This document shows, one piece after another, positions 1 through 64,000 of a DNA stretch of 64,000 bases. The first letter of the stretch is position 1, and every line of letters starts with the position of its first letter. Under the pieces are notes generated by a model. That model was not told where the DNA came from. It saw nothing but the letters and a program-made list of their open reading frames with translations, and searched no databases. Source of the stretch: Metallumcola ferriviriculae (GTDB lineage: Bacteria; Bacillota; JADQBR01); contig NZ_CP121694.1 of NCBI RefSeq assembly GCF_035573695.1, positions 968,501-1,032,500 on the forward strand. The letters run 5' to 3'. Made by a program: the position numbers and the translations under genes.

Positions 1-258
1 ATTGACCAATTAATCATAGAAATTGGTAGCGACATATCATCCGAAAAATGGTCCGAAGCCAAAAGTCAAACTGAAAGTTTAGAAGTGGAATGGAAAAGAA
101 TTGTTCCCAAAATACAGTTTAGTTCAGAAAGGGATAATATTACTTCAATTACAAGAAACATTGCAAGATTAAAAGGTGCGATTGACGCCAAAGATAAGAG
201 TGGTGCGCTACAAGAAATCTCTGAAGCGAAAAGCAATTGGCAGGATATCGGGAAGTGA
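1..258 (+). CDS. DUF4363-like protein, C-terminal part (gene enters from the left)
   Basis: An open frame runs from base 1 to a TGA at 256-258 without a start, so the gene begins outside the window. The 85 visible residues are a soluble, charged, helical sequence with regularly spaced Trp residues (EKWSEAK, EVEWKRI, KSNWQDI). This resembles the C-terminal helical half of DUF4363 proteins, small membrane-anchored proteins often found beside DUF421 genes in Firmicutes. Function is unknown, and the family assignment rests on pattern resemblance only. Confidence 0.5.
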   Translation: MDQLIIEIGSDISSEKWSEAKSQTESLEVEWKRIVPKIQFSSERDNITSITRNIARLKGAIDAKDKSGALQEISEAKSNWQDIGK

Positions 259-291
259 CGAGATGTTTAAAGCATTACTTTAACTATCTCA

Positions 292-639
292 CTAAAGGAG
301 TTGGTGGAGGAATTAGACCTTTACCTCTATAAAAAGGTGGGCCACGAATGGCAGGTAGTTGAGACCGACTGGGAAAAGGTCCGGGATGGCTTGATTAACA
401 GCATCATGAACGGAGGTCACCCCTTTCTTGAAGTAGAGAACGGCGACTACTCAGGCTCCGGGGATCTTTTGATAAATCACCGCTTTGAGGGACAGGAATT
501 GGATATAGCGTACCTTGAAAAAACCCTTCCCCACGTCTATCTCCTCTGGGGGAAACCGGTACATCTTAAGACGGTAATAGAAGGGAAACACGTGAAAGTT
601 TCATACGACGGTAAGAAAAACAGCCGCCAGCTGCTTTGA
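292..639 (+). pseudogene. spoVR: spoVR 3' fragment (C-terminal ~115 residues only)
   Basis: The frame reads LVEELDLYLYKKVG, a DWEKVRDGL block, GDYSGSGDLLINHRFEG, EKTLPHVYLLWGKPVHL and ends SYDGKKNSRQLL. I recognise this as the C-terminal end of SpoVR, a spore-cortex-associated protein of roughly 470 residues. The N-terminal three quarters are missing: the frame upstream is closed by TAA at 268-270. The apparent ribosome site AAAGGAG (294-300) touches the TTG at 301 with no spacing and fits better as coding sequence (LKEL). I therefore read this as a truncated remnant and not a working 112-residue gene. Further tail copies occur near 14118 and 33471. The alternative is a short hypothetical protein starting at 301 or 304. 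Confidence 0.65.
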
Positions 640-657
640 TGCAGCTGGTGGTATTTT
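624..657 (+). terminator. Hairpin at the spoVR-fragment stop
   Basis: CCGCCAGCTGC (624-634) pairs with GCAGCTGGTGG (641-651), with one G-T wobble, and is followed by a T-rich run. The TGA stop lies in the loop. Similar hairpins end the copies at 14160 and 33491. Confidence 0.7.
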
Positions 658-756
658 ATATTGAGGTATCGTAAATTGATATCCAGTTCAAACCGGTGCT
701 TAGCAATGTAGCTTTTAAAAAGGGAAATACTAAAAAATAAAATTGTCTGAATATTC

Positions 757-785
757 TTAAACTAAAGTCAATAACATGTTATAAT
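757..785 (+). promoter_or_regulatory. Putative sigma-A promoter of the AcoR-type activator
   Basis: A perfect -10 TATAAT lies at 780-785, with a weak -35 TTAAAC at 757-762 and 17 bp spacing. Transcription would begin near 792, after the ATG at 790, which supports the downstream start at 820. Confidence 0.45.
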
Positions 786-819
786 ATATATGCGGAATCA
801 GCAGGGAGGTATTTTGAAA

Positions 820-2763
820 ATGCATCTTTTCGCGTTGTCAGAAAACAATATTGATCGGACGGTACGCAACATACAATCAGCGTGGAATAGTATGGTCAGC
901 AGAAATTTACTTTATAGGGAACAAATAAGACCTATAATTGCTGAGTCGTGGGGGCGCTGTCTTAAACAGGGTGTTTCCTTTGAAAAGCAACAGGCACCTG
1001 TACCGATGAACAAAGCTATGCTTGATGCACGCAGGACAAACAGCGCCAAACTGCTTGAAATATCCCAACCTGTATTGGAACAACTATATAAGTGGAATAA
1101 AGGATTAGGTTTTCTGGTGGCTCTATCGGATACGGAGGGACTTTTATTAGAAGTACTAGGCGATAGTGATGTTTTGGAACAGGCCAGCCGAAATAACTTT
1201 GTTATTGGTGCCGATTGGAGTGAGGAAGGTGCCGGAACCAATGCTGTAGGTACCTGTGTAACTACAAAGCAGCCCATTCAAGTCTTAGCAGCTGAACACT
1301 TTTGTGTCGGGTGGCAGGATTGGACATGTTCGTGTGCGCCTATTCGGGATCCCTTTACAGGGGCTATCTTGGGCACACTAGATATATCAGGAGCCATAAA
1401 CAGTGTTCATGCGCATAATCTTAGTCTCGTTGTTAGCTCCGCTACAGTAATAGAACAGAACTTAAGACAGTGGCAGTTATATATAAACCAGCGAAATTAC
1501 AATCTGTTGGTGGATAAGGATGAAGAAGGTTTAATAATAGTTGACAAAGCCGGGAAACTATCAACGTGTAATTCTCATGTAAAGAATTTATTAAATGATG
1601 TAAGTGATGCTGGAGTAGGGGATTTTTTGGACCTCCCCATAATCCAGGAGAAGTGGCAGCATGTGCAGATGGGATCCGCGGTAGTTGAAGATGAAATCAA
1701 AATTAACGGACATTGGCTAAAGGTGAGCTGTGTTCCAATTAAGTACGGCAATATTAGTACAGGTACCATTATTATTATTAAAGATGGCTATAAGAGAAAA
1801 ACAATTGGTTTTGAAAGTGTCAAAGAACCTGAAGAATTTATAGCAAAGGTTAGTTTTGCATCCTTAAAGACCAAAGCCGATAATATGAAGGAAGTGTATA
1901 AATTAGCAAAGGTTGCGTCAAGGAACCAAGCCCATGTCCTTTTATTGGGGGAAAGTGGAACCGGTAAAGAGGTATTGGCTCGTGTCATACATAATGAGGG
2001 AACTCAACGGGGACCATTTATTCCATTAAACTGCGGTGCTATTTCAAAAGAGTTACTTGAAAGTGAACTGTTTGGTTATGTACAGGGGGCATTTACCGGT
2101 GCTTCAAAAAAAGGGAAAAAAGGTAAATTTGAATTGGCGGCGGGTGGTACTTTATTTCTAGATGAAATAGGTGAAATGCCATTAGATATGCAGGTAGCAT
2201 TACTTAGAGTTTTAGAAGAAAAAAACATTTATCCTGTAGGTGGCGAAAAGCCCATTCCAATTTGCTGTAGGATAATAGCAGCAACCCAGAAGGATTTATT
2301 TAAGGAAGTAAATGAGGGGAATTTTAGAGCGGATCTGTTTTACAGATTAAATATTCTAACCATAGACATCCCTCCGTTACGGGAACGGAAATCGGATATT
2401 CTTATGCTAGCAGAACTATTTCTAAAAAGTCTTCAACGAAACCCTGAGGCATTGGATCCTAAAATAAATGATTTCTTCTTAAAATATTCTTGGCCGGGCA
2501 ACGTAAGGCAGTTAAAAAATGTGCTTGAACGACTAGTCTATTTGAGTCAGGGTTCCCGGATGAAACCGGAAATGCTGCCAAAGGAAGTGCTTCAAGAGTA
2601 TAGCCAATCGCCTTGTGGCAACAGTCATGAGGGGGAACAGGAAAAGGATTTAATCCTAAATGCGTTAAAAGAGTCAGATTATAATCGTAGTAAAGCAGCA
2701 GAGACACTAGCAATTTCCCGAAGTACATTATATAGAAAACTGAAAAAGTACCGTTTAAGTTAG
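820..2763 (+). CDS. acoR: AcoR-type sigma-54-dependent transcriptional activator
   Basis: This is an enhancer-binding protein that drives sigma-54 promoters, almost certainly the acetone carboxylase promoter immediately downstream. From the ATG at 820 it has 647 residues: an N-terminal acetoin-regulator-type region with AESWGRC and a GAF sensor containing GAGTNAVGT; a PAS-like middle; an AAA+ core with Walker A GESGTGKE (~375), the sigma-54 contact loop GAFTGA (~423) and Walker B LFLDEIGE (~450); and a Fis-type C-terminal helix-turn-helix ending [14 protein letters not shown]. The frame opens at ATG 790, but GGGAGG at 804-809 sits about 10 bp before ATG 820 and the promoter overlaps 790, so 820 is preferred. 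The inducer is presumably acetone or a related ketone (inferred from context). Confidence 0.9.
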
Positions 2764-2791
2764 CGAGATTACCTAAGGTAATCTCGCTTTT
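2762..2791 (+). terminator. Rho-independent terminator of acoR
   Basis: AGCGAGATTACCT (2762-2774) and AGGTAATCTCGCT (2776-2788) form a perfect inverted repeat followed by T residues. The left arm begins inside the TAG stop codon. Confidence 0.85.
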
Positions 2792-2798
2792 GCTGTGG

Positions 2799-2840
2799 TG
2801 TGTCATGACACAAGTGACCCATGGGACAATTATTGACACA
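2799..2840 (+). promoter_or_regulatory. Putative upstream activator (AcoR-type) binding sites
   Basis: A perfect 14-bp palindrome TGTGTCATGACACA spans 2799-2812. It is followed by GTGACCC/TGGGACA and a further TTGACACA half-site ending at 2840. These sites lie about 120-160 bp upstream of the -24/-12 promoter, the usual position for a sigma-54 enhancer. Binding by the adjacent activator is inferred. Confidence 0.65.
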
Positions 2841-2959
2841 ACTTAAAAGCATACTTTCAGCTAAAATATATTACTGTTCGGCGAATGGTAAAATAGCTTA
2901 GTCAAAGGCAAAATTTCAAGAGCGAAAAGACAATTTAAAAAAATTAAATATTCAGATAA

Positions 2960-2976
2960 TTGGCATTAATGTTGCT
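2960..2976 (+). promoter_or_regulatory. Sigma-54 (-24/-12) promoter of the ketone carboxylase operon
   Basis: TTGGCATTAATGTTGCT matches the RpoN consensus, with the invariant GG at 2962-2963 and GC at 2974-2975 at the correct spacing. It lies 54 bp before the first carboxylase gene and next to a sigma-54 activator gene. Confidence 0.88.
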
Positions 2977-3029
2977 TTAAAGTATATTACCGGCCGGTAA
3001 CAAATTAAAAAAAAGGAGGGTAATGATTA

Positions 3030-5171
3030 ATGCCCAAAAAAGCAAAAGTTTTAGCTATTGATGCTGGAGGTACAATGACAGATACCTTCATCATTGATGA
3101 AAACGGTGAATTTGTAGTGGGTAAGGCGCAGACTACACCTGACGATGAGGCACTCGGTTTTGTGAATTCAGTTAAGGATGCTCTGAAAATTTGGGATATT
3201 AGCTCCGACCAGGCATTTTCCACAATGGTCTCCGGGACTTATTCCGGAACAGCTATGCTTAACAGATTACTGGAGAGAAAAGGGCGTGAAATAGGTTTGA
3301 TTGTTTCAATGGGGCAGGAAGATTATTTACGCATGGAGCGGGGGTTACAGACCTACCTTGGTTATTCGTATGCTGACCGGCTCCATTTGGCAACGCATCG
3401 TCATAATGAACCATTGGTTCCGCGTGAAAGAATTCGCGGAGTAACGGAGCGTATTGACTTATTTGGTGATGTGATTATTCCGCTGTATGAGCATGAAGCT
3501 AAACAGGTCATCAAAGAACTGTTAGATGAAGAAATTGACTACCTATGTGTTAACCTTCTTTATTCGTACCGTAATCCCGTTCACGAAAAGCGGATAAAAG
3601 AAATTGCTGCTGAAGTATTCGAAGAAGTAGGCAAATCCGTACCGCTGTTTCTTTCTTCAGACTTATACCCTGTACGGGGTGATTATGGTAGATTAAACAC
3701 TTTGTTGGTAGAAGCCTATGCGGCGGAACCGTCTCGCGACCAGCTTAACAAAGTAGACCAGGCAAGTAAAAAATTAGGGGCAAATTATGAGACTCGAGTA
3801 ATGGCATCTCACGGAGGTACTATTGGAATTGAGGCCAAGCAACTAGCACGGACGCTCGTATCCGGTCCAATCGGGGGTGTAGTGGGGGCCAAGTACTTGG
3901 CTGACAAATTGCTCAGCAAAAATGTGGTATGCACCGATATAGGCGGAACCAGTTTTGACCTTGCGCTAATTACCAACGGCGAATATCAGATAAAAAATAA
4001 CCCTCAAATAGCGAGGTTTGTATTAAATTTACCTTTGGTGCAAATTGATTCCCTCGGTGCAGGTACAGGAACTTTTATTCGCGTAAACCCCAACAGTAAT
4101 CGGATTGAATTAGGACCCGATAGTGCTGGAGCCAAAATTGGTGTGGCTTATGAGGAGGGCGGGGTTCAAATTCCCACTGTTTCTGATTGTAATTTAATTC
4201 TTGGCTATTTGAACCCGGATAACTTCCTTGGTGGAGAAGTAAAGCTAAATAAAGAAAAAGCATACAAAGCCATAAAAGAGCAGGTTGCAGATAAACTTGG
4301 TTTAGATCCTTACGTTGCGGCAGAAGGGGTAATTAGACTTTTTGAAGACTCCCTCAAAAATCAAGTAATTGCTATGGTGCTAGGCAAGGGATATGCCCCG
4401 GTAAATTACACTATGCTTTCTTATGGTGGAGGTGGACCTCTTCATACAGCCGGATATACTGAGGGATTAAATTTTGAAGATGTTTTGGTTCCGGCTTGGG
4501 CAGCAGGTTTTTCTGCGTTTGGCTGTGCCTGCGCTGATTTTGAATATCGTTATGATAAAACGGTTGACCTTGGTATTGCTGGCGTAGCTGGTGCTGAGCC
4601 TGTGAAAGTATTGGGGGCTCTCAATGTTGCCTGGGCGGAGTTGAGAGATAAAGTAAAGAAGGAATTTGAGAAGAGTTCAGTGGATACTTCGGCAATAAAA
4701 TACAAGCATTACGTCAGGATGCAGTATCAAGGACAGCTTAATGACCTTGAGATTAACTGTCGGGTAGGCGAAATAGAAACTGTAGAACAGTTGGAACAAA
4801 TTGTTGCCGACTTTGAAGAAAGTTATGGTAAGACTTATGCGAGATCGGCCAAATCCCCGGAACTGGGCTATCTTATTACCACTGCTGTGGTGAAAGGGGT
4901 AGTTGATGTGGAAAAACCGATGCTGCCTGAGGAGGCCCTAACCTCAGAACAGCCTCCTGCAGAAGCAAGTAAAGGTCAGAGAGATGTCTATTGGCGTGGT
5001 AAATGGGTTAAAGGAGATATCTGGGATATGGATTTACTTAAACCTGGGAATAAACTTTCGGGTATGAGTATTGTTGAATCCCCATCTTCCACTTTTGTCA
5101 TTCCCTGTGGCAGAGTCGCTTATCTTGATAAGCATCGAATTTTTCACTTAAAAACAGAAGAAAAAATATAA
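3030..5171 (+). CDS. acxA: Acetone carboxylase beta subunit (HyuA/hydantoinase A family)
   Basis: This is the ATP-using subunit of acetone carboxylase, which converts acetone plus bicarbonate to acetoacetate at the cost of ATP phosphoanhydride bonds. The 713-residue length matches the family (about 717). An N-terminal ASKHA-type phosphate loop IDAGGTMTDTF and a second one, TDIGGTSFDLAL (~300), flank the nucleotide site. Glycine-rich YGGGGPLH lies near residue 470. A strong AAAGGAGGG (3011-3019) precedes the ATG. It is the first gene after the sigma-54 promoter, followed 12 bp later by the alpha subunit. A hydantoinase or oxoprolinase is the general family alternative, but the three-subunit set with the small gamma gene makes a ketone carboxylase most likely. 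The exact substrate, acetone or a larger ketone, cannot be read from sequence. Confidence 0.9.
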   Translation: MPKKAKVLAIDAGGTMTDTFIIDENGEFVVGKAQTTPDDEALGFVNSVKDALKIWDISSDQAFSTMVSGTYSGTAMLNRLLERKGREIGLIVSMGQEDYLRMERGLQTYLGYSYADRLHLATHRHNEPLVPRERIRGVTERIDLFGDVIIPLYEHEAKQVIKELLDEEIDYLCVNLLYSYRNPVHEKRIKEIAAEVFEEVGKSVPLFLSSDLYPVRGDYGRLNTLLVEAYAAEPSRDQLNKVDQASKKLGANYETRVMASHGGTIGIEAKQLARTLVSGPIGGVVGAKYLADKLLSKNVVCTDIGGTSFDLALITNGEYQIKNNPQIARFVLNLPLVQIDSLGAGTGTFIRVNPNSNRIELGPDSAGAKIGVAYEEGGVQIPTVSDCNLILGYLNPDNFLGGEVKLNKEKAYKAIKEQVADKLGLDPYVAAEGVIRLFEDSLKNQVIAMVLGKGYAPVNYTMLSYGGGGPLHTAGYTEGLNFEDVLVPAWAAGFSAFGCACADFEYRYDKTVDLGIAGVAGAEPVKVLGALNVAWAELRDKVKKEFEKSSVDTSAIKYKHYVRMQYQGQLNDLEINCRVGEIETVEQLEQIVADFEESYGKTYARSAKSPELGYLITTAVVKGVVDVEKPMLPEEALTSEQPPAEASKGQRDVYWRGKWVKGDIWDMDLLKPGNKLSGMSIVESPSSTFVIPCGRVAYLDKHRIFHLKTEEKI

Positions 5172-5183
5172 AGGGGGATTACA

Positions 5184-7394
5184 ATGAATAAATACCATCA
5201 GACAGACCATAAAGCGATTGGCTGGGATGATCGAACATTGAAAGACATGTTAGAACAGTCAGAAATTAAGTTTAAGGATACTGGAAGGTATCAGGGCATT
5301 AGCGAGCTAGTACTAAAGGAAAGTGATCCTATCCGCTACGAGAGAATTTTTTCCCGTATTCGCGGCGGGCTGGTAAACGCTCGAGAAACAGCATTAAATA
5401 TATCTGCATCACCTATAGTACGGGAAATTGGTGAACTCTGTTTTGCCTTGTTTACTCCGGAAGGGGACTCTATTGCTCTTTCTACCGGTATCATTGTTCA
5501 TGTGCATACTATGTCTGATTCAATAAAGTTTATGATTAGGAATGGATGGGAAAACAATCCTAAAATCCGACCAGGCGATGTCTTTGGCACCAATGACCCG
5601 CATATAGGTGACGTTCATAATGCCGATGTTTATACTATAACGCCCATATTTAACGGAGATGAATTAATCGGCTGGGCCGGAGGTGTAACTCATGAAATAG
5701 ATGTAGGTGCTTCCAGACCGGGAAGTATGGCTTTTGGTCAAACCAGCCGTTACGAAGACGGATTTATTACCACCTGTGAAAAAATTGGTGAGGATGATGA
5801 GCTTTATGCAAGTTACGAATTAAGGGCAAAAAAAGCCGTGCGCGCACCAATGTATTGGTTATTGGATGAAAGGACCCGCCTGGCAGGGTGTCAGATGATA
5901 CGGGAAACGGTAATGCGTTTGATTGAAGAAGAAGGTATTGATACTTATAAACAATTTATGCAAGAAGTAATTGAAGATGGTAGAGTGACCTTTCGGGAAC
6001 GGGTAAAAGAGGTGCTGGTTCCAGGGACTTACGAAGCTCCATCCTTCATTGATGTTCCCTTTGAAGGTGAGCCCAGGATGCCAAGCTTTGCTGCTAAAAA
6101 TCAATTAATGCATGCGCCCATGACTCTTACGGTAGGCTCCAAAGGAGAGTTTGAAGTTAGTTTGGAAGGTGCCAACAAATGGGGGTATCATTCTTTTAAC
6201 TGCCCGCCCAGTGCCATGCAGGGTGCTTTATGGGTGCAGCTGACGCAAACTTTGGTTCCTAACGATAAAATCAATGATGGTGCTTATTTAGCAACAAAGT
6301 GTAACCTTCCCCCTGGAAGTTGGTCAAATCCGGAAAATGATACTTTGTCTACCACCCTGTCTTGGTTCTTTTTAATTCCTAGCTTTACGGGCTTAATTCG
6401 CTGTTTAGCTCGTAGTTATCAGGGGAGAGGATATGTTGAGGAAATTTCGGCAGGTTATCCGGGAACCTGGAATGTGACCATGGGTGGAGGAACAAACCAA
6501 TTTGGCTTGGATGGTGCTTTCACCAGTTTTGAGCATTCGAGTCAAGGTACCGGAGCAGGATTTATAAAAGATGGTGAGGGATATTGTGCAGCTATGTGGA
6601 ACCCGGAAGGCGATATGGGGGACATAGAAGCATGGGAACTTTTAGAACCGCTCTTGTATTTGGGAAGAGGAGTGAAGCCGCAGACGGCAGGTATGGGTAA
6701 ATACCGAGGCGGGGCTGGGTTTGAATCATTACGGATGTTATGGAAAACACCTGATCAAGTAATATTCAATTTAGGTGAGGGGCATGTCTTCCATGGTTCA
6801 GGAATGTTTGGCGGTTACCCAGGTAACTCTGGCTATCGGCATAATATGCATGAAACCAACATGAAACAGCTGATTCAAGAAAGAGCTCCCTTACCATGTC
6901 GCGAAGGGGATACGGAACAGTCAGAGATGACTCGCCATGTTAAAGCAGAGCGTGAGGAAATTGATAACCGTGCTACTTGTTTGGAAAAAGACTTTGTAGA
7001 ACATGACCTGTATTTATCAGTCCAAAGGGGAGGACCGGGTTTAGGAGATCCCAGTGAGCGGGACATAAAGGCAATTGAAGAAGACTTGAATGAAGGGTTC
7101 GTTTTACCGCGTTTTGCAGAAAAAGTTTATGGAGCCATTTTTAGTCAAGATGATAAAGGAAAATATCATGTAGATAACGATGCTACCAATGAACGCCGCC
7201 AAGAATTAAGAAAGCAAAGGGCAGCAAAATCAATACCGGCTTCAGAATATATCAGCCAAGAACGTGAACGTATTCTAAAAAAAGACTTTTATTATCCTGT
7301 AAGCGATATGTACGCAAGCAGTTTTTCACTTAGTCAAAGTTGGGCAAATAAGTATAGGGAATTCTGGAAATTATCGGTGAATTTTAACTTTTAA
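5184..7394 (+). CDS. acxB: Acetone carboxylase alpha subunit (HyuB/hydantoinase B family)
   Basis: This is the metal-binding catalytic subunit thought to carboxylate the ketone enolate. Its 736 residues are slightly shorter than the best-known homologues. The segment TNDPHIGDVHNAD (H140, D143) and the later THEIDVG (H170) are good candidates for the Mn-ligand His/Asp set known in the Xanthobacter enzyme; I infer the correspondence. GGGTNQFG, GKYRGGAGFES and QRGGPGLGDP are HyuB-family glycine-rich blocks. AAGGGGG precedes the ATG. Operon order is beta-alpha-gamma, with 12 and 16 bp gaps, so the three subunits are co-transcribed and probably assembled as a heterohexamer in the cytoplasm. Confidence 0.9.
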   Translation: MNKYHQTDHKAIGWDDRTLKDMLEQSEIKFKDTGRYQGISELVLKESDPIRYERIFSRIRGGLVNARETALNISASPIVREIGELCFALFTPEGDSIALSTGIIVHVHTMSDSIKFMIRNGWENNPKIRPGDVFGTNDPHIGDVHNADVYTITPIFNGDELIGWAGGVTHEIDVGASRPGSMAFGQTSRYEDGFITTCEKIGEDDELYASYELRAKKAVRAPMYWLLDERTRLAGCQMIRETVMRLIEEEGIDTYKQFMQEVIEDGRVTFRERVKEVLVPGTYEAPSFIDVPFEGEPRMPSFAAKNQLMHAPMTLTVGSKGEFEVSLEGANKWGYHSFNCPPSAMQGALWVQLTQTLVPNDKINDGAYLATKCNLPPGSWSNPENDTLSTTLSWFFLIPSFTGLIRCLARSYQGRGYVEEISAGYPGTWNVTMGGGTNQFGLDGAFTSFEHSSQGTGAGFIKDGEGYCAAMWNPEGDMGDIEAWELLEPLLYLGRGVKPQTAGMGKYRGGAGFESLRMLWKTPDQVIFNLGEGHVFHGSGMFGGYPGNSGYRHNMHETNMKQLIQERAPLPCREGDTEQSEMTRHVKAEREEIDNRATCLEKDFVEHDLYLSVQRGGPGLGDPSERDIKAIEEDLNEGFVLPRFAEKVYGAIFSQDDKGKYHVDNDATNERRQELRKQRAAKSIPASEYISQERERILKKDFYYPVSDMYASSFSLSQSWANKYREFWKLSVNFNF

Positions 7395-7410
7395 GGATGG
7401 AGGGTAAGTT

Positions 7411-7902
7411 ATGCCAAATTATGATCAAAAGACACTTGAACTGCTTATGGATGGGAAATTACCATTTACTCAGGTTCACAAAATACTAAGTTCTTTCAAG
7501 GATGCTGATCGGTTTGAAAAGATGTTGGCCATCTTGCAAGAACGAGTCTCATACGATGATAAAATTATTATGCCTTATGGTCTTCACTTGAATATTGTTT
7601 CCAAAGCCGATGGCGAAAGAATAGTAAAATGCGATTGTGGACATGAATTTTGTGAGCATAGCATTAACTGGAAATTGCATGCTAATGTATATGTTCGTGA
7701 CACGGAAGAGAAGATCAACGAAATATACCCTAAGTACATGGGTACTGACCCCAATTGGATGGTATTACGTGAATTTTACTGCCCAAATTGCTTCACTATG
7801 CTAGAGGTTGAAGCAGTACCACCCGGTTATCCATTCACCTTTGATTTCCAGCCGGATATTGATACCTTTTACCAAGAATGGTTGAATAAACCAGCACCTT
7901 AA
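7411..7902 (+). CDS. acxC: Acetone carboxylase gamma subunit
   Basis: This small third subunit is found only with true acetone (or acetophenone-type) carboxylases. It has 163 residues against about 168 in the family. It contains two Cys pairs, CDCGHEFC (~72-79) and CPNC (~128-131), suggesting a structural zinc site, and a C-terminal aromatic-rich block PFTFDFQPD. A GGATGGAGGG ribosome site lies just upstream. Its presence separates this operon from ordinary hydantoinase gene pairs. A strong terminator follows within 20 bp. Confidence 0.9.
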   Translation: MPNYDQKTLELLMDGKLPFTQVHKILSSFKDADRFEKMLAILQERVSYDDKIIMPYGLHLNIVSKADGERIVKCDCGHEFCEHSINWKLHANVYVRDTEEKINEIYPKYMGTDPNWMVLREFYCPNCFTMLEVEAVPPGYPFTFDFQPDIDTFYQEWLNKPAP

Positions 7903-7921
7903 TAAAACCAATGAGTTTTTA

Positions 7922-7969
7922 GAACTGGTAATTCCGCTCCATAGTTACGGGATTACCAGTTCGGGTTTT
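7922..7969 (+). terminator. Terminator after the carboxylase genes
   Basis: GAACTGGTAATTCCG (7922-7936) and CGGGATTACCAGTTC (7948-7962) form a near-perfect stem with an 11-nt loop, followed by GGGTTTTAT. It may attenuate readthrough into the two downstream enzymes. The 108 bp that follow contain no clear promoter. Confidence 0.85.
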
Positions 7970-8077
7970 ATCGTTCACTGAGGTGAGAGATAAAATACTG
8001 ATCTTACGGGAGATGCGTGGTCAAGGCCCAATAGTGTCTCGAATTTGATGAATACAAGAAAAGAAGGAGGAGCATAA

Positions 8078-8995
8078 ATGAAGCGTATTATAACTGCTGC
8101 CATTACCGGTGGCATCCATACCCCAGCTATGTCCCCGTATTTACCCATTACACCTAAACAGATTGCTGAGGAGGCAGTACGCGCTTATGAAGTCGGAGCA
8201 GCCGTAGCCCACATTCACGCGCGTGACCCAGAAACTGGCCGGCCCATTGCTAACATGGATTATTTTGGTGAGATCGCTGCATATGTTAAATCCCGCTGCG
8301 ACATGATACTTTGCTTTACTACCGGTGGTGGTATGGGCATGACAACAGAAGAGCGTATAAAGGTTGTCCAAACCTTGGAGCCAGAACTGGCTTCGTGCAA
8401 TTCTGGTTCCCTTAATTTTGCTCTTTTCCATGTCTTAGACCATATGGAACATTTCAAGCATGATTGGGAGAAAGATTATTTGGCCGCTTCCGAGGATATT
8501 ATTTTTCCAAACACATTTAAAACTTTAAGGGAGTATACCGAAGAATTTGACCATTGTAATACCAAGCCAGAGCTAGAGATTTATGATATAGGGATGATTA
8601 ATAATGTTGCGTTCATGGTGAATAAAGAACATTTGAAGAAGCCTGTATACCTACAATTTGTGATGGGAATTCTTGGCGGAATTCAGCCAACTGTGGATAA
8701 CCTACTATATATGTATAATACAGCGAAGGAGTTAATTGGCAACTTTGAATGGTCAGTCTGTGCTGCAGGTAAAAACCAAATTAAGATGTGTAATATGGCT
8801 TTACTAATGGGAGGGCATGCGAGGGTAGGCTTAGAGGATAACCTTTACCTGGAAAAGGGTCAGTTAGCGAAGAGCAATGCTGAACAAGTTGAGAAGATTG
8901 TTCGCATTGCCGGTGAACTGGGTATTGAACCAGCTACTCCTAATGAGGCGAGAGAAATATTGGGATTAAAGGGTTTAGATCGGGTTAAGTATTGA
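8078..8995 (+). CDS. Beta-keto acid cleavage enzyme (BKACE, DUF849 family)
   Basis: BKACE enzymes are Zn-dependent TIM-barrel proteins that convert a beta-keto acid plus acetyl-CoA into acetoacetate plus the shorter acyl-CoA. The founding member, Kce, acts on 3-keto-5-aminohexanoate in lysine fermentation. Here the N-terminal strand RIITAAITGG, the metal motif AHIHARDP (H45, H47), and the C-terminal HARVGLEDN block with its Glu match the family. Length 305 is typical. AAGGAGGAG precedes the ATG. It follows the ketone carboxylase genes, whose product is itself a beta-keto acid, so a substrate such as a carboxylated methyl ketone is plausible. No other lysine-fermentation genes are visible, which argues against a simple Kce role. 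Confidence 0.85.
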   Translation: MKRIITAAITGGIHTPAMSPYLPITPKQIAEEAVRAYEVGAAVAHIHARDPETGRPIANMDYFGEIAAYVKSRCDMILCFTTGGGMGMTTEERIKVVQTLEPELASCNSGSLNFALFHVLDHMEHFKHDWEKDYLAASEDIIFPNTFKTLREYTEEFDHCNTKPELEIYDIGMINNVAFMVNKEHLKKPVYLQFVMGILGGIQPTVDNLLYMYNTAKELIGNFEWSVCAAGKNQIKMCNMALLMGGHARVGLEDNLYLEKGQLAKSNAEQVEKIVRIAGELGIEPATPNEAREILGLKGLDRVKY

Positions 8996-9089
8996 AAACT
9001 CTTATACTACTAAAGGGGATTAGATCACTGAGAAAGTAAATTTACCACGGAAAACACGTATCATACTAACCGCAAGGAGGGAATAAGAG

Positions 9090-10517
9090 GTGCGTACCGC
9101 GCAACAATATGTAGATAAATTGAAATCTATGCGGCCTAACGTATATCGTGATGGCAAAATTGTTCCACGGGATGATAGTCAAATAATGCCCGGTATTAAT
9201 GTGATATCTACTACTTTTAATGCTATCCAACAAGCCGATTTGAAGGATTTGGCAGTGGTAACCTCACATCTTACTGGCGAGCCAATAAACCGGTTTGCTC
9301 ATATCCACCAGAATAAAGATGATCTATTGGCCAAACAGGAAATGACTAGGGTCTTGTGCCAAAAGGTGGGTGGATGTATCCAGCGCTGTATGGGAGTAGA
9401 TGCTTTAAATGCTCTGTCGGTAGTTACAAAAGAGATTGATGAAAAACACGGGACTGAGTATTATGAACGATTTTTAGCCTATTTAGAGTATTACCAGCAA
9501 AATGATTTGGTAGGCAATTGCGCACAAACTGACGTCAAAGGCGACCGCAGTAAACGACCCCATCAGCAGCAAGATCCGGATTTGTATTTACGGGTGGTAG
9601 AAAAAAGAAAGGATGGGATAGTGGTGCGGGGTGCTAAAGCTCATAATACAGTGGCCCCTTATGCGGATGAAATACTCGTGGTACCTACCAGGGCGCTAGC
9701 TCCCGAGGATGCGGATTGGGCTGTAGCATTTGCTATTCCAGCTGACACTGAGGGTGTGAAATTGTTGATTAGATCCACCGCGGTACGCCCTCGGGTACGC
9801 CTCCAGGCTCCCGTTGCAGAAATTGGGATGAGTGATTCCTTAACTATTTTCGACAACGTATTTGTTCCATGGGAGCGTGTGTTCATGTGCGGTGAGTGGG
9901 AATATGGGGGTAGGCTGGCTGCTCTTTTTGCTACCTATCACCGGCATAGCTACACGGGATGTAAACCAGGTATCGCTGACGTTATTATGGGCGCTGCTGC
10001 CCTGGTCGCTGAGTACAATGGAATTTCCAAAGCTCAACATGTACGTGATAAAATTGCTGATTTAATAGCTGTGGCAGAACTGGTTTATTCAGGGGGGATA
10101 GCAGCGTCAGTGAAGTGCCATCAAGCGAGTTCGGGCACGTGCATTCCGAATACAGTTTATACTAATGTGGCCCGGTACCATGCAGGTACTCACCTATATC
10201 ATGAATACGAGACTTTGGCAGACCTGGCTGGTGGTTTAATCGCCACTTTGCCCCCGGAAGCAGATTGGTATAATCCAGAAACCCAAGAATTATTGGAGAA
10301 ATATATAATGCGTAACCCTAACATCTCTGCAGAAAATCAACATCGCTGTTTTCGAATGATATCCGATTTGCTATGTTCCAGTTGGGGTGGAGTACAACAG
10401 GTAGCAGGTCTCCATGGCGGGGGTTCGCCTATCATGGAAAAAATAGCTATTACCCAACAGTATGACTTGGATTTGAAGAAGGATATAGCCAAATATCTTG
10501 CGGGGATAAAGGCTTAA
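9090..10517 (+). CDS. 4-hydroxybutyryl-CoA dehydratase / vinylacetyl-CoA isomerase-like flavoprotein
   Basis: This belongs to the acyl-CoA dehydrogenase-fold family shared by HpaB monooxygenases and AbfD dehydratases (475 residues). All four [4Fe-4S] ligands known from Clostridium AbfD appear in place: C96 and C100 in GGCIQRCMG, and H284 and C291 in HRHSYTGC. Their spacings equal those of C99/C103 and H292/C299. The proposed catalytic Tyr (Y288) is also kept. This favours an oxygen-sensitive radical dehydratase over a 4-hydroxyphenylacetate hydroxylase. It starts at GTG 9090 after AAGGAGGGAA. It follows BKACE by 94 bp and is the last gene of the locus. The substrate is unknown; 4-hydroxybutyryl-CoA or a related hydroxyacyl-CoA is likely. 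Confidence 0.85.
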   Translation: MRTAQQYVDKLKSMRPNVYRDGKIVPRDDSQIMPGINVISTTFNAIQQADLKDLAVVTSHLTGEPINRFAHIHQNKDDLLAKQEMTRVLCQKVGGCIQRCMGVDALNALSVVTKEIDEKHGTEYYERFLAYLEYYQQNDLVGNCAQTDVKGDRSKRPHQQQDPDLYLRVVEKRKDGIVVRGAKAHNTVAPYADEILVVPTRALAPEDADWAVAFAIPADTEGVKLLIRSTAVRPRVRLQAPVAEIGMSDSLTIFDNVFVPWERVFMCGEWEYGGRLAALFATYHRHSYTGCKPGIADVIMGAAALVAEYNGISKAQHVRDKIADLIAVAELVYSGGIAASVKCHQASSGTCIPNTVYTNVARYHAGTHLYHEYETLADLAGGLIATLPPEADWYNPETQELLEKYIMRNPNISAENQHRCFRMISDLLCSSWGGVQQVAGLHGGGSPIMEKIAITQQYDLDLKKDIAKYLAGIKA

Positions 10518-10581
10518 TTGCCTTGCCATATTTGAAGATATCTACAAACGATGGGATAAACCTACCGCGGAAGAGATAGTA

Positions 10582-10626
10582 AAAACCAGCCGACCAGCTG
10601 CTTTAGCAGCTGGCGGCTGGTTTTAG
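10582..10626 (+). terminator. Strong terminator closing the ketone locus
   Basis: AAAACCAGCCG-A-CCAGCTGC (10582-10601) pairs with GCAGCTGGCGGCTGGTTTT (10606-10624) over about 19 bp with one bulged A. The core resembles the spoVR-tail hairpins at 624 and 14160. Confidence 0.85.
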
Positions 10627-10657
10627 TGGGGAATATGCCGCGGTGCCATTTTGTTCT

Positions 10658-10682
10658 ATCCTGACCTGTACCTGGTCAGGAT
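10658..10682. repeat. Perfect inverted repeat
   Basis: ATCCTGACC (10658-10666) and GGTCAGGAT (10674-10682) flank a 7-nt loop. It lacks a T-run, so it may be an operator or a second weak terminator. The rest of the gap 10518-10825 holds only this, the preceding terminator and the ribosome site of the broken gene at 10826. Confidence 0.5.
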
Positions 10683-10825
10683 TTACTTATGATGCACTTT
10701 AAGGAACAGAAACAGAAACAGAATGAGCTTGTTTATGGAGAAAAACAAACTTCCAAAGCTATAGTCAAATTGTTACAGTTTTAATTTACTTTCTGAAACA
10801 AAAACTATCTTTGGAGGTGCTATTT

Positions 10826-10978
10826 ATGCATACCTTTCGAAAATATATGTTAGTATTTCTTTTTTTTTTTTATAATAGGCTTGCTTTTTGCACCAACTCA
10901 TACCGCTGTCTCATCTTTGGAGCAAAGTAAAATTCAACAACAACAGGAGAAAGAAAATGAGGAATTAACACAACTATA
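10826..10978 (+). pseudogene. 5' remnant of a secreted protein gene, frameshifted in a T-tract and truncated
   Basis: GGAGG (10813-10817) lies 8 bp before ATG 10826. The frame gives MHTFRKYMLVFLF, then a run of 12 T (10860-10871) shifts the frame. Removing one T restores a signal peptide ending LLFAPTHTAVSS, followed by SLEQSKIQQQQEKENEELTQ, a coiled-coil-like start typical of secreted cell-wall proteins. Coding similarity stops at about 10978, where the opposite-strand MFS gene ends. The rest of the gene is absent, apparently lost when the TetR/MFS segment arrived. The parent family is not certain. Confidence 0.6.
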
Positions 10979-12274
10979 TTATGTAATGCTATTACTAATG
11001 GTTTGTTCCAATGCTCTTATTTGTTGTACTCGTCCGATAATGAGAGCAAGGATTGAAACAAGTAAGCCGGAAAGGAAGAACAGAAAACCGATGCCTCTTC
11101 CTTGTCCTATGCCGATGATTATCCCCGCTGTTTGGCTTAGTGCTCCATCAGGGTAAAATAGCGGGTTAAATAGGTGATCAGCTAAAAAACCTGCTGATCC
11201 AAATGCCAATATGTAACCAACTTGGGAGATAGCATAAACTAAGGACCAAACCCTTCCTTGTTTTTGATTATCTATATTTTTCCGAATAAGAACCTCCAGA
11301 GTGGTGTTTACAAAGGGGAGGGTACAAAAAAATAGAAAACAAAAGATGATAATCAATAAAACTGTTGTGGATAGGCCAACGAGGGCATAAAATAGACCAG
11401 CAAGGGCAAGGGATAATGAAAGTGAAAACACCTTGCTTTTATTTATCCCATATATTCCGATAAAAAGACTGCTTACAAGCATTCCTGATGCTGATACGGA
11501 AAGGGCAATACCCAGAGTCTTAGAATCAGTCAATGTCAGCATCATAGGTCCAAATAGCGATTGAAATAACGCTATAAAAAAGCAAACCATTGAGGTTAGC
11601 AGAACTAACCATAAAACTCCTTTCTGAGAGAGCAAGTATTGGAAGGCATCGTTAATGTCATGAAAAAATCTCTGCCTTTCATGCTTTGGAGTAACGGCAT
11701 CTTGCTTCGCAATCATAAACATAACTGCGACAGCAAATAAAAAGGTCAAAATATCGATTATTAAAACTACTTTTATATCAAAAAAACTTATAAGGAACCC
11801 CGCAGCAATAGGAGATATTAAATATTGAGCCGACCCTGCTAATTGTATAAGGCCGCTTGCCTGGGAATATAACTTTTCAGTGACCAAATCGGTGACAGCA
11901 GCCTTATAGGCGGGGTTATGAATAGCCGCAAAAACCGAACTGATTGCTACTCCAAGGTAAATGTGCCATAAGTCTAAACTTCCCCATAGCATGACAAGCA
12001 GGATAAATAATATACCTGTAATAGCACCCGCATCCCCAACTATCATCATCTTCTTGCGTTCTAATCTGTCTGCAAGCACCCCGCCAAAAGGAAGCAGAAT
12101 GAATGTGGGCAGGAAAGAGAAAAGAATGACTAAAGAATAGCTCGTAGCCGATTGAGTTTTCTGAAAGACAAAAACACCTAATGCGAAAGCTGTAAGTCCA
12201 CTCCCGATAGCAGAAAACAACTGGCCCGACCAAATAATGAGGAATCTTCTAAAATGTTTTTCTTGAGCATTCAC
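10979..12274 (-). CDS. MFS transporter (multidrug/efflux type)
   Basis: A 431-residue, 12-helix integral membrane protein. The major-facilitator motif A appears as GGVLADRLERKK after the second helix. The sequence resembles the MFS_3 (EntS/macrolide efflux-like) group. It starts at GTG with AGAAGG upstream. It is the last gene of a leftward three-gene set with a CPBP protease and a TetR repressor, so it probably exports a compound sensed by that repressor. Its stop codon abuts the broken gene at 10826. The substrate cannot be inferred. Confidence 0.85.
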   Translation of the reverse strand: MNAQEKHFRRFLIIWSGQLFSAIGSGLTAFALGVFVFQKTQSATSYSLVILFSFLPTFILLPFGGVLADRLERKKMMIVGDAGAITGILFILLVMLWGSLDLWHIYLGVAISSVFAAIHNPAYKAAVTDLVTEKLYSQASGLIQLAGSAQYLISPIAAGFLISFFDIKVVLIIDILTFLFAVAVMFMIAKQDAVTPKHERQRFFHDINDAFQYLLSQKGVLWLVLLTSMVCFFIALFQSLFGPMMLTLTDSKTLGIALSVSASGMLVSSLFIGIYGINKSKVFSLSLSLALAGLFYALVGLSTTVLLIIIFCFLFFCTLPFVNTTLEVLIRKNIDNQKQGRVWSLVYAISQVGYILAFGSAGFLADHLFNPLFYPDGALSQTAGIIIGIGQGRGIGFLFFLSGLLVSILALIIGRVQQIRALEQTISNSIT

Positions 12275-12386
12275 CTTCTATTACTCCTCTCTCATCAACC
12301 ACCAGCTAGCAAAAATTCAACTCAATCTAGATGAATCATTATGTTTTTATTCATTCTTATCAATGCGGACGTAATAATTAGTAAAA

Positions 12387-13241
12387 TTACAGTGTTAGTA
12401 GATTAAGCGGTTTATTCCCTGCAGAAGTGTCTTTTTGAGCGAAAAACATCTCCCTGTCTAATGCAACAATAACTGCAACAACAACAGTCAAGACTACAGT
12501 TTCGATGATCTTTGTTGTCTGTGATATAGCAACCATTTCTTGTGACATATTAACAATGAAGTGGAAGAGAATGGCCGCGATAACACTTTTCCGGTTTTTT
12601 ATGCACATCCAACTAATAATTACTCCCATTGGGATAATGCTGACAAAAAAGTTCACGGCGAACCAGATGCTTTCCTGAAATATTTCATATTGATATGAAT
12701 TATTAACAAAAATGAGGGGAAAGTGCCAGAGTGACCAGAGTATGCTGAATGTAATAGATGCCGTAAATATACTATAGCGACTTTGCAGACTGTCAAATGC
12801 ATATCCCCTCCAGCCAAGCTCTTCAAAACTTGCGGCTAGTATTAACAGGAGTAATACTGGAACAATACCTGTTGAAAACGAGAACCCTTCGGCAAGTTGA
12901 AGCTGGGAAATGGACCCTCCAAAGGGTAGAGACAGAACGATAGATATCAGCACAGATAGCGGCATTAGTAAAAAAAGTGCCGGCAACATCTTGGTCTGTA
13001 TTAACTTCGGATTAATAAGTCGGTTTAAAAAATCCTTTTTAAGATCGGAATTCTTCGAAATCATAAACATTGCAACCGATACAAGAAATGGCGTCATCAG
13101 TCCAGGAAGCATAAATAGTACATATAGTCCGCTTTTACCATTTTGATAACTTACATATGCTCCTGCAAACCAGAGGACATACGTTATTATAAAGGTTACT
13201 ATGAAATATACCTTAGGGTTGTACTTGTAGTTTGAAATCAT
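12387..13241 (-). CDS. CPBP-family intramembrane metalloprotease (CAAX protease-like)
   Basis: A 284-residue multi-pass membrane protein with the CPBP/ABI signature EExxxR in SFEELGWRGY and a downstream His motif, LWHFPLIF. Such glutamic intramembrane proteases process prenylated proteins in eukaryotes and serve in bacteriocin self-immunity or unknown roles in Firmicutes. AAGGAGG precedes the ATG. A TetR-type operator (13259-13271) sits directly upstream, so it is probably repressed by the neighbouring TetR protein and co-expressed with the MFS gene 112 bp downstream. Confidence 0.85.
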   Translation of the reverse strand: MISNYKYNPKVYFIVTFIITYVLWFAGAYVSYQNGKSGLYVLFMLPGLMTPFLVSVAMFMISKNSDLKKDFLNRLINPKLIQTKMLPALFLLMPLSVLISIVLSLPFGGSISQLQLAEGFSFSTGIVPVLLLLILAASFEELGWRGYAFDSLQSRYSIFTASITFSILWSLWHFPLIFVNNSYQYEIFQESIWFAVNFFVSIIPMGVIISWMCIKNRKSVIAAILFHFIVNMSQEMVAISQTTKIIETVVLTVVVAVIVALDREMFFAQKDTSAGNKPLNLLTL

Positions 13242-13258
13242 TTTTTTCCTCCTTATAA

Positions 13259-13271
13259 TGACTAGCAGTCA
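13259..13271. promoter_or_regulatory. TetR-type operator upstream of the CPBP protease gene
   Basis: TGACTAGCAGTCA is a palindrome with the same TGAC-N5-GTCA frame as the operator in the tetR promoter at 14025. It lies immediately upstream of the ribosome site. Confidence 0.6.
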
Positions 13272-13358
13272 TGTTCTTATTTCCTAAAAAGCCATAAAAA
13301 TTTAAAGTTATTGCCACGGCTTTAGTACATCTGCAATATTCAAGATATATTAAATTCT

Positions 13359-13970
13359 TTAAATAAATGAGAAAGACCCCGGTTTCGCCCCTAATGACCT
13401 TTCAATAATAGCCTGCATGGATTGTATTCGTTTCTTCTGCTCTTCCTGGGTCCAGTTAAAGAGGCCTGATTCCAGAAGAAATTGGGAACTTGCAAGAAGG
13501 AACTGTATTGTTTCCAGGGAGTTCTCCACATCAAAAACACCTTCCTTTTTGCCTTGTTCAATAACTTGGGCGAATATAGGAGAAATTTTTGTAACAATTT
13601 CAATGTTAATTCGCTCATGAAGTTCTCTGTTTTCAGGTTGATGCAGGTGTTCCATCAGCTCACTTTCTGTTTCTGGAAGCTGGTTTTGGCCCCTTAACAT
13701 TTGTTGCATCTTAACCATTGCTCTCATCTTAGGCTCAGCTGCAATTTTTTTATACTCTGTGCACACTTCATCGACCATCGAGTGAACAAGGGCATCTAGA
13801 ACATCTTCCTTGGATTTAAAGTAATAATAAAATGTACCTTTCGCCACTCCCGCCTTCTGAATAATAGCCTCTACAGTCGCATTGACGTATCCCTGATTTT
13901 TAATCAACTCCCCGGCAACCTCAAGTATCTCTTTGCGCCGTGTCTTAGGATCTTTAACAATTCTTTTCAT
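13359..13970 (-). CDS. TetR/AcrR-family transcriptional repressor
   Basis: A 203-residue regulator with the classical N-terminal helix-turn-helix: TRRKEILEVAGELI, ATVEAIIQKAGVAKGTFYYYF and KSKEDVLDALV. The C-terminal ligand domain is divergent. GGAGG precedes the ATG. The promoter carries TGACCGTCGGTCA across the -35, so autorepression is likely. It should control the two downstream leftward genes (CPBP protease and MFS exporter), a typical drug-inducible efflux arrangement. The ligand is unknown. Confidence 0.9.
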   Translation of the reverse strand: MKRIVKDPKTRRKEILEVAGELIKNQGYVNATVEAIIQKAGVAKGTFYYYFKSKEDVLDALVHSMVDEVCTEYKKIAAEPKMRAMVKMQQMLRGQNQLPETESELMEHLHQPENRELHERINIEIVTKISPIFAQVIEQGKKEGVFDVENSLETIQFLLASSQFLLESGLFNWTQEEQKKRIQSMQAIIERSLGAKPGSFSFI

Positions 13971-13983
13971 GATTACCTCCTAT

Positions 13984-14038
13984 TGCCTATCGGTCAGTAT
14001 CTAATAGTATTTATACCATATGACTGACCGTCGGTCAA
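13984..14038 (-). promoter_or_regulatory. tetR promoter with two TetR operators
   Basis: On the minus strand, -35 TTGACC (14038-14033) and -10 TATAAA (14015-14010) are 17 bp apart. The palindrome TGACCGTCGGTCA (14025-14037) covers the -35. A second site, TGCCTATCGGTCA (13984-13996), matching at 10 of 13 positions, lies near the start point. Confidence 0.7.
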
Positions 14039-14117
14039 TAAATTTCTTAAAGATTCCTTCATTCTATTTTTTGTTGCTTAGATAACAAAAGGCGTCGAAA
14101 TTTCTAAACCCTTTTAT

Positions 14118-14188
14118 GGGTAAGAACGTGAAATTCTCATGCGACGGCAAGAGAAACAGCCGCCAGCTGGCGTTGATGCAGTTGGCGG
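14118..14188 (+). repeat. Decayed second copy of the spoVR gene end
   Basis: This stretch matches 583-651: GTGAAATTCTCATGCGACGG here against GTGAAAGTTTCATACGACGG there, and AACAGCCGCCAGCTG in both. It would encode GKNVKFSCDGKRNSRQL, against GKHVKVSYDGKKNSRQL in the first copy, but has no upstream gene and has lost the stop codon. The rest of the 445-bp gap 13971-14415 holds the tetR promoter and A+T-rich sequence with no recognisable gene. Confidence 0.7.
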
Positions 14189-14195
14189 TTTTTTT
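14160..14195 (+). terminator. Terminator hairpin of the decayed spoVR tail
   Basis: CCGCCAGCTG (14160-14169) pairs with CAGTTGGCGG (14179-14188), with one wobble, followed by seven T. Confidence 0.7.
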
Positions 14196-14415
14196 CATTT
14201 CGGCAACCTATATTTATTAACCAGTCATTTATTAAGGAGTGTTAAACGAAGGCTGGGCAACGTTTTGGCAACTTCGCATCACGCGGGGGATGTTAATTTG
14301 CATTACTTAAAATTTTTTTGAGGAAAATTTATGCAATAAAACCCTTTATTGGTTAGTAGTTAAAAAAGGAGTGTTAAGTCACGTAATATTTTTGGTTGTA
14401 AAGGAGTGGTGAAGA

Positions 14416-15036
14416 ATGATGAAGAATCTATTCTTCGTTATTACTATTTTGGTGGTGTCAGTTGTACTGACGGGTTTCCTTACTCAAAGTAAAGTAAGCT
14501 CATTACATCACCGTGATATGGAAATTTCCCAACATCAACTGATTGATATCAGTGGGGAAATAAAGCGTGTCATATTGGCGAAGCGCACAGCGCGTGAGGA
14601 AGTAAAAATATTTGCTGAAAAATATAATACTACCCCAGACATAATTCAGCTTATAAATGAAAAGGCAAAAAAATATGCTTTGCCCAAAGAGATGGTCTAT
14701 AATTTGATCGAAACTGAGAGCAAATTTCGCCCGGAAGCTGTTAATAATCAAAATACCAACGGCACAGTGGATAGGGGCCTAATGCAAATAAACAGTAGAT
14801 ACGCACCTTGGTTTGCGCAAAAAGTGGGGATTGATAATTTCAACTATAAAATGTTGTTTCAACCGGAAATAAATTTGGAAATCGGGATGTGGTACCTAAA
14901 ATCCATGTACAATCGGTATCACAACTGGCACGCAGTGCTAACTGCATACAACAAAGGTCCCACCGGTATGAAAAGGTATTACCGCAGAACCGGTGCATAT
15001 CAAAGTAGATACAGTGCGGTTGTTTTATCTGAATAA
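14416..15036 (+). CDS. Lytic transglycosylase, SLT domain
   Basis: A 206-residue exported murein hydrolase. An N-terminal membrane anchor or signal (LFFVITILVVSVVLTGFL) is followed by a short linker and an SLT domain. The catalytic Glu is in LIETESKFRPEAV, followed by GLMQINSRYAPWF and LTAYNKGPTGMKRYY. These enzymes cleave the glycan strand with formation of 1,6-anhydro-MurNAc. AAAGGAGTGG precedes the ATG. It is a single gene closed by its own hairpin. A role in spore or cell-wall remodelling is plausible but not shown by context. Confidence 0.88.
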   Translation: MMKNLFFVITILVVSVVLTGFLTQSKVSSLHHRDMEISQHQLIDISGEIKRVILAKRTAREEVKIFAEKYNTTPDIIQLINEKAKKYALPKEMVYNLIETESKFRPEAVNNQNTNGTVDRGLMQINSRYAPWFAQKVGIDNFNYKMLFQPEINLEIGMWYLKSMYNRYHNWHAVLTAYNKGPTGMKRYYRRTGAYQSRYSAVVLSE

Positions 15037-15115
15037 ATTATACACATTATTAAAAGTGTAAAAGAGAAGTTTTCTGGGGAAGAGTTTTATGTTTTTACAA
15101 TGCTGCATTTGAAAT

Positions 15116-15155
15116 AATAGAGCCTCAATCAATATTTATTGATTGAGGCTCTATT
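15116..15155. terminator. Terminator after the transglycosylase gene
   Basis: AATAGAGCCTCAATCAATA and its complement form an almost perfect 40-bp hairpin with a short loop. The flanking T-runs are weak. It may act on both strands. Confidence 0.7.
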
Positions 15156-15284
15156 GTGATAAAGTACGAGACCTTTATGTGATTGTCAATGAAGAAGACG
15201 GAATATCAACTAGAAAATTAAACCCATTTTTTTTGAGCAGTAAGGGTTTAGAAAATTTTAACTTTTTATATGGCAAAAGAAGAG

Positions 15285-15578
15285 TTATGATCCTTTGGGT
15301 TTAAATTCAATAACTTTACCTTTGGATGGAGCATCCGTGTTAATATGGTTAGTTTCACAAGATGAACATCCACTGCAACCGCTGTCAACGTCTACAAGAA
15401 ATTTTCGCCATTTAAGCTGCCAGCCGTTATCTGTTTCGCAGATTTTTGTTTCTATATCATATTGGGGTCCCCTAGGGACACTTGACAATCGTGATTCTGT
15501 TACCTTCACTATTTGAGCTACTTTTTCAGCTTCTTTGATATTAATAAAACTCTTGTTAATAGTTACCCAGTCTTCCAT
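15285..15578 (-). CDS. Small Cys-rich hypothetical protein
   Basis: I do not recognise the family. From the ATG at 15578 (GAGGTGATC ribosome site) it has 97 residues, starting MEDWVTINKSF. The middle is soluble. A cysteine cluster, CSGCSSCE, near residue 75 could bind metal or an Fe-S cluster, and the tail GKVIEFKPKGS is basic. The frame continues upstream to 15656, but the ribosome site supports the inner start. It stands alone, with a perfect inverted repeat upstream (15662-15696). Confidence 0.65.
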   Translation of the reverse strand: MEDWVTINKSFINIKEAEKVAQIVKVTESRLSSVPRGPQYDIETKICETDNGWQLKWRKFLVDVDSGCSGCSSCETNHINTDAPSKGKVIEFKPKGS

Positions 15579-15661
15579 AAGATCACCTCTAACATCCAAG
15601 ATAGAACATAATAGAAAATTTCTATAGCTAAATTTTACTCCTAATACGTTATGCATGTCAA

Positions 15662-15709
15662 ATGTTACCCATATCCCAGCAGGATATGGGTAACATGATT
15701 GGTTTTTTT
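15662..15709. repeat. Perfect 15-bp inverted repeat with T-run (terminator-like)
   Basis: ATGTTACCCATATCC (15662-15676) and its exact complement (15682-15696) flank CAGCA. A T-run follows at 15703-15709. No plus-strand gene ends here, so it is either a stranded terminator from a lost gene or a regulatory hairpin upstream of the minus-strand Cys-rich gene. Confidence 0.55.
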
Positions 15710-15795
15710 AATTAAGGCTTTTCAAATGAACTAACTTATAATATAATTATATTCGAAAATACTAATATACATTATCTAGTAACAGGGGTGAGGAA

Positions 15796-16072
15796 ATGAA
15801 CACAAAAAAAATTATCGGAACTCTAGGACTTGCCGGCTTTGTAGTCATGGCAGACAACTGGGTAGTTTCACCAATATTACCTGCTATAGCCAATGACCTT
15901 GGCTTGGAAATCAGTGAGGCAGGGCTGCTGATCACTGCTTATATGATCCCTTTCGGTCTTTTACAGCTGATTTTTGGACCGCTGGCGGATCGGTACGGTA
16001 AGCGGCAGGTAATAACTTTTTCTATGTTGTTTTTTACTGTGGCCACCGGCTTATGTGCTATTGGTGTGGCTT
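15796..16072 (+). pseudogene. MFS transporter, N-terminal fragment
   Basis: GGGGTGAGG precedes ATG 15796. The product MNTKKIIGTLG, MADNWVVSPILPAI, LLITAYMIPFGLLQLIFGPLADRYGKR is the first three helices, with motif A, of an MFS sugar/drug transporter. It stops abruptly after ATGLCAIGVA, where sequence of a different gene begins. About 300 residues are missing, so the product cannot transport. Confidence 0.75.
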
Positions 16073-16436
16073 AATTGTTCACGGCAGCCCCCGTATGTTA
16101 AATGAATATCTTCACGAGGGTACTGACGAGGATTATTTATTGCAGATGCTGGACGACTATGAAGCTGACATCTTAATATGCGGTCATACGCATAAACCTT
16201 ATTCTAGGACATTTTCTGGTGACAAGTTTGTGATTAACGTTGGTAGTGCGGGGAAACCCAAGCATGGAAACCCAAATGCCGTGTATGCTCTAATTGATGT
16301 TACCGATACTGTATCAGTACAATTTAAGCAAGTGCCATATGACTATGCATTTACTGCGCGGGCTATTGAAGAAAGTTCTCTCCCTGATGAATTCGCCGAG
16401 CTTATTAGAAAAGGCAGCCATCACCCTCTGGGGTAG
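16069..16436 (+). pseudogene. Metallophosphoesterase, C-terminal fragment
   Basis: In a different frame from the MFS fragment, the sequence reads LIVHGSPRMLNEYLHEG, ADILICGHTHKPYSR, FVINVGSAGKPKHGNPNA and ends EFAELIRKG. This is the C-terminal half of a calcineurin-like phosphoesterase (VHGSPR and GHTH are metal-binding motifs). The N-terminal half with the DxH and GDxxD metal ligands is absent and no ribosome site precedes it. The join to the MFS fragment is abrupt near 16070. Confidence 0.75.
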
Positions 16437-16750
16437 TACATAATTACCAACACCCCAAGTAAAGCAATCAAACCTCCGATAAGGTCAAATTTATCTGGAA
16501 CAATATTATCAAATTTCCAGCCCCAAAATATAGAAAGGACAATAAAAACCCCGCCATAAGCTGCGTAGACCCTTCCGAAATTAGCAGGTTGTAAAGTTGG
16601 GATAACCCCATATAATGCCAGAATAACCCCACCTAGTAGGCCAAACCAAATAACTTTACCTTCTCTCAACCACAGCCATACTAGATACCCTCCCCCAATT
16701 TCAAACAATCCTGCTAAGATAAAATAAAATAAAGACTTAAAGATATCCAT
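16421..16750 (-). CDS. YnfA/UPF0060 family small membrane protein
   Basis: A 109-residue four-helix protein with the family blocks [23 protein letters not shown] and [16 protein letters not shown]0060 proteins resemble small multidrug-resistance transporters, but their substrate is not established. GGAGCC near the ATG is a weak ribosome site. Its 3' end overlaps the last 16 bp of the metallophosphoesterase fragment on the other strand. A 23-bp near-palindrome lies 60 bp upstream. Confidence 0.88.
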
Positions 16751-16810
16751 TAGTGGCTCCTTCCGGTAAGTTACTATGATTATCTTAGCACAGATTTAGG
16801 GAACTCCAAA

Positions 16811-16833
16811 ATCGTAACATGGCATGTTATGAT
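16811..16833. promoter_or_regulatory. 23-bp near-palindrome, possible operator of the ynfA-like gene
   Basis: ATCGTAACATG-G-CATGTTATGAT has two 11-bp arms with a single mismatch. It is positioned upstream of the minus-strand UPF0060 gene and about 70 bp before the iron promoter. The binding protein is unknown. Confidence 0.5.
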
Positions 16834-16903
16834 CTTCGGGGCATTCTATTAGTTTCATAGTCCGGTGGTTTATAAATAGTAAATAAAAATTCCTTAAAAC
16901 ACC

Positions 16904-16932
16904 TTGACAAGTGAGAACTATTATCATACACT
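16904..16932 (+). promoter_or_regulatory. Iron-uptake operon promoter with Fur box in the spacer
   Basis: -35 TTGACA (16904-16909) and -10 TACACT (16927-16932) are 17 bp apart. TGAGAACTATTATCA (16912-16926) between them matches the 7-1-7 Fur consensus with two mismatches. Confidence 0.7.
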
Positions 16933-16982
16933 ATAAGCAAGAAGACCAAGTAGATAACTTGGGTTTATTTTTAGCCATCGAA

Positions 16983-16997
16983 TGATAATAATTATCA
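16983..16997. promoter_or_regulatory. Perfect 7-1-7 Fur box
   Basis: TGATAATAATTATCA is an exact 7-1-7 Fur operator palindrome lying between the promoter and the ribosome site of the first iron gene. Confidence 0.85.
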
Positions 16998-17011
16998 ATA
17001 GGGGGATTGAC

Positions 17012-18220
17012 ATGTTCTTGAAGGCAGGGAAGTTATCAAAAGGAGTACATATCATTTTTGCGGCATTTTTTTTCTTAAATATTATGGCTGGGGCTGTGGT
17101 GGCTGCCGATTGGCCGCAGGTGGCGGAAGACGTAAATGGGCATTTGCAGGATGCAGTAGCGGCATATAGCCGGGGGGATGCGTCTTCAGCCAAAGGAGCG
17201 GTGGACCAAGCATACTTTGGTCCTTTTGAGGAGACCGGTATGGAAGCGGCAGTGCGGCTTAAAATATCAGCTCGCAGGTCGTTTGAACTAGAATACGGTT
17301 TCACTGAATTAAAACAGATGGTGGATAAGGGAGTAAGTGCTGATGATTTCAGTACGGCAGTGGACGGCTTGACTAGGGGGATAGTGGCAGCTGCTGGGGA
17401 AATGAGTGGTGGCCCGGTTTCGGGCTGGAGTACGTTTGTTTATTCTTTTTTAATTATCGTCCGAGAAGGATTTGAAGCAATACTAATTGTCGCGGCTATC
17501 ATTGCCTATCTGGTTAAATCGGGTAATAAAGATAAAGTTAAGGTAATTTACCAAAGTGTGATTACGGCCATTTTTGCAAGTATTGCTACAGCGGTAGCCT
17601 TTCGTTATGTCTTTAATATTAGCGGTGCTGGACAGGAAATTATGGAAGGGGTAACCATGCTGCTGGCTATGGTGGTGCTTTTTTCCATTAGTTTCTGGTT
17701 AATTAGTAAAGCTGAGAGTGATAAGTGGCAAGCATTTATTGAAGGGAAAGTTCAGGACTCTGTTGGTAAAGGCAACCAAATGGCATTATGGTTTACGGCG
17801 TTTCTTGCGGTGTACCGGGAAGGGGCAGAAACGGTTCTTTTTTACCAGGCGTTATTATCCGATGTAGATGGCGGCCTTGGCATGGCGGTATTGGGTTTCC
17901 TCGCAGGTACTGTAGTACTGGTAATCCTTTATCAGGGTATACGGATGGGGAGCATGCGAATACCTCTCAAGCCGTTTTTTCTAGGTACCAGTGCACTTCT
18001 CTATTACCTTGCCTTTGTTTTTGCTGGTAAAGGTATACGAGAGCTGCAGGAAGGCGGCCTGATCTCTGATACCTTCATTCAAGGTTCCCCGAGAATTGAT
18101 CTTATAGGTATCTATCCTTCTGGGGAAAGTTTAGCCCTACAAGGAGTGTTGCTGGCAGCGATTGGTGTAGGCCTTGTTTATCAATTTATTAACAAACAGA
18201 ATACGGGAGGTGGTAGATAG
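17012..18220 (+). CDS. FTR1/EfeU-family iron permease of the P19 system
   Basis: A 402-residue iron permease. A signal peptide (FAAFFFLNIMAGAVVAA) leads an extracytoplasmic helical domain of about 120 residues, then a seven-helix FTR1 domain with both iron-binding REXXE motifs: REGFE (~149) and REGAE (~268). The start is ATG 17012 after GGGGGA; the longer frame from 16982 would begin inside the Fur box. It is first in the Fur-controlled operon. The N-terminal extension is typical of FTR1 proteins partnered with P19 lipoproteins. Confidence 0.9.
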   Translation: MFLKAGKLSKGVHIIFAAFFFLNIMAGAVVAADWPQVAEDVNGHLQDAVAAYSRGDASSAKGAVDQAYFGPFEETGMEAAVRLKISARRSFELEYGFTELKQMVDKGVSADDFSTAVDGLTRGIVAAAGEMSGGPVSGWSTFVYSFLIIVREGFEAILIVAAIIAYLVKSGNKDKVKVIYQSVITAIFASIATAVAFRYVFNISGAGQEIMEGVTMLLAMVVLFSISFWLISKAESDKWQAFIEGKVQDSVGKGNQMALWFTAFLAVYREGAETVLFYQALLSDVDGGLGMAVLGFLAGTVVLVILYQGIRMGSMRIPLKPFFLGTSALLYYLAFVFAGKGIRELQEGGLISDTFIQGSPRIDLIGIYPSGESLALQGVLLAAIGVGLVYQFINKQNTGGGR

Positions 18221-18304
18221 TACGTATATTGCTAACGCTTATGAGACCGGGGCAGATTTAAGGGACTATTACTTAAAATAAGTACTTTTAGGAGGAGAAC
18301 ATTT

Positions 18305-18910
18305 ATGAAAAGAAAAATGTATTTAATTATTGCTATATTAACTGTCGGTATGTTGCTAATTGCAGGCTGCGGTGGCAGTCAAGGAGTTAGTTCAGATGGG
18401 CAGCCGCCGGGTAGCGGCGGTGACCAAGCTGCCGATCCTAATGGTTTTAAGGAATACCCCATTGGTGACGAAGTACAGGTGGAAGGAATGAATATTGCGG
18501 CGGTGTATTTTCAGCCGTCAGCCATGGAGCCTAAGGACAAGGCGGGCATCCCGATTGAAGAGGCAGATATACACATCGAAGCGGACATTGCAGCTCTAAA
18601 GGATAATCCCCGGGGTTTTGGTTTTGGAGAATTCGTTCCCTATTTAACAGTTAAATATAAAATGGAGAACCTAGATACCAGTGAGGTTCGTGAAGGCAGC
18701 TTCATGCCGATGAACGCAGCAGATGGGCCCCACTATGGAGCTAACATACAGATGCTAGGTGCCGGCAAATATCGTTTGAGTTATATAATCTCTGCTCCTA
18801 CTGATTATCTCCTGCACGCTGATGAGGTTACCGGTGTACCGGAATCAACTTGGTGGAAGAAACCCATTACTGTGGATTGGGAATTCAACTTTATACCGCG
18901 TAAATGGTAG
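18305..18910 (+). CDS. P19/Tpd-type periplasmic iron-binding lipoprotein
   Basis: A 201-residue exported lipoprotein with lipobox LLIAGCGG (Cys about residue 22), then a Gly/Ser-rich linker and the P19 immunoglobulin-like domain: YPIGDEVQVEGMNIAAVYFQP, ADIHIEADI, FVPYLTVKYKM, GPHYGANIQM and YLLHADE. His, Met and Glu in these blocks are the likely Cu/Fe ligands. P19 (Campylobacter), FetP and Tpd accompany FTR1 permeases and assist ferrous iron uptake. AGGAGGAG precedes the ATG. Confidence 0.88.
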   Translation: MKRKMYLIIAILTVGMLLIAGCGGSQGVSSDGQPPGSGGDQAADPNGFKEYPIGDEVQVEGMNIAAVYFQPSAMEPKDKAGIPIEEADIHIEADIAALKDNPRGFGFGEFVPYLTVKYKMENLDTSEVREGSFMPMNAADGPHYGANIQMLGAGKYRLSYIISAPTDYLLHADEVTGVPESTWWKKPITVDWEFNFIPRKW

Positions 18911-18984
18911 TAATATCAGCAGGTAAGCCCCTAGGCACTGTGCAAAGGGGCTTGTCCTGTCGCTAGCAGCAGGGGAGGTGTAAC

Positions 18985-20190
18985 ATGCTTACAAATATTG
19001 CTTTGGTATTAAACGCAGGTTTTGATGCTGCGCTGATTACCGTATTGGCTTATCTGGTGCTGCGTAACAGGAAACGGGCATTGGGGATGGTGCTCACAGG
19101 TCTTTTATTTGGCTTCACTGCCATGGTCCTGTTAATGGGTTTTGGTGAAAGGGAGCTGATAGAGACAGTTCTGGAAGGAACCGTTTTAATTGTTGCTATG
19201 CTGCTGGTTGTTTTTACTTTAAGCCAAAATCGGAAGATGACCAACGCAGCAGTATTTGTATTTAGCGCGTTGGTGATTGCTAAAGGGTTATATCGGGTCC
19301 TCTTATTCCCGAGACAGATATTTATTCAAAACACCAGTCTAGTAAATAGTGATTTGGCACTTGCCATATTGGGTGCCTCCGCTGGAATATCGATATTGTG
19401 TTTTGCCGCATTGACTGCATTGCAAATAGGGGAGCGTGTGGGTATTGAGTGGGATAAACTTTTTCTTTTCAGTGCGTTATTATTAGCGCTCAAACCGTTC
19501 ATTGAGGTTATCAGGTTTATCTTTATAACTGGGTTACTACCATTAACTGATTTTGTGATGGCGTTACTTATTCCTGTGCTTAACAACATAACGTTTTTTT
19601 CTTATATGGGATATTTGATATTTAGTGCACTAATTGTTATTTCATATGGGCACTGGCGAAAGTTACAACCGGCTAGTATATTTGCTAATCCAGCGGAAGC
19701 AAGGAAATTTAAAGCTGAAAGGATATTTTTTCGGCGTTGGTTAAACGGAGCGTTATTGGTACTGCTACTGGCAGTAACGGTACTTTCAGGAGACTATGTT
19801 CTGGCTAACCGCCAGGTGGAGCTATCGGCGGCCGTTCCGGTGGAGGCGGAGAACGATATGGTGCATATCGGCCGTCAGCAGGTTAATGATGGTGATTTGC
19901 ATCGGTTCAGTTATACTACCGGCGGGGTGGAAGTGCGATTTCTAATAATACACAAAGGCTCCGGGGTTTATGGTGTTGGGCTGGATGCATGTGATATTTG
20001 TGGAGTTACAGGTTATTATCAACGAAAAAAGGACGTAGTTTGTTTAAACTGTGATGTTATTATCAGTACACCAACAATTGGTTTTACCGGTGGTTGTAAT
20101 CCTATTCCTATTAAGTATAAAAAGAATGAACAAGATATTATTATATTTACTGATGAACTGGAACAACACGTTGAGGTCTTTAAACAGTAG
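18985..20190 (+). CDS. DUF2318-containing membrane protein of the P19 iron system
   Basis: A 401-residue protein with about eight N-terminal transmembrane helices and an external C-terminal DUF2318 domain with a cysteine-rich core, DACDICGVTGYYQ then VVCLNCD (two CxxC) and GGCNPIP. The domain probably binds a metal or Fe-S cluster and may take part in iron redox handling; that role is inferred. In Campylobacter and other bacteria the homologous gene follows p19. GGGGAGGTG precedes the ATG. Confidence 0.8.
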   Translation: MLTNIALVLNAGFDAALITVLAYLVLRNRKRALGMVLTGLLFGFTAMVLLMGFGERELIETVLEGTVLIVAMLLVVFTLSQNRKMTNAAVFVFSALVIAKGLYRVLLFPRQIFIQNTSLVNSDLALAILGASAGISILCFAALTALQIGERVGIEWDKLFLFSALLLALKPFIEVIRFIFITGLLPLTDFVMALLIPVLNNITFFSYMGYLIFSALIVISYGHWRKLQPASIFANPAEARKFKAERIFFRRWLNGALLVLLLAVTVLSGDYVLANRQVELSAAVPVEAENDMVHIGRQQVNDGDLHRFSYTTGGVEVRFLIIHKGSGVYGVGLDACDICGVTGYYQRKKDVVCLNCDVIISTPTIGFTGGCNPIPIKYKKNEQDIIIFTDELEQHVEVFKQ

Positions 20191-20203
20191 GGGGGGTGGC
20201 TGA

Positions 20204-21493
20204 ATGTTTTTACGTATGCTTAAAAGGTCCTTTTTGAAAAGCGGGCGCACTAAGCTGCTGGCGATTCTGACCATTGCGCTTGGTGCATCGTTAGCCAGTG
20301 CGGTGCTAAGTACTTCTTTGGACATAGGCGACAAAGTCAATAAGGAATTAAAAGGCTATGGGGCGAATTTAATGGTACTTCCCCAAGTGGATACCTTACC
20401 GGTGCAGATACCAGGCATGGCCCTGGATCCACCGGCGGAACAGCGTTACATTCCGGAGGACCAGTTATCTCAAATTAAAATGATATTTTGGCGCAACAAC
20501 ATTCTTGACTTTGTGCCCTATCTTTCTGCAGGAGCCGCTTGGCAAGGCCAGGACATAGAAGTTATAGGCACTTGGTTTAACAAGGACCTTGTGATACCTA
20601 CAGGCGAGACGGTTACTACCGGTGTTGAAAATTTAAAATCATGGTGGGAAGTTACCGGGGATTGGCCCGCGGATGAGCAGAAAGGGGAAACTTTAGTTGC
20701 TGAGCCACTCGCAGTTAAAGCGGGAATAAAGCCGGGTGACACTATGAAGGTGCAGTTAAATTATGGCGGTGAAGAATTTCGAACAGTGGTGCTAAAGGTA
20801 TCGGGTATAGTAGACACTGGCGGCGAAGAAGGTGACCTTATTTTGTCGCTGGATTGGCTCCAGACCCAGGTTAGTCGGGAAAATCAGGTGGAGAAGGTAG
20901 AAATTAGTGCTCTGACCACTCCGGAGAATGAACTAGCGAGGAAAGCAGAACGAGACCTGGAAAGTCTTAGTGGCGAAGAGTTTGAGAGATGGTACTGTAC
21001 GGCATATGTAGAAAGCATTGCTTATCAAGTGGAGGAAGCTATCCCTGGAGTCTCTGCCAAGCAGATACGTCAGGTTGCTCAGTCAGAGGGAAAGGTGCTG
21101 GGTAAGATACAGATACTGATGGCTCTGCTCACGGTGGTGGCTTTAGTGAGTTCTGTTTTAGGTATTTCCAACCTGATGTCAGCCAGTGTGCTGGAACGCA
21201 GTAAGGAAATTGGTTTGATGAAGGCGCTAGGCGCCAGCGGTTTGCAAGTGGCTCTTATTTTTTTAGCAGAAGCTGTATTGCTGGGTTTAATCGGCGGTAC
21301 CGTCGGTTATGTGGTGGGTTTTGGCTTTGCGCAAATAATTGGGCAGACGGTTTTTTCCGCCGCTGTTACGTTTAAATTACTTGTAGTACCGCTGGTACTT
21401 CTATTATCTGTGGGAGTAGGCATTTTGGGTACTGTGTTGACTATGGGTAACGTATTAAAACTGCAGCCGGCAGAAGTGCTGCACGGGAGGTGA
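20204..21493 (+). CDS. MacB/FtsX-type ABC permease, first of pair (P19 iron cluster)
   Basis: A 429-residue permease: an N-terminal helix (LLAILTIALGASLASAVL), a large extracytoplasmic MacB-PCD domain, and three C-terminal helices of the FtsX type with the coupling segment SASVLERSKEIGLMKALGAS. GGGGGGTGG precedes the ATG. It lies 13 bp after the DUF2318 gene and 4 bp before its partner permease. Such permeases usually perform mechanotransmission or export rather than import, so the job here is probably to support P19-mediated iron uptake across the envelope. Confidence 0.85.
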   Translation: MFLRMLKRSFLKSGRTKLLAILTIALGASLASAVLSTSLDIGDKVNKELKGYGANLMVLPQVDTLPVQIPGMALDPPAEQRYIPEDQLSQIKMIFWRNNILDFVPYLSAGAAWQGQDIEVIGTWFNKDLVIPTGETVTTGVENLKSWWEVTGDWPADEQKGETLVAEPLAVKAGIKPGDTMKVQLNYGGEEFRTVVLKVSGIVDTGGEEGDLILSLDWLQTQVSRENQVEKVEISALTTPENELARKAERDLESLSGEEFERWYCTAYVESIAYQVEEAIPGVSAKQIRQVAQSEGKVLGKIQILMALLTVVALVSSVLGISNLMSASVLERSKEIGLMKALGASGLQVALIFLAEAVLLGLIGGTVGYVVGFGFAQIIGQTVFSAAVTFKLLVVPLVLLLSVGVGILGTVLTMGNVLKLQPAEVLHGR

Positions 21494-21497
21494 GCCT

Positions 21498-22619
21498 ATG
21501 GGAAAGACCGATATGTACCTGCGTTTAATTAGAGGCGCGGTACTTAAAAGAAGATCACGAATATTGATATCTCTGCTGGCTGTTGCTCTTGGTGCAGCGG
21601 TGGTATCTGCAATGGTAAGTGTTTACTATGACATGGAAGTGAAGATGCATAGAGAGCTCAGAACCTATGGTGCCAATGTCGCCGTGGCTCCGGCCAGCGG
21701 CCAGCAATACATAGGTCAGGCAGAATTAGAAAGATTAACAGCCTCTGTACCTAAGAATAAATTGATAGGGTTTAATTCATATCTGTATGGCGTTGTGACG
21801 GTGGATGGTCAGCGATTGGTCGCGGCAGGGACACATTTTGACCAGGCGACCAAGGTTAGCCCTTATTGGAAAGTAGAGGGAGCATGGCCGTCAGCCGGCA
21901 AGGTGTTGGTTGGTAAAGCTGCTGCGGAGAAACTACAAGTTAAAGTGGGGGATAAACTGCTGCTGGCAGCTGAAAAGAGTACTGGCCGGATGGCACTAGA
22001 AATTTCCGGTATCTTAAGTACTGGCGCGATAGAAGATAACCAGCTATTCATGGATATGGAGATGGCCGAAGGACTTTTTGGCTTACCTGGTCAAGTAAAT
22101 ATTGCGTATGGGAGTATCCTTGCAGATGCCCAGTGGGTGGAAAAATGGGCTGTGAATAATTCTGACTCTAAAACTTATGACGCAAGGCCTATTAGAAAGA
22201 TTTCTCAGGCGGAAGGTAATATTTTGGAAAGAATTAGTGCCTTGGTATACTTGCTAGTGATAGTTATTTTAGTCTCTACTTTATTATGTTTAGCCAGTAC
22301 GGCTATGGCTATGGTGCTGGAAAGGCGGCAGGAAATTGCCCTTAAAAAGGCACTAGGTGCTGACAATGTGTCGATAATGAAAGAGTTTTTTGGTGAAAGC
22401 ATTATTCTTGGAGTGGTGGGTGGTTTTCTTGGTTGGCTGCTTGGACTGGCGCTGGCGCAGGCCATCGGCTATAGTGTTTTTTCGTCAGGAGTGACAGTTC
22501 GCTGGCAGGTGATGCCTGTAGTGCTGGGGACAGCAGTATTGTTAAGCTGCTCAGCAAGTCTATTACCTATTAGAAAGGCAATCGCAGTGCAGCCGGCGGT
22601 AGTGTTGAAAGGTGATTAA
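21498..22619 (+). CDS. MacB/FtsX-type ABC permease, second of pair (P19 iron cluster)
   Basis: 373 residues with the same architecture as the preceding gene: an N-terminal helix LISLLAVALGAAVVSAMV, an external domain, and C-terminal helices with the coupling loop LERRQEIALKKALGADN. The two permeases share motifs such as ELRTYGANVAVAP and ELKGYGANLMVLP, so they are an ancient duplication forming a heterodimer. The translational spacing is 4 bp. Confidence 0.85.
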   Translation: MGKTDMYLRLIRGAVLKRRSRILISLLAVALGAAVVSAMVSVYYDMEVKMHRELRTYGANVAVAPASGQQYIGQAELERLTASVPKNKLIGFNSYLYGVVTVDGQRLVAAGTHFDQATKVSPYWKVEGAWPSAGKVLVGKAAAEKLQVKVGDKLLLAAEKSTGRMALEISGILSTGAIEDNQLFMDMEMAEGLFGLPGQVNIAYGSILADAQWVEKWAVNNSDSKTYDARPIRKISQAEGNILERISALVYLLVIVILVSTLLCLASTAMAMVLERRQEIALKKALGADNVSIMKEFFGESIILGVVGGFLGWLLGLALAQAIGYSVFSSGVTVRWQVMPVVLGTAVLLSCSASLLPIRKAIAVQPAVVLKGD

Positions 22620-22633
22620 GAAGGAGGAGGAAA

Positions 22634-23317
22634 ATGGATCCAATTTTGTCTTTAAGTAATGTATCCAAGATATATGCTTCTGTTCATGCCTTGGATGATG
22701 TCAGTGTCAATGTTGATGAGGGAGAATGGGTAGCGGTGATGGGCCCTTCCGGTTCTGGAAAGACTACCATGATGAATGTGATCGGTTGTATGGACGTTCC
22801 GACCCAGGGCGGCGTCCGTATCAATGGGATTGAAACGGGTAAATTAACGCCTCGGCAGTTAACTAAACTGCGGCGGGAAAAGATAGGATTGGTTTTTCAG
22901 CAGTTTCATCTGGTGCCGCACCTTACTGCTGTGGAAAACATTATGCTTGCACAATATTATCACAGCATACCTGATGAAAAGGAGGCACTGAAGGCCTTGC
23001 AAAGGGTCGGGTTGGTGGAAAGGGCGCAGCACCTACCAAAACAGCTGTCTGGTGGTGAGCAACAGCGGGTCTGCATCGCTCGAGCACTGATTAATTACCC
23101 GGACATTATCTTGGCAGATGAACCTACCGGGAACCTTGATAAGGTCAATGAGCAGATTGTGATAGACTTATTTAAAAAGCTTCACCAGGAAGGACATACT
23201 ATTGTAATGGTGACTCATGATCCTAAAATGGGGCAGCTTGCCCAGCGGCGAATTGAATTAGAACACGGTAAAATTTTGCGGATTGGGGCGGTTAATAAGA
23301 TAATTATGTCTGGGTAA
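22634..23317 (+). CDS. ABC transporter ATP-binding protein (MacB/LolD type, P19 iron cluster)
   Basis: A 227-residue ATPase with Walker A GPSGSGKT (~37), Q-loop FQQFHLVPHL, signature LSGGEQQR (~137), Walker B IILADEPTGNLD and H-switch VTHD. It belongs to the MacB/LolD subfamily that energises FtsX-like permeases, matching its two upstream partners. GGAGGAGG precedes the ATG. It is the last gene of the operon; the Campylobacter-type thioredoxin genes that sometimes follow are absent. Confidence 0.9.
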   Translation: MDPILSLSNVSKIYASVHALDDVSVNVDEGEWVAVMGPSGSGKTTMMNVIGCMDVPTQGGVRINGIETGKLTPRQLTKLRREKIGLVFQQFHLVPHLTAVENIMLAQYYHSIPDEKEALKALQRVGLVERAQHLPKQLSGGEQQRVCIARALINYPDIILADEPTGNLDKVNEQIVIDLFKKLHQEGHTIVMVTHDPKMGQLAQRRIELEHGKILRIGAVNKIIMSG

Positions 23318-23396
23318 CCGGGCGTGGCTGCAGCGTTTTTGCTAAACTAAATGTGGGCCATACCAAGGGCATCAAGCTCCATTCACGTGCTTCTTA

Positions 23397-24701
23397 TTAT
23401 TTTGAAGTGGCAGGAAGTTTTATAAAGAAAATTGTACCCTTATCATGGTCTGTTTCAAACCAAATCTTTCCGCCATGTTTCTTTATTGTCACTTGAACCA
23501 TGTAGAGACCCAAGCCGTTGCCGCCCTGCCGCTCATAAACAAAGGGCTCGAAAAGGGTTCCTTGAATATTCTCTGAAATTCCTGGCCCATTGTCTTCAAT
23601 TTTAATCGAAAATTCATTATTCAGAAAGCTGGTAGAAACAAATAATTTTCCTCCGGAATCTAACACTTGCACAGCATTTAAAAGCAGATTGTAGATTGCT
23701 CTTTTAAAGGCTTTAACCTGCAGCGTAGCAAGAGCTTCACCCTCTATTGAACTAGTAAGAATTATGCCCTTGTATTTGCACAAAAAAGCTATTTCTCCAA
23801 GTACTTGTTGCACTACGTTACTGGGGTTTTCCTCTTCAAATCTTTCTTCGCTATATAAGCCCAGTACGTCTTCCATCATATCCGCCAGGTAGTCTATTTG
23901 TGCAACAATTTCTCTGAAATATCCCCGTTCTTTTTCGGTGACCGCATTTGTTACGCCCAACTGACTGATACCTTTAATAACAGTCATAGGATTTTTCAAG
24001 TCATGTACGGCTGTTGCCAGTAATTTATCCGTTGAAGCTGAGAGGTTACTTTTAGTTATAGCTTTCTCAGCATGGCGGTCAATAAGAGTCTGTTCAATTG
24101 ATCCGGCAGAGGTTAAGGCTGATATAAGTTTTATTGGGTCAGGGAATTCCGCAGGAACAGTGACACCTATTGCACCTATAATACTACCTTCTTTATTTCT
24201 GAGGGGAACGCCCAAACATCTATAAGAATGATATATTAAACAATAGTGGTCTTCGCCGCATACTATTACAGGTTCCCCAGTAACTAAGGCGGTACCGAGA
24301 CCGTTATTTCCTATCGTTTCTTCGGCCCAATTAGCTCCTAGACAAAGAGCTGTATCTTCCCCACCCAGTTTTTGGGGAGTGCCATATGCGTCAATAATCC
24401 ACCCTTTATTATCGGAAAGTACCACCATATGGTGAGTGCCATATAAGCTTAAAGAAAGTTGCTGTAAATACGGCTTTGCTGCTTCAATTAAATCTTTGTT
24501 TGCATCTCTTTTCGCCCGCAGTTCTTCTTCACGCAGGATTTTACAATTAACGTTGCCAGGGTCTATACCAAGTTTTTTACAGCGTATCCATGACTCTGCC
24601 GTAAAGCGTTTTATATTTGTTTTTTGGAGTACAGCTTCCCATTCTTTAAGTTCTTCATTAGTCTGAGGATAATGAAACTTATAGGTTACCATCTTTAGCA
24701 T
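23397..24701 (-). CDS. Sensor histidine kinase with an AcoR-like GAF sensor half
   Basis: 434 residues, no membrane helices. The N-terminal ~210 residues look like the sensory half of acetoin-type activators (ESWIRCKKLGIDP, then a GAF domain with NGLGTALVTGEPV and GAIGVTVP). They are fused to HisKA (H-box AVHDLKNPMT) and HATPase (N-box NLLLNAV, G1 DNGPGI, G2 GGNGLGLYMV). The usual AAA+ and HTH parts are replaced by a kinase module. Start ATG 24701 follows GGAGG by 3 bp; the inner ATG at 24692 is an alternative. No response regulator is adjacent. The likely signal is a small cytoplasmic metabolite. Confidence 0.85.
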   Translation of the reverse strand: MLKMVTYKFHYPQTNEELKEWEAVLQKTNIKRFTAESWIRCKKLGIDPGNVNCKILREEELRAKRDANKDLIEAAKPYLQQLSLSLYGTHHMVVLSDNKGWIIDAYGTPQKLGGEDTALCLGANWAEETIGNNGLGTALVTGEPVIVCGEDHYCLIYHSYRCLGVPLRNKEGSIIGAIGVTVPAEFPDPIKLISALTSAGSIEQTLIDRHAEKAITKSNLSASTDKLLATAVHDLKNPMTVIKGISQLGVTNAVTEKERGYFREIVAQIDYLADMMEDVLGLYSEERFEEENPSNVVQQVLGEIAFLCKYKGIILTSSIEGEALATLQVKAFKRAIYNLLLNAVQVLDSGGKLFVSTSFLNNEFSIKIEDNGPGISENIQGTLFEPFVYERQGGNGLGLYMVQVTIKKHGGKIWFETDHDKGTIFFIKLPATSK

Positions 24702-24909
24702 GATCCTCCATAAACATATTTTTAACTTCCGGCCCCAGAGATGTTGCCACGGTTATGGGGGGGCACGCTTCTTGGGGAGGGGTTTCAGGCATTTTCCCAG
24801 GATGAATTGCTTCCAGTATGAAGTTGCATTAATGGGGAATATTTTTCTGCTGTGGATATCGCCCCAACGTGTTTTGGTATAAATCTAGACAGGGGATCGT
24901 ATTCATTTT

Positions 24910-25590
24910 TTAATGGTGGGAATATTTTTTAAATGGTTTTTCCATGCAGATAATCTCTATAAATTTATTAACCAAATAACTATCAAATTGAATATTACTA
25001 TTATTTTTAAGTTCATTAAAACAGTCTTTTAAAGATCGTTTTTTTTGGTATGGTCTTGCGGATATCATTGCATCAAAGGCGTCAGCTATACTAATAATTT
25101 TTGCACCTAACGAAATCTGGTCCCGGTTCATTCCGTAGTACCCAGTACCGTCCATTTTTTCGTGATGTTGACCAACAATAGGCAATATATTAGACGCCCA
25201 TGGATATTTGGTTAAGGCAAGCATTCCGTTCTTTGGATGTAGTTTTACCAGTTCCCATTCTGTATGTGTTAGCTTGCTTGGCTTATCAAGTATAGCAGTT
25301 GGTGTATATATCTTACCAATATCATGCAACAAAGCTCCTAGGGTAATTTTTACTAGTTCATTATGAGAAAGCTTTAATTTAGCAGCTAATAAGTAGGAAA
25401 GCAGCGAAACATTTAAACTGTGTTGAAAGGTTAGGAAGTGGTACTTATTAATCTTTTCTATCAACGTTACTATACTTTTAACAGCAGTTTCGTCAAATTC
25501 AGCTTCCTTTACTTCATTAATTTTTAGTTTGTTTAAGACATAGAATAAATCGGGCACAGGAAACGCTTGTTGTCGTAAAACAGGAATCAA
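24910..25590 (-). CDS. HD-GYP domain protein (probable cyclic-di-GMP phosphodiesterase)
   Basis: An HD-GYP hydrolase module with LLHDIGKIYTPTAIL, HPKNGMLAL, IVGQHHEKMDGTGYYG and SIADAFDAMIS, i.e. the metal-binding HD, H, HH and D residues. The canonical GYP appears as GYY, so activity is likely but not assured. No sensor domain is visible beyond a short N-terminus. The start TTG 25590 has AAAGGAG 8 bp upstream; ATG codons further out (25632, 25623) lack a ribosome site. It lies between the kinase and the agr-like locus, on the same strand but probably separately transcribed. Confidence 0.8.
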   Translation of the reverse strand: MIPVLRQQAFPVPDLFYVLNKLKINEVKEAEFDETAVKSIVTLIEKINKYHFLTFQHSLNVSLLSYLLAAKLKLSHNELVKITLGALLHDIGKIYTPTAILDKPSKLTHTEWELVKLHPKNGMLALTKYPWASNILPIVGQHHEKMDGTGYYGMNRDQISLGAKIISIADAFDAMISARPYQKKRSLKDCFNELKNNSNIQFDSYLVNKFIEIICMEKPFKKYSHH

Positions 25591-25861
25591 GATACTTGCT
25601 CCTTTCGGCAGCTCGGCAGCCATAGTTTTCACCGTAGGCCCATAGCTTTGCGCCCTTGTCTTTCGAACAAGTTTGCCTTTATCGTAATATCATGCATAAC
25701 AATATTTTGCCAAATTCGACAACACTGTTCAACCTAGTGGTTGCATATAACCATCTATCGTGCTTAATTAACCAATTGTCTGGGGTGTTAAAGCAAGTTG
25801 TTTACAGGGATGTTAATTTTAGGATATTCTTTCGGCCCAGCTAAAGTCTATGAAAGTAATA

Positions 25862-25896
25862 AGTTCACCCCTTCAATTAGAATGAAGGGGTGAACT
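25862..25896 (-). terminator. Terminator of the agr-like operon
   Basis: AGTTCACCCCTTCA (25862-25875) and TGAAGGGGTGAACT (25883-25896) form a perfect stem. The stop codon of the response regulator lies in the 7-nt loop. Confidence 0.85.
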
Positions 25897-26602
25897 CATT
25901 TTTCAGCTTTTCAAATTGATACCTGCTCATTAAGGCCTTCTTGTCATAATTCAAGAACTCAATTTCGTAAGACCTATTGCCTAAGTCAATAACTTTTAGT
26001 ATCTTTTTTTTGTTTACAATGAATGATTGATGTACTCGCAAGAAAACATCCTTATCCATGGCAGTTTCCATTTCGTTAAGCGTCTGTTGAACTTTACAAA
26101 TATCGAAGTCGGAATGTACTAATGCCTCTTTTCCTAACTTTTCAATAAAGATAATATCTTGCGGATCAACAAAAAAGGTTCCGTGTTTATTTTTTAAGAT
26201 TAGTTTACCACTTTTTTCTTTTCTTCTTTTTAGGCGTTGGGCAAGCGAAGACAACACATCGTTAATCTTTTCTTTTTTTATTGGTTTTAAAATGTACTCA
26301 AAGGGATGTACCGCAAAAGAATCAATAGCATACTTAGAATAACCGGTGATAAAAACAAATTCCATATCTGGATAGATATTGTACAACATTTTTGCCGTAT
26401 CTATTCCGTTTAAGTTTTCTTCTGCGTTCAATTCTATATCCAACATTGCTACATTTGGTTTATATTTGTATGTCAGCTCAATGGCTTCCTTCCCACTTGA
26501 GGTAGCTATAACTTCTGATACTAGTGGACTTTGCTGGATAATCTGTTTCAGGTATCTCTTTGTATAGTGTTCATCTTCTAGAAGCAAAACCGTAAACAAC
26601 AC
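25877..26602 (-). CDS. LytTR-family response regulator (AgrA-like)
   Basis: 241 residues: an N-terminal receiver domain (LLLEDEHYT, phosphoacceptor in VAMLDIELN, VFITGYSKYAI) and a C-terminal LytTR DNA-binding domain (IIFIEKLGKEALVHSDF, FLRVHQSFIVNKKKIL). LytTR regulators bind paired direct repeats about 21 bp apart; such a pair lies upstream of the operon at 28783-28813. The start is GTG 26602, just after the AgrD-like gene. It is the output of the quorum-sensing locus. The targets beyond autoregulation are unknown. Confidence 0.9.
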   Translation of the reverse strand: MLFTVLLLEDEHYTKRYLKQIIQQSPLVSEVIATSSGKEAIELTYKYKPNVAMLDIELNAEENLNGIDTAKMLYNIYPDMEFVFITGYSKYAIDSFAVHPFEYILKPIKKEKINDVLSSLAQRLKRRKEKSGKLILKNKHGTFFVDPQDIIFIEKLGKEALVHSDFDICKVQQTLNEMETAMDKDVFLRVHQSFIVNKKKILKVIDLGNRSYEIEFLNYDKKALMSRYQFEKLKNEFTPSF

Positions 26603-26614
26603 AATATCAATCCT

Positions 26615-26746
26615 TTACTTTAAAGCTTCAGGAACATCGGGTTCGTATAGTGACCACCAACTTTGTGTACTTACACCCATCAGCGCAGTAAACAGCGCTA
26701 CTGAGGCCAGACTGGATAGGCTCCATACTTTAATTTTTTTCAACAT
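26615..26746 (-). CDS. agrD: AgrD-like cyclic lactone autoinducer precursor (Ser-type)
   Basis: A 43-residue gene whose ATG overlaps the agrB-like stop (TAATG), with GGAGGTG 7-11 bp upstream. The product has a basic amphipathic start (MLKKIKVWSLSSLA), a hydrophobic stretch, then STQSWWSLYEPDVPEALK. This matches the AgrD plan: leader, core peptide, and an acidic YEP-VPE tail recognised by AgrB. At the ring-forming position, where Cys is usual (CWWFFYQP-type cores), this protein has Ser29. It contains no Cys at all, so a true lactone, as in Staphylococcus intermedius, is predicted. The likely ring is S29-W-W-S-L or S29 through Y34. Confidence 0.85.
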   Translation of the reverse strand: MLKKIKVWSLSSLASVALFTALMGVSTQSWWSLYEPDVPEALK

Positions 26747-27378
26747 TAGTTTTCACCTCCTTTATTTGGTATATCTAATAAATTATCAATAAATCTAATT
26801 GGTTTATACCCGAAGGGTGTCATTAGCAACGAACTAGCACCCAGACCCACTAAAAGGGCAAAGGCCTCCTGCCTTCTATCAAACATTAACAATATCAAGG
26901 AAGCGGTTACTATTCCCAGCAAAATTCTTATTGTCTTGATCTTTTGTTGTGCTCTTAATTTAGGATTAACGATGGTTTTTTTTTCAGTTCCTGCAGGGAC
27001 CCAGCGGTAAACTGTTTGGGCAGTCACCAGCGTCACAAAGAGAAGAAAGAAGAGTAGAAAATTATCAGTTACGTTTACCAGTGACAACCGAGCTAATATC
27101 AGCAGCATCAGCACACCTAAAACCAGGCATCGTAGGTAAGTACTCAAATGTACGCCGCCGCCAAAAAGGCGCATTGGGATAAATGATAACAAAACAAATA
27201 ACATTGGCCAGCTGATGCCCAAAAAGTATGAAAGGATAAGCAGGCTGATTAACTTAGTGAAAGAGCCTAAAATAATTTCCAGGCCGTATGCATAAACCTC
27301 GATTTGTTGATCAGTTTCAATATTGTGACTAATGGCTTGCGCCAGAACTAAGGACAGCTTTTTTATCACCTTTATCAC
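26746..27378 (-). CDS. agrB: AgrB-like peptide-processing membrane endopeptidase
   Basis: A 210-residue membrane protein with the AgrB catalytic pair: His77 in GGGVHLSTY and Cys84 in LRCLV, the same seven-residue spacing as in S. aureus AgrB. It should cleave the AgrD tail and cyclise the peptide. The start is GTG 27378, or GTG 27369 with better spacing to GAAGG. It overlaps the upstream kinase gene by 50 bp and the downstream agrD by 1 bp, so translation is coupled. Confidence 0.88.
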   Translation of the reverse strand: MIKVIKKLSLVLAQAISHNIETDQQIEVYAYGLEIILGSFTKLISLLILSYFLGISWPMLFVLLSFIPMRLFGGGVHLSTYLRCLVLGVLMLLILARLSLVNVTDNFLLFFLLFVTLVTAQTVYRWVPAGTEKKTIVNPKLRAQQKIKTIRILLGIVTASLILLMFDRRQEAFALLVGLGASSLLMTPFGYKPIRFIDNLLDIPNKGGEN

Positions 27379-28243
27379 CCTTCACTGGTATGGAGACAAT
27401 AAAAGTAGTTTTTTCTTTTAGAATGACTTTTATATTTCCATTGTATTTTGAAACCAATTTTTTCACCAAATGTAAGCCATAGCCTCTGGCTTCCGAAAGT
27501 TTTGTAGTATAACCGGCATTAAATATTTTGGTCGAATTTTTTTCCGATATAGTCACTCCACTGTTGGAAACATAAAAGTTGATATAACCATTTTCCTTTT
27601 TTATCTCTACGGAGACGCGTTTTTTGCCTTTAAGTGGTAACACAGCCTCCAATGCGTTATCTATCAGATTACCTAAAATGCTGCATAATTCCCAAGAATT
27701 TACATGAAGACGGGACAAATCACATTTTACGTTAAAAGCAAATTCAATCCCTTTACTTTCCCCGACCTGTTGTTTAGTATTTAACAGAGCGGTTAAAGCG
27801 GGGTGCCCTACTTGAATTGTATCCTGTAAATACCAATATTCCTCCACCAACTCCTCTAGATAAGACTCTGCCGCTTCTATTTCCCCCAGATAGATCATGG
27901 CCTGAAGAGTTTGGATATGTCTTGTATGTTCGTGTTTCTGTGATTGTAGTAATGTCAGTAAGGTTTCAATGTTACTAAGGTGTTCTTTCAACAAGCTGAC
28001 TTCGGTAATTTTCTTTGTATTTTCCTCATGTTTTTTAATTGATAAAATAATCAGCACAGTTAAAACGGCAATAATAATATCTATATAAGGCAATAGCCGT
28101 TCTAAAGCATAAAAACTTTTTTCTATGTAAACATAATGATTTACCATAAGTATAAAAAAAGTCTGTAACAAAATAATTATAATTGCCCAATAATTGCTGT
28201 ATTTACTCAAGGTTCTCATTCCTAATATTCTCGCTAAGGTCAT
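27329..28243 (-). CDS. AgrC/CitS-like histidine kinase with reduced membrane domain
   Basis: 304 residues: two N-terminal helices (AIIIILLQTFFILMV; IDIIIAVLTVLIIL), then a cytoplasmic GHKL kinase with the His region QKHEHTRHIQTLQ, N-box LGNLIDNALEA and G-box ARGYGLHLVKKLV. Canonical AgrC has six helices in one chain; here most helices are supplied by the overlapping upstream gene. The start is uncertain: ATG 28243 or ATG 28219. It should phosphorylate the LytTR regulator at 25877. Confidence 0.85.
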   Translation of the reverse strand: MTLARILGMRTLSKYSNYWAIIIILLQTFFILMVNHYVYIEKSFYALERLLPYIDIIIAVLTVLIILSIKKHEENTKKITEVSLLKEHLSNIETLLTLLQSQKHEHTRHIQTLQAMIYLGEIEAAESYLEELVEEYWYLQDTIQVGHPALTALLNTKQQVGESKGIEFAFNVKCDLSRLHVNSWELCSILGNLIDNALEAVLPLKGKKRVSVEIKKENGYINFYVSNSGVTISEKNSTKIFNAGYTTKLSEARGYGLHLVKKLVSKYNGNIKVILKEKTTFIVSIPVKGDKGDKKAVLSSGASH

Positions 28244-28694
28244 AGAGAACGAAATCGAATTTAACTACAATTATATATAGTAAAATCATAAGAACAGCAG
28301 AGGGGATAAACAGCCCAAAATTCCACCAAGGATTGGTTTTCGTAATATCTAGGTCAATTGATAAGGTATTAAATAAAATCGGCAGGGTTAGAAATTGTGT
28401 AACACCAGTCAACAGAGCGCCAGTCATAACACAGATAAATCCTTTTAGAAGCGGTACCTGAGAAAAAGCGTATAATAATAAGGTTCCGAACACCAACATA
28501 ACTATTGTATGTAACCCGAAGAAAACAGGTAATAACCTTGCCAAATAGCCGACAAAAGCAGTTAAGAAGGAAATTAGCAGCAACTGTTTAACGGTTATCT
28601 TAATATTAAACAGTCTTAAGCTTAGTGACAGCAGTAGAAACGTTTCCGGCACACTTTCGACTAAAGCAATATACCAAGGTATAGGATGAACCAA
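28203..28694 (-). CDS. Five-helix membrane protein, probable detached AgrC sensor domain
   Basis: 163 residues with about five transmembrane helices (ESVPETFLLLSLSLRLF; LLISFLTAFVGYLARLL; IVMLVFGTLLLYAF; ICVMTGALLTGVTQFL; LFIPSAVLMILLYIIVV). The initial VESVPETF resembles the start of AgrC-type sensors. It ends at NIRNENLE, within the kinase gene, in a different frame (41-bp overlap). I infer that it forms the peptide-sensing part of a split AgrC receptor; other roles are possible. It starts at TTG after GGGGGAG and is the first gene of the operon. Confidence 0.65.
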   Translation of the reverse strand: MVHPIPWYIALVESVPETFLLLSLSLRLFNIKITVKQLLLISFLTAFVGYLARLLPVFFGLHTIVMLVFGTLLLYAFSQVPLLKGFICVMTGALLTGVTQFLTLPILFNTLSIDLDITKTNPWWNFGLFIPSAVLMILLYIIVVKFDFVLYDLSENIRNENLE

Positions 28695-28782
28695 AGGAAC
28701 TCCCCCTAAAATTTAATTTGATATATTACTTAGGGACTTTGTACTAATTCTCCTTTTTTCAACACTTTCTTTCAAAAAAGTG

Positions 28783-28813
28783 TATTTAACCACATAACCG
28801 ACATATTTAACCA
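28783..28813 (-). promoter_or_regulatory. Putative LytTR (AgrA-type) binding site, paired direct repeat
   Basis: TATTTAACCA occurs exactly at 28783-28792 and 28804-28813, start-to-start 21 bp (two helical turns), as LytTR regulators require. On the minus strand each reads TGGTTAAATA, with the GTTA core of AgrA sites. It lies about 90 bp upstream of the first agr-like gene. The rest of the gap 28695-29009 shows an inverted repeat ACACTTT/AAAGTGT at about 28762-28783 and no gene. Confidence 0.65.
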
Positions 28814-29009
28814 TTTTCATGAAACTACCCAGTGATGTTATGGTGCTTTTTCCCCAACACCTGACAACGTGACATAAATGAAGAACAAACTATCTAGACC
28901 CTTACCAACTTGAGGAATTAAATTCCTGGCAGGAATTGGCTGCTTCTAGGTCTTTTTGCAAAAAAAGTTCCATAAAATACTACAAAAAGTAGTATTTGGA
29001 GGGATTAAA

Positions 29010-29696
29010 TTGGTTGATATGGTTACTAACGGTCCGGTATGGTTATTCTTTGGCGGGCTAATTACTTCCTTAAATCCATGTATGTTGATGGTCGCTCCAT
29101 TGGTTGCCGGATACGTAGGTGGAAGTGGGAGTAAAAGTTATTACCTGCACTCTTTTCTATTTTTATTGGGTTTTTCGGGGATGCTGGCATTAATTGGCCT
29201 CGGGGCAGGTGCATTAAGCGGCTTTGTCAACGTTATACAGGGTATAGGCCATTATGTTTTGGCGCTAGTATACTTTTTATTAGGTTTCTATTTAATAGGA
29301 GCGTGGAAGTGGGTTACTTATTTACTAAAACCGCGGGTTTGGGTGTTTTATCAAATGCCATTGAACATCAAACCGCCCTTTGCCATGAACGGCAGCAAAT
29401 TTGGTTCGGTTGGCTTGGGAACGGCTGTTGCGTTTACGCCCTCACCTTGCATCACTCCAGTAGTTCTGGCAGTAGCAACATATATTATACCCACTGCTGG
29501 GCCTTTAGAGGGTGCTGGCTACCTTTTTTCCTTTGGTTTGGGGCACGGGATACCGCTGCTGCTTGCAGGTGGCGGGGCAGGTATAATTTTCACCAAGCTT
29601 CGCCGAAAGAGAGTGGTAAGGATTATTAATCCTATGATTGGGCTCGGGATGCTTGGCTTAAGTATCTATTTCCTGATTAAAGGATTATCGGGTTAA
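29010..29696 (+). CDS. CcdA/DsbD-like membrane thiol-redox protein
   Basis: 228 residues, six helices, with one redox cysteine in each half: SLNPCMLM (first helix) and PSPCITP (fourth helix). These are the CcdA-type pair that carries electrons from cytoplasmic thioredoxin across the membrane for cytochrome c maturation or disulfide reduction. The start is TTG 29010, 6 bp after GGAGGG; the frame extends to 28956 but without a ribosome site. It is a single gene closed by a strong terminator, with no neighbouring thioredoxin-like partner. Confidence 0.85.
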   Translation: MVDMVTNGPVWLFFGGLITSLNPCMLMVAPLVAGYVGGSGSKSYYLHSFLFLLGFSGMLALIGLGAGALSGFVNVIQGIGHYVLALVYFLLGFYLIGAWKWVTYLLKPRVWVFYQMPLNIKPPFAMNGSKFGSVGLGTAVAFTPSPCITPVVLAVATYIIPTAGPLEGAGYLFSFGLGHGIPLLLAGGGAGIIFTKLRRKRVVRIINPMIGLGMLGLSIYFLIKGLSG

Positions 29697-29754
29697 TATC
29701 AATAAAGATTTTATGTTAATTTGTCTGTTAACAAGCAAAAATTGGAACTTGGCT

Positions 29755-29781
29755 GCCCACACCTCCTTTGGGGGTGTGGGC
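29755..29781 (+). terminator. Terminator after the ccdA-like gene
   Basis: GCCCACACCTCC (29755-29766), a TTT loop and GGGGGTGTGGGC (29770-29781). The downstream T-richness is modest. Confidence 0.75.
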
Positions 29782-29863
29782 TTATGTGTTTCTGTTTCAA
29801 TATGGTCTTTGCGCGCCCGCATTACATCCAATACTAAAATGATAATTTAAGTGGAAATAGGCC

Positions 29864-29919
29864 TTGACTTTTTGGTGAAAGGAAGACTACAATATAAAAT
29901 ATATAATTCCTATCGGAAT
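29864..29919 (+). promoter_or_regulatory. Promoter and CymR-like operator of the sulfonate/cysteine operon
   Basis: -35 TTGACT (29864-29869) and -10 TACAAT (29888-29893) are 18 bp apart. ATTCCTATCGGAAT (29906-29919) follows at the expected transcript start. An ATTCC/GGAAT arrangement is reminiscent of Rrf2-type cysteine repressors (CymR). Repression by that route is inferred from this and from cysK in the operon. Confidence 0.55.
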
Positions 29920-29939
29920 AGAGGGGATTGAGGATTACC

Positions 29940-30776
29940 ATGCTTAAAATTCGAAACGTTAGCAAGATTTTTAGCGATAAGAAACAAGCTCTGCAGGTTC
30001 TAACTAAAATTGGTCTTGAAGTGAGGGAGGGGGAATTCATCTCATTATTGGGTCCGTCCGGCTGCGGAAAATCAACGCTGCTCAATATAATTGCCGGGTT
30101 GGAGAAACCTACTGAAGGCCAGGTTAATATTAACGGTCAGGCTGTTGCGGGCCCCGGGACAGATCGGGTGGTTGTTTTCCAGGATGCTGCACTTTTTCCT
30201 TGGCTGAATGTCCTTGACAACGTACTGTTCGGACTAAAACGTCTCGGCATCGAGAAGAAAGAAGCAAAAATAAAGGCTAAAGCGATGCTAAAAACTGTCC
30301 ACCTGAGTAAATTTCTGTATTCCTACCCTCACGAATTGTCCGGCGGTATGCGTCAAAGAGTCGCTATTGCCCGAGCATTGGTAATGGACCCGCAGGTGCT
30401 GCTAATGGATGAGCCATTCGGCGCATTGGATGAACAAACCAGAATGATGCTGCATAAGGAACTTGAAGATATTTTTCTAGAAACAAAAAAGACAATTATA
30501 TTCGTTACTCATAATATCCGCGAGGCCGTACGTCTTTCTGACCGTATTATAGTATTCGGAACCCGTCCTGGGCGTGTGATCAAACAGTTTTCCGTTCATG
30601 CGACGCGACCTCGTCAAGCCAATGATTCCAACCTCGTGCACTTAGAAAATAGGATAATGGAGCTGCTTCAAGTAGAAATAGAAAAAGTGGCGAAGGAGGA
30701 ATTAGATGATGGGTACAGCTTTTCGAAAGATAGCATTCCTTGGGATCCTGATCGGGATTTGGGAAGTGGTATATAG
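29940..30776 (+). CDS. ABC transporter ATP-binding protein (SsuB/TauB/NrtD type)
   Basis: 278 residues from ATG 29940 (GAGG at 29930; TTG 29928 is an alternative start). Walker A is GPSGCGKST (~39), signature LSGGMRQR (~136), Walker B VLLMDEPFGALD, and the D-loop/H-switch is FVTHN. The subfamily energises uptake of sulfonates, taurine, nitrate or pyrimidine precursors. Its 3' end overlaps the permease gene by 71 bp. The operon ends with cysteine synthase, which favours an organosulfur substrate. Confidence 0.88.
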   Translation: MLKIRNVSKIFSDKKQALQVLTKIGLEVREGEFISLLGPSGCGKSTLLNIIAGLEKPTEGQVNINGQAVAGPGTDRVVVFQDAALFPWLNVLDNVLFGLKRLGIEKKEAKIKAKAMLKTVHLSKFLYSYPHELSGGMRQRVAIARALVMDPQVLLMDEPFGALDEQTRMMLHKELEDIFLETKKTIIFVTHNIREAVRLSDRIIVFGTRPGRVIKQFSVHATRPRQANDSNLVHLENRIMELLQVEIEKVAKEELDDGYSFSKDSIPWDPDRDLGSGI

Positions 30777-31473
30777 GCTGCAGATATGGCCCCCATTTCT
30801 CTTTCCTTCTCCTAACGATGTTCTCAAAACTTTAATAAGCGGCTTTAAAGATGATACATTCACTTTAGCCCTGGCAGTCAGTTTTCGGCGCCTTTTGATA
30901 GGCTTTGGCCTGGCGGTGGCAATTGGTACGATGTTAGGGGTTCTTACTGCCAGTTTTACTTGGGTAGATGAAACACTGGGTTCATTAATTTTATCCTTAC
31001 AAAGTGTTCCCAGTATTGTTTGGCTGCCGCTGGCACTGCTGTGGTTTCAAATGGGCGAAGCCGCCATCATTTTTGTCGTAACTTTAGGCGGCACCTGGAG
31101 TATGGCCTTAAGTGTGGCATCGGGCATTAAAAACGTGCCAGTTATTTTTATTAGGGCTGCCCGAACAATGGGGGCGTCAGGACTTACTTTATTCATTGAA
31201 GTGGTTTTGCCTGCTGCAGTGCCCCACTTGATTACCGGTACTCGATTAGCCTGGGCCTTTTCCTGGCGGGCGCTGATGGCCGGTGAATTAATAGGTACCG
31301 GTAAAGGATTGGGTCAAATCTTGATGTGGGGACGGGATTTTGGCAACATGAGCCTGGTTATAGCGGTCATGATTATGATAGCTGTCATTGGTTCGGTTTC
31401 TGATAATCTCGTCTTCAAGAAAGTGGAAACGGCTGTTCTGCGGCGCTGGGGGCAACTGCCGGGTAGTAAGTAA
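30706..31473 (+). CDS. ABC transporter permease (SsuC/TauC type)
   Basis: 255 residues, six helices, with the BPD_transp_1 coupling motif in AARTMGASGLTLFIEVVLPAAVPHLITG. AAGGAGG stands 5 bp before the tandem ATGATG. It overlaps the ATPase gene, indicating translational coupling. It works with the ATPase and the lipoprotein encoded 18 bp downstream. Confidence 0.88.
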   Translation: MMGTAFRKIAFLGILIGIWEVVYRLQIWPPFLFPSPNDVLKTLISGFKDDTFTLALAVSFRRLLIGFGLAVAIGTMLGVLTASFTWVDETLGSLILSLQSVPSIVWLPLALLWFQMGEAAIIFVVTLGGTWSMALSVASGIKNVPVIFIRAARTMGASGLTLFIEVVLPAAVPHLITGTRLAWAFSWRALMAGELIGTGKGLGQILMWGRDFGNMSLVIAVMIMIAVIGSVSDNLVFKKVETAVLRRWGQLPGSK

Positions 31474-31491
31474 TAAAAAAGGAGGGATATT

Positions 31492-32517
31492 GTGAGGGAT
31501 ATTGTGAAGAAAAGAAGTTGGGTTAGGCGAAAGATGATGTTAGTGATATTAATTACCACAATGTTGCTGGTTGTCGGCTGTGGGCAGCAAGATGCTGGGG
31601 AGAGTAACACACTTCGAGTAGGCTACTTCCCGAACATTACTCATGCAGCTGCTATAGTAGGGGTGGAACAAGGAATCTTTCAGGAAGAGTTAGGCAGTAC
31701 CCTTGTGCAGACACAAGTTTTTCCTAACGGGTCTTTGCTGATGGATGCTATTGTAACGGGGCAGATTGATATTGGTTACGCGGGCCCCGAGCCGATTATT
31801 AACCGCTACCTCCAAGGTGCGGATGTGGTAGTGTTAGGAGGTGCTGCGAGCGGGGGGAATGTGGTTGTTGCATCGAGAGATTCAGGTGTCCGCAATGTTG
31901 CGGAGCTGGCCAGCAAAGTGGTAGCAACACCGGCCTTAGGCTGTACCCACGACATCGAACTGAGAGCATTGATGGCGGAAGAAGGGCTTCACATGGAAAA
32001 CAGTGGTGGGAACGTTGCCCATCGAACCCAAAAACCTGCGCTGATGATAAACTTAATGGAACAGGGGGAGCTTGATGCTGTATCAGTGTCCGAACCATGG
32101 GCGAGTCTGATGGAGGAAAAGATTGGTGCTAAGGTGATTGTGGAATGGGATGAAATGCCTTGGGACGGAAAGCTGCCATCAGCTTTACTGGTAGCCAGCA
32201 AGCAATTTGTTGAAGAGCACCCGGAAATAGTTAGGAAATTGCTAAAAGCGCATTTAGCAAGCATTGAACAGATCAATAAAAATCCTAAAGAAGCCGTGAA
32301 GGTGGTAAATACCCATATTTCCAATCTCACGAAATCAAAGTTAAGCAGTGCGGTAATAGAGAAATCATTGCAAAGGACAAGAATAACTCATCAAGTGGAC
32401 CCTAAGGTGCTTAACGAATTAGTAAGTAAAGCCGCTAAACTGGGCTTTTTTGAAAAAACTGATGTTGACGGGCTGGTGGACACCACCATATTAGATGAGG
32501 TGGCACGAAATAAATAA
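31492..32517 (+). CDS. ABC transporter substrate-binding lipoprotein (SsuA/TauA/NrtA type)
   Basis: 341 residues, with a basic N-terminus and lipobox LLVVGCGQ (Cys about 30). The mature domain shows the SsuA pattern RVGYFPNITHAAAIVGVEQG, DIGYAGPEPIINRYLQG and VSEPWA. GGAGGG lies 5 bp before GTG 31492. It captures the substrate outside the membrane. The class is variable in specificity; cysK in the same operon suggests alkanesulfonate or another sulfur source. Confidence 0.87.
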   Translation: MRDIVKKRSWVRRKMMLVILITTMLLVVGCGQQDAGESNTLRVGYFPNITHAAAIVGVEQGIFQEELGSTLVQTQVFPNGSLLMDAIVTGQIDIGYAGPEPIINRYLQGADVVVLGGAASGGNVVVASRDSGVRNVAELASKVVATPALGCTHDIELRALMAEEGLHMENSGGNVAHRTQKPALMINLMEQGELDAVSVSEPWASLMEEKIGAKVIVEWDEMPWDGKLPSALLVASKQFVEEHPEIVRKLLKAHLASIEQINKNPKEAVKVVNTHISNLTKSKLSSAVIEKSLQRTRITHQVDPKVLNELVSKAAKLGFFEKTDVDGLVDTTILDEVARNK

Positions 32518-32535
32518 GCGTAAAGAGGTGAAACT

Positions 32536-33444
32536 ATGCGTCTGGTTAACAGTGTAACCGATCTAATTGGCGGTACGCCTATTGTCCGCCTGAACAGGCT
32601 GCCGGGTTCGGACCGCGCGGAAGTTTGGGTTAAACTAGAATATTTTAACCCTAGCCGCAGTATTAAGGATAGGGCTGCTTACAGCATGATAAGTCAAGCT
32701 GAAGTAGACGGCCTTATCCAACCGGGTGCAATAATTATTGAACCAACCAGTGGCAATACGGGAATCGGTTTGGCAATGGTTGCAGCTGCCAAAGGGTATC
32801 GTCTAATTTTAACCATGCCGGATAACATGACTGCCGAAAGAATAAATATAATTCGTGCGTTCGGGGCTCAAGTTGTACTTACACCGGCATCGGAAAAAAT
32901 GCCTGGTGCTATTAAAAAAGCCGAAGAATTACGGGAACAAAACCGTGGCAGTATCATACTTCAACAGTTTGTTAATAAGGCAAATCCTGAAATCCATAGA
33001 ATTACTACGGCAAAAGAGATTTTTCAACAAGTAAACGGTAAGTTGGATGCTTTTGTTGCTACTGCCGGAACAGGTGGTACAATTACCGGCGCCGGTGAGG
33101 TATTAAAGGAATTAATACCGGGCTGTAAAATATGTGTGGTGGAACCTGAAGGATCACCTGTTTTATCAGGCGGCGAACCTGGCCGGCATAACATCCCCGG
33201 TACCAGCCCGGGCTTTATTCCCCAGGTCCTTAATACCAAGGTTTATGACGAAATATTCCTAATTAGTGATACGGATGCGCTGCAAACAAGCCAAGAGTTG
33301 GCCACGAAGGAAGGAATACTTGTCGGTATTTCTGCAGGGGCTGCAGTTCATACAGCGTTAAAAGTAGCTAAAGCATTGGGACCGGGCAAAAAGGTGGTGG
33401 CTATCGCTCCGGATACGGGTGAGCGTTATTTAAGTTTACTTTAA
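32536..33444 (+). CDS. cysK: Cysteine synthase (O-acetylserine sulfhydrylase)
   Basis: 302 residues, the usual length. The PLP lysine is in NPSRSIKDRAA (~43), the substrate loop is PTSGNTGIGLA, and the PLP phosphate loop is ATAGTGGTITGAGEVLKE. It makes L-cysteine from O-acetylserine and sulfide. Located 18 bp after the sulfonate-type binding protein, it joins sulfur capture to assimilation. No serine acetyltransferase or sulfonate monooxygenase is present in the window, so sulfite release must occur elsewhere. Confidence 0.93.
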   Translation: MRLVNSVTDLIGGTPIVRLNRLPGSDRAEVWVKLEYFNPSRSIKDRAAYSMISQAEVDGLIQPGAIIIEPTSGNTGIGLAMVAAAKGYRLILTMPDNMTAERINIIRAFGAQVVLTPASEKMPGAIKKAEELREQNRGSIILQQFVNKANPEIHRITTAKEIFQQVNGKLDAFVATAGTGGTITGAGEVLKELIPGCKICVVEPEGSPVLSGGEPGRHNIPGTSPGFIPQVLNTKVYDEIFLISDTDALQTSQELATKEGILVGISAGAAVHTALKVAKALGPGKKVVAIAPDTGERYLSLL

Positions 33445-33470
33445 TAATTTCCCTATTATGAAAATAGAGA

Positions 33471-33527
33471 TATGACAGCAAGAAACACAGCCGCCAACTG
33501 CATAAAGCAGCTGGTGGTATTTTTTTA
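33471..33527 (+). terminator. Terminator after cysK, derived from a spoVR-tail-like sequence
   Basis: CCGCCAACTGC (33491-33501) and GCAGCTGGTGG (33507-33517) form an imperfect stem followed by seven T. The flanking ATATGACAGCAAGAAACACA aligns with the SpoVR-tail coding sequence at 602-622 with few mismatches. Confidence 0.75.
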
Positions 33528-33651
33528 GGGTTCTTAAAAAATCTTTGTGCGAATCGTGATTTAATTCCCTGTGGTTGACTGGCAGGAAACCATGCAGCTA
33601 ATGTCTAATCAAACTTAAACCTTAATCATCGAAAAAAGGAGATGGTTACCT

Positions 33652-34077
33652 GTGACTGGAAATTTAGAAGAAGGTATTGTGAGGGTGGAGAGAGATGCTT
33701 ACGCAAAGCATCTTGGTATCAAAGTTCAGGAGATTAAGCCTGGCTATGCCCGGGTTACAATGGGAATAATGCCCGAATTGCTCAATGGTGTTGGCATCAC
33801 TCATGGAGGGGCCATCTTTAGCCTGGCTGACTTTGCCTTTGCTGCGGCAAGTAACTCCCGTGGGAAGGTAGCAGTTGCCTTGGATGTTCATATTAGCTAC
33901 TTGAAGGCAACTTTTGAGGGTGAAGTTTTAACGGCGGTGGCCATGGAGGACAACCTTACAAAACGAACGGGTCTTTACCGCATGGAAGTAACAGACGGTG
34001 AAGGGCAGAAGGTAGCCGTCGCTGAGGGTAGAGTTTACCGGAAGACTGACTCGCTTAAGAAACATCGAAGCGAATGA
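33652..34077 (+). CDS. PaaI-type hotdog-fold thioesterase
   Basis: 141 residues with the PaaI signature NGVGITHGGAIFSLADFAFAAAS and the strand VDVHISYLK-like ALDVHISYLKA. The family hydrolyses aryl- or acyl-CoA thioesters in the cytoplasm. It starts at GTG 33652 after AAAGGAGATGG. It stands alone, about 1.4 kb before a phenylacetate-CoA ligase-type gene, so a link to aromatic CoA metabolism is possible but not proven. Confidence 0.85.
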   Translation: MTGNLEEGIVRVERDAYAKHLGIKVQEIKPGYARVTMGIMPELLNGVGITHGGAIFSLADFAFAAASNSRGKVAVALDVHISYLKATFEGEVLTAVAMEDNLTKRTGLYRMEVTDGEGQKVAVAEGRVYRKTDSLKKHRSE

Positions 34078-34087
34078 CCAATGTGGC

Positions 34088-34543
34088 CTACTTTTCATAT
34101 CTTTGATAAATCCAAGCTGCGGTGAATTGCCAGGGAAAGTATATCAGTAAAGGCACTATTAACCGACCGTAATTCCAAGTGAATATACCTAAGTTTAAAA
34201 GAACATTGGAAAACAACATGCTATACAAAGCTGATGAAGCTATGTAAATATAAATCCACGGCTGTTTATCAGGTAAGAAATGGAGGAACATAATGAAATA
34301 TGCTACCCAGGCAATGGGAGGGAAAAATGGCATTACAGTAAAACCAAAGGGTAAGTAATTAAGATAACCGCCTGCACCAACAACATGAGTTACTACTAGT
34401 ATCAACAAGGCATCCGCCATACCACCAAGTATAATGGCATAATAGGCTAATTTCCGTATCTGTGATTTTGGGACCAATGCAACAAGAGCTATAGCCAGAA
34501 TGCCTGTGTATAAGGGGTAAATCCAATACAATGGTAAGGACAT
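34088..34543 (-). CDS. Hypothetical five-helix membrane protein
   Basis: I do not recognise this family with confidence. 151 residues, almost entirely membrane-embedded (YTGILAIALVALVP; YYAIILGGMADALLILVV; PPIAWVAYFIMFLHFL; IYIASSALYSMLFSNVLL; IVPLLIYFPWQFTAAWIY). It resembles small CBO0543-like proteins of spore-forming Firmicutes. It ends 10 bp from the thioesterase gene, tail to tail, with no clear terminator between. Confidence 0.65.
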   Translation of the reverse strand: MSLPLYWIYPLYTGILAIALVALVPKSQIRKLAYYAIILGGMADALLILVVTHVVGAGGYLNYLPFGFTVMPFFPPIAWVAYFIMFLHFLPDKQPWIYIYIASSALYSMLFSNVLLNLGIFTWNYGRLIVPLLIYFPWQFTAAWIYQRYEK

Positions 34544-34769
34544 TATTTATTCTCCTCATCGATACTCTTGCTCTTATAATTTCTCAGTTGTTTAAAATAT
34601 ATTCAGCGGGCAGGTTCTATGTTATCCTCTACAGTTAAGGCGCCTTTCCAGCAGATATGATAAAGTGGTACCCTTTTTATAAGTGATTATAAGGAGAAAA
34701 GTGCATATATATGGAAATAAAAGGTTAAAGTTTAAGGTCAGTTACTTTTAGAGAAAACGGGGGATGCAC

Positions 34770-34931
34770 ATGAAATCTTTGGGCGAAAACCTTGCTATTG
34801 CGTTTGGTTCGGTAGGATTTTTGTTGTTAACGCTAATTAATGCCCCCGTTTGGCAGCGGGGCATGATTTTAGCCGCGGTAGTTTTTTTAATTGGACTGCG
34901 AATGATTAAGAAGAAAAAAAAATCTTGCTAA
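34770..34931 (+). CDS. Small two-helix membrane protein (53 aa)
   Basis: ATG 34770 follows a G-rich ribosome site (GGGGG at 34759-34763). The product MKSLGENLAIAFGSVGF, LLLTLINAP, RGMILAAVVFLIGLRMI ends in a lysine-rich tail KKKKKSC. Two hydrophobic segments fit an inner-membrane hairpin. The family is unknown. It precedes the T-box leader with no evident terminator. Confidence 0.6.
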   Translation: MKSLGENLAIAFGSVGFLLLTLINAPVWQRGMILAAVVFLIGLRMIKKKKKSC

Positions 34932-34981
34932 CCCTATTGAGCTGTGTTAAAATGCTAAGAAGTCTAACTATATTTTAAAGG

Positions 34982-35357
34982 TTATGATGGAGAAGAGTAA
35001 GTTCACCTGAGGCCTCCCAGGGAGAAGGGTCTTGACTGAAACCCCTTCAGGATAAGGTGTGCTGAAGTTCCCTCCTGAACCGCAGGATGAAGCGTATAAG
35101 AGCGTGCGTAGTCTGTGCCGGGGCTTTCCCGTTAATAGAAAGCAGGTCTAGGGTAGGATACTCTGCACTTGGAAGATATTTATCACCATTAATAGGGTGG
35201 TGCGCGAAAGCTTTAGCTTCTCGTCCCTAAGGACGGGAAGCTTTTTGTATCTTATTCCAAGTGATTTTATCTTATTCTGTACTTGTTGAGGTGGGTGATT
35301 TTTACCAACCAGGGTGGTACCGCGGCAAACTTCGTCCCTGACCAGGGATGGAGTTTC
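34982..35357 (+). promoter_or_regulatory. T-box leader with two successive antiterminator/terminator modules
   Basis: One Stem I-like region (GAGTAA near 34995, AGGGAGAAGGG near 35020, CCGTTAA near 35130) is followed by two output modules. The first has AGGGTGGTGCGCG (35194-35206) and a terminator AGCTTCTCGTCC/GGACGGGAAGCT (35215-35242) with five T. The second has AGGGTGGTACCGCGG (35311-35325) and a terminator AAACTTCGTCCCT/AGGGATGGAGTTT (35328-35357). The specifier codon is not certain; UAU (35095-35097, Tyr) or GUA (35094-35096) lie in the expected stretch. Both antiterminators carry TGGT, compatible with a tRNA with discriminator A. Confidence 0.8.
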
Positions 35358-35516
35358 GTTATTTTAAGGGGGTGCCGGCTATGGTTTGTCAGTAAATTAT
35401 CCTGGTTAGGTTCAAAGGATGAACACTTTTTTGAGTAAGGGATTTGCAGGACTACTAAGTGCTTGTGCAGAATATTATTTATTTAAAGCCAATGGCTTTT
35501 TGGGAGGTTTTTTATC

Positions 35517-36821
35517 ATGAAACAATGGAATGAAAAATACGAGTCTATGCCTCGAGAGGAATTGGCGGGACTTCAGCTTGAAAGACTTAGGCAAACGGTG
35601 GAGCGAGCCTTTCACGATGTGGACCATTACCGCCGAGCTATGCAGGAACATGGAATAGAGCCAGGAGATATTCAAAGTCTAAAAGACCTTGAAAAACTCC
35701 CATTTACGCTCAAACAGGACTTAAGGGATAATTATCCTTATGGGATGTTTGCAGTACCCCTTTCGGAAATCGTCCGTATCCATTCATCTTCAGGTACTAC
35801 CGGTAAGCCTACGGTGGTGGGCTATACTAGAAATGACCTAAACACTTGGTCTGAGTTAATGGCCCGTGCTTTAGTCTGCGGCGGAGCGGGCCGCGAAGAT
35901 GTAATCCAAAACTCTTACGGTTACGGATTGTTTACCGGTGGGCTTGGGGTGCATTATGGTGCGGAGCGGTTAGGAGCATCGGTTATTCCTACTTCCGGCG
36001 GTAATACTAAACGTCAGATAATGATTATGAAGGATTATGGAACTACAGTTTTGACATGTACCCCGTCCTATGCATTATTTATGGCGGAAGTAATGGATGA
36101 GATGGGGATAGACCCCCGCAAAGACCTAAAACTGAGATGTGGGATTTTCGGTGCGGAGCCTTGGTCTGAAAATATGCGCCGGGAAATTGAGGATAAATTA
36201 GGTCTCTCAGCAGTGGATATTTATGGGTTAAGTGAGATTATTGGTCCTGGAGTGGCTATGGAATGTCAGGAAAAGCATGGTTTGCATATTTTTGAAGACC
36301 ATTTCATTCCTGAAATAATTGATCCGGAAACCGGGGAGACACTACCAATTGGTCAGGCAGGGGAATTGGTATTCACCTCTCTTACCAAAGAAGCGCTGCC
36401 CATGATTCGGTACCGCACTCGGGACGTATCCCGATTGATTGAAGATAGGTGTTCTTGCGGGCGCACACACCTGCGCATGGAGCGTATCAGCGGTCGTACC
36501 GATGATATGCTGATTATTCGTGGTGTTAATGTTTTTCCCTCTCAAGTTGAAAGTGTATTGCTGGATATTGGGGAGATAGAGCCTCACTATATGCTGATTG
36601 TGGATAGAATTGGTACCTTGGATGTGCTTGAAATTCAGGTGGAAGTGTCTGATGCACTATTCTCGGATGAAATTCGGCGCTTGGAGCAATTAGAGAAAAA
36701 AATTCGTAAAGAAGTGGAAACTACCTTGGGTATTAGCGCTAAGATCACCCTGGTGGAACCAAAGACCATTGCCCGCAGTGAAGGAAAGGCCAAGCGGGTT
36801 ATTGATAAAAGAAAGTTCTAG
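35517..36821 (+). CDS. paaK: Phenylacetate-CoA ligase family protein
   Basis: 434 residues, full length. An adenylate-forming enzyme with the ATP loop [16 protein letters not shown] (~88), [25 protein letters not shown] and the C-terminal swivel FPSQVE and [10 protein letters not shown]. It activates phenylacetate or another arylacetate to its CoA thioester. GGAGG precedes the ATG. The T-box leader upstream and the ACT-domain and aminotransferase genes downstream point to aromatic amino acid or aryl-pyruvate metabolism. The indolepyruvate oxidoreductase often found with it is not in the window. Confidence 0.88.
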
Positions 36822-36834
36822 GAGGTTGCAATCC

Positions 36835-37266
36835 ATGAAAATTAAACAAGTTTCTGTCTTTTTGGAAAACAAGTCCGGTAGGTTGGCAGCGGTTACAAAA
36901 GCTTTGGCGCAAAATAAACTTAACATTCGTGCCTTATCAATTGCGGATACATCGGATTTCGGAATTTTACGTTTAATTGTCAACAAGCCGGAGGATGCCT
37001 ATCGTGTGTTAAAAGAAGAGGGCTTTACTGTCAGCATTGCTGAAGTAATTGGGGTGGCCATGCCGGACACACCCGGCGGTTTGGCAGATATATTGGAGGT
37101 TTTGGAGGATCGTGGGGTTGATATAGAATATATCTATGCTTTTGTAGGCAGCGCGCGTCCCGATGCCCTGGTGATCTGCCGTGTAGAAAATATTGACGAT
37201 GCTATCGAAGTACTGCAGGAAAAAGGAATTAACATTCTTAGCGGTGAAAAAGTTTATTCCCTGTAA
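36835..37266 (+). CDS. Tandem ACT-domain amino-acid-binding protein
   Basis: 143 residues from ATG 36835 (AGGAGG 10 bp upstream; the longer frame from 36769 overlaps paaK and lacks a site). There are two ACT domains: QVSVFLENKSGRLAAVTKALAQ with NIRALSIADTSDFGILRLI, and GVAMPDTPGGLADILEVLEDRG with YIYAFV. Stand-alone tandem ACT proteins bind amino acids and usually act as regulators. Sandwiched between paaK and an aminotransferase, it probably senses an aromatic amino acid. Confidence 0.88.
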   Translation: MKIKQVSVFLENKSGRLAAVTKALAQNKLNIRALSIADTSDFGILRLIVNKPEDAYRVLKEEGFTVSIAEVIGVAMPDTPGGLADILEVLEDRGVDIEYIYAFVGSARPDALVICRVENIDDAIEVLQEKGINILSGEKVYSL

Positions 37267-37283
37267 CGAGAGGAGTTTTGCAC

Positions 37284-38393
37284 ATGGAAGTATCCAAACT
37301 GGTTCGTGAAAATTTGGCCGCCATGAAACCGTATGTACCTGGAAAACCCATAGAAGAAGTGGAGCGGGAACTAGGCATTAGTAATGTCATAAAGCTCGCA
37401 TCAAATGAAAATCCATTGGGCCCTTCTGCTAAAGCTGTGGAGGCAATGATGCGTACTGCGGCCAAAGCACATATCTACCCCGACGGTAACTGTTATTACT
37501 TAAAGGATGAATTAGCGAAGCAATTTGGTGTAAGTGCCGATTACTTGATGGTTGGTAATGGCTCAGACGAATTGTTGAAGCTTATAGCCGAGACATTTCT
37601 CAAGCCCGGTGATGAGGTAGTTATGGCCCAACCGTCTTTTTCCGAATATATTTTCGCTACCAAATTAATGGATGCCAAGTGTATTCATGTACCGCTTAAC
37701 AATTTCACACATGATTTGACTGAAATGGCGGCTAAGATTACAAAACGAACTAAGCTGTTGTTTGTATGTAATCCTAACAATCCTACCGGCACCGTTGTTA
37801 CAAAAGCAGAGGTAGAACAGTTGTTGGCGAAGGTACCGGAACATGTGATGGTTATCTTTGATGAGGCGTATTACGAATATGTTCAGGATGGCGATTATCC
37901 TGAGACATTGGAATACGTCAAAGACGGTGCTAAAAATGTGATAGTGCTTCGGACCTTTTCCAAAATTCACGCTCTTGCCGGTCTACGGGTTGGCTATGGT
38001 TTAGCTCATCCGGAGGTCCTCGGTTGGATTAACCGCACCCGGGAACCATTTAATGTAAATATTATGGCCCAGGCCGCTGCTGTGGCGTCACTTCAAGATA
38101 GTGGACATGTTAAAGCCAGTGTGGAACTTAATGAAAGAGGTAAGGCCCAGCTTTATAAAGGATTCGAAGAACGAGGGATGAAATATGTCCCTACTGAGGC
38201 AAATTTTATGTTAGCTAAGGTGGGAGTATCCTCTAAAGAGCTCTTCCCATTGCTACTGAAAGAAGGTGTGATTGTCCGGACCGGCGATATCTTTGGTTTG
38301 GATGAATATATACGTTTGACGATAGGCAAGGAAGAAGAAAATGAAAGGTTCTTTAATGCTTTGGACAAAGCCCTGGGTCAACTGACAGGTTAA
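37284..38393 (+). CDS. hisC: Histidinol-phosphate/aromatic aminotransferase (HisC-type)
   Basis: 369 residues, fold-type I PLP enzyme: NENPLGPS, NGSDELL, NPNNPTGT, DEAYYEY and the PLP lysine in TFSKIHALAGLRVGYG (~229). AGAGGAG precedes ATG 37284. Annotated HisC, but the operon (T-box, paaK, ACT) and the lack of other his genes suggest use as an aromatic amino acid aminotransferase, a known second role of HisC2-like enzymes. Confidence 0.85.
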   Translation: MEVSKLVRENLAAMKPYVPGKPIEEVERELGISNVIKLASNENPLGPSAKAVEAMMRTAAKAHIYPDGNCYYLKDELAKQFGVSADYLMVGNGSDELLKLIAETFLKPGDEVVMAQPSFSEYIFATKLMDAKCIHVPLNNFTHDLTEMAAKITKRTKLLFVCNPNNPTGTVVTKAEVEQLLAKVPEHVMVIFDEAYYEYVQDGDYPETLEYVKDGAKNVIVLRTFSKIHALAGLRVGYGLAHPEVLGWINRTREPFNVNIMAQAAAVASLQDSGHVKASVELNERGKAQLYKGFEERGMKYVPTEANFMLAKVGVSSKELFPLLLKEGVIVRTGDIFGLDEYIRLTIGKEEENERFFNALDKALGQLTG

Positions 38394-38426
38394 AAGTAAG
38401 CAAATTTCAAATATTTTTACAAGAAG

Positions 38427-38460
38427 AAAGTGCTGTCCTGTGTTTTGGGCAGCACTTTTT
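38427..38460 (+). terminator. Terminator of the paaK operon
   Basis: AAAGTGCTG (38427-38435) pairs with CAGCACTTT, followed by further T. Extra GTCC/GGGC pairing lengthens the stem. Confidence 0.85.
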
Positions 38461-38486
38461 ATAAATTATGGGGGTTTTGAACTCAT

Positions 38487-39233
38487 TTAAAGACCTAAAA
38501 GCTGTCGAATCTTTTTGGCCTGGGAGCGGCTTACCGGAACTTCACTTCGTTGCTCATCATCGACGGTAAGCACCAGGGTTCCATTATAGAGAGGGATTAC
38601 CTCTCTGGCTTGTTTAATGTTCACCAAATAGGAACGATGGCATCGATAAAATATATGTGAGTTCAAACGCTGCTCCAATTCTTTAAGAGTAAATCTGGTT
38701 AAATATTTTTCTTTATCAGTTTTAATGTAGGTGTAGTCGTTACAAGCATAAATAAAGAAGATTTTTTCTTCTTCAATGAGGATGGTTTTACCTTTATGTT
38801 CTACGGGAATTAAACCCAATAGTTTTTTCTCCTGAGGTTTGTTTTCTGATTTGACGGTACTAATCCTTACCTGCTGAATAACTTTTTTTAGTGCTTTATC
38901 CAAACGCTGAGAGTCAATGGGTTTAAGGATATAGTCCACTGCATCCACTTTGAAAGCATCCAGAGCAAATTCTTCGTGAGCCGTAACAAAGATAATAAAA
39001 GGAGAATTCTCCTGTTCTTGCAGCGTTTTGCCTAAATCCAAACCACTGCTGCCGGGCATATTAACATCCAGGAACAAGATAGTATAATCTAAAGCCTTTA
39101 TTAATTCCGTGGCTTCCCGCACATTAGTTGCTTCTCCGACTATCTGCAGGTTCTCGCACTTTTCCAGATGGAAACGTAGCTCCTTTCGAGCCGGGTATTC
39201 GTCATCTACAATTAAAACCTTTAATTTTTCCAT
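38487..39233 (-). CDS. LytTR-family response regulator (LytR/YpdB type)
   Basis: 248 residues from ATG 39233 (AAAGGAG 8 bp upstream). The receiver has LIVDDEYPARKEL, phosphoacceptor in FLDVNMPG, and FVTAHEEFALDAF; the LytTR output has IFFIYACNDYTYIKT and FYRCHRSYLVNIKQ. It is typical of LytSR-like two-component systems, but no histidine kinase lies on either side. The 328-bp gap upstream (39234-39561) shows no gene and no convincing promoter by eye. Confidence 0.88.
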   Translation of the reverse strand: MEKLKVLIVDDEYPARKELRFHLEKCENLQIVGEATNVREATELIKALDYTILFLDVNMPGSSGLDLGKTLQEQENSPFIIFVTAHEEFALDAFKVDAVDYILKPIDSQRLDKALKKVIQQVRISTVKSENKPQEKKLLGLIPVEHKGKTILIEEEKIFFIYACNDYTYIKTDKEKYLTRFTLKELEQRLNSHIFYRCHRSYLVNIKQAREVIPLYNGTLVLTVDDEQRSEVPVSRSQAKKIRQLLGL

Positions 39234-39561
39234 AACCGGTCTCCTTTGTTCCAAGGGTAATATTTGAAATAATTTGACAATTAGTATGAGATTCCTGCTT
39301 TTTTACAATACTTTTTCCATTTACCCGTTAAATTCCCCCATCCGCCCGACAATTTCTCCCGTCTGTAAATTGGCGTTTTCACTATGCTGCAGCGATTATT
39401 AGGCCAATCCTATAATGTTTTTTAAAAACCCCTTCCAAAAACAGTAATAAAATCAAACTTGTCTTTATAAGATTAAATAAGAAATGAGGCGATGACCGGA
39501 ATACCCAACTAAATGACCGGTACATTGTAACTTCATCAATGTAAAAAGAGGAGGATGAACA

Positions 39562-40179
39562 GTGAGGACAATGATTGGTTTGAAAAAGAAGAAGCTGCTT
39601 CTATTGGGTTTGCTGGTGGTCTTCGTGGTTACCGTTTCGGGCTGCGGTTTAGTTGACCGGATACTGTCTTTCAAAGATGATGTACCCACAAATGTTGACC
39701 AACCGGTACAACCACCAGAGGAACCGCAGGTTGATGTAAATGAGACCACCATTACCGGAGAGACTACTACAGTCTCATTATACTTTGCCAGCCCTGACGG
39801 TACTGGTTTAGTGGAGGAGCAGCGAAACATTGCTAAGGTTGAGGGTATCGCCAGGGAAACCATTAACGAATTAGTAATGGGCCCAGCGCCGGCTTCCGGG
39901 TTACTGCCGACAATTCCTGAAGGTACTGCACTAGTGGACATAAACATCAAAGAGGATGGTCTTTGTAGAGTGGATTTCAGCAGTGAATTGGTAAATAATC
40001 ATCTTGGAGGCAGTACTGAGGAGACACTGACAGTGTATTCTATCGTCAATACATTGACACAATTCCCCACAGTCAACGAAGTTCAGATAATGGTCGACGG
40101 CCAGTTTGTAGAAACCTTGGCCGGCCATGTGGATGTTTCTCAAGCATTGGTGAGAAATGATGGGCTTACTGCAGAATAA
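39562..40179 (+). CDS. GerMN-domain lipoprotein
   Basis: 205 residues with a basic signal (MIGLKKKKLLLLGLLVV) and lipobox VSGCG, a proline-rich linker, then one GerMN domain (TVSLYFASPDGTGLVEEQRNIAK; ETINELVMGP; LVDINIKEDGLCRVDFSSEL). GerM proteins act in sporulation and germination at the spore envelope. The start is GTG 39562, 7 bp after GAGGAGGATG. It is followed by a strong terminator and a multi-SH3 amidase, so a cell-wall or sporulation theme is likely. Confidence 0.87.
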   Translation: MRTMIGLKKKKLLLLGLLVVFVVTVSGCGLVDRILSFKDDVPTNVDQPVQPPEEPQVDVNETTITGETTTVSLYFASPDGTGLVEEQRNIAKVEGIARETINELVMGPAPASGLLPTIPEGTALVDINIKEDGLCRVDFSSELVNNHLGGSTEETLTVYSIVNTLTQFPTVNEVQIMVDGQFVETLAGHVDVSQALVRNDGLTAE

Positions 40180-40218
40180 AATAAAGTTCTTGTCACGGGA
40201 ATAACAATTTAATAATTA

Positions 40219-40258
40219 ACTAGGCCGGGATACTGAAATCCCGGCCTAGTTCCTTTTA
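40219..40258 (+). terminator. Terminator after the GerMN lipoprotein gene
   Basis: AACTAGGCCGGGAT (40219-40232) and ATCCCGGCCTAGTT (40238-40251) form a perfect stem with a 5-nt loop. Confidence 0.9.
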
Positions 40259-40365
40259 ATGTTATATTTTTCCTCTATTACTTTATCCTTCTTATGCAGG
40301 AAATTCGACCCCAAAGCAGAAATATAGCAAATAACAGACAAAATACTTTCCGGGGGTCGTTTTTT

Positions 40366-42774
40366 GTGGAAAATAAACTAAAATTGATAGTGATAACCTT
40401 CACTATTATATTGATACATATAGTAATCGCTTCACCTGTTCTTGCACGGGAAGGCGTGGCGACGGGCAGTGTCGTTAATGTGCGAGGTGGGCCGGGTATT
40501 GAAAACCTTAAAGTAGGGGTAGTAACAAAAGGATATCGCATGCAAATTTTGGCAGAGAAGGATAATTGGTATCAGGTGAGCTTTGCTGAAAATAAAAAGG
40601 GCTGGATAGTTAAAGAATTCGTAGATGTCGCAGCTGAAAAACCCTCCCAGGATAATAAGGAGGTCAAGGATGTCTCAAAGACTTTGGGTGTGGCAGTGGT
40701 TACCGGGAAGTATGTCAATGTACGCAGCGGCCCGGGTACAGACCACGCCGTTATTAAGCAGGCTGAAAAAGGTACCCGTTTAACTGCTTTAGAAGAGCTT
40801 GATGGATGGTATCAGGTGCGCTTGCCTGACGGCCGGGAAGGCTATCTGGTTGATTGGCTTGCCGAACTTCATCGAGAAAACCCTACTGCTTCAGATGAAG
40901 GCAGATCTGACTTGGAACTTTCAGCAGTTAAGATTACCGGTAATACGGTAAATGTACGACAACAGCCAACTACTGCCAGTGCAATAATAGTAAAAACAGA
41001 ACGAGGAGAGGAATATCCTGCTTTAGCAAAACAAGGTGATTGGATAAAAATTAAAATCAACGGCCAAGAAGGCTATATTGCCTCTTGGCTGGCGGATATG
41101 CTTTATGATAGCGCTGAGGCGGATGATGCAGACTCTACCGGCAGTAAGATTGATGATGGAGAGTCGGGTGAAGGAACCGGCAATGCTGAAGTTGCAAATA
41201 AAGAAAATACGGAACCTCAGTCGTCAGCGATACATAAACAGGTTGAATTTGCAGTAATTACCGGAAAAGTAGTTAATGTTCGTAAGGGTCCCGGTATTGC
41301 CAATGGCCGCGTTACTCAGGTTTCTAAAGGGCAGGAATTTAAATTGCTGCAGAGAAAAAACGATTGGTTGGAAGTTCAACTTAGTGATATGAGCTCGGGT
41401 TGGTTGGCAGGTTGGTTGGCAGATATAAAATATAAATCTAATACTATTGAAGATAGTGAAGGTACGGAAGTTGAATCTAATAGTGAGGTTAAGCAGGAAA
41501 AACAGACTGAAGATGAAGATAGCAATGTTGAAAATGATAATAGTAAAGATAACAAGGTTGAAGATGGGAAGGACCAAGACAATGATACTGGTTTTGTTGT
41601 CTCGTCCGGCGACAGTACTTATCTTTATTCTGGGCCGGGTAGGGACTTTCCCAAAGTCAAGTCTTTGGCAGTAGGTGACCGGGTTAAGATTATGGCTACG
41701 GCTTCAGATTGGCATGAGGTGAAGTTGGTGGATGGCAGCAGCGGTTGGATGCAGCGGCGTTTGTTGGTAGACCGAGGCAATGGTGATAGAGATAAACCAG
41801 TTCAAGAAAACAATGGCGATAATAGTACCCAAGGGGATAATGTAGCCCCCAAGGAGCCAAAACGGATGTACTCGGTGGCGGTGATAAGCAGTAATTCAGC
41901 GGAAATGCGGGTGGCTGTTAAGTCCACATCGCCCATTGAATATAGTGTATTAAGTCTAAGCTCGCCCAAAAGATTGGTGGTAGATTTACCGGGGCAGATA
42001 CTTACGGACAATGCAGCCAAGGAGCTTGGTTTGGATAGTTCGTTGGTAAAAGACATTCGTTTGGGCCAATTTGAGGCGGAAACGGTGCGATTGGTATTAG
42101 ATTTAGAGGGTAATATCAAATATGAGATGGAGCTCAACGGTGATAAGCAGGAATTGGTGATTGTCATTTCGCCACCCGACTTGGAAGGGAAGGTTATCGT
42201 GATAGACCCGGGACACGGTTCTACTACCTCATGGGGAGCATCTGATCCTGGGGCAATTGGTTTCATCGGCACTCACGAAGAAGAAGTGGTACTTGCCATT
42301 GCCATGAAACTTACAGCAATGTTGGAACAAGCTGGGGCAAAGGTAATTACTACTAGGCAGGGAAAAGGCGCAAATATCAATTTGCCGGATAGGGCGGCAA
42401 TTGCCAACGACATTGGCGCAGACGCTTTTGTCAGCGTTCATGCTAACAGTTCCTTAAACCGGTGGTTAAAAGGTTCTGCCACATATTTTTACGCACCGTA
42501 CGGTTCTAATCTCGGCAGTCAGCGAGGTGACCGTAGAAGCTTGGCGGGATTAATTCAGGATGAGATGATTACTGCTGCAGGTACTGATGACCTTGGCGTC
42601 AGGGAGGAAAATTTCTCCGTACTTCGAAACACCACTGTTCCCTCAGTGTTGGTAGAGACGGCTTTTATCTCCAATGCCGAGGAAGAAATCAAATTAAAAG
42701 ACCCAGGCTTCCAGGATAAACTGGCCCGAGGTATTGCCCGGGGAATTGAACGATACTTTTTAGATGATAACTAG
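40366..42774 (+). CDS. N-acetylmuramoyl-L-alanine amidase with SH3 repeats and AMIN domain
   Basis: 802 residues, secreted (signal LIVITFTIILIHIVIASPVLA). There are five bacterial SH3 repeats, each with a VNVR-GPG-like core (the fifth degenerate, STYLYSGPG), separated by acidic Asp/Glu/Asn-rich linkers. An AMIN wall-targeting domain (VISSNSAEMRVAVKSTS to VIVISPPD) and a C-terminal Amidase_3 follow, with Zn ligands in IDPGHGS, HEEEVV and VSVHANS and the catalytic Glu in VLVETAFIS. It cleaves the lactyl-Ala bond of murein. The start is GTG 40366 after CGGGGGT; the frame extends to 40294 without a site. The AGNWYQV-type repeats at DNWYQV and DGWYQV indicate recent internal duplication. Confidence 0.9.
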   Translation: MENKLKLIVITFTIILIHIVIASPVLAREGVATGSVVNVRGGPGIENLKVGVVTKGYRMQILAEKDNWYQVSFAENKKGWIVKEFVDVAAEKPSQDNKEVKDVSKTLGVAVVTGKYVNVRSGPGTDHAVIKQAEKGTRLTALEELDGWYQVRLPDGREGYLVDWLAELHRENPTASDEGRSDLELSAVKITGNTVNVRQQPTTASAIIVKTERGEEYPALAKQGDWIKIKINGQEGYIASWLADMLYDSAEADDADSTGSKIDDGESGEGTGNAEVANKENTEPQSSAIHKQVEFAVITGKVVNVRKGPGIANGRVTQVSKGQEFKLLQRKNDWLEVQLSDMSSGWLAGWLADIKYKSNTIEDSEGTEVESNSEVKQEKQTEDEDSNVENDNSKDNKVEDGKDQDNDTGFVVSSGDSTYLYSGPGRDFPKVKSLAVGDRVKIMATASDWHEVKLVDGSSGWMQRRLLVDRGNGDRDKPVQENNGDNSTQGDNVAPKEPKRMYSVAVISSNSAEMRVAVKSTSPIEYSVLSLSSPKRLVVDLPGQILTDNAAKELGLDSSLVKDIRLGQFEAETVRLVLDLEGNIKYEMELNGDKQELVIVISPPDLEGKVIVIDPGHGSTTSWGASDPGAIGFIGTHEEEVVLAIAMKLTAMLEQAGAKVITTRQGKGANINLPDRAAIANDIGADAFVSVHANSSLNRWLKGSATYFYAPYGSNLGSQRGDRRSLAGLIQDEMITAAGTDDLGVREENFSVLRNTTVPSVLVETAFISNAEEEIKLKDPGFQDKLARGIARGIERYFLDDN

Positions 42775-42804
42775 GCCGCACCATGGTGCGGCCTAGTGCC
42801 GTTT
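42770..42804 (+). terminator. Terminator overlapping the amidase stop codon
   Basis: ACTAGGCCGCACC and GGTGCGGCCTAGT (42770-42797) form a perfect palindrome that includes the TAG stop, followed by GCCGTTTT. Confidence 0.85.
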
Positions 42805-42814
42805 TAAGGTTAAG

Positions 42815-42843
42815 TTGACACTAAAAGTTACCGTTGGTACAAT
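42815..42843 (+). promoter_or_regulatory. Sigma-A promoter of the UPF0316 gene
   Basis: A perfect -35 TTGACA (42815-42820), 17-bp spacer, -10 TACAAT (42838-42843). Confidence 0.8.
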
Positions 42844-42874
42844 GAAAAGCAGGTGATTGTAGGAGGGACCCTCT

Positions 42875-43396
42875 TTGGAACTAATAGTGGGCTATATATT
42901 TATTTTTATGGCACGGGTTGTTGATATGTCCCTTTTTACTGTGCGGACTCTTTTGGTCGTGCGCGGGCAGCGCTTATTTGCTGCCTTTATTGGTTTTTTT
43001 GAGGTACTTGTGTACATAGTAGCTTTAAAGTATGTGGTAGACCAGTTAGATAATTTATGGAGTTTAATGTTTTATGCTTTAGGATTTTCCACTGGCAATA
43101 TTGTAGGCAGTTGGTTGGAGGAAAAACTCGCTATTGGTACCCTAACAGTTCAGGTTATTACAATGACCAGACCGCTGGAGCTTACCTGCCATTTGCGCGG
43201 TATGGGCTTTGGCGTTACTGTTTGGGAAGGACAGGGGCGGGAAGGTGTTCGCAACATCTTAAATATTATTCTAGCGCGTAAAGACCTAAGTCGGTTGATG
43301 CGGGAAGTAAATGAATGGGATTTCCAGGCATTTGTCACAGTTTTTGATACTCGTTCCACTAAAGGAGGGGTCTTGTTTAATCGCAAAGGAAAGTAA
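42875..43396 (+). CDS. UPF0316 (DUF2179/DUF5698) membrane protein
   Basis: 173 residues: three N-terminal helices (IVGYIFIFMARVVDMSL; FAAFIGFFEVLVYIVAL; LWSLMFYALGFSTGNIVGSWLEE) with the family signature RVVDMSLFTVRTLLVVRG, then a cytoplasmic DUF2179-like ferredoxin-fold domain. Function is not established. The start is TTG 42875 after GGAGGG. It is a single gene between amidase and murI. Confidence 0.88.
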   Translation: MELIVGYIFIFMARVVDMSLFTVRTLLVVRGQRLFAAFIGFFEVLVYIVALKYVVDQLDNLWSLMFYALGFSTGNIVGSWLEEKLAIGTLTVQVITMTRPLELTCHLRGMGFGVTVWEGQGREGVRNILNIILARKDLSRLMREVNEWDFQAFVTVFDTRSTKGGVLFNRKGK

Positions 43397-43521
43397 TGTT
43401 TTTGGCGTAATTACCATAGGTTAATATCAGATACCATTATTCGGGGTATTTACAGCTAGACTAGCTAGTATAAATTTAAAAGGGTGTATAAACTACTCAA
43501 TTTCGCGGGAGTGATAAAACG

Positions 43522-44334
43522 TTGAATTACCGTATACCCGTAGGGGTTTTTGATTCCGGGGTGGGCGGTTTGACCGTGGCCCAGGAAATATTCCAGCAAG
43601 TACCTGAAGCAACAATTATCTATTTTGGTGATACAGCCCATGTTCCGTATGGACCCCGCAGTAAGGAAGAGTTAATCGGTTTTGCAGATAAGATATGTCA
43701 GTATTTAATTGAGCAAGGCGCCCAGGTGATTGTTGACGCGTGTAATAGCACTTCTGCCGTTGCATTGGAGTTTCTAAAAGAAAAGTATCATGATGTACCC
43801 ATCATTGGTGTGATTGACCCAGGGGTGGAAACTGCTTTAAAAAGAACCAGAAAAAAGCGGGTTGGAGTGATCGCTACGGAAGCAACGATAAACAGCGATG
43901 CTCATAAAAAAGCCATGGGACTGGTAGCACCTGATGTCCTGGTAGCAGGACAGTCTTGTCCAATGTTTGTTCCTTTGGTGGAAGGGGGGCAGGTTGATTC
44001 GCCTGCGGCGCTGGAGGCAGCAGAAAAATACCTGGCCCCGTTGATGGCTTTGGGGATTGATACTTTAATACTCGGGTGTACCCATTACCCGTTTTTGGCA
44101 CCTGTCTTAAAAAAGGTATTGGGTGATGAAGTTAAACTTGTTGATCCTGCCCGCGAAACGGTAAGACGGTTAAAAGAGATAGTAGCTGCGATTAGCCGGC
44201 AGGAAAAGAGAAGCGGTGAGCATCAGTACGTAGTTAGTGGCGACCCGGAGGTCTTTCAACAGGTGGGCAATCGTCTCATGAATGACTATAGGATACCTGG
44301 GGTAGAAAAGGTGGAACTAGACTGGGGTGACTAG
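43522..44334 (+). CDS. murI: Glutamate racemase
   Basis: 270 residues. The two catalytic cysteines lie in VDACNSTSA (~75) and LGCTHYPFL (~185); the start VGVFDSGVGGLTV and the GDTAHVPYG loop are diagnostic. It converts L- to D-glutamate for peptidoglycan. It starts at TTG after GGGAG. The glutamate mutase epsilon gene starts 2 bp after its stop codon, so the two are translationally linked, both acting on glutamate. Confidence 0.95.
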   Translation: MNYRIPVGVFDSGVGGLTVAQEIFQQVPEATIIYFGDTAHVPYGPRSKEELIGFADKICQYLIEQGAQVIVDACNSTSAVALEFLKEKYHDVPIIGVIDPGVETALKRTRKKRVGVIATEATINSDAHKKAMGLVAPDVLVAGQSCPMFVPLVEGGQVDSPAALEAAEKYLAPLMALGIDTLILGCTHYPFLAPVLKKVLGDEVKLVDPARETVRRLKEIVAAISRQEKRSGEHQYVVSGDPEVFQQVGNRLMNDYRIPGVEKVELDWGD

Positions 44335-44336
44335 TA

Positions 44337-45779
44337 TTGTTAACACATGAAAAGCGTAGTGAGGATGAATTTTTGCGTGAAAGACAGCGAGTCTTGTCCT
44401 TATGGCCAACCGGCCAGGAAGTGATGTCGGACGAGGCCGTTTTCTTTCACAGCAGCTTGCCGGAGATGCAAAACCTACATGCCCATCTCGAAGCCAAGTC
44501 TGATAGAACATTAGTACAGCCCCGAGGTGGACGAGCCTTGCTACAGCAACAACTGGAACTACTCAGTTATCTAGCGGAAGAAGGGTCAGCGGACATTTTA
44601 ACGGTTACCGTAGATGGCCTAACTCGCCAACAACGCTTTGACGCTGCGGCGGTCGAATTGGAGAAGTGTCGTACCACAGGCAAAGAAAACCTATCCGGCT
44701 TTCCTGTGGTAAATCATGGTGTAGATGGCTGCCGCCAACTTGTAAAAGCTACTACGAAGCCGATTCAACTGCGCCATGCAGCTGTGGATGCTCGTTTGTT
44801 AGCGGAAATTGCTATAGCCGGTGGATTTACTTCAGTGGAAGGCGGTGGCATCAGCACAAATATTCCTTATTTACGCGATTATGATTTGGAGCAGTCCTTG
44901 AATTACTGGCAATATGTAGACTACTTAATTGGCCGCTACCGGGAACAGGGAGTTATTATTAATCGGGAACCCTTTGGAGCTATGACAGGTGCATTGGTGC
45001 CACCTTGTATCACCCATTCCATCTCTATTATAGAGACATTGCTGGCGGCATTTCAAGGTGTGGAGAGTGTGACACTTAGCTACGGGCAGTGCGGTAATCT
45101 TATCCAAGATATAGCGGCAGTACATACTTTAACGGAGTTATCCGAAAAATATTTAAGAAAGTTTGGTCTGAGAAATGTTAAGCTGACCACAGCGTTTCAC
45201 CAATGGATGGGCGGTTTTCCTCAGGACGAGCATCGTGCCTATGGGTTGATTGGCTGGGCCGCCGCCACTGCGGCATTAGCCGGGGCGGACAAGGTGTTGG
45301 TCAAATCACCTCATGAAGCACTGGGACATCCCAATAAAGAAACTATAGCCGCAGGGTTAAAAACTACTTTGCAGGTAATTATGATGGCTTCCCAACAACC
45401 GCTTCCTGATAATAGGGTGTTAGAGGCAGAAAAGGATTTAATTAGGAAAGAAACGGAAAACATCCTGGATGCAGTTTTAGAAATTGGCGATGGGGATGTA
45501 GCAGCCGGCACTTTAAGGGCTGTTAAGGAAGGGTTATTGGATGTTCCTTTCGCACCCAGCAAATATAATGCCGGTCGCGCTTTACCTGCCCGGGACCTTA
45601 GTGGTGCGGTCCGCTTTCTTGACCCTGGCAAGATTCCCCTAGGTAAAGAACTTATAGAATTTCATCAAGAAAAAATTGCTGCGAGAGGGGAAGCAGAGGG
45701 TTGCGAGCCGTCTTTCCAAATGGTTATTACTGACATTCATGCTATTAGTAAAGGAATGCTGCTTGGGAAACCACAATAG
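44337..45779 (+). CDS. glmE: Glutamate mutase (methylaspartate mutase) epsilon subunit
   Basis: 480 residues, full length. It is the catalytic subunit of coenzyme B12-dependent glutamate mutase, interconverting L-glutamate and 3-methylaspartate. Recognised blocks are VNHGVDGCRQL, QLRHAAVDARLLAEIAIAGG, SVEGGGISTNIPY, VIINREPFGAMTGALVPP, YGQCGNLIQDIAAVH and FHQWMGGFPQDE. The cobalamin-binding sigma subunit (GlmS) and MutL, normally adjacent, are not in the window, so this copy is either served from elsewhere or has a different partner. It starts at TTG 44337. Confidence 0.9.
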   Translation: MLTHEKRSEDEFLRERQRVLSLWPTGQEVMSDEAVFFHSSLPEMQNLHAHLEAKSDRTLVQPRGGRALLQQQLELLSYLAEEGSADILTVTVDGLTRQQRFDAAAVELEKCRTTGKENLSGFPVVNHGVDGCRQLVKATTKPIQLRHAAVDARLLAEIAIAGGFTSVEGGGISTNIPYLRDYDLEQSLNYWQYVDYLIGRYREQGVIINREPFGAMTGALVPPCITHSISIIETLLAAFQGVESVTLSYGQCGNLIQDIAAVHTLTELSEKYLRKFGLRNVKLTTAFHQWMGGFPQDEHRAYGLIGWAAATAALAGADKVLVKSPHEALGHPNKETIAAGLKTTLQVIMMASQQPLPDNRVLEAEKDLIRKETENILDAVLEIGDGDVAAGTLRAVKEGLLDVPFAPSKYNAGRALPARDLSGAVRFLDPGKIPLGKELIEFHQEKIAARGEAEGCEPSFQMVITDIHAISKGMLLGKPQ

Positions 45780-45791
45780 GAGTTGTATTAT

Positions 45792-46769
45792 ATGCGCAAG
45801 GTTGCAATTACAACTACCGTTCCGGTGGAAGTGATTTTTGCTGCTGGGGTGGTGCCGGTTGATTTGAACAATATCTTTGTTGCTCATGACGAGGCTCGAC
45901 GGTTGGTGGAAGTGGCGGAAATGGCCGGCTATCCTCGCAATGTCTGTGGTTGGATTAAAGGACTTTATGGTACGGTGTTGGAACATGATGATCTTCAGGA
46001 AGTTATTGCGGTGAATCAGGGGGACTGCACTAATACCCATGCGTTGATGGAGACGCTTGAGGTAGAAGGTATCACAACCATCCCTTTTTCTTTTCCTTTC
46101 GACCGGGACTACCGCTTGCTTGAGATGCAGATAGAAAAGTTAATGGAGTATTTTCAAGTGAGTAAGTCTCGGGTTCAAGAGGTAAAAAAGGACCTGGACC
46201 GAGTACGGCAATCGGCGTGGGAAATAGATCGGCTTACCTGGGAAGAAAATAAGGTCACCGGCTTTGAAAATCATCTTTATCAAGTAAGCTGCAGCGATTT
46301 CGAAGGTGACTTTAACGTATTTGAAACAAATGCAAAAAAATTTATTACTGAAGTGCAATCACGAAAACCCAGGTCTGATGAGGTGCGTCTGGGTTTCATT
46401 GGCGTGCCGCCAATTATTACCGATCTGTATCATTATTTGGAAAGCATCGGAGCGAGAGTAGTTTATAATGAGATTCAGCGCCAATTTTCTATGCCTTTTA
46501 AGTGTGACGACTTGGTGAAACAATACTTGATGTATACATATCCCTACCATGTGGAACAGCGTATCAAAGACATCAATGAACAGGTGCAGCAGAGGGAAAT
46601 TGACGGATTGATTCATTATACCCAAAGCTTTTGCTTCCGCCAAATCCAAGACATGATTATACGCAAAAGGGTAAAGCTGCCCATTCTCACATTGGAAGGG
46701 GATAATCCCGGGAAATTAGATGCTCGGAATAAGATGCGCATTGATGCGTTTGTGGAAATGTTGAGGTGA
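45792..46769 (+). CDS. 2-hydroxyacyl-CoA dehydratase D-family protein (HgdB/YjiM-like)
   Basis: 325 residues from ATG 45792 (AGGAG 8 bp upstream). The Fe-S protein fold of 2-hydroxyacyl-CoA dehydratase subunits appears as TTTVPVEVIFAAGVVPVDLNN, RNVCGWIKG, NQGDCTNTHALME, and HYTQSFCFRQIQD with LTLEGDNPG. The cysteines in these three blocks are likely cluster ligands. Only one such subunit is present instead of the usual A/B pair, as in YjiM and double-cubane-cluster protein types. Its substrate is unknown. It is paired with the ATPase activator 7 bp downstream. Confidence 0.85.
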   Translation: MRKVAITTTVPVEVIFAAGVVPVDLNNIFVAHDEARRLVEVAEMAGYPRNVCGWIKGLYGTVLEHDDLQEVIAVNQGDCTNTHALMETLEVEGITTIPFSFPFDRDYRLLEMQIEKLMEYFQVSKSRVQEVKKDLDRVRQSAWEIDRLTWEENKVTGFENHLYQVSCSDFEGDFNVFETNAKKFITEVQSRKPRSDEVRLGFIGVPPIITDLYHYLESIGARVVYNEIQRQFSMPFKCDDLVKQYLMYTYPYHVEQRIKDINEQVQQREIDGLIHYTQSFCFRQIQDMIIRKRVKLPILTLEGDNPGKLDARNKMRIDAFVEMLR

Positions 46770-46776
46770 GATCATC

Positions 46777-47559
46777 ATGATTTGCGGTATCGATCTTGGC
46801 AGTCGTAACGTCAAGGTGGTTTTGACGGATGAAGAAGGATTAATAAAGCAAACACAAGTGTATGATACTATGGATTTTTACCGGAATTATGGAAAAAAGG
46901 AAACAGACCAGCTTCGAATTGATTTTCAGGGTTTGGGACTTCCTGCTGCCAATACCTTGGTTTCCACGGGATACGGTAGGCTTACCGTAAGTGTGGCCGG
47001 GGGTGTAGCTATTCCGGAATTAAAGGCCCACATCTTAGGGGCGGTTTTTCAAACTGGCGAGACCGATTTTACTCTGCTGGATTTAGGTGGGCAGGATAGC
47101 AAAATAATCAAGGTGGATAATGGTAAAATGGTAGATTTCAGTACCAATGATAAATGTGCTGCCAGTTCAGGGCGGTACTTGGAAAATATGGCGGAGGTGC
47201 TGGGGATTGGACTTGATGAATTGAGCAGGCATTATCAGGAACCGGTGGAGCTCTCCTCTACCTGCGCTGTATTTGGAGAGAGTGAACTAATCGGTAAAAT
47301 CATTGAGGGATATGATATAAGTCGTTTAGCGGCCGGAATTAACTATACGATTTTTAAAAGGGTAAGGCCTATGCTATCAAAGCTTCTTAGCGATAAGGTG
47401 ATTTTTACCGGTGGGGTGGCAAAAAACACTGCCTTGCAGGAAATAATTCGCCGGGAATTATCTATTGACGTGGTGGTTCCCGAAAGGCCCCAGCTTAATG
47501 GCGCCATTGGCTGCTGTGTACATGGACTTGAAAGCATATTATCGAAGGAGGAATGTTAA
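46777..47559 (+). CDS. ATPase activator of 2-hydroxyacyl-CoA dehydratase (HgdC/YjiL-like, BcrAD family)
   Basis: 260 residues, ASKHA fold: [33 protein letters not shown] and [10 protein letters not shown]. The cysteines in [13 protein letters not shown] and [11 protein letters not shown] bind the [4Fe-4S] cluster shared by the homodimer. It couples ATP hydrolysis to low-potential electron injection into its partner (the preceding gene). The stop overlaps the rph start by one base. Confidence 0.9.
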
Positions 47560-48305
47560 TGACTAGATTGGGTGACCGAGGCCATGGAGAGCTAAGGCCT
47601 TTTAACATTACCAGGAATTTTACCAAGTACGCTGAAGGAGCGGTATTAATAGAGACCGGTGATACTAAAGTAATTTGTACAGCATCGGTGGAAAACAAAG
47701 TGCCACCCTTTTTACATGGCGAAGGAAAAGGGTGGGTAACAGCAGAATACTCCATGCTGCCTCGAGCAACTTCAGTTCGCAGTGTGCGGGAGGCCGCGAG
47801 AGGAAAGGTTAGTGGACGTACTCAAGAGATACAGCGACTTATTGGGCGCAGCTTACGCTCAGTGGTTTCCCTGGAGAGGCTGGGAGAAAGGACTGTGTGG
47901 TTGGATTGCGATGTTATCCAAGCTGATGGAGGCACTCGTACTGCCAGTATTACCGGTGCTTTTGTGGCTATGGTAGATGCGCTGGCAAAGCTACAGGCCA
48001 GTAAGCAGTTAACCCAACTGCCGGTGATAGATTTTGTCGCGGCCACAAGTGTGGGTGTGGTTGACGGACAAGCGCTATTGGACTTGAATTTTGCAGAGGA
48101 TTCCCGGGCCCAAGTGGACATGAATCTAGTGATGACCGGTGCCGGTAGATTTGTGGAAGTTCAGGGAACGGCAGAGGGATACCCTTTTACTCAAAATGAA
48201 CTGCACACTATGATGGATTTGGGCAAGCAAGGTATTGACACTCTAATTGCGGCCCAAAAAAAGGCTTTAGGTGAGGTCGCCAATAATATAGGTGTGGTGA
48301 AGTAG
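47559..48305 (+). CDS. rph: Ribonuclease PH
   Basis: 248 residues, phosphorolytic 3' to 5' exonuclease maturing tRNA ends. Motifs: [68 protein letters not shown] and [23 protein letters not shown] at 47547-47551 is 7 bp from ATG 47559; the ATG at 47553 is too close. The order rph-rdgB-yfcE is conserved in many Firmicutes. Confidence 0.95.
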
Positions 48306-48307
48306 TG

Positions 48308-48910
48308 ATGAAGGTAGTGCTGGCCACGGGAAATCAAGCTAAACTTATAGAGTTTATCAGTTTGATGGGTGATGGCATTGAGGTTTTGTCACTGAAAGAT
48401 TTCTCCAATTTATCGGATATAATTGAAGACGGGGATAGTTTTAAAGAGAATGCTTTAATTAAAGCACGAGAAACTGTAAAATATACCGGCATGGTGGCGG
48501 TGGCTGATGATTCTGGGTTAGAGGTGGATTTCTTGGCTGGTGCACCGGGGATATATTCTGCCCGCTTTGCCGGCGAACCATCAGATGATAAGCGTAATAA
48601 TGATAAATTGTTATCTCTGCTCCACGGCGTACCATGGGAAAAACGTACAGCGCGATTTACCTGTGCCTTAGCTGTGGTGACCCCTGAGGGGGAAGAATAT
48701 CTGACTGAAGGTACTTGTGAAGGCTATATTTTAGGAGAGCCTCAGGGAAGCGAGGGTTTTGGTTATGACCCGTTGTTTTATTACCCGGCGTTGGATAAAA
48801 GCTTTGCGGAATTAGGGGTTGAAATTAAAAACAGCATTAGTCATCGGGCCCGAGCCTTCCTCGCGGGAAGAGATGTTATCAAAGCGGTGCTGGAAAAAAG
48901 GAAGTGTTAA
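48308..48910 (+). CDS. rdgB: XTP/dITP diphosphatase (RdgB/HAM1)
   Basis: 200 residues. House-cleaning hydrolase for non-canonical purine nucleotides: VLATGNQAKLIEF, DGDSFKENALIKA, VADDSGLEVDFLAGAPGIYSA, GSEGFGYDPLFYYP and the C-terminal SHRARAF. The start is ATG 48308 (or GTG 48305), overlapping the end of rph by spacing only. It is part of the rph-rdgB-yfcE unit. Confidence 0.95.
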   Translation: MKVVLATGNQAKLIEFISLMGDGIEVLSLKDFSNLSDIIEDGDSFKENALIKARETVKYTGMVAVADDSGLEVDFLAGAPGIYSARFAGEPSDDKRNNDKLLSLLHGVPWEKRTARFTCALAVVTPEGEEYLTEGTCEGYILGEPQGSEGFGYDPLFYYPALDKSFAELGVEIKNSISHRARAFLAGRDVIKAVLEKRKC

Positions 48911-48913
48911 GAA

Positions 48914-49390
48914 TTGCGTCTGGGCGTTGTCAGCGATAGTCATAGATATTTAGTATCTTTAGAGTATGCAGTCAAACAAATGGGAAAAATAGATATGCTA
49001 TTACACGCTGGCGACTTGTACAGCGATGCTGAACACATTGAGGGATTAATTGGAGTGCCGGTGATTGCAGTGGCGGGTAATTGTGATTACATAAATGCAC
49101 CCTCGGAGCGGGAAATCACCATAGCGGGAAAGAAGATTTTTCTGGTCCACGGCCATAAATTCGGGGTAAAATTGGGTATAGAACGTATCGGATACTATGC
49201 AGAAGAAAAAGGTTATGATGTTGTAATTTTTGGGCACACACATACACCGTTGGTAACAAAATGGGGTGAAACGCTGTTATTAAACCCAGGCAGCGTAGGA
49301 CTGCCCCGCGGCACTAATCAAAGAACATTCGGCATCATTGAACTAAGAGCGCAAGAACTGCAGGGCAGAATTTTGCCTTTGGTAGAATAA
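48914..49390 (+). CDS. YfcE/MJ0936-family metallophosphoesterase
   Basis: 158 residues, compact calcineurin-like phosphodiesterase: VVSDSHRY, LHAGDLYSD, AVAGNCDY, LVHGHKFG, IFGHTHTP and LNPGSVGLPR, i.e. a complete set of metal ligands. The start is TTG 48914, 3 bp after rdgB. The natural substrate is unknown. Confidence 0.9.
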   Translation: MRLGVVSDSHRYLVSLEYAVKQMGKIDMLLHAGDLYSDAEHIEGLIGVPVIAVAGNCDYINAPSEREITIAGKKIFLVHGHKFGVKLGIERIGYYAEEKGYDVVIFGHTHTPLVTKWGETLLLNPGSVGLPRGTNQRTFGIIELRAQELQGRILPLVE

Positions 49391-49394
49391 ATAT

Positions 49395-49462
49395 TTGAGA
49401 AGGACAGAAGGATATGTTATACTATTGAATGCGATTCCCCGAAAGCAAAAGGGGTTGTTTTG
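49395..49462 (+). promoter_or_regulatory. Promoter followed by a short hairpin (possible leader or small RNA)
   Basis: -35 TTGAGA (49395-49400) and -10 TATACT (49418-49423) are 17 bp apart. About 15 bp later CCCC...GGGG (49437-49454), flanked by T-rich sequence, could terminate or fold. It lies between yfcE and the tRNA promoter. Confidence 0.5.
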
Positions 49463-49511
49463 CGGACGAATTAGTGGGAGATAATAAGAAGATAAATACC
49501 AATAATTTCTT

Positions 49512-49540
49512 TTGACGGGTGTATACTTTTATGGTACACT
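49512..49540 (+). promoter_or_regulatory. Promoter of the tRNA cluster
   Basis: -35 TTGACG (49512-49517), 17-bp spacer, -10 TACACT (49535-49540). The first tRNA starts 23 bp downstream. Confidence 0.75.
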
Positions 49541-49562
49541 AAAACTTGTCGATTTTAAGCTT

Positions 49563-49636
49563 GCGGGTGTAGCTCAGTGGTAGAGCCCTGGCCTTCCAAG
49601 CCAGTCGCGAGGGTTCGATTCCCTTCACCCGCTCCA
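49563..49636 (+). tRNA. tRNA-Gly (anticodon TCC)
   Basis: GCGGGTG acceptor stem, D arm GCTC-AGTGGTA-GAGC, anticodon loop CTTCCAA, T arm GAGGG-TTCGATT-CCCTT, encoded CCA at 49634-49636. Confidence 0.96.
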
Positions 49637-49639
49637 TAT

Positions 49640-49716
<77 letters not shown>

Positions 49717-49766
49717 GAATAAGTGTTTAAGAGCGGGCCAATGGTCTTCTCAAAGAATTAAGCTGT

Positions 49767-49844
49767 GGTGGGTGTAGCTCAGGCGGTTAGAGCGCCAGGT
49801 TGTGGCCCTGGAGGTCGTGGGTTCAAGTCCCATCATCCACCCCA
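49767..49844 (+). tRNA. tRNA-His (anticodon GTG)
   Basis: GTGGGTG acceptor with an encoded extra G at position -1 and discriminator C. The anticodon is GTG in CCAGG-TTGTGGC-CCTGG. CCA is encoded. Confidence 0.96.
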
Positions 49845-49898
49845 TATAATTTTATGATTGACAATTCCAAAAAGATTTGTTAAATTATTTATTACTGT

Positions 49899-49973
49899 TG
49901 GGGCGTAGCCAAGCGGTAAGGCAGCGGACTTTGACTCCGCCATGCGTAGGTTCAAATCCTGCCGCCCCAGCCA
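49899..49973 (+). tRNA. tRNA-Gln (anticodon TTG)
   Basis: TGGGGCG acceptor (U1-A72 pair typical of Gln), anticodon loop CTTTGAC between GCGGA and TCCGC, T loop TTCAAAT, encoded CCA. Confidence 0.96.
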
Positions 49974-49976
49974 TAT

Positions 49977-50052
49977 GAGCCATTAGCTCAGCTGGCAGAG
50001 CACCTGACTTTTAATCAGGGTGTCGAAGGTTCGAATCCTTCATGGCTCACCA
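49977..50052 (+). tRNA. tRNA-Lys (anticodon TTT)
   Basis: GAGCCAT acceptor, anticodon loop CTTTTAA between CCTGA and TCAGG, T loop TTCGAAT, encoded CCA. Confidence 0.96.
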
Positions 50053-50097
50053 GTATGGGAGGAGTATACTCCTCCCACATAATTAAATATCTATCAT

Positions 50098-50181
50098 GCG
50101 GGAGTGGCGGAATTGGCAGACGCACCAGACTTAGGATCTGGCGGTTTTACCGTGGGGGTTCAAGTCCCTTCTCCCGCACCA
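50098..50181 (+). tRNA. tRNA-Leu (anticodon TAG)
   Basis: GCGGGAG acceptor, class II tRNA with a long variable arm (GGCGGTTTTACCGT), anticodon TAG in CCAGA-CTTAGGA-TCTGG, encoded CCA. Confidence 0.96.
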
Positions 50182-50186
50182 GGTAT

Positions 50187-50261
50187 GCGGGTGTAACTCA
50201 GTGGTAGAGTGCGACCTTGCCAAGGTCGAAGTCGAGGGTCCGAATCCCTTCACCCGCTCCA
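50187..50261 (+). tRNA. tRNA-Gly (anticodon GCC), atypical T loop
   Basis: It has the same GCGGGTG acceptor as the first tRNA-Gly. The D stem is ACTC/GAGT. The anticodon is GCC in CGACC-TTGCCAA-GGTCG. The T loop reads TCCGAAT, so position 55, nearly always U, is C. CCA is encoded. Confidence 0.93.
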
Positions 50262-50299
50262 GCTTTATTGCATACCATAGTTGATGGGCGAATAAATTT

Positions 50300-50348
50300 A
50301 AGAAAACCTCGGCGAAAGGGCAGTTTTGTCCACCGAGGTTTTCTTTTA
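50300..50348 (+). terminator. Terminator of the tRNA cluster
   Basis: AAGAAAACCTCGG (50300-50312) and CCGAGGTTTTCTT (50333-50345) form a 13-bp perfect stem with a 20-nt loop, followed by T. Confidence 0.85.
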
Positions 50349-50384
50349 AAATGCAGGAAAACTCAAGTTTTTACAGAATGGTAC

Positions 50385-50413
50385 TTATGACTAACTGCTT
50401 CATAGGCTATAAT
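50385..50413 (+). promoter_or_regulatory. Putative promoter of tig
   Basis: A perfect -10 TATAAT (50408-50413) with a weak -35 TTATGA (50385-50390), 17 bp apart. Confidence 0.5.
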
Positions 50414-50471
50414 AACGGCAATGGAGGCAGTATCTACCAATAAAAATATTTTGAGCAGAGGAGGAGCATAA

Positions 50472-51809
50472 ATGAAAGCTAGCGTGGAAAAGATAGAGAA
50501 CAATCGGGTGACCTTAGAAGTGGAGGTTGAAAATGAGGTTGTAGCAGCAGCGATGACAAAGGCTTACACCAAGTTGGCAAAGCAGGTTAACATTCCGGGT
50601 TTTCGTAAGGGTAAAGCACCAAGAAAGGTTTTAGAAAATTACATAGGTACGGGACCTCTGTTGGAGGAAGCCGTTGAGAATGTAGTTCCTAATGCATATA
50701 TTGAGGCGGTAGAAGAAACAAACATAGAACCTATTGACCAACCGGACATAGAAATGGTACAGCTGGAAGAAGGTAAACCAATAATTTTTAAGGCAAGCGT
50801 CGATGTAAAGCCGGAAGTGACATTGGGAGAATATAAGGGATTAGAAGTTGCTAAAGAAGAAAAGGAAATTACTGCCGAGGATGTAGATAAATATCTAGGA
50901 ACACTTAGGGAACGCTATGCTAAGCTGGTGGTACTTGATAAGGATCAGCCTGCGGAAGAAAACGATACAGTAGTAATTAATTTTGAAGGTTTTCTCGATG
51001 GGGAACCCTTCGAAGGGGGTAAGGCTGAAGAACACCCATTGGTATTGGGCTCTGATAGTTTTATTCCCGGGTTTGAAGAGCAATTAATTGGCGTCAAAGC
51101 CGGTGAGGAAAAAGAAGTGAATGTAACTTTCCCGGAAGATTATCAAGCTGAAGATCTGGCAGGTAAAGATGTGGTATTTAAGGTGCAGGTAAAAGAAATC
51201 AAGCGTAAAGAATTGGCACCTATTGATGATGAATTTGCCAAAGATGTCAGTGAGTTTGAAACACTTGAGGAATTAAAGGAAGATACTAAGAATAAACTGG
51301 AAGAAACTGCCGATGAACAAATTAATAGGGCTTTCCGCGCCCAGGTGACGGACAGTGCGGTAGATGCTGCTAAGATTGGGATTCCGGAAAAGCTAATTAC
51401 ACGTCGGCTTGAAGTGATGATGGATAATTTTTCACAACGCTTACAACAGCAGGGTATGTCTATGGAACAGTACATGGAGTATACCCAGTCTTCTATGGAA
51501 GATTTTAAACAGCAGTATCGATTAGAAGCAGAAAAGAGTGTCAAATCTGATTTGGTTTTGGAAGCAATAGCCAATGCTGAAGACATTAAAGTAACTGAAG
51601 AAGATATGGACGCAGAGATAGAAAAAATGGCTAAGATGTATAATCAGGATGTAAAATCCTTAAAAGCAATAATGGCTGCGCAGGATAGTTTAGATTCCCT
51701 CAAATATGGTATAATGTTAGATAAGGCAGCAGAATTTTTAGTAGATAACGCAGTCCCTGTTGTGCCAATAGAGACTAAGGCACCCGAGGAATCTGCTAAA
51801 GAGGAATAA
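50472..51809 (+). CDS. tig: Trigger factor (ribosome-associated chaperone, PPIase)
   Basis: 445 residues. An N-terminal ribosome-binding domain with the signature [13 protein letters not shown] (~41), a central FKBP-type PPIase ([38 protein letters not shown]), and a C-terminal helical chaperone domain. It binds nascent chains at the exit tunnel. GAGGAGGAG precedes the ATG. It opens the tig-clpP-clpX-lonB-lon-engB block, a common Firmicutes order. Confidence 0.96.
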
Positions 51810-51835
51810 TAGAATTAGAAAAGGGGTGTGATAAG

Positions 51836-52432
51836 ATGTCCACTTTAGTGCCAATGGTTGTTGAGCAAACTAACAGAGGAGAGCGGGCCTATGATATATA
51901 TTCCCGTTTGTTAAAGGACCGGATTATATTTTTAGGCAGTGCTATTGACGACAACGTTGCAAATCTGATTATTGCCCAAATGTTGTTTTTGGAAGCAGAA
52001 GATCCGGATAAGGATATTCACTTATATGTAAATAGTCCCGGTGGTTCCATTACCGCAGGCATGGCTATTTATGATACCATGCAGCATATTAAACCTGATG
52101 TATCTACTATTTGTGTTGGTTTAGCCGCCAGCATGGGTGCATTTCTTTTGGCCGCAGGCGCCAAGGAAAAGCGCTTTGCATTACCTAACAGCGAAGTAAT
52201 GATACATCAGCCCATGGGTGGCACTCAGGGTCAGGCAGTAGACATTGAAATTCATACTAAGCGGCTCTTGCGCATAAAAGATAAACTAAATAAGATTTTA
52301 TCAGATATCACGGGGAAACCTTTAAAGCAAATTGAAAAGGATACGGATAGGGATAACTTCTTAACTGCCGATGAGGCCAAGAATTACGGCCTTGTGGATG
52401 CTGTCATCTCCAAGGAGGCGCCTGCGAAATAA
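51836..52432 (+). CDS. clpP: ATP-dependent Clp protease proteolytic subunit
   Basis: 198 residues. The Ser-His-Asp triad is in [11 protein letters not shown] (Ser), MIHQPMGG (His) and the following KDTDRDNFL (Asp). The start is [26 protein letters not shown]. It forms the tetradecameric barrel used with ClpX. AGGGGTGTG lies upstream. It is 26 bp after tig and 19 bp before clpX. Confidence 0.97.
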
Positions 52433-52451
52433 TATATAGCGGGGTGAAATA

Positions 52452-53708
52452 ATGTATAAGTATACGGACGATAAAGGGCAGCTAAAATGTTCCTTTTGCG
52501 GGAAATTACAAGACCAGGTCAAAAAGTTAGTTGCCGGTCCTGGTGTCTATATCTGTGATGAATGTATTGAACTTTGCAATGAAATAATTGAAGAAGAACT
52601 TAGTGAAGACCTGGGCCTTGATATGGGGGAAATCCCTAAGCCCATAGAAATACGCGAAATTTTGGATCAATACGTCATTGGGCAGGAATCGGCTAAAAAA
52701 TCTCTTGCTGTGGCTGTATACAATCATTACAAGCGTATTAATATGGGAATGAAAATTGACGATGTAGAGCTTCAGAAAAGTAACATTGTCATGCTTGGCC
52801 CTACTGGTAGTGGTAAAACACTTCTAGCCCAGACGCTGGCAAGGATTCTTAACGTTCCTTTTGCCATTGCCGATGCCACGTCATTGACCGAAGCCGGATA
52901 TGTGGGCGAGGATGTAGAAAACATTCTATTGAAGCTCATTCAGGCTGCCGATTATGATGTAGAGAAGGCAGAAAAGGGTATTGTCTATATTGACGAAATT
53001 GACAAGATTGCCCGTAAGTCCGAAAATCCGTCCATTACTCGGGATGTCTCCGGTGAAGGTGTTCAGCAGGCCTTACTAAAAATCTTGGAAGGTACTGTGG
53101 CCAGTGTTCCCCCTCAAGGTGGACGCAAGCATCCACATCAGGAGTTTATCCAACTAGACACCACCAACATTTTGTTTATCTGCGGCGGTGCTTTTGATGG
53201 TGTGGATAAAATAATTCAAAGCCGTGTTGGTAAGAAGACGATGGGTTTTGGTGCTGAAATTAAAGGTAAACAAGAGTTGGAAATTGGCGCAGTGCTGCGG
53301 CAGATTCTTCCCGGGGATTTGTTAAAATATGGTTTGATCCCTGAGTTTGTAGGAAGACTGCCTGTCATAGTTACTTTGGACGCTTTGGATGAGGAAGCAT
53401 TGGTACGTATCCTTACAGAGCCGCGCAATGCACTGGTTAAACAGTACCATAAATTGTTCGAGATGGACGGTGTGACGTTGGAGTTCAAGGATGAAGCGCT
53501 GGCGGCCATTGCCCGTAAGGCAATTAAGCGGGAAACCGGTGCTCGGGGTCTGAGGGCCATCTTAGAGGATATTATGCTGGAGGTCATGTATGATATCCCT
53601 TCCCGGACAGATATCGCCAAGTGTATCGTTAATGAACCGGTTATTGAAATTGGCGAAAAACCGGTGCTAGTTGAGGCTGATAAAAAGAAAAAAGAAGAAA
53701 GTGCATAA
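52452..53708 (+). CDS. clpX: Clp protease ATP-binding subunit ClpX
   Basis: 418 residues. An N-terminal C4 zinc-binding domain (CSFCGK ... CDECIELC) for adaptor and substrate docking, AAA+ core with Walker A GPTGSGKT, Walker [10 protein letters not shown], pore loop GYVG and the ClpP-binding IGF-type loop (here MGFGAE). It unfolds substrates for ClpP. GGGGTGA precedes the ATG. A strong terminator follows. Confidence 0.97.
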
Positions 53709-53726
53709 TCTTAGCAGCATAAACTA

Positions 53727-53758
53727 AAACCGGGCGGTTCTAAACGCCCGGTTTTTTT
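53727..53758 (+). terminator. Terminator after clpX
   Basis: AAAACCGGGCG (53727-53737) pairs with CGCCCGGTTTT, followed by a seven-T run ending at 53758. Confidence 0.92.
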
Positions 53759-53819
53759 GGATAAAACTAGTTCTCCTGGAAATACTATAGGTAGATTGTA
53801 TAAAAGGAGGACTCGCAGA

Positions 53820-55520
53820 ATGATGAATGTTGGTACAGGCCTAGGAAGTTTATTAGGGTTTGTTCAGATATTTTTTGCGATTGTGATTGGGCTTTATTTT
53901 TGGAATCTGCTGCGCAGCCAGCATGGTAATAAAGTGGCCGTGGAAAAGGAATCCCGCAAGGAAATGGAGAAATTGGAAAAGCTTCGGCAAATAAGCCTTT
54001 CGGAACCTTTGTCTGAAAAGACTCGCCCTACGCGTTTTGACGAAATTATTGGTCAGGAGCAAGGATTAAAAGCTTTAAGCGCTGCACTGTGTGGCCCAAA
54101 TCCACAGCACGTAATTATCTACGGGCCGCCCGGTGTGGGCAAGACAGCTGCGGCCCGCTTAGTGTTGGAAGAGGCTAAAAAATCTTCGTATAGCCCGTTC
54201 AATGTAGATGCCAAATTTGTTGAGTTAGATGGAGCTACTGCTCGTTTTGATGAGCGAGGTATAGCAGACCCATTGATTGGCTCGGTGCATGACCCTATTT
54301 ATCAGGGTGCGGGAGCCATGGGTATGGCCGGTATTCCGCAGCCAAAGCAAGGGGCGGTGACGAAGGCCCATGGGGGAATGCTTTTTATTGATGAAATTGG
54401 GGAGCTGCACTCGATTCAGATCAACAAACTGTTAAAGGTGTTGGAGGATCGTAAGGTATTGCTTGAAAGTGCTTACTACAGCTCGGAGGATTCAAATATC
54501 CCTAAGCATATTCATGATATTTTTCAAAACGGGTTACCGGCTGATTTCCGTATGGTGGCCGCTACCACACGCATGGCCAATGAAATTTCACCGGCCATTC
54601 GTTCTCGCTGCCTGGAGATTTTTTTCCGAGGTTTGCTGCCTGAAGAGGTAAGTGTTATTGCACGCAACGCGGCTAATAAAATTAATTTTGGCATTGGCGA
54701 ACATGCCTTAGATATTATTAAAAAATATTCGACCAACGGCAGAGAAGCTGTAAACATCATTCAAATTGCTGCCGGCTTGGCATTAAATGATGGAGAAAAA
54801 GAGATTAGACCAAGCCATATTGAATGGGTGGTAAACAGCGGTCAATACACTCCCCGCCCGGAGAAGAAAATTCCCGATAAGCCCCAGGTTGGGTTAGTCA
54901 ACGGCCTTGCGGTTTATGGGCCGAATATGGGCACCTTAATTGAATTGGAGGCCAATGTTATTCCTGCTGCTTCAGGTAAGGGGAATATCACCATAACCGG
55001 TGTGGTGGAGGAAGAAGAAATAGGCGGTCGTGACGGGAAAAAAATACGCCGCAAAAGCATGGCAAAAGGTTCAGTGGAAAATGTATTGACGGTGCTGCGC
55101 CGTAACTTGAAGGTGGACCCCAGGGATTATGATATCCATATCAACTTTCCCGGCGGCATTCCAATAGATGGCCCTTCGGCGGGTGTGACAATAGCTACCG
55201 CAGTTTACTCCGCCATAACTGCTACGCCCGTGGATAATACGGTAGCAATGACCGGTGAAGTCTCCATTCGAGGGGGGATAAAACCGGTGGGCGGCATAGT
55301 AGCAAAGGTAGAAGCCGCTCGACAATCCGGCGCAAAAAAGGTGCTCATACCACAGGAGAACTGGCAGGAAATCTTTTCTCAGTTAGAGGGGATTAAGGTG
55401 GTACCTGTCCAGTGCTTAGAACAGGCGATTGAACATTCTTTGGTAGGGGGCATGGAAGAACTTCCCCAAAAGTTTCAAATATCTCAGGCAGAGGTATTTA
55501 CTGCTTCACCTTTGGTGTGA
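53820..55520 (+). CDS. lonB: Lon-like ATP-dependent protease LonB
   Basis: 566 residues from ATG 53820 (AAAAGGAGG 10 bp upstream; the frame open to 53757 starts inside the clpX terminator). An N-terminal membrane helix (LLGFVQIFFAIVIGLYFW), an AAA+ domain with Walker [10 protein letters not shown] and LFIDEIGEL, and a C-terminal S16 protease domain with the Ser in DGPSAGVTIAT and the Lys in the GGIVAKVEAARQSG region. It lacks the long N-terminal domain of LonA. The B. subtilis homologue is forespore-specific (known), so sporulation use is likely here. Confidence 0.93.
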   Translation: MMNVGTGLGSLLGFVQIFFAIVIGLYFWNLLRSQHGNKVAVEKESRKEMEKLEKLRQISLSEPLSEKTRPTRFDEIIGQEQGLKALSAALCGPNPQHVIIYGPPGVGKTAAARLVLEEAKKSSYSPFNVDAKFVELDGATARFDERGIADPLIGSVHDPIYQGAGAMGMAGIPQPKQGAVTKAHGGMLFIDEIGELHSIQINKLLKVLEDRKVLLESAYYSSEDSNIPKHIHDIFQNGLPADFRMVAATTRMANEISPAIRSRCLEIFFRGLLPEEVSVIARNAANKINFGIGEHALDIIKKYSTNGREAVNIIQIAAGLALNDGEKEIRPSHIEWVVNSGQYTPRPEKKIPDKPQVGLVNGLAVYGPNMGTLIELEANVIPAASGKGNITITGVVEEEEIGGRDGKKIRRKSMAKGSVENVLTVLRRNLKVDPRDYDIHINFPGGIPIDGPSAGVTIATAVYSAITATPVDNTVAMTGEVSIRGGIKPVGGIVAKVEAARQSGAKKVLIPQENWQEIFSQLEGIKVVPVQCLEQAIEHSLVGGMEELPQKFQISQAEVFTASPLV

Positions 55521-55533
55521 CTCTTTTTCACCT

Positions 55534-55580
55534 AACAATAGAAAACCCGGCAGTCCTAGACTACCGGGTTTTCTATTGTT
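55534..55580 (+). terminator. Terminator after lonB
   Basis: AACAATAGAAAACCCGG and CCGGGTTTTCTATTGTT form a perfect 17-bp stem with an inner AGT/ACT extension. Confidence 0.92.
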
Positions 55581-55718
55581 AGTTAGGATGATGTTTCCTC
55601 CACATGTAAATTAAGGAAGGATTTGTTCGGGAGCAACGAGAATACATATAAAGAAGCGGGAATATATTCGCTGTTGATAAGAAAAAATAGATATATCAGT
55701 TTTGGAGGTGACAGTTAA

Positions 55719-58046
55719 ATGGAGCAGCAGGAAAATGTACGTCAACTGCCTCTCTTACCACTGCGGGGAGTTTTAGTCTTTCCCTATATGGTCATTCATT
55801 TAGATGTAGGTCGCGACCGCTCGGTGGCCGCCATCGATGAGGCAATGATTAATGACCGTGAAATATTCCTCACTATGCAGAAGGAAGCGCAGACGGACGA
55901 ACCTAATGAAGAGGACATATATACCACCGGTACCGTTGCCGAGATTAAACAGTTGTTAAAGCTGCCGGGAGGTACAATTCGAGTACTGGTGGAAGGGGTT
56001 GCCAGGGCACGAATAAAACATTACCTAGAAAAAGAACCATACATAAAGGTTGAAATTGAACTTCAACCGGAAAGTAACGAAAAGAGTGTCGAAATTGAGG
56101 CTTTGATGCGGAGCTTGGTGGATAAGTTTGAACGTTATGTGAAGATGAGTAAGAAAGTATCCCCGGAGACGGTGGTTTCCGTAGTGACTATTGAAGAACC
56201 TGAGCGGTTGGCTGATGTAATTGCTTCACACTTGTCTTTAAAGCTTACGGATAAACAAAGGGTACTGGAGGCCGTAGACGTTAGTGAGCGTCTAGAATTA
56301 CTATGCAATTTGCTGGCAAATGAAATGGAGATTTTGGAACTCGAACGTAAAATAAATATGCGTGTTCGCAAACAGATGGAAAAAACTCAGAAGGAATATT
56401 ATCTGCGCGAACAGATGAAAGCAATCCAGAAGGAACTGGGCGATAAAGATGACCGGGCGGCAGAAGTGGAAGAACTGCGGGAAAAGATTGAAAAAGCGCG
56501 ACTGCCTAAAGAGGTTAAGGAAAAGGCATTAAAAGAGGTTGACCGTTTGGATAAGATGCCGCCGATGGTAGCAGAAGCTACAGTAGTGAGAAACTATTTG
56601 GATTGGTTAGTAGCGCTGCCTTGGAGCAAACAAACCAAGGACCGCTTGGATATAGAGCTGGCAGAGAAGATTCTAAACGAAGATCATTATGGGCTGAAGG
56701 AAGTGAAAGACCGTATCCTTGAGTATTTGGCCATCCGTAAATTGGCCAAAAAACTGAAAGGCCCCATAATTTGCTTTGTCGGCCCTCCCGGTGTGGGAAA
56801 AACTTCGCTGGCTAAATCCATTGCCAGGTCTTTAAACAGGAAATTTATTCGCATGTCTTTGGGCGGAGTGCGAGATGAGGCGGAAATACGCGGACACCGG
56901 CGCACATATGTAGGTGCTATGCCCGGCAGGGTCATGCAAGGTTTACGCCAGGCGGGTTCAAGGAACCCAGTGTTCTTGATGGATGAGATTGACAAAATGA
57001 GTATGGATTTCCGCGGTGACCCTTCTTCCGCGCTGCTGGAGGTACTGGACCCGGAGCAGAACCATACCTTTAGCGACCACTATATTGAGAATAGCTTTGA
57101 CCTGTCCCAGGTGCTGTTTATTACCACCGCCAATGTGCAGTATAATATTCCCCGGCCATTATTGGATAGGATGGAGATAATTTATATCGGTGGTTATACT
57201 GAGCATGAAAAAGTGAAAATAGCTGAGAAACATCTGCTTAAAAAACAGTTGGATGAACACGGACTCGAGGATAAACAGCTGGATATATCGGAAAATGCAT
57301 TGCGAAAGATGATTCGTGAGTATACTCGGGAGTCCGGCGTACGTAATTTAGAGCGTACTATCGCTACCGTTTGCCGTAAGGCGGCTCGGGATATTGTCGC
57401 AGGAAAAAGTGACAGGGTGCTGGTCAGTGCCGGCAACTTGGAAAAATATCTTGGTATTCCTCAGTACCGTTTTGGTGTTGCGGAAAAAGAGGATGTGGTG
57501 GGAGTAACCACCGGACTTGCCTGGACCCAAGTAGGCGGTGAAGTGCTTAGTGTAGAGGCTACCGTGCTCAAAGGTAAAGGAGGGTTGACCCTTACCGGGA
57601 AGCTAGGGGACGTGATGAAAGAATCAGCTCAAGCCAGTTTTAGTTATGTTCGATCTAAAGCCGCTGATTTAGGCATCAAGGAAAATTTCCATGAAACCAG
57701 TGATATCCATATACACGTGCCCGAAGGAGCCATTCCCAAGGATGGACCATCAGCGGGTATTACTATGGCTACAGCTCTGGCCTCCAGTTTATCTGGGAAA
57801 GCAGTACGTAAAGATGTGGCTATGACCGGTGAGATAACTTTACGTGGTCGGGTGCTGCCGGTGGGGGGCATAAAGGAAAAGTTACTGGCGGCGCATCGTG
57901 CCGGTGTAAAGACGGTAATCTTACCCCGGGATAATAAGCGCCAACTTGAAGAGGTTCCTACCAATGTTAAAAGAAAGCTTAATTTCGTCTTGGTCGAGCA
58001 TATGGATGAAGTTCTGGCTGAGGCGTTGGTGAATGATGCGCATTAA
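55719..58046 (+). CDS. lon: ATP-dependent protease La (Lon)
   Basis: 775 residues. An N-terminal substrate-binding domain ([23 protein letters not shown]), a coiled-coil middle, an AAA+ module with Walker [14 protein letters not shown] and Walker [10 protein letters not shown], and an S16 protease domain with the catalytic Ser in [12 protein letters not shown] and the Lys in [16 protein letters not shown]. It degrades damaged and regulatory proteins. TTGGAGGTGAC precedes the ATG. No heat-shock operator (CIRCE) is seen. The 3' end overlaps engB. Confidence 0.97.
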
Positions 58047-58623
58047 AAAGGCCGAATTCATTAAAAGTGCTCTCAAGCCGGAGCATTATCCCCAGGAAGT
58101 GATTCCGGAGGTGGCCTTTTCTGGTCGGTCCAACGTGGGTAAATCATCAATGTTTAATCAATTGGTAGGTCAGAAAAGCTTGGCCAGAGTGAGTCGACAA
58201 CCCGGACGTACGCAAACAATTAACTTTTTTTTGGTTAATAATTCGTTTCATATGGTAGATTTGCCCGGTTACGGTTTTGCAAAGGTACCGCTTAAGGTGA
58301 AGGCCCAGTGGGGCAAGATGATGGAAACTTACTTGGGTAAGCGGCAGCAGCTGCGCGGTGTGGTACTGCTATTGGACATTCGGCATAAGCCCACCGGCGA
58401 TGACCGACAGATGCTTGATTGGCTTATTGATAATAAACTGCCGGTGATTGTGGTAGCTACCAAGTCGGATAAGATTAGTAAAGGCAGGCGGCAGCATCAC
58501 TTAGCGGTAATTAAGAAAGAGTTGGCACTCTCCCCGGAACAACAGATTGTTCAATTTTCGTCTCAAACCGGTGAGGGAAAAGAGTTGTTACTTTCGGGAG
58601 TAGAGGCATTAATAAACGAATAA
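58036..58623 (+). CDS. engB: Ribosome-biogenesis GTPase EngB (YsxC)
   Basis: 195 residues. Small GTPase needed for 50S assembly: G1 [10 protein letters not shown]3 [11 protein letters not shown]4 TKSDKI. The start is ATG 58036 (or 58033), overlapping the lon stop by 11-14 bp, so translation is coupled. It is the last gene of the block and is followed by a terminator. Confidence 0.95.
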
Positions 58624-58671
58624 GAAAGTCAACACTGAGGGTGTCGGGCACCACTAGTGTTGACTTTCTTT
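58622..58671. terminator. Terminator between engB and the convergent EamA gene
   Basis: AAGAAAGTCAACACT (58622-58636) pairs perfectly with AGTGTTGACTTTCTT (58656-58670), with an inner GGTG/CACC stem. Confidence 0.88.
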
Positions 58672-58756
58672 ATGTATGGGAAATCGTGGGTTGTGGATAC
58701 AATTTCCTATACAGGGGGGTTGGTAGGGATAGAATCACCTAAGGACTTCACATTCA

Positions 58757-59611
58757 TTATGTTTTTAGTTCGGCCAGCAGCATACCGGCAAGCACCAGAA
58801 GACCGCCAGAGATATCCTTTACGCCCAGTGCTTCATGCAGTAATATTAAGGCAAATAACGCGGCAAACACCGGTTCCATGCTCAGGATGATGGCTGTGCG
58901 TGTTTCTGTGGTGAACTTTTGAGCCCAGTTTTGAATAAGATAAGCTAGAGCGGTGGCGGGAATTGCGGTAATAATCAGGCCCCAGATGACATTGGCGGTA
59001 AAATGCACAGCTTGTCCCTCCCAAACGAGGGCTGAGAGACCGCTTAATATCGCTACAGTACCGATTTGGATTACTACCAGCACCATGGTGTCGTGATTGG
59101 GGGAATAACGCCCCACAAAGACAATATGCAGTGCAAAACTGGCGGCACAAAACAATACCAGCAGGTCGCCAAGGTTAACTGCCAGGGGAAGGCTTAAAGA
59201 TAAAAGGCCTAGTCCTGCGGCGGCAGTTATTGCCCCCAAAATTGCGTAGCGGTTGGCTGTTCTTTTAAATAACAGGCGGGCAAATAACGGTACCATTACT
59301 ACTGACAAACCGGTGATAAAGCCGGCATTAGAGGCAGTGGTATATTGAAGACCGATTGTTTGAAAGGAATATCCGGCAAAAAGTACCATACCAACTGTCA
59401 TGCCGGCGCTTAAGGATTTTTTATTAATCTGACGCAGCTTACGACCAGAAAACAACCCCATAAAAATAAATGCAATACCGAAACGAATCGCGTTGAAAGT
59501 ATAAGGCCCTATATCTACCAAGGCATTTTTTACGCTGACAAAGGTAAGGCCCCAAATCAAGGCTACTATCAGCAGGAGCAAATCGGCCTGTAATTGCCGG
59601 TTATTATCCAT
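58757..59611 (-). CDS. EamA/DMT-family transporter
   Basis: 284 residues with ten predicted helices in two EamA repeats: LLLIVALIWGLTFVSVKNAL (repeat 1) and VIWGLIITAIPATALAYLIQNWAQKFTTETRTAIILSMEPVFAAL (repeat 2, given by its landmarks WGLI, TALAYL, EPVFAAL). Family members export amino acids or other metabolites. GGGATG near the ATG is a modest ribosome site. It is a single gene converging on engB. Confidence 0.85.
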   Translation of the reverse strand: MDNNRQLQADLLLLIVALIWGLTFVSVKNALVDIGPYTFNAIRFGIAFIFMGLFSGRKLRQINKKSLSAGMTVGMVLFAGYSFQTIGLQYTTASNAGFITGLSVVMVPLFARLLFKRTANRYAILGAITAAAGLGLLSLSLPLAVNLGDLLVLFCAASFALHIVFVGRYSPNHDTMVLVVIQIGTVAILSGLSALVWEGQAVHFTANVIWGLIITAIPATALAYLIQNWAQKFTTETRTAIILSMEPVFAALFALILLHEALGVKDISGGLLVLAGMLLAELKT

Positions 59612-59782
59612 AGTTTCATCCCTCTATTCTTTAAAGACGCCATTATAATTTTGTCAGAGTATATCAATTCGGTCAAGGAAAAAACTTTTACTCAAAGACC
59701 GATATGGGAAATGTTTCGATGATGGTTATAAAAACCCAGCGGCTGCCGTATTTTATAAATAGCAAATATGGGAGGTGGATTG

Positions 59783-60205
59783 ATGGCTGGGACAAATTTT
59801 AAAGCTATTTGGAAGGGCTTTTGGATGGGTGCCGCGATCTTAATCGGCGGCTATACCCTGCTGCTTCTTTGGGTGTTGTTTGGTTCAAGACAGAGTTATT
59901 ATTTACCTGGATATATGCGGGTAATAGTTTTCTTAGCGTTGGTAATGGCTGGGTTTAGTGGCGGAAAAGCAGCTCGCTGGCAGGGATGGAAACACGGAGG
60001 TTGGATTGGTGCGGCGGTGGCACTTGCTGCAGTAGCAATAAATGCTGCTTTGATACCGCAAATTGTTTCAGTTAACCAAGTGGTATACAAATTATTGGTT
60101 GGCGCCGTAACTGGCGGGGCAGCTGCAGTCTGTGGTGTAAATATAGCATTTTTGCAGCGACGGGGCAGACTTGGAAAAGGTAATAAGGATAAGTCCCTTT
60201 ATTAA
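59783..60205 (+). CDS. TIGR04086-type small membrane protein
   Basis: 140 residues with four helices and a Gly-rich second half (GFSGGKAARWQGWKHGGWIGAAVAL; LLVGAVTGGAAAVCGVNIAF). The pattern fits the TIGR04086 family of Clostridia and Bacilli, whose function is unknown. The start is ATG 59783 after GGGAGGTGG; the ATG at 59768 overlaps that site. Confidence 0.75.
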   Translation: MAGTNFKAIWKGFWMGAAILIGGYTLLLLWVLFGSRQSYYLPGYMRVIVFLALVMAGFSGGKAARWQGWKHGGWIGAAVALAAVAINAALIPQIVSVNQVVYKLLVGAVTGGAAAVCGVNIAFLQRRGRLGKGNKDKSLY

Positions 60206-60369
60206 AATATTGCTGAAAAAAAGGAAATTTAGGTTTTGAGAACGAATATACAGTAAAATAAATATTCTAACTATTTAATTTTTTGTTAAGTAGTTGGTTA
60301 AAGGCATATTACGGTTCCCGTTGGAGAAGATTCGGGAACCTGAAAAAATTGTAGCAAGGGGTGTGGCAA

Positions 60370-61323
60370 TTGAAGATAGCAGATGACCTGCTGGCAGGAA
60401 ATCGTAGGGCTTTGGCCAGAGCAATAACCATAGTCGAGAATGAAGCACCGGAGAAAAAGGAACTTTTGGCTGCTCTCTACCCTCATACCGGAAGGGCTTA
60501 CGTTATTGGCATTACCGGTTCTCCGGGTGCAGGTAAGAGTTCGTTAGTGGACCGATTGACACAACATATTCGTAAGGCCTACGGATTAAGCGTGGGAATC
60601 ATTGCGGTTGATCCAACCAGTCCTTTTAGCGGTGGGGCGCTATTAGGTGATAGAATCCGTATGCAGGACCATGTATTAGATGAAGGGGTCTTTATTAGAA
60701 GTATGGGTACCCGAGGCAGTCTGGGCGGCCTTTCCAGAGCTACCAAGGAAGCTATCAAGGTGTTGGATGCTTCAGGGAAAGATGTGATTTTGGTAGAGAC
60801 GGTAGGGGTAGGTCAGTCCGAGCTTGATATCATGAATGCTGCCGATAGTACTGTGGTGGTGTTGACCCCCGGTGCCGGTGACATTATTCAAACTTTGAAA
60901 GCGGGAATTATGGAAATTGCTGATGTTTTTGCAGTCAATAAGGCGGATCTGGAAGGTGCAGATCGTACCGCGACTGAAGTGAGGGCTATGTTGGACTTAG
61001 ACAGGGAGCGCCAGTGGCGCCCGCCGGTGGTGCCGGTGGTATCGCTGCATAATACAGGATTGGACGACTTATATCAGGCGATTATGAGGCATAAGGAATA
61101 CCTGGATAGCACAGGCTTCTTAACCGATTACCGACAGCAGCGGCTTAAGTCCGAAGTGGTGGAAGTAGTGCTGGAACGATTAAAGCAGCGTATTGGCCGG
61201 GAATTTAAGGATTCAGGTGAATTCGAACAAACATTGGAAAAAGTGATTAACAGGGAGATTGACCCCTACCATGCTTCAGATATCATTTTGGAAAGAATGG
61301 TGCGGGGCGGATCTGTTTCGTAA
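60370..61323 (+). CDS. meaB: MeaB/ArgK-type G3E GTPase (B12-mutase chaperone)
   Basis: 317 residues. P-loop GITGSPGAGKSSLVD, switch I region VDPTSPFSGGALLGDRIRM, RSMGTRGSLGGLS, DVILVETVGVGQSELD and G4 NKAD. It loads or protects B12-dependent acyl-CoA mutases such as methylmalonyl-CoA mutase. The start TTG 60370 has AAGGGG about 8 bp upstream; GTG 60361 directly abuts it. No mutase lies beside it in this window; the only B12 enzyme here, the glutamate mutase subunit, is 15 kb away. Confidence 0.88.
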   Translation: MKIADDLLAGNRRALARAITIVENEAPEKKELLAALYPHTGRAYVIGITGSPGAGKSSLVDRLTQHIRKAYGLSVGIIAVDPTSPFSGGALLGDRIRMQDHVLDEGVFIRSMGTRGSLGGLSRATKEAIKVLDASGKDVILVETVGVGQSELDIMNAADSTVVVLTPGAGDIIQTLKAGIMEIADVFAVNKADLEGADRTATEVRAMLDLDRERQWRPPVVPVVSLHNTGLDDLYQAIMRHKEYLDSTGFLTDYRQQRLKSEVVEVVLERLKQRIGREFKDSGEFEQTLEKVINREIDPYHASDIILERMVRGGSVS

Positions 61324-61347
61324 CATTATAGGGCCTGTATAGCGAGG

Positions 61348-61376
61348 TTGACAGCGGTACATAATACCAGTAATAT
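61348..61376 (+). promoter_or_regulatory. Promoter of valS
   Basis: -35 TTGACA (61348-61353), 17-bp spacer, -10 TAATAT (61371-61376). Confidence 0.8.
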
Positions 61377-61399
61377 ATAGCTAGAAAACTTTACATGTA

Positions 61400-61637
61400 A
61401 AAAATTGTGAAGGGGAGTAGTAGTCGCTGCCAACCGCCAGAGAGAGAGACCCTCAATAGGCTGCAAGGTCTTTTCGGTTTTGAAAGCGGTGAAGTCGCCC
61501 TGGAATTGTCTAGCTGAAAACAAGTAGGCTGGGCCGGTAAAAGCCGTTATCTTTTGGAGTGTGGCTTATAGAGCCGAACTAAGGTGGTACCGCGGAACCC
61601 TTTCGTCCTTATAGATGAAGGGTTTTATTTTATTTAT
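61400..61637 (+). promoter_or_regulatory. T-box riboswitch (valyl-tRNA sensing)
   Basis: The GGGGAGTAGTAG start, AGAGAGAGA bulge and GCCGTTATC element mark Stem I to Stem III. The antiterminator AAGGTGGTACCGCGG is at 61581-61595. The terminator AACCCTTTCGTCC/AGATGAAGGGTTT is followed by T-rich sequence to about 61635. A GUC (Val) codon follows GGAAUU at 61508-61510, as expected for a specifier. It precedes valS directly. Confidence 0.88.
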
Positions 61638-61678
61638 AAGAAAAATATGGCATATTTATCAAGAAGGATGGTGCGTCT

Positions 61679-64000
61679 ATGCAGGAGCAATCTTTAAGTA
61701 AAACTTACGATCCTTCCCGAGTGGAGGAGAAATGGTATCACACTTGGGAGGAAAAGAGTTATTTTGTAGCAGAAAGGGAAGAAGGCCGAGAGGCATTCTC
61801 TATTGTGATGCCCCCGCCAAATGTTACCGGGTCTCTACACTTGGGACATGCGTTGGATAGTACGCTTCAGGATATTCTTACCCGCTGGCGCCGTATGCAG
61901 GGTCGCAACACTCTTTGGCTGCCGGGGACTGACCACGCGGGTATTGCGACTCAGGCTAAGGTGGAGGAACAACTGGCCCGGGAAGGGAAGTCCAAGAATG
62001 ATTTAGGGAGAGATGAATTTTTAGAGCGGGTATGGGATTGGAAACACCAGTATGGTGACCGTATCACGCGCCAGCTGCGTACTCTTGGCGCATCCTGTGA
62101 CTGGTCCCGCGAAAGGTTCACGATGGATGATGGGTGCTCTGATGCTGTGCGGGAGGTTTTTGTCCGCCTGTACGAAAAAGGATTAATTTATCGTGGTAAT
62201 TACATTATTAATTGGTGCCCTAAGTGTCAGACGACGATTTCCGATATTGAAGTTGAACACCAAGAAAGTGCGGGCAGCCTTTGGCATATCCGCTATCCAA
62301 TTAAAGATAGCGATGAATATGTAGTAGTTGCAACTACCCGTCCGGAGACCATGTTGGGAGATACGGCGGTAGCGGTACACCCCGATGACTCTCGCTACAA
62401 GAAATTAGTGGGTAAAACCGTAATTCTTCCCGTTGTCGGCAGGGAAATTCCCATTGTTGCAGACGAATATGTAGACCCGGAATTCGGCTCCGGGGCAGTA
62501 AAGATAACTCCGGCCCATGACCCAAATGATTTTGAAATCGGTCAGCGTCATCAACTACCGCAGGTGGTGGTTATTGATAAAACCGCTAAAATGACAGCGG
62601 AGGCAGGTAAATATCGGGGGATGGACCGGTACGAATGCCGGGAAATTCTGGTGCAGGACTTAATGGGGGCTGGTTTCTTGGTAGAGACTGAGGAACACCG
62701 GCATGCTGTGGGCCAATGCTATCGCTGTGACACGGTTGTCGAACCATTGGTGTCCCGACAGTGGTTTGTCCGGATGGGACCCTTGGCTAAACCGGCTATT
62801 GAAGCAGTAGAGGAGAAACGTATTCGCTTTGTTCCGGAGCGTTTTACCAAGGTTTATCTTGGATGGCTTGAAAACATTAGAGACTGGTGTATCTCCAGGC
62901 AGCTTTGGTGGGGGCATCGTATTCCAGTATGGTATTGTCAGGACTGTGGTGAAATAATTTGTTCGATTAATGATCCTGACCAATGCACCGGCTGCGGCAG
63001 TAGCAAATTGCAACAGGACCCTGACGTATTGGATACCTGGTTTAGCTCAGGGCTATGGCCTTTTTCGACATTAGGCTGGCCTGGGGATACGGCAGACCTA
63101 CGCACTTTTTATCCCACTTCAGTGCTGGTCACTGGTCGGGATATCATCTTCTTCTGGGTTGCCCGAATGATATTTATGGCTTTAGAATTCAGACAGGAAG
63201 TACCCTTTAAGGAAGTATTTATCCATGGATTGGTGCTTGATGCTCAGGGCAGAAAAATGAGTAAATCTTTGGGTAACGGTGTTGACCCTATTGAGATAAT
63301 TGAAAAGTATGGTGCCGACACGCTGAGATTTATGCTGATTACTGGTAACACACCAGGTAATGACCTGCGTTTTCATTTTGAACGTCTGGAGGGAACCAGG
63401 AATTTTGCTAATAAAATCTGGAATGCAGCTAGGTTTGTAATCATGAATTTAGAAGATGATAAATCTTACGAGGGTGTCAGCGCCCAATATACTTTAGCGG
63501 ATCGATGGATACTATCTCGTTTTAATAGTACGGCTAAAGAGGTGACTCGTTTATTAGGCAAGTACGAGCTCGGAGAGGCAGCCCGCTTGTTGTATGAATT
63601 TATCTGGAGCGAATTTTGTGATTGGTATATCGAGCTGGCTAAGGAACGATTGTATGGTGACAGCCCAGTGGGCAAATATACCGCTCGTAAACTATTAAAG
63701 ACCATATTAAGTGACACCATGAAACTGCTGCACCCATTTATGCCTTTTATAACCGAAGAAATATGGCAGCAACTTGACCCAGATGGTGAGACAATTATGC
63801 AGAGCAGTTGGCCGGAAGGGGATACCTCCTTGATGGACGACGATGCAGAAAGGGAGATGGGTCTGGTAATGGCTGTTATTCGGGGAATTCGCAATATCCG
63901 CGGTGAAATGAATGTACCCCCCGGCCGCAAAGCTAGGGTTATTCTTGCTGCTAATTCCGGACAGTCAGAGGCAGTATTAACTGCAAACACAATTTACCTG
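61679..64000 (+). CDS. valS: Valyl-tRNA synthetase, N-terminal 774 residues (runs off the window)
   Basis: Open from ATG 61679 (AAGGATGG upstream) to the last base without a stop. Class I synthetase: HIGH motif in [16 protein letters not shown] (~45), editing domain with [25 protein letters not shown] and [19 protein letters not shown], zinc-type cysteines ([16 protein letters not shown] with CTGCGS), and KMSKS in [14 protein letters not shown] (~530). Then comes the start of the anticodon-binding domain. It charges tRNA-Val, edits mis-activated threonine, and is controlled by the T-box upstream. About 100 C-terminal residues are missing. Confidence 0.96.

Follow-up and report, generated by a model that had tools for sequence, protein, structure and literature searches.

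A probable agr quorum-sensing operon in Metallumcola ferriviriculae with a serine-type signal precursor and a putative two-protein receptor

Peptide signals of the agr type that are closed through a serine have been described in several bacteria. In Clostridium thermocellum, LC-MS/MS proved that the AgrD pentapeptide is a lactone between Ser25 and Phe29, with Tyr30 as the next residue; growth is slowed by the peptide, whose gene responds to xylose and not to density (PMC5322536). Staphylococcus pseudintermedius and Enterococcus faecalis also make serine lactones (PMC12312760). In Clostridium perfringens, the transcript of agrB and agrD also covers two genes upstream of them that encode hypothetical proteins; complementation succeeded only with these two genes included, an extra promoter being a confounder (PMC2706048). 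Here we describe an agr-type locus within 64,000 nucleotides of the M. ferriviriculae genome (hereafter the window), in which five genes, all of them open reading frames, follow each other on the minus strand in the transcription order 163-aa membrane protein, GHKL/SpoOB-type kinase, AgrB, AgrD and LytTR response regulator, and end at a strong hairpin (Table 1). We consider it quite probable that they make up an agr quorum-sensing operon that is intact and regulates itself, with a serine-type signal and a receptor of two proteins.

Table 1. Window coordinates of the agr-type operon, its putative control elements and a candidate target gene
Feature	Coordinates	Strand	Basis or remark
Operator-like direct repeat, TGGTTAAATA-N11-TGGTTAAATA, 21-bp period	28783..28813	-	upstream of operon
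Promoter-like hexamers, TTGAAA-17-GAGAAT	28747..28775	-	consensus scan, with as many hits as in shuffles; just downstream of repeat
Putative sensor half of receptor, 163 aa, five membrane helices, TTG start, motif RxLPxxFGxH	28203..28694	-	AlphaFold2; fusions in 7 loci
Putative kinase half of receptor, GHKL/SpoOB type, 304 aa, about two membrane helices	27329..28243	-	Pfam HATPase_c, HATPase_c_5, SPOB_a
agrB, processing membrane peptidase	26746..27378	-	Pfam AgrB 2e-33
agrD ribosome site, AAAGGAGG	26756..26763	-	sequence; 9 nt ahead of ATG
agrD, 43-aa signal precursor, Ser type	26615..26746	-	TIGR04223
Predicted ring codons Ser29-Trp30-Trp31-Ser32-Leu33 (AGT TGG TGG TCA CTA)	26648..26662	-	alignment of 112 AgrDs; cleavage by analogy
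AgrA-like LytTR response regulator, GTG start	25877..26602	-	Pfam Response_reg and LytTR
Terminator-like hairpin, 14 pairs, at operon end	25862..25896	.	sequence
Weaker operator-like repeat, 3 mismatches	25744..25774	-	before HD-domain gene
HD-domain protein, possible regulator target	24910..25632	-	Pfam HD_5 4.4e-30

The signal precursor and its peptidase

The agrD gene comprises 43 codons, and its translation, MLKKIKVWSLSSLASVALFTALMGVSTQSWWSLYEPDVPEALK, is without any cysteine. The NCBIfam AgrD model TIGR04223 matches the peptide with 36.7 bits (cut-off 19, E 3.3e-9) and recovered it again when all six frames of the entire 3.72-Mb genome were searched (E 5.5e-8), which excludes a chance match and identifies the gene as real. 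It is flanked by a Pfam AgrB gene and a LytTR response regulator gene, and its ATG overlaps the agrB stop codon by 1 bp (TAATG, the A being common to both). An initial sequence-only reading had proposed an AgrD-type gene between agrB-like and agrA-like genes, with an ideal ribosome site and a 1-bp overlap, and both the family models and the junction bear this out. It had also called the gene unannotated, a term that can refer only to the window itself, which carries no annotation, since the peptide matches a curated family model. Identity as a DWW-type pheromone was rejected, the NCBIfam match to that family being weak (12.6 bits against a cut-off of 29).

In the alignment with relatives, Ser29 occupies the column of the ring cysteine, where AgrDs carry Cys or Ser five residues ahead of an aromatic/His-[QE]-P tail; in the window this tail is Y34-E35-P36, a form of the conserved Y/H-[QE]-P. 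The predicted signal is a five-residue lactone closed through Ser29, S-W-W-S-L, and cleavage would fall ahead of Tyr34 by analogy with C. thermocellum. The earlier claims of a precursor without cysteine, in which serine replaces the ring cysteine, are thus upheld, and the serine lactone with adjacent tryptophans that it had predicted is the natural expectation from the position of Ser29.

The AgrB domain of the neighbouring protein retains the catalytic His77 and Cys84, seven residues apart and invariant across 16 aligned proteins, and this AgrB is the only intact one found in the genome. A second, decayed agr locus lies at genome position about 3010300-3020400 (L032 and L137). It has a split receptor pair, behind which no more than the C-terminal ~80 aa of an AgrB remain, and two Cys-type AgrD-like peptides (CIGWFYEPRKP). 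Next to each peptide lie a LytTR regulator, broken in one case, and secreted proteins, one of which is C39-peptidase-like. Processing of these Cys-type peptides may depend on the window AgrB alone. Searches of plasmid and phage collections found no clostridial agr locus; an AgrB-like protein of 29% identity was seen at 14430-15056 of NZ_CP061968.1, a 27-kb unannotated record labelled as a Klebsiella pneumoniae plasmid, which is possibly a foreign contig.

Serine and cysteine rings across the phylum

AgrDs were detected by profile in genome searches and in collected loci, and each was assigned to a ring type by the residue that precedes the aromatic/His-[QE]-P tail by five places. The sample from the phylum came to 112 distinct peptides, of which 74 carry Cys at this place, 37 carry Ser and one carries Thr; because sampling was guided by TIGR04223 matches, most of them good, the fractions are estimates that hold for this phylum alone. 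The serine is encoded by AGY, one step from Cys, in 31 of the 37 and by TCN, which is not one step away, in the other six; the codon of Ser29 is AGT, one step from TGT.

We then labelled 85 AgrBs on a tree according to which ring residue the adjacent AgrD has, counting the single Thr with Ser. The labels require 10 changes, compared to 24.7 when shuffled, and none of 500 shuffles was as low. The window AgrB falls inside a group of 23 rows, 19 of them Ser (SH-aLRT 97), and its nearest relative, in genome G214, is 43% identical and accompanied by the core SVFALYEPDIPE. On the AgrB tree the serine ring is a clade-wide trait. A LytTR regulator is encoded alongside 13 of 26 Ser/Thr-type AgrDs versus 2 of 40 Cys-type ones (Fisher p 3e-5, related loci not being independent).

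The comparison with relatives, which the sequence-only reading had put forward as a check, therefore agrees with it on Ser29 in the ring column and contradicts it on rarity: serine-type AgrDs make up about one third of those sampled (37/112) and are spread clade-wide, and the chemistry itself is proven by LC-MS/MS in C. thermocellum (PMC5322536). The survey points to oxygen-ester signals as a standard option of whole clades, and because serine occurs in about a third of the sampled signals of this phylum, peptide searches that require a cysteine would miss them. Some unusual precursors were seen along the way. The AgrD of L018 (1501-1677, genome G004), TGFWSYQPEVP, is the only one of the 112 with Thr in the ring column and would give a threonine lactone, and L103 and L113 carry short Ser-Gly AgrDs (SGSFGYQP, SGIAYYQP), with sensor and kinase genes on the strand opposite to agrB-agrD.

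The putative receptor genes and the repeat upstream of the operon

The 163-aa protein matched no Pfam or NCBIfam family, and neither sequence nor fold comparison with solved structures in the PDB returned a relative. Its AlphaFold2 model, built from 72 aligned sequences, consists of five long helices (mean pLDDT 93.5), with the motif RxLPxxFGxH between helices 2 and 3 and with Arg53, Gly60 and His62 nearly invariant. The true start of the kinase gene behind it may be 28219, and His104, an assignment read from sequence, is its candidate phospho-histidine. Where AgrC is a single protein with 6-7 membrane helices and a GHKL kinase, the window thus has two open reading frames, of 163 and 304 aa, a division that the sequence-only reading had not mentioned.

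Among 66 loci with enough flanking sequence, the small protein is encoded by a separate gene in 49 and fused to a kinase in 7, no kinase was detected nearby in 22, and the order small protein-agrB-agrD is found in many loci. The fused proteins align to the staphylococcal AgrC profile of 414 positions over most of its length (L034 33-430 to positions 12-395, L120 25-428 to 8-395 and L035 72-435 to 44-396), and the model of L034 shows roughly seven membrane helices that continue into the kinase (mean pLDDT 88, pTM 0.71). Five of the lone small proteins match the AgrC model weakly, the best with 2.3e-4. The profile of the small protein did not match the N-terminus of L109, the sole full-length classical AgrC recovered, so the link to AgrC comes mainly from the fusions. 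We conclude that the receptor in the window is most likely an AgrC in two pieces.

A frameshift as the origin of the split was rejected: two open reading frames are present in most relatives, and their frames and overlaps vary. At eight sensor-kinase junctions (L050, L036, L127, L086, L102, L079, L122 and L012) the two genes share a frame, with a stop between them and a start codon soon after, which looks like fission or fusion through the gain or loss of one stop. The five-helix protein also occurs in tandem, with two copies per agr locus, in L095 (2100-3278), L078 (4748-5816) and L113 (1879-3029). In the kinase-less loci, the small protein either pairs with kinases encoded elsewhere or has another role. 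More broadly, we put forward as a tentative idea, for which the odds seem to us somewhat short of even, that agr systems across this part of the Bacillota generally use the free-standing five-helix protein as a receptor subunit that has been overlooked, the sensing half of AgrC made as a separate protein and able to pair with different kinases, adjacent or elsewhere; if true, it would supply the missing receptor in many agrBD loci seemingly without AgrC.

The response regulator has receiver and LytTR domains, with Asp55 as the receiver aspartate (read from sequence). It scores 38.3 bits against the AgrA equivalog model NF046049 (cut-off 400) and is described here as AgrA-like, not as an AgrA ortholog. 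Upstream of the operon, where the sequence-only reading had pointed to a promoter region near 28780, TATTTAACCA is present twice, 21 bp apart, in line with the spacing of about 21 bp expected for direct repeats at an AgrA target promoter. Repeats were scored at all spacings from 12 to 40 and compared with 200 simulations. Of the 14 operons that include an agrA-type gene, 9 have a repeat of spacing 21, where 0.7 would be expected and no simulation gave more than 3; the 24 operons without agrA have none. The repeated words vary between lineages while the 21-nt period stays, as expected of co-evolving LytTR regulators. An imperfect palindrome, ACACTTTCTT/AAAAAAGTGT (28762-28783), directly follows the repeat, over the possible -35 region. 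A 35-aa open reading frame that overlaps the repeat (28713-28820) was not accepted as a gene, since it lacks a ribosome site and since the 21-nt period is preserved in related operons whose sequences there are unrelated.

Allowing up to 3 mismatches, the operator-like pattern occurs at three sites only in the whole genome, compared to 4 hits for a control pattern. One of the three is the repeat upstream of the operon; one, lying inside a gene, was discarded as an operator; the third precedes the HD-domain gene, which for this reason is a candidate target, a weak one because the control pattern gave those 4 hits.

A working model and its alternatives in the light of described systems

The genes, the serine in the ring column, the conservation of catalytic residues, the receptor in its split and fused forms and the repeat can all be read from the sequences. 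From them we infer a cleavage site, a lactone, a receptor assembly and a mode of regulation, as follows. AgrB, through His77 and Cys84, would cut AgrD between Leu33 and Tyr34, and the ring would be closed onto the hydroxyl of Ser29 to give the five-residue lactone, which would keep a short tail at its N-terminus. The five-helix membrane protein would sense the peptide outside the cell; together with the two-helix GHKL kinase, the product of a separate gene, it would form an AgrC-like receptor. Phosphate would then pass from this kinase to the LytTR regulator, and the regulator would bind the 21-bp-period repeat before the operon, closing a positive feedback loop, and probably also the weaker repeat ahead of the HD-domain gene.

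The 163-aa protein might instead be an accessory of AgrB and AgrD, acting in export, maturation or self-protection, with the two-helix kinase sensing the peptide alone or sensing something else. Such a role would fit the 22 loci in which the small protein stands with agrB and agrD and no kinase was detected nearby, the frequent order small protein-agrB-agrD and the lack of a profile match to the N-terminus of L109. We nevertheless judge it fairly unlikely, in view of the seven kinase fusions, whose products match AgrC nearly end to end, of the weak AgrC matches of lone members, and of the kinases without a fused small protein, which by our reading keep only about two membrane helices. The reading of the 163-aa protein as the sensing half of the receptor is therefore retained. 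As to the signal, several Ser and Thr residues near the core would allow a ring through Ser32, Ser26 or Thr27, or AgrB could release a linear peptide; this is quite improbable, since only Ser29 occupies the ring column, the five-residue lactone of C. thermocellum uses the same column before Tyr (PMC5322536), and serine is kept there across the whole AgrB clade.

A lactone through Ser29 could also be made and serve mainly in stress or growth control instead of counting cells, as has been suggested for C. thermocellum, whose peptide slows growth and whose gene follows xylose (PMC5322536). In the window, however, agrD shares one operon with the receptor, kinase and LytTR regulator genes and with an operator-like repeat, the layout of a feedback circuit, and a role of this kind appears unlikely. 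The notion that the locus is a relic, in which the serine arose by a chance Cys-to-Ser mutation in a dying system, draws on the single step between AGT and TGT and on the decay of the second agr locus of the same genome. We give it hardly any credence, given that the five genes are all open, that the catalytic residues are kept, and that serine is clade-wide and encoded by TCN in some relatives. The intact, self-regulating operon accordingly remains our preferred reading.

Among described systems, C. perfringens agrBD has a Cys ring (PMC12312760), unlike the serine of the window. The Clostridioides difficile agr2 AIP, NSA[SSWVA], is likewise clostridial and, going by the listed sequence alone, has serine first in the ring, and the gene order given in the same source, agrB2D2C2A2, differs from that of the window (PMC12312760). 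With E. faecalis Fsr/GBAP the locus shares an agr-type organisation and a serine lactone (predicted in the window), whereas GBAP has a 9-residue ring, compared to the 5-residue ring predicted here, and the gene order fsrBDCA (PMC12312760). The agr system of S. pseudintermedius, with the AIP RIPT[STGFF], shares agrB and agrD, an AgrC kinase, a LytTR-type AgrA and the serine lactone, again predicted in the window (PMC12312760); its order is agrBDCA with a one-gene AgrC, in contrast to the order sensor-kinase-agrB-agrD-agrA and the AgrC in two pieces proposed here. C. thermocellum AgrD (Clo1313_2818) shares serine in place of cysteine, a 5-residue ring and cleavage before Tyr, followed by a conserved Pro; it lies outside any agr operon, with no partner genes identified (PMC5322536), whereas agrB, receptor, kinase and regulator genes adjoin agrD in the window. 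Given the precedents in C. thermocellum, S. pseudintermedius, E. faecalis and C. difficile agr2, the serine ring is of an already known kind, and the peptide of the window, with its predicted ring S-W-W-S-L, would be a new member of it. The split receptor seems to be the newer part, and it matters more than the serine ring, as it offers a concrete candidate sensing partner, marked by the motif RxLPxxFGxH, for agrBD loci in which no AgrC has been recognised.
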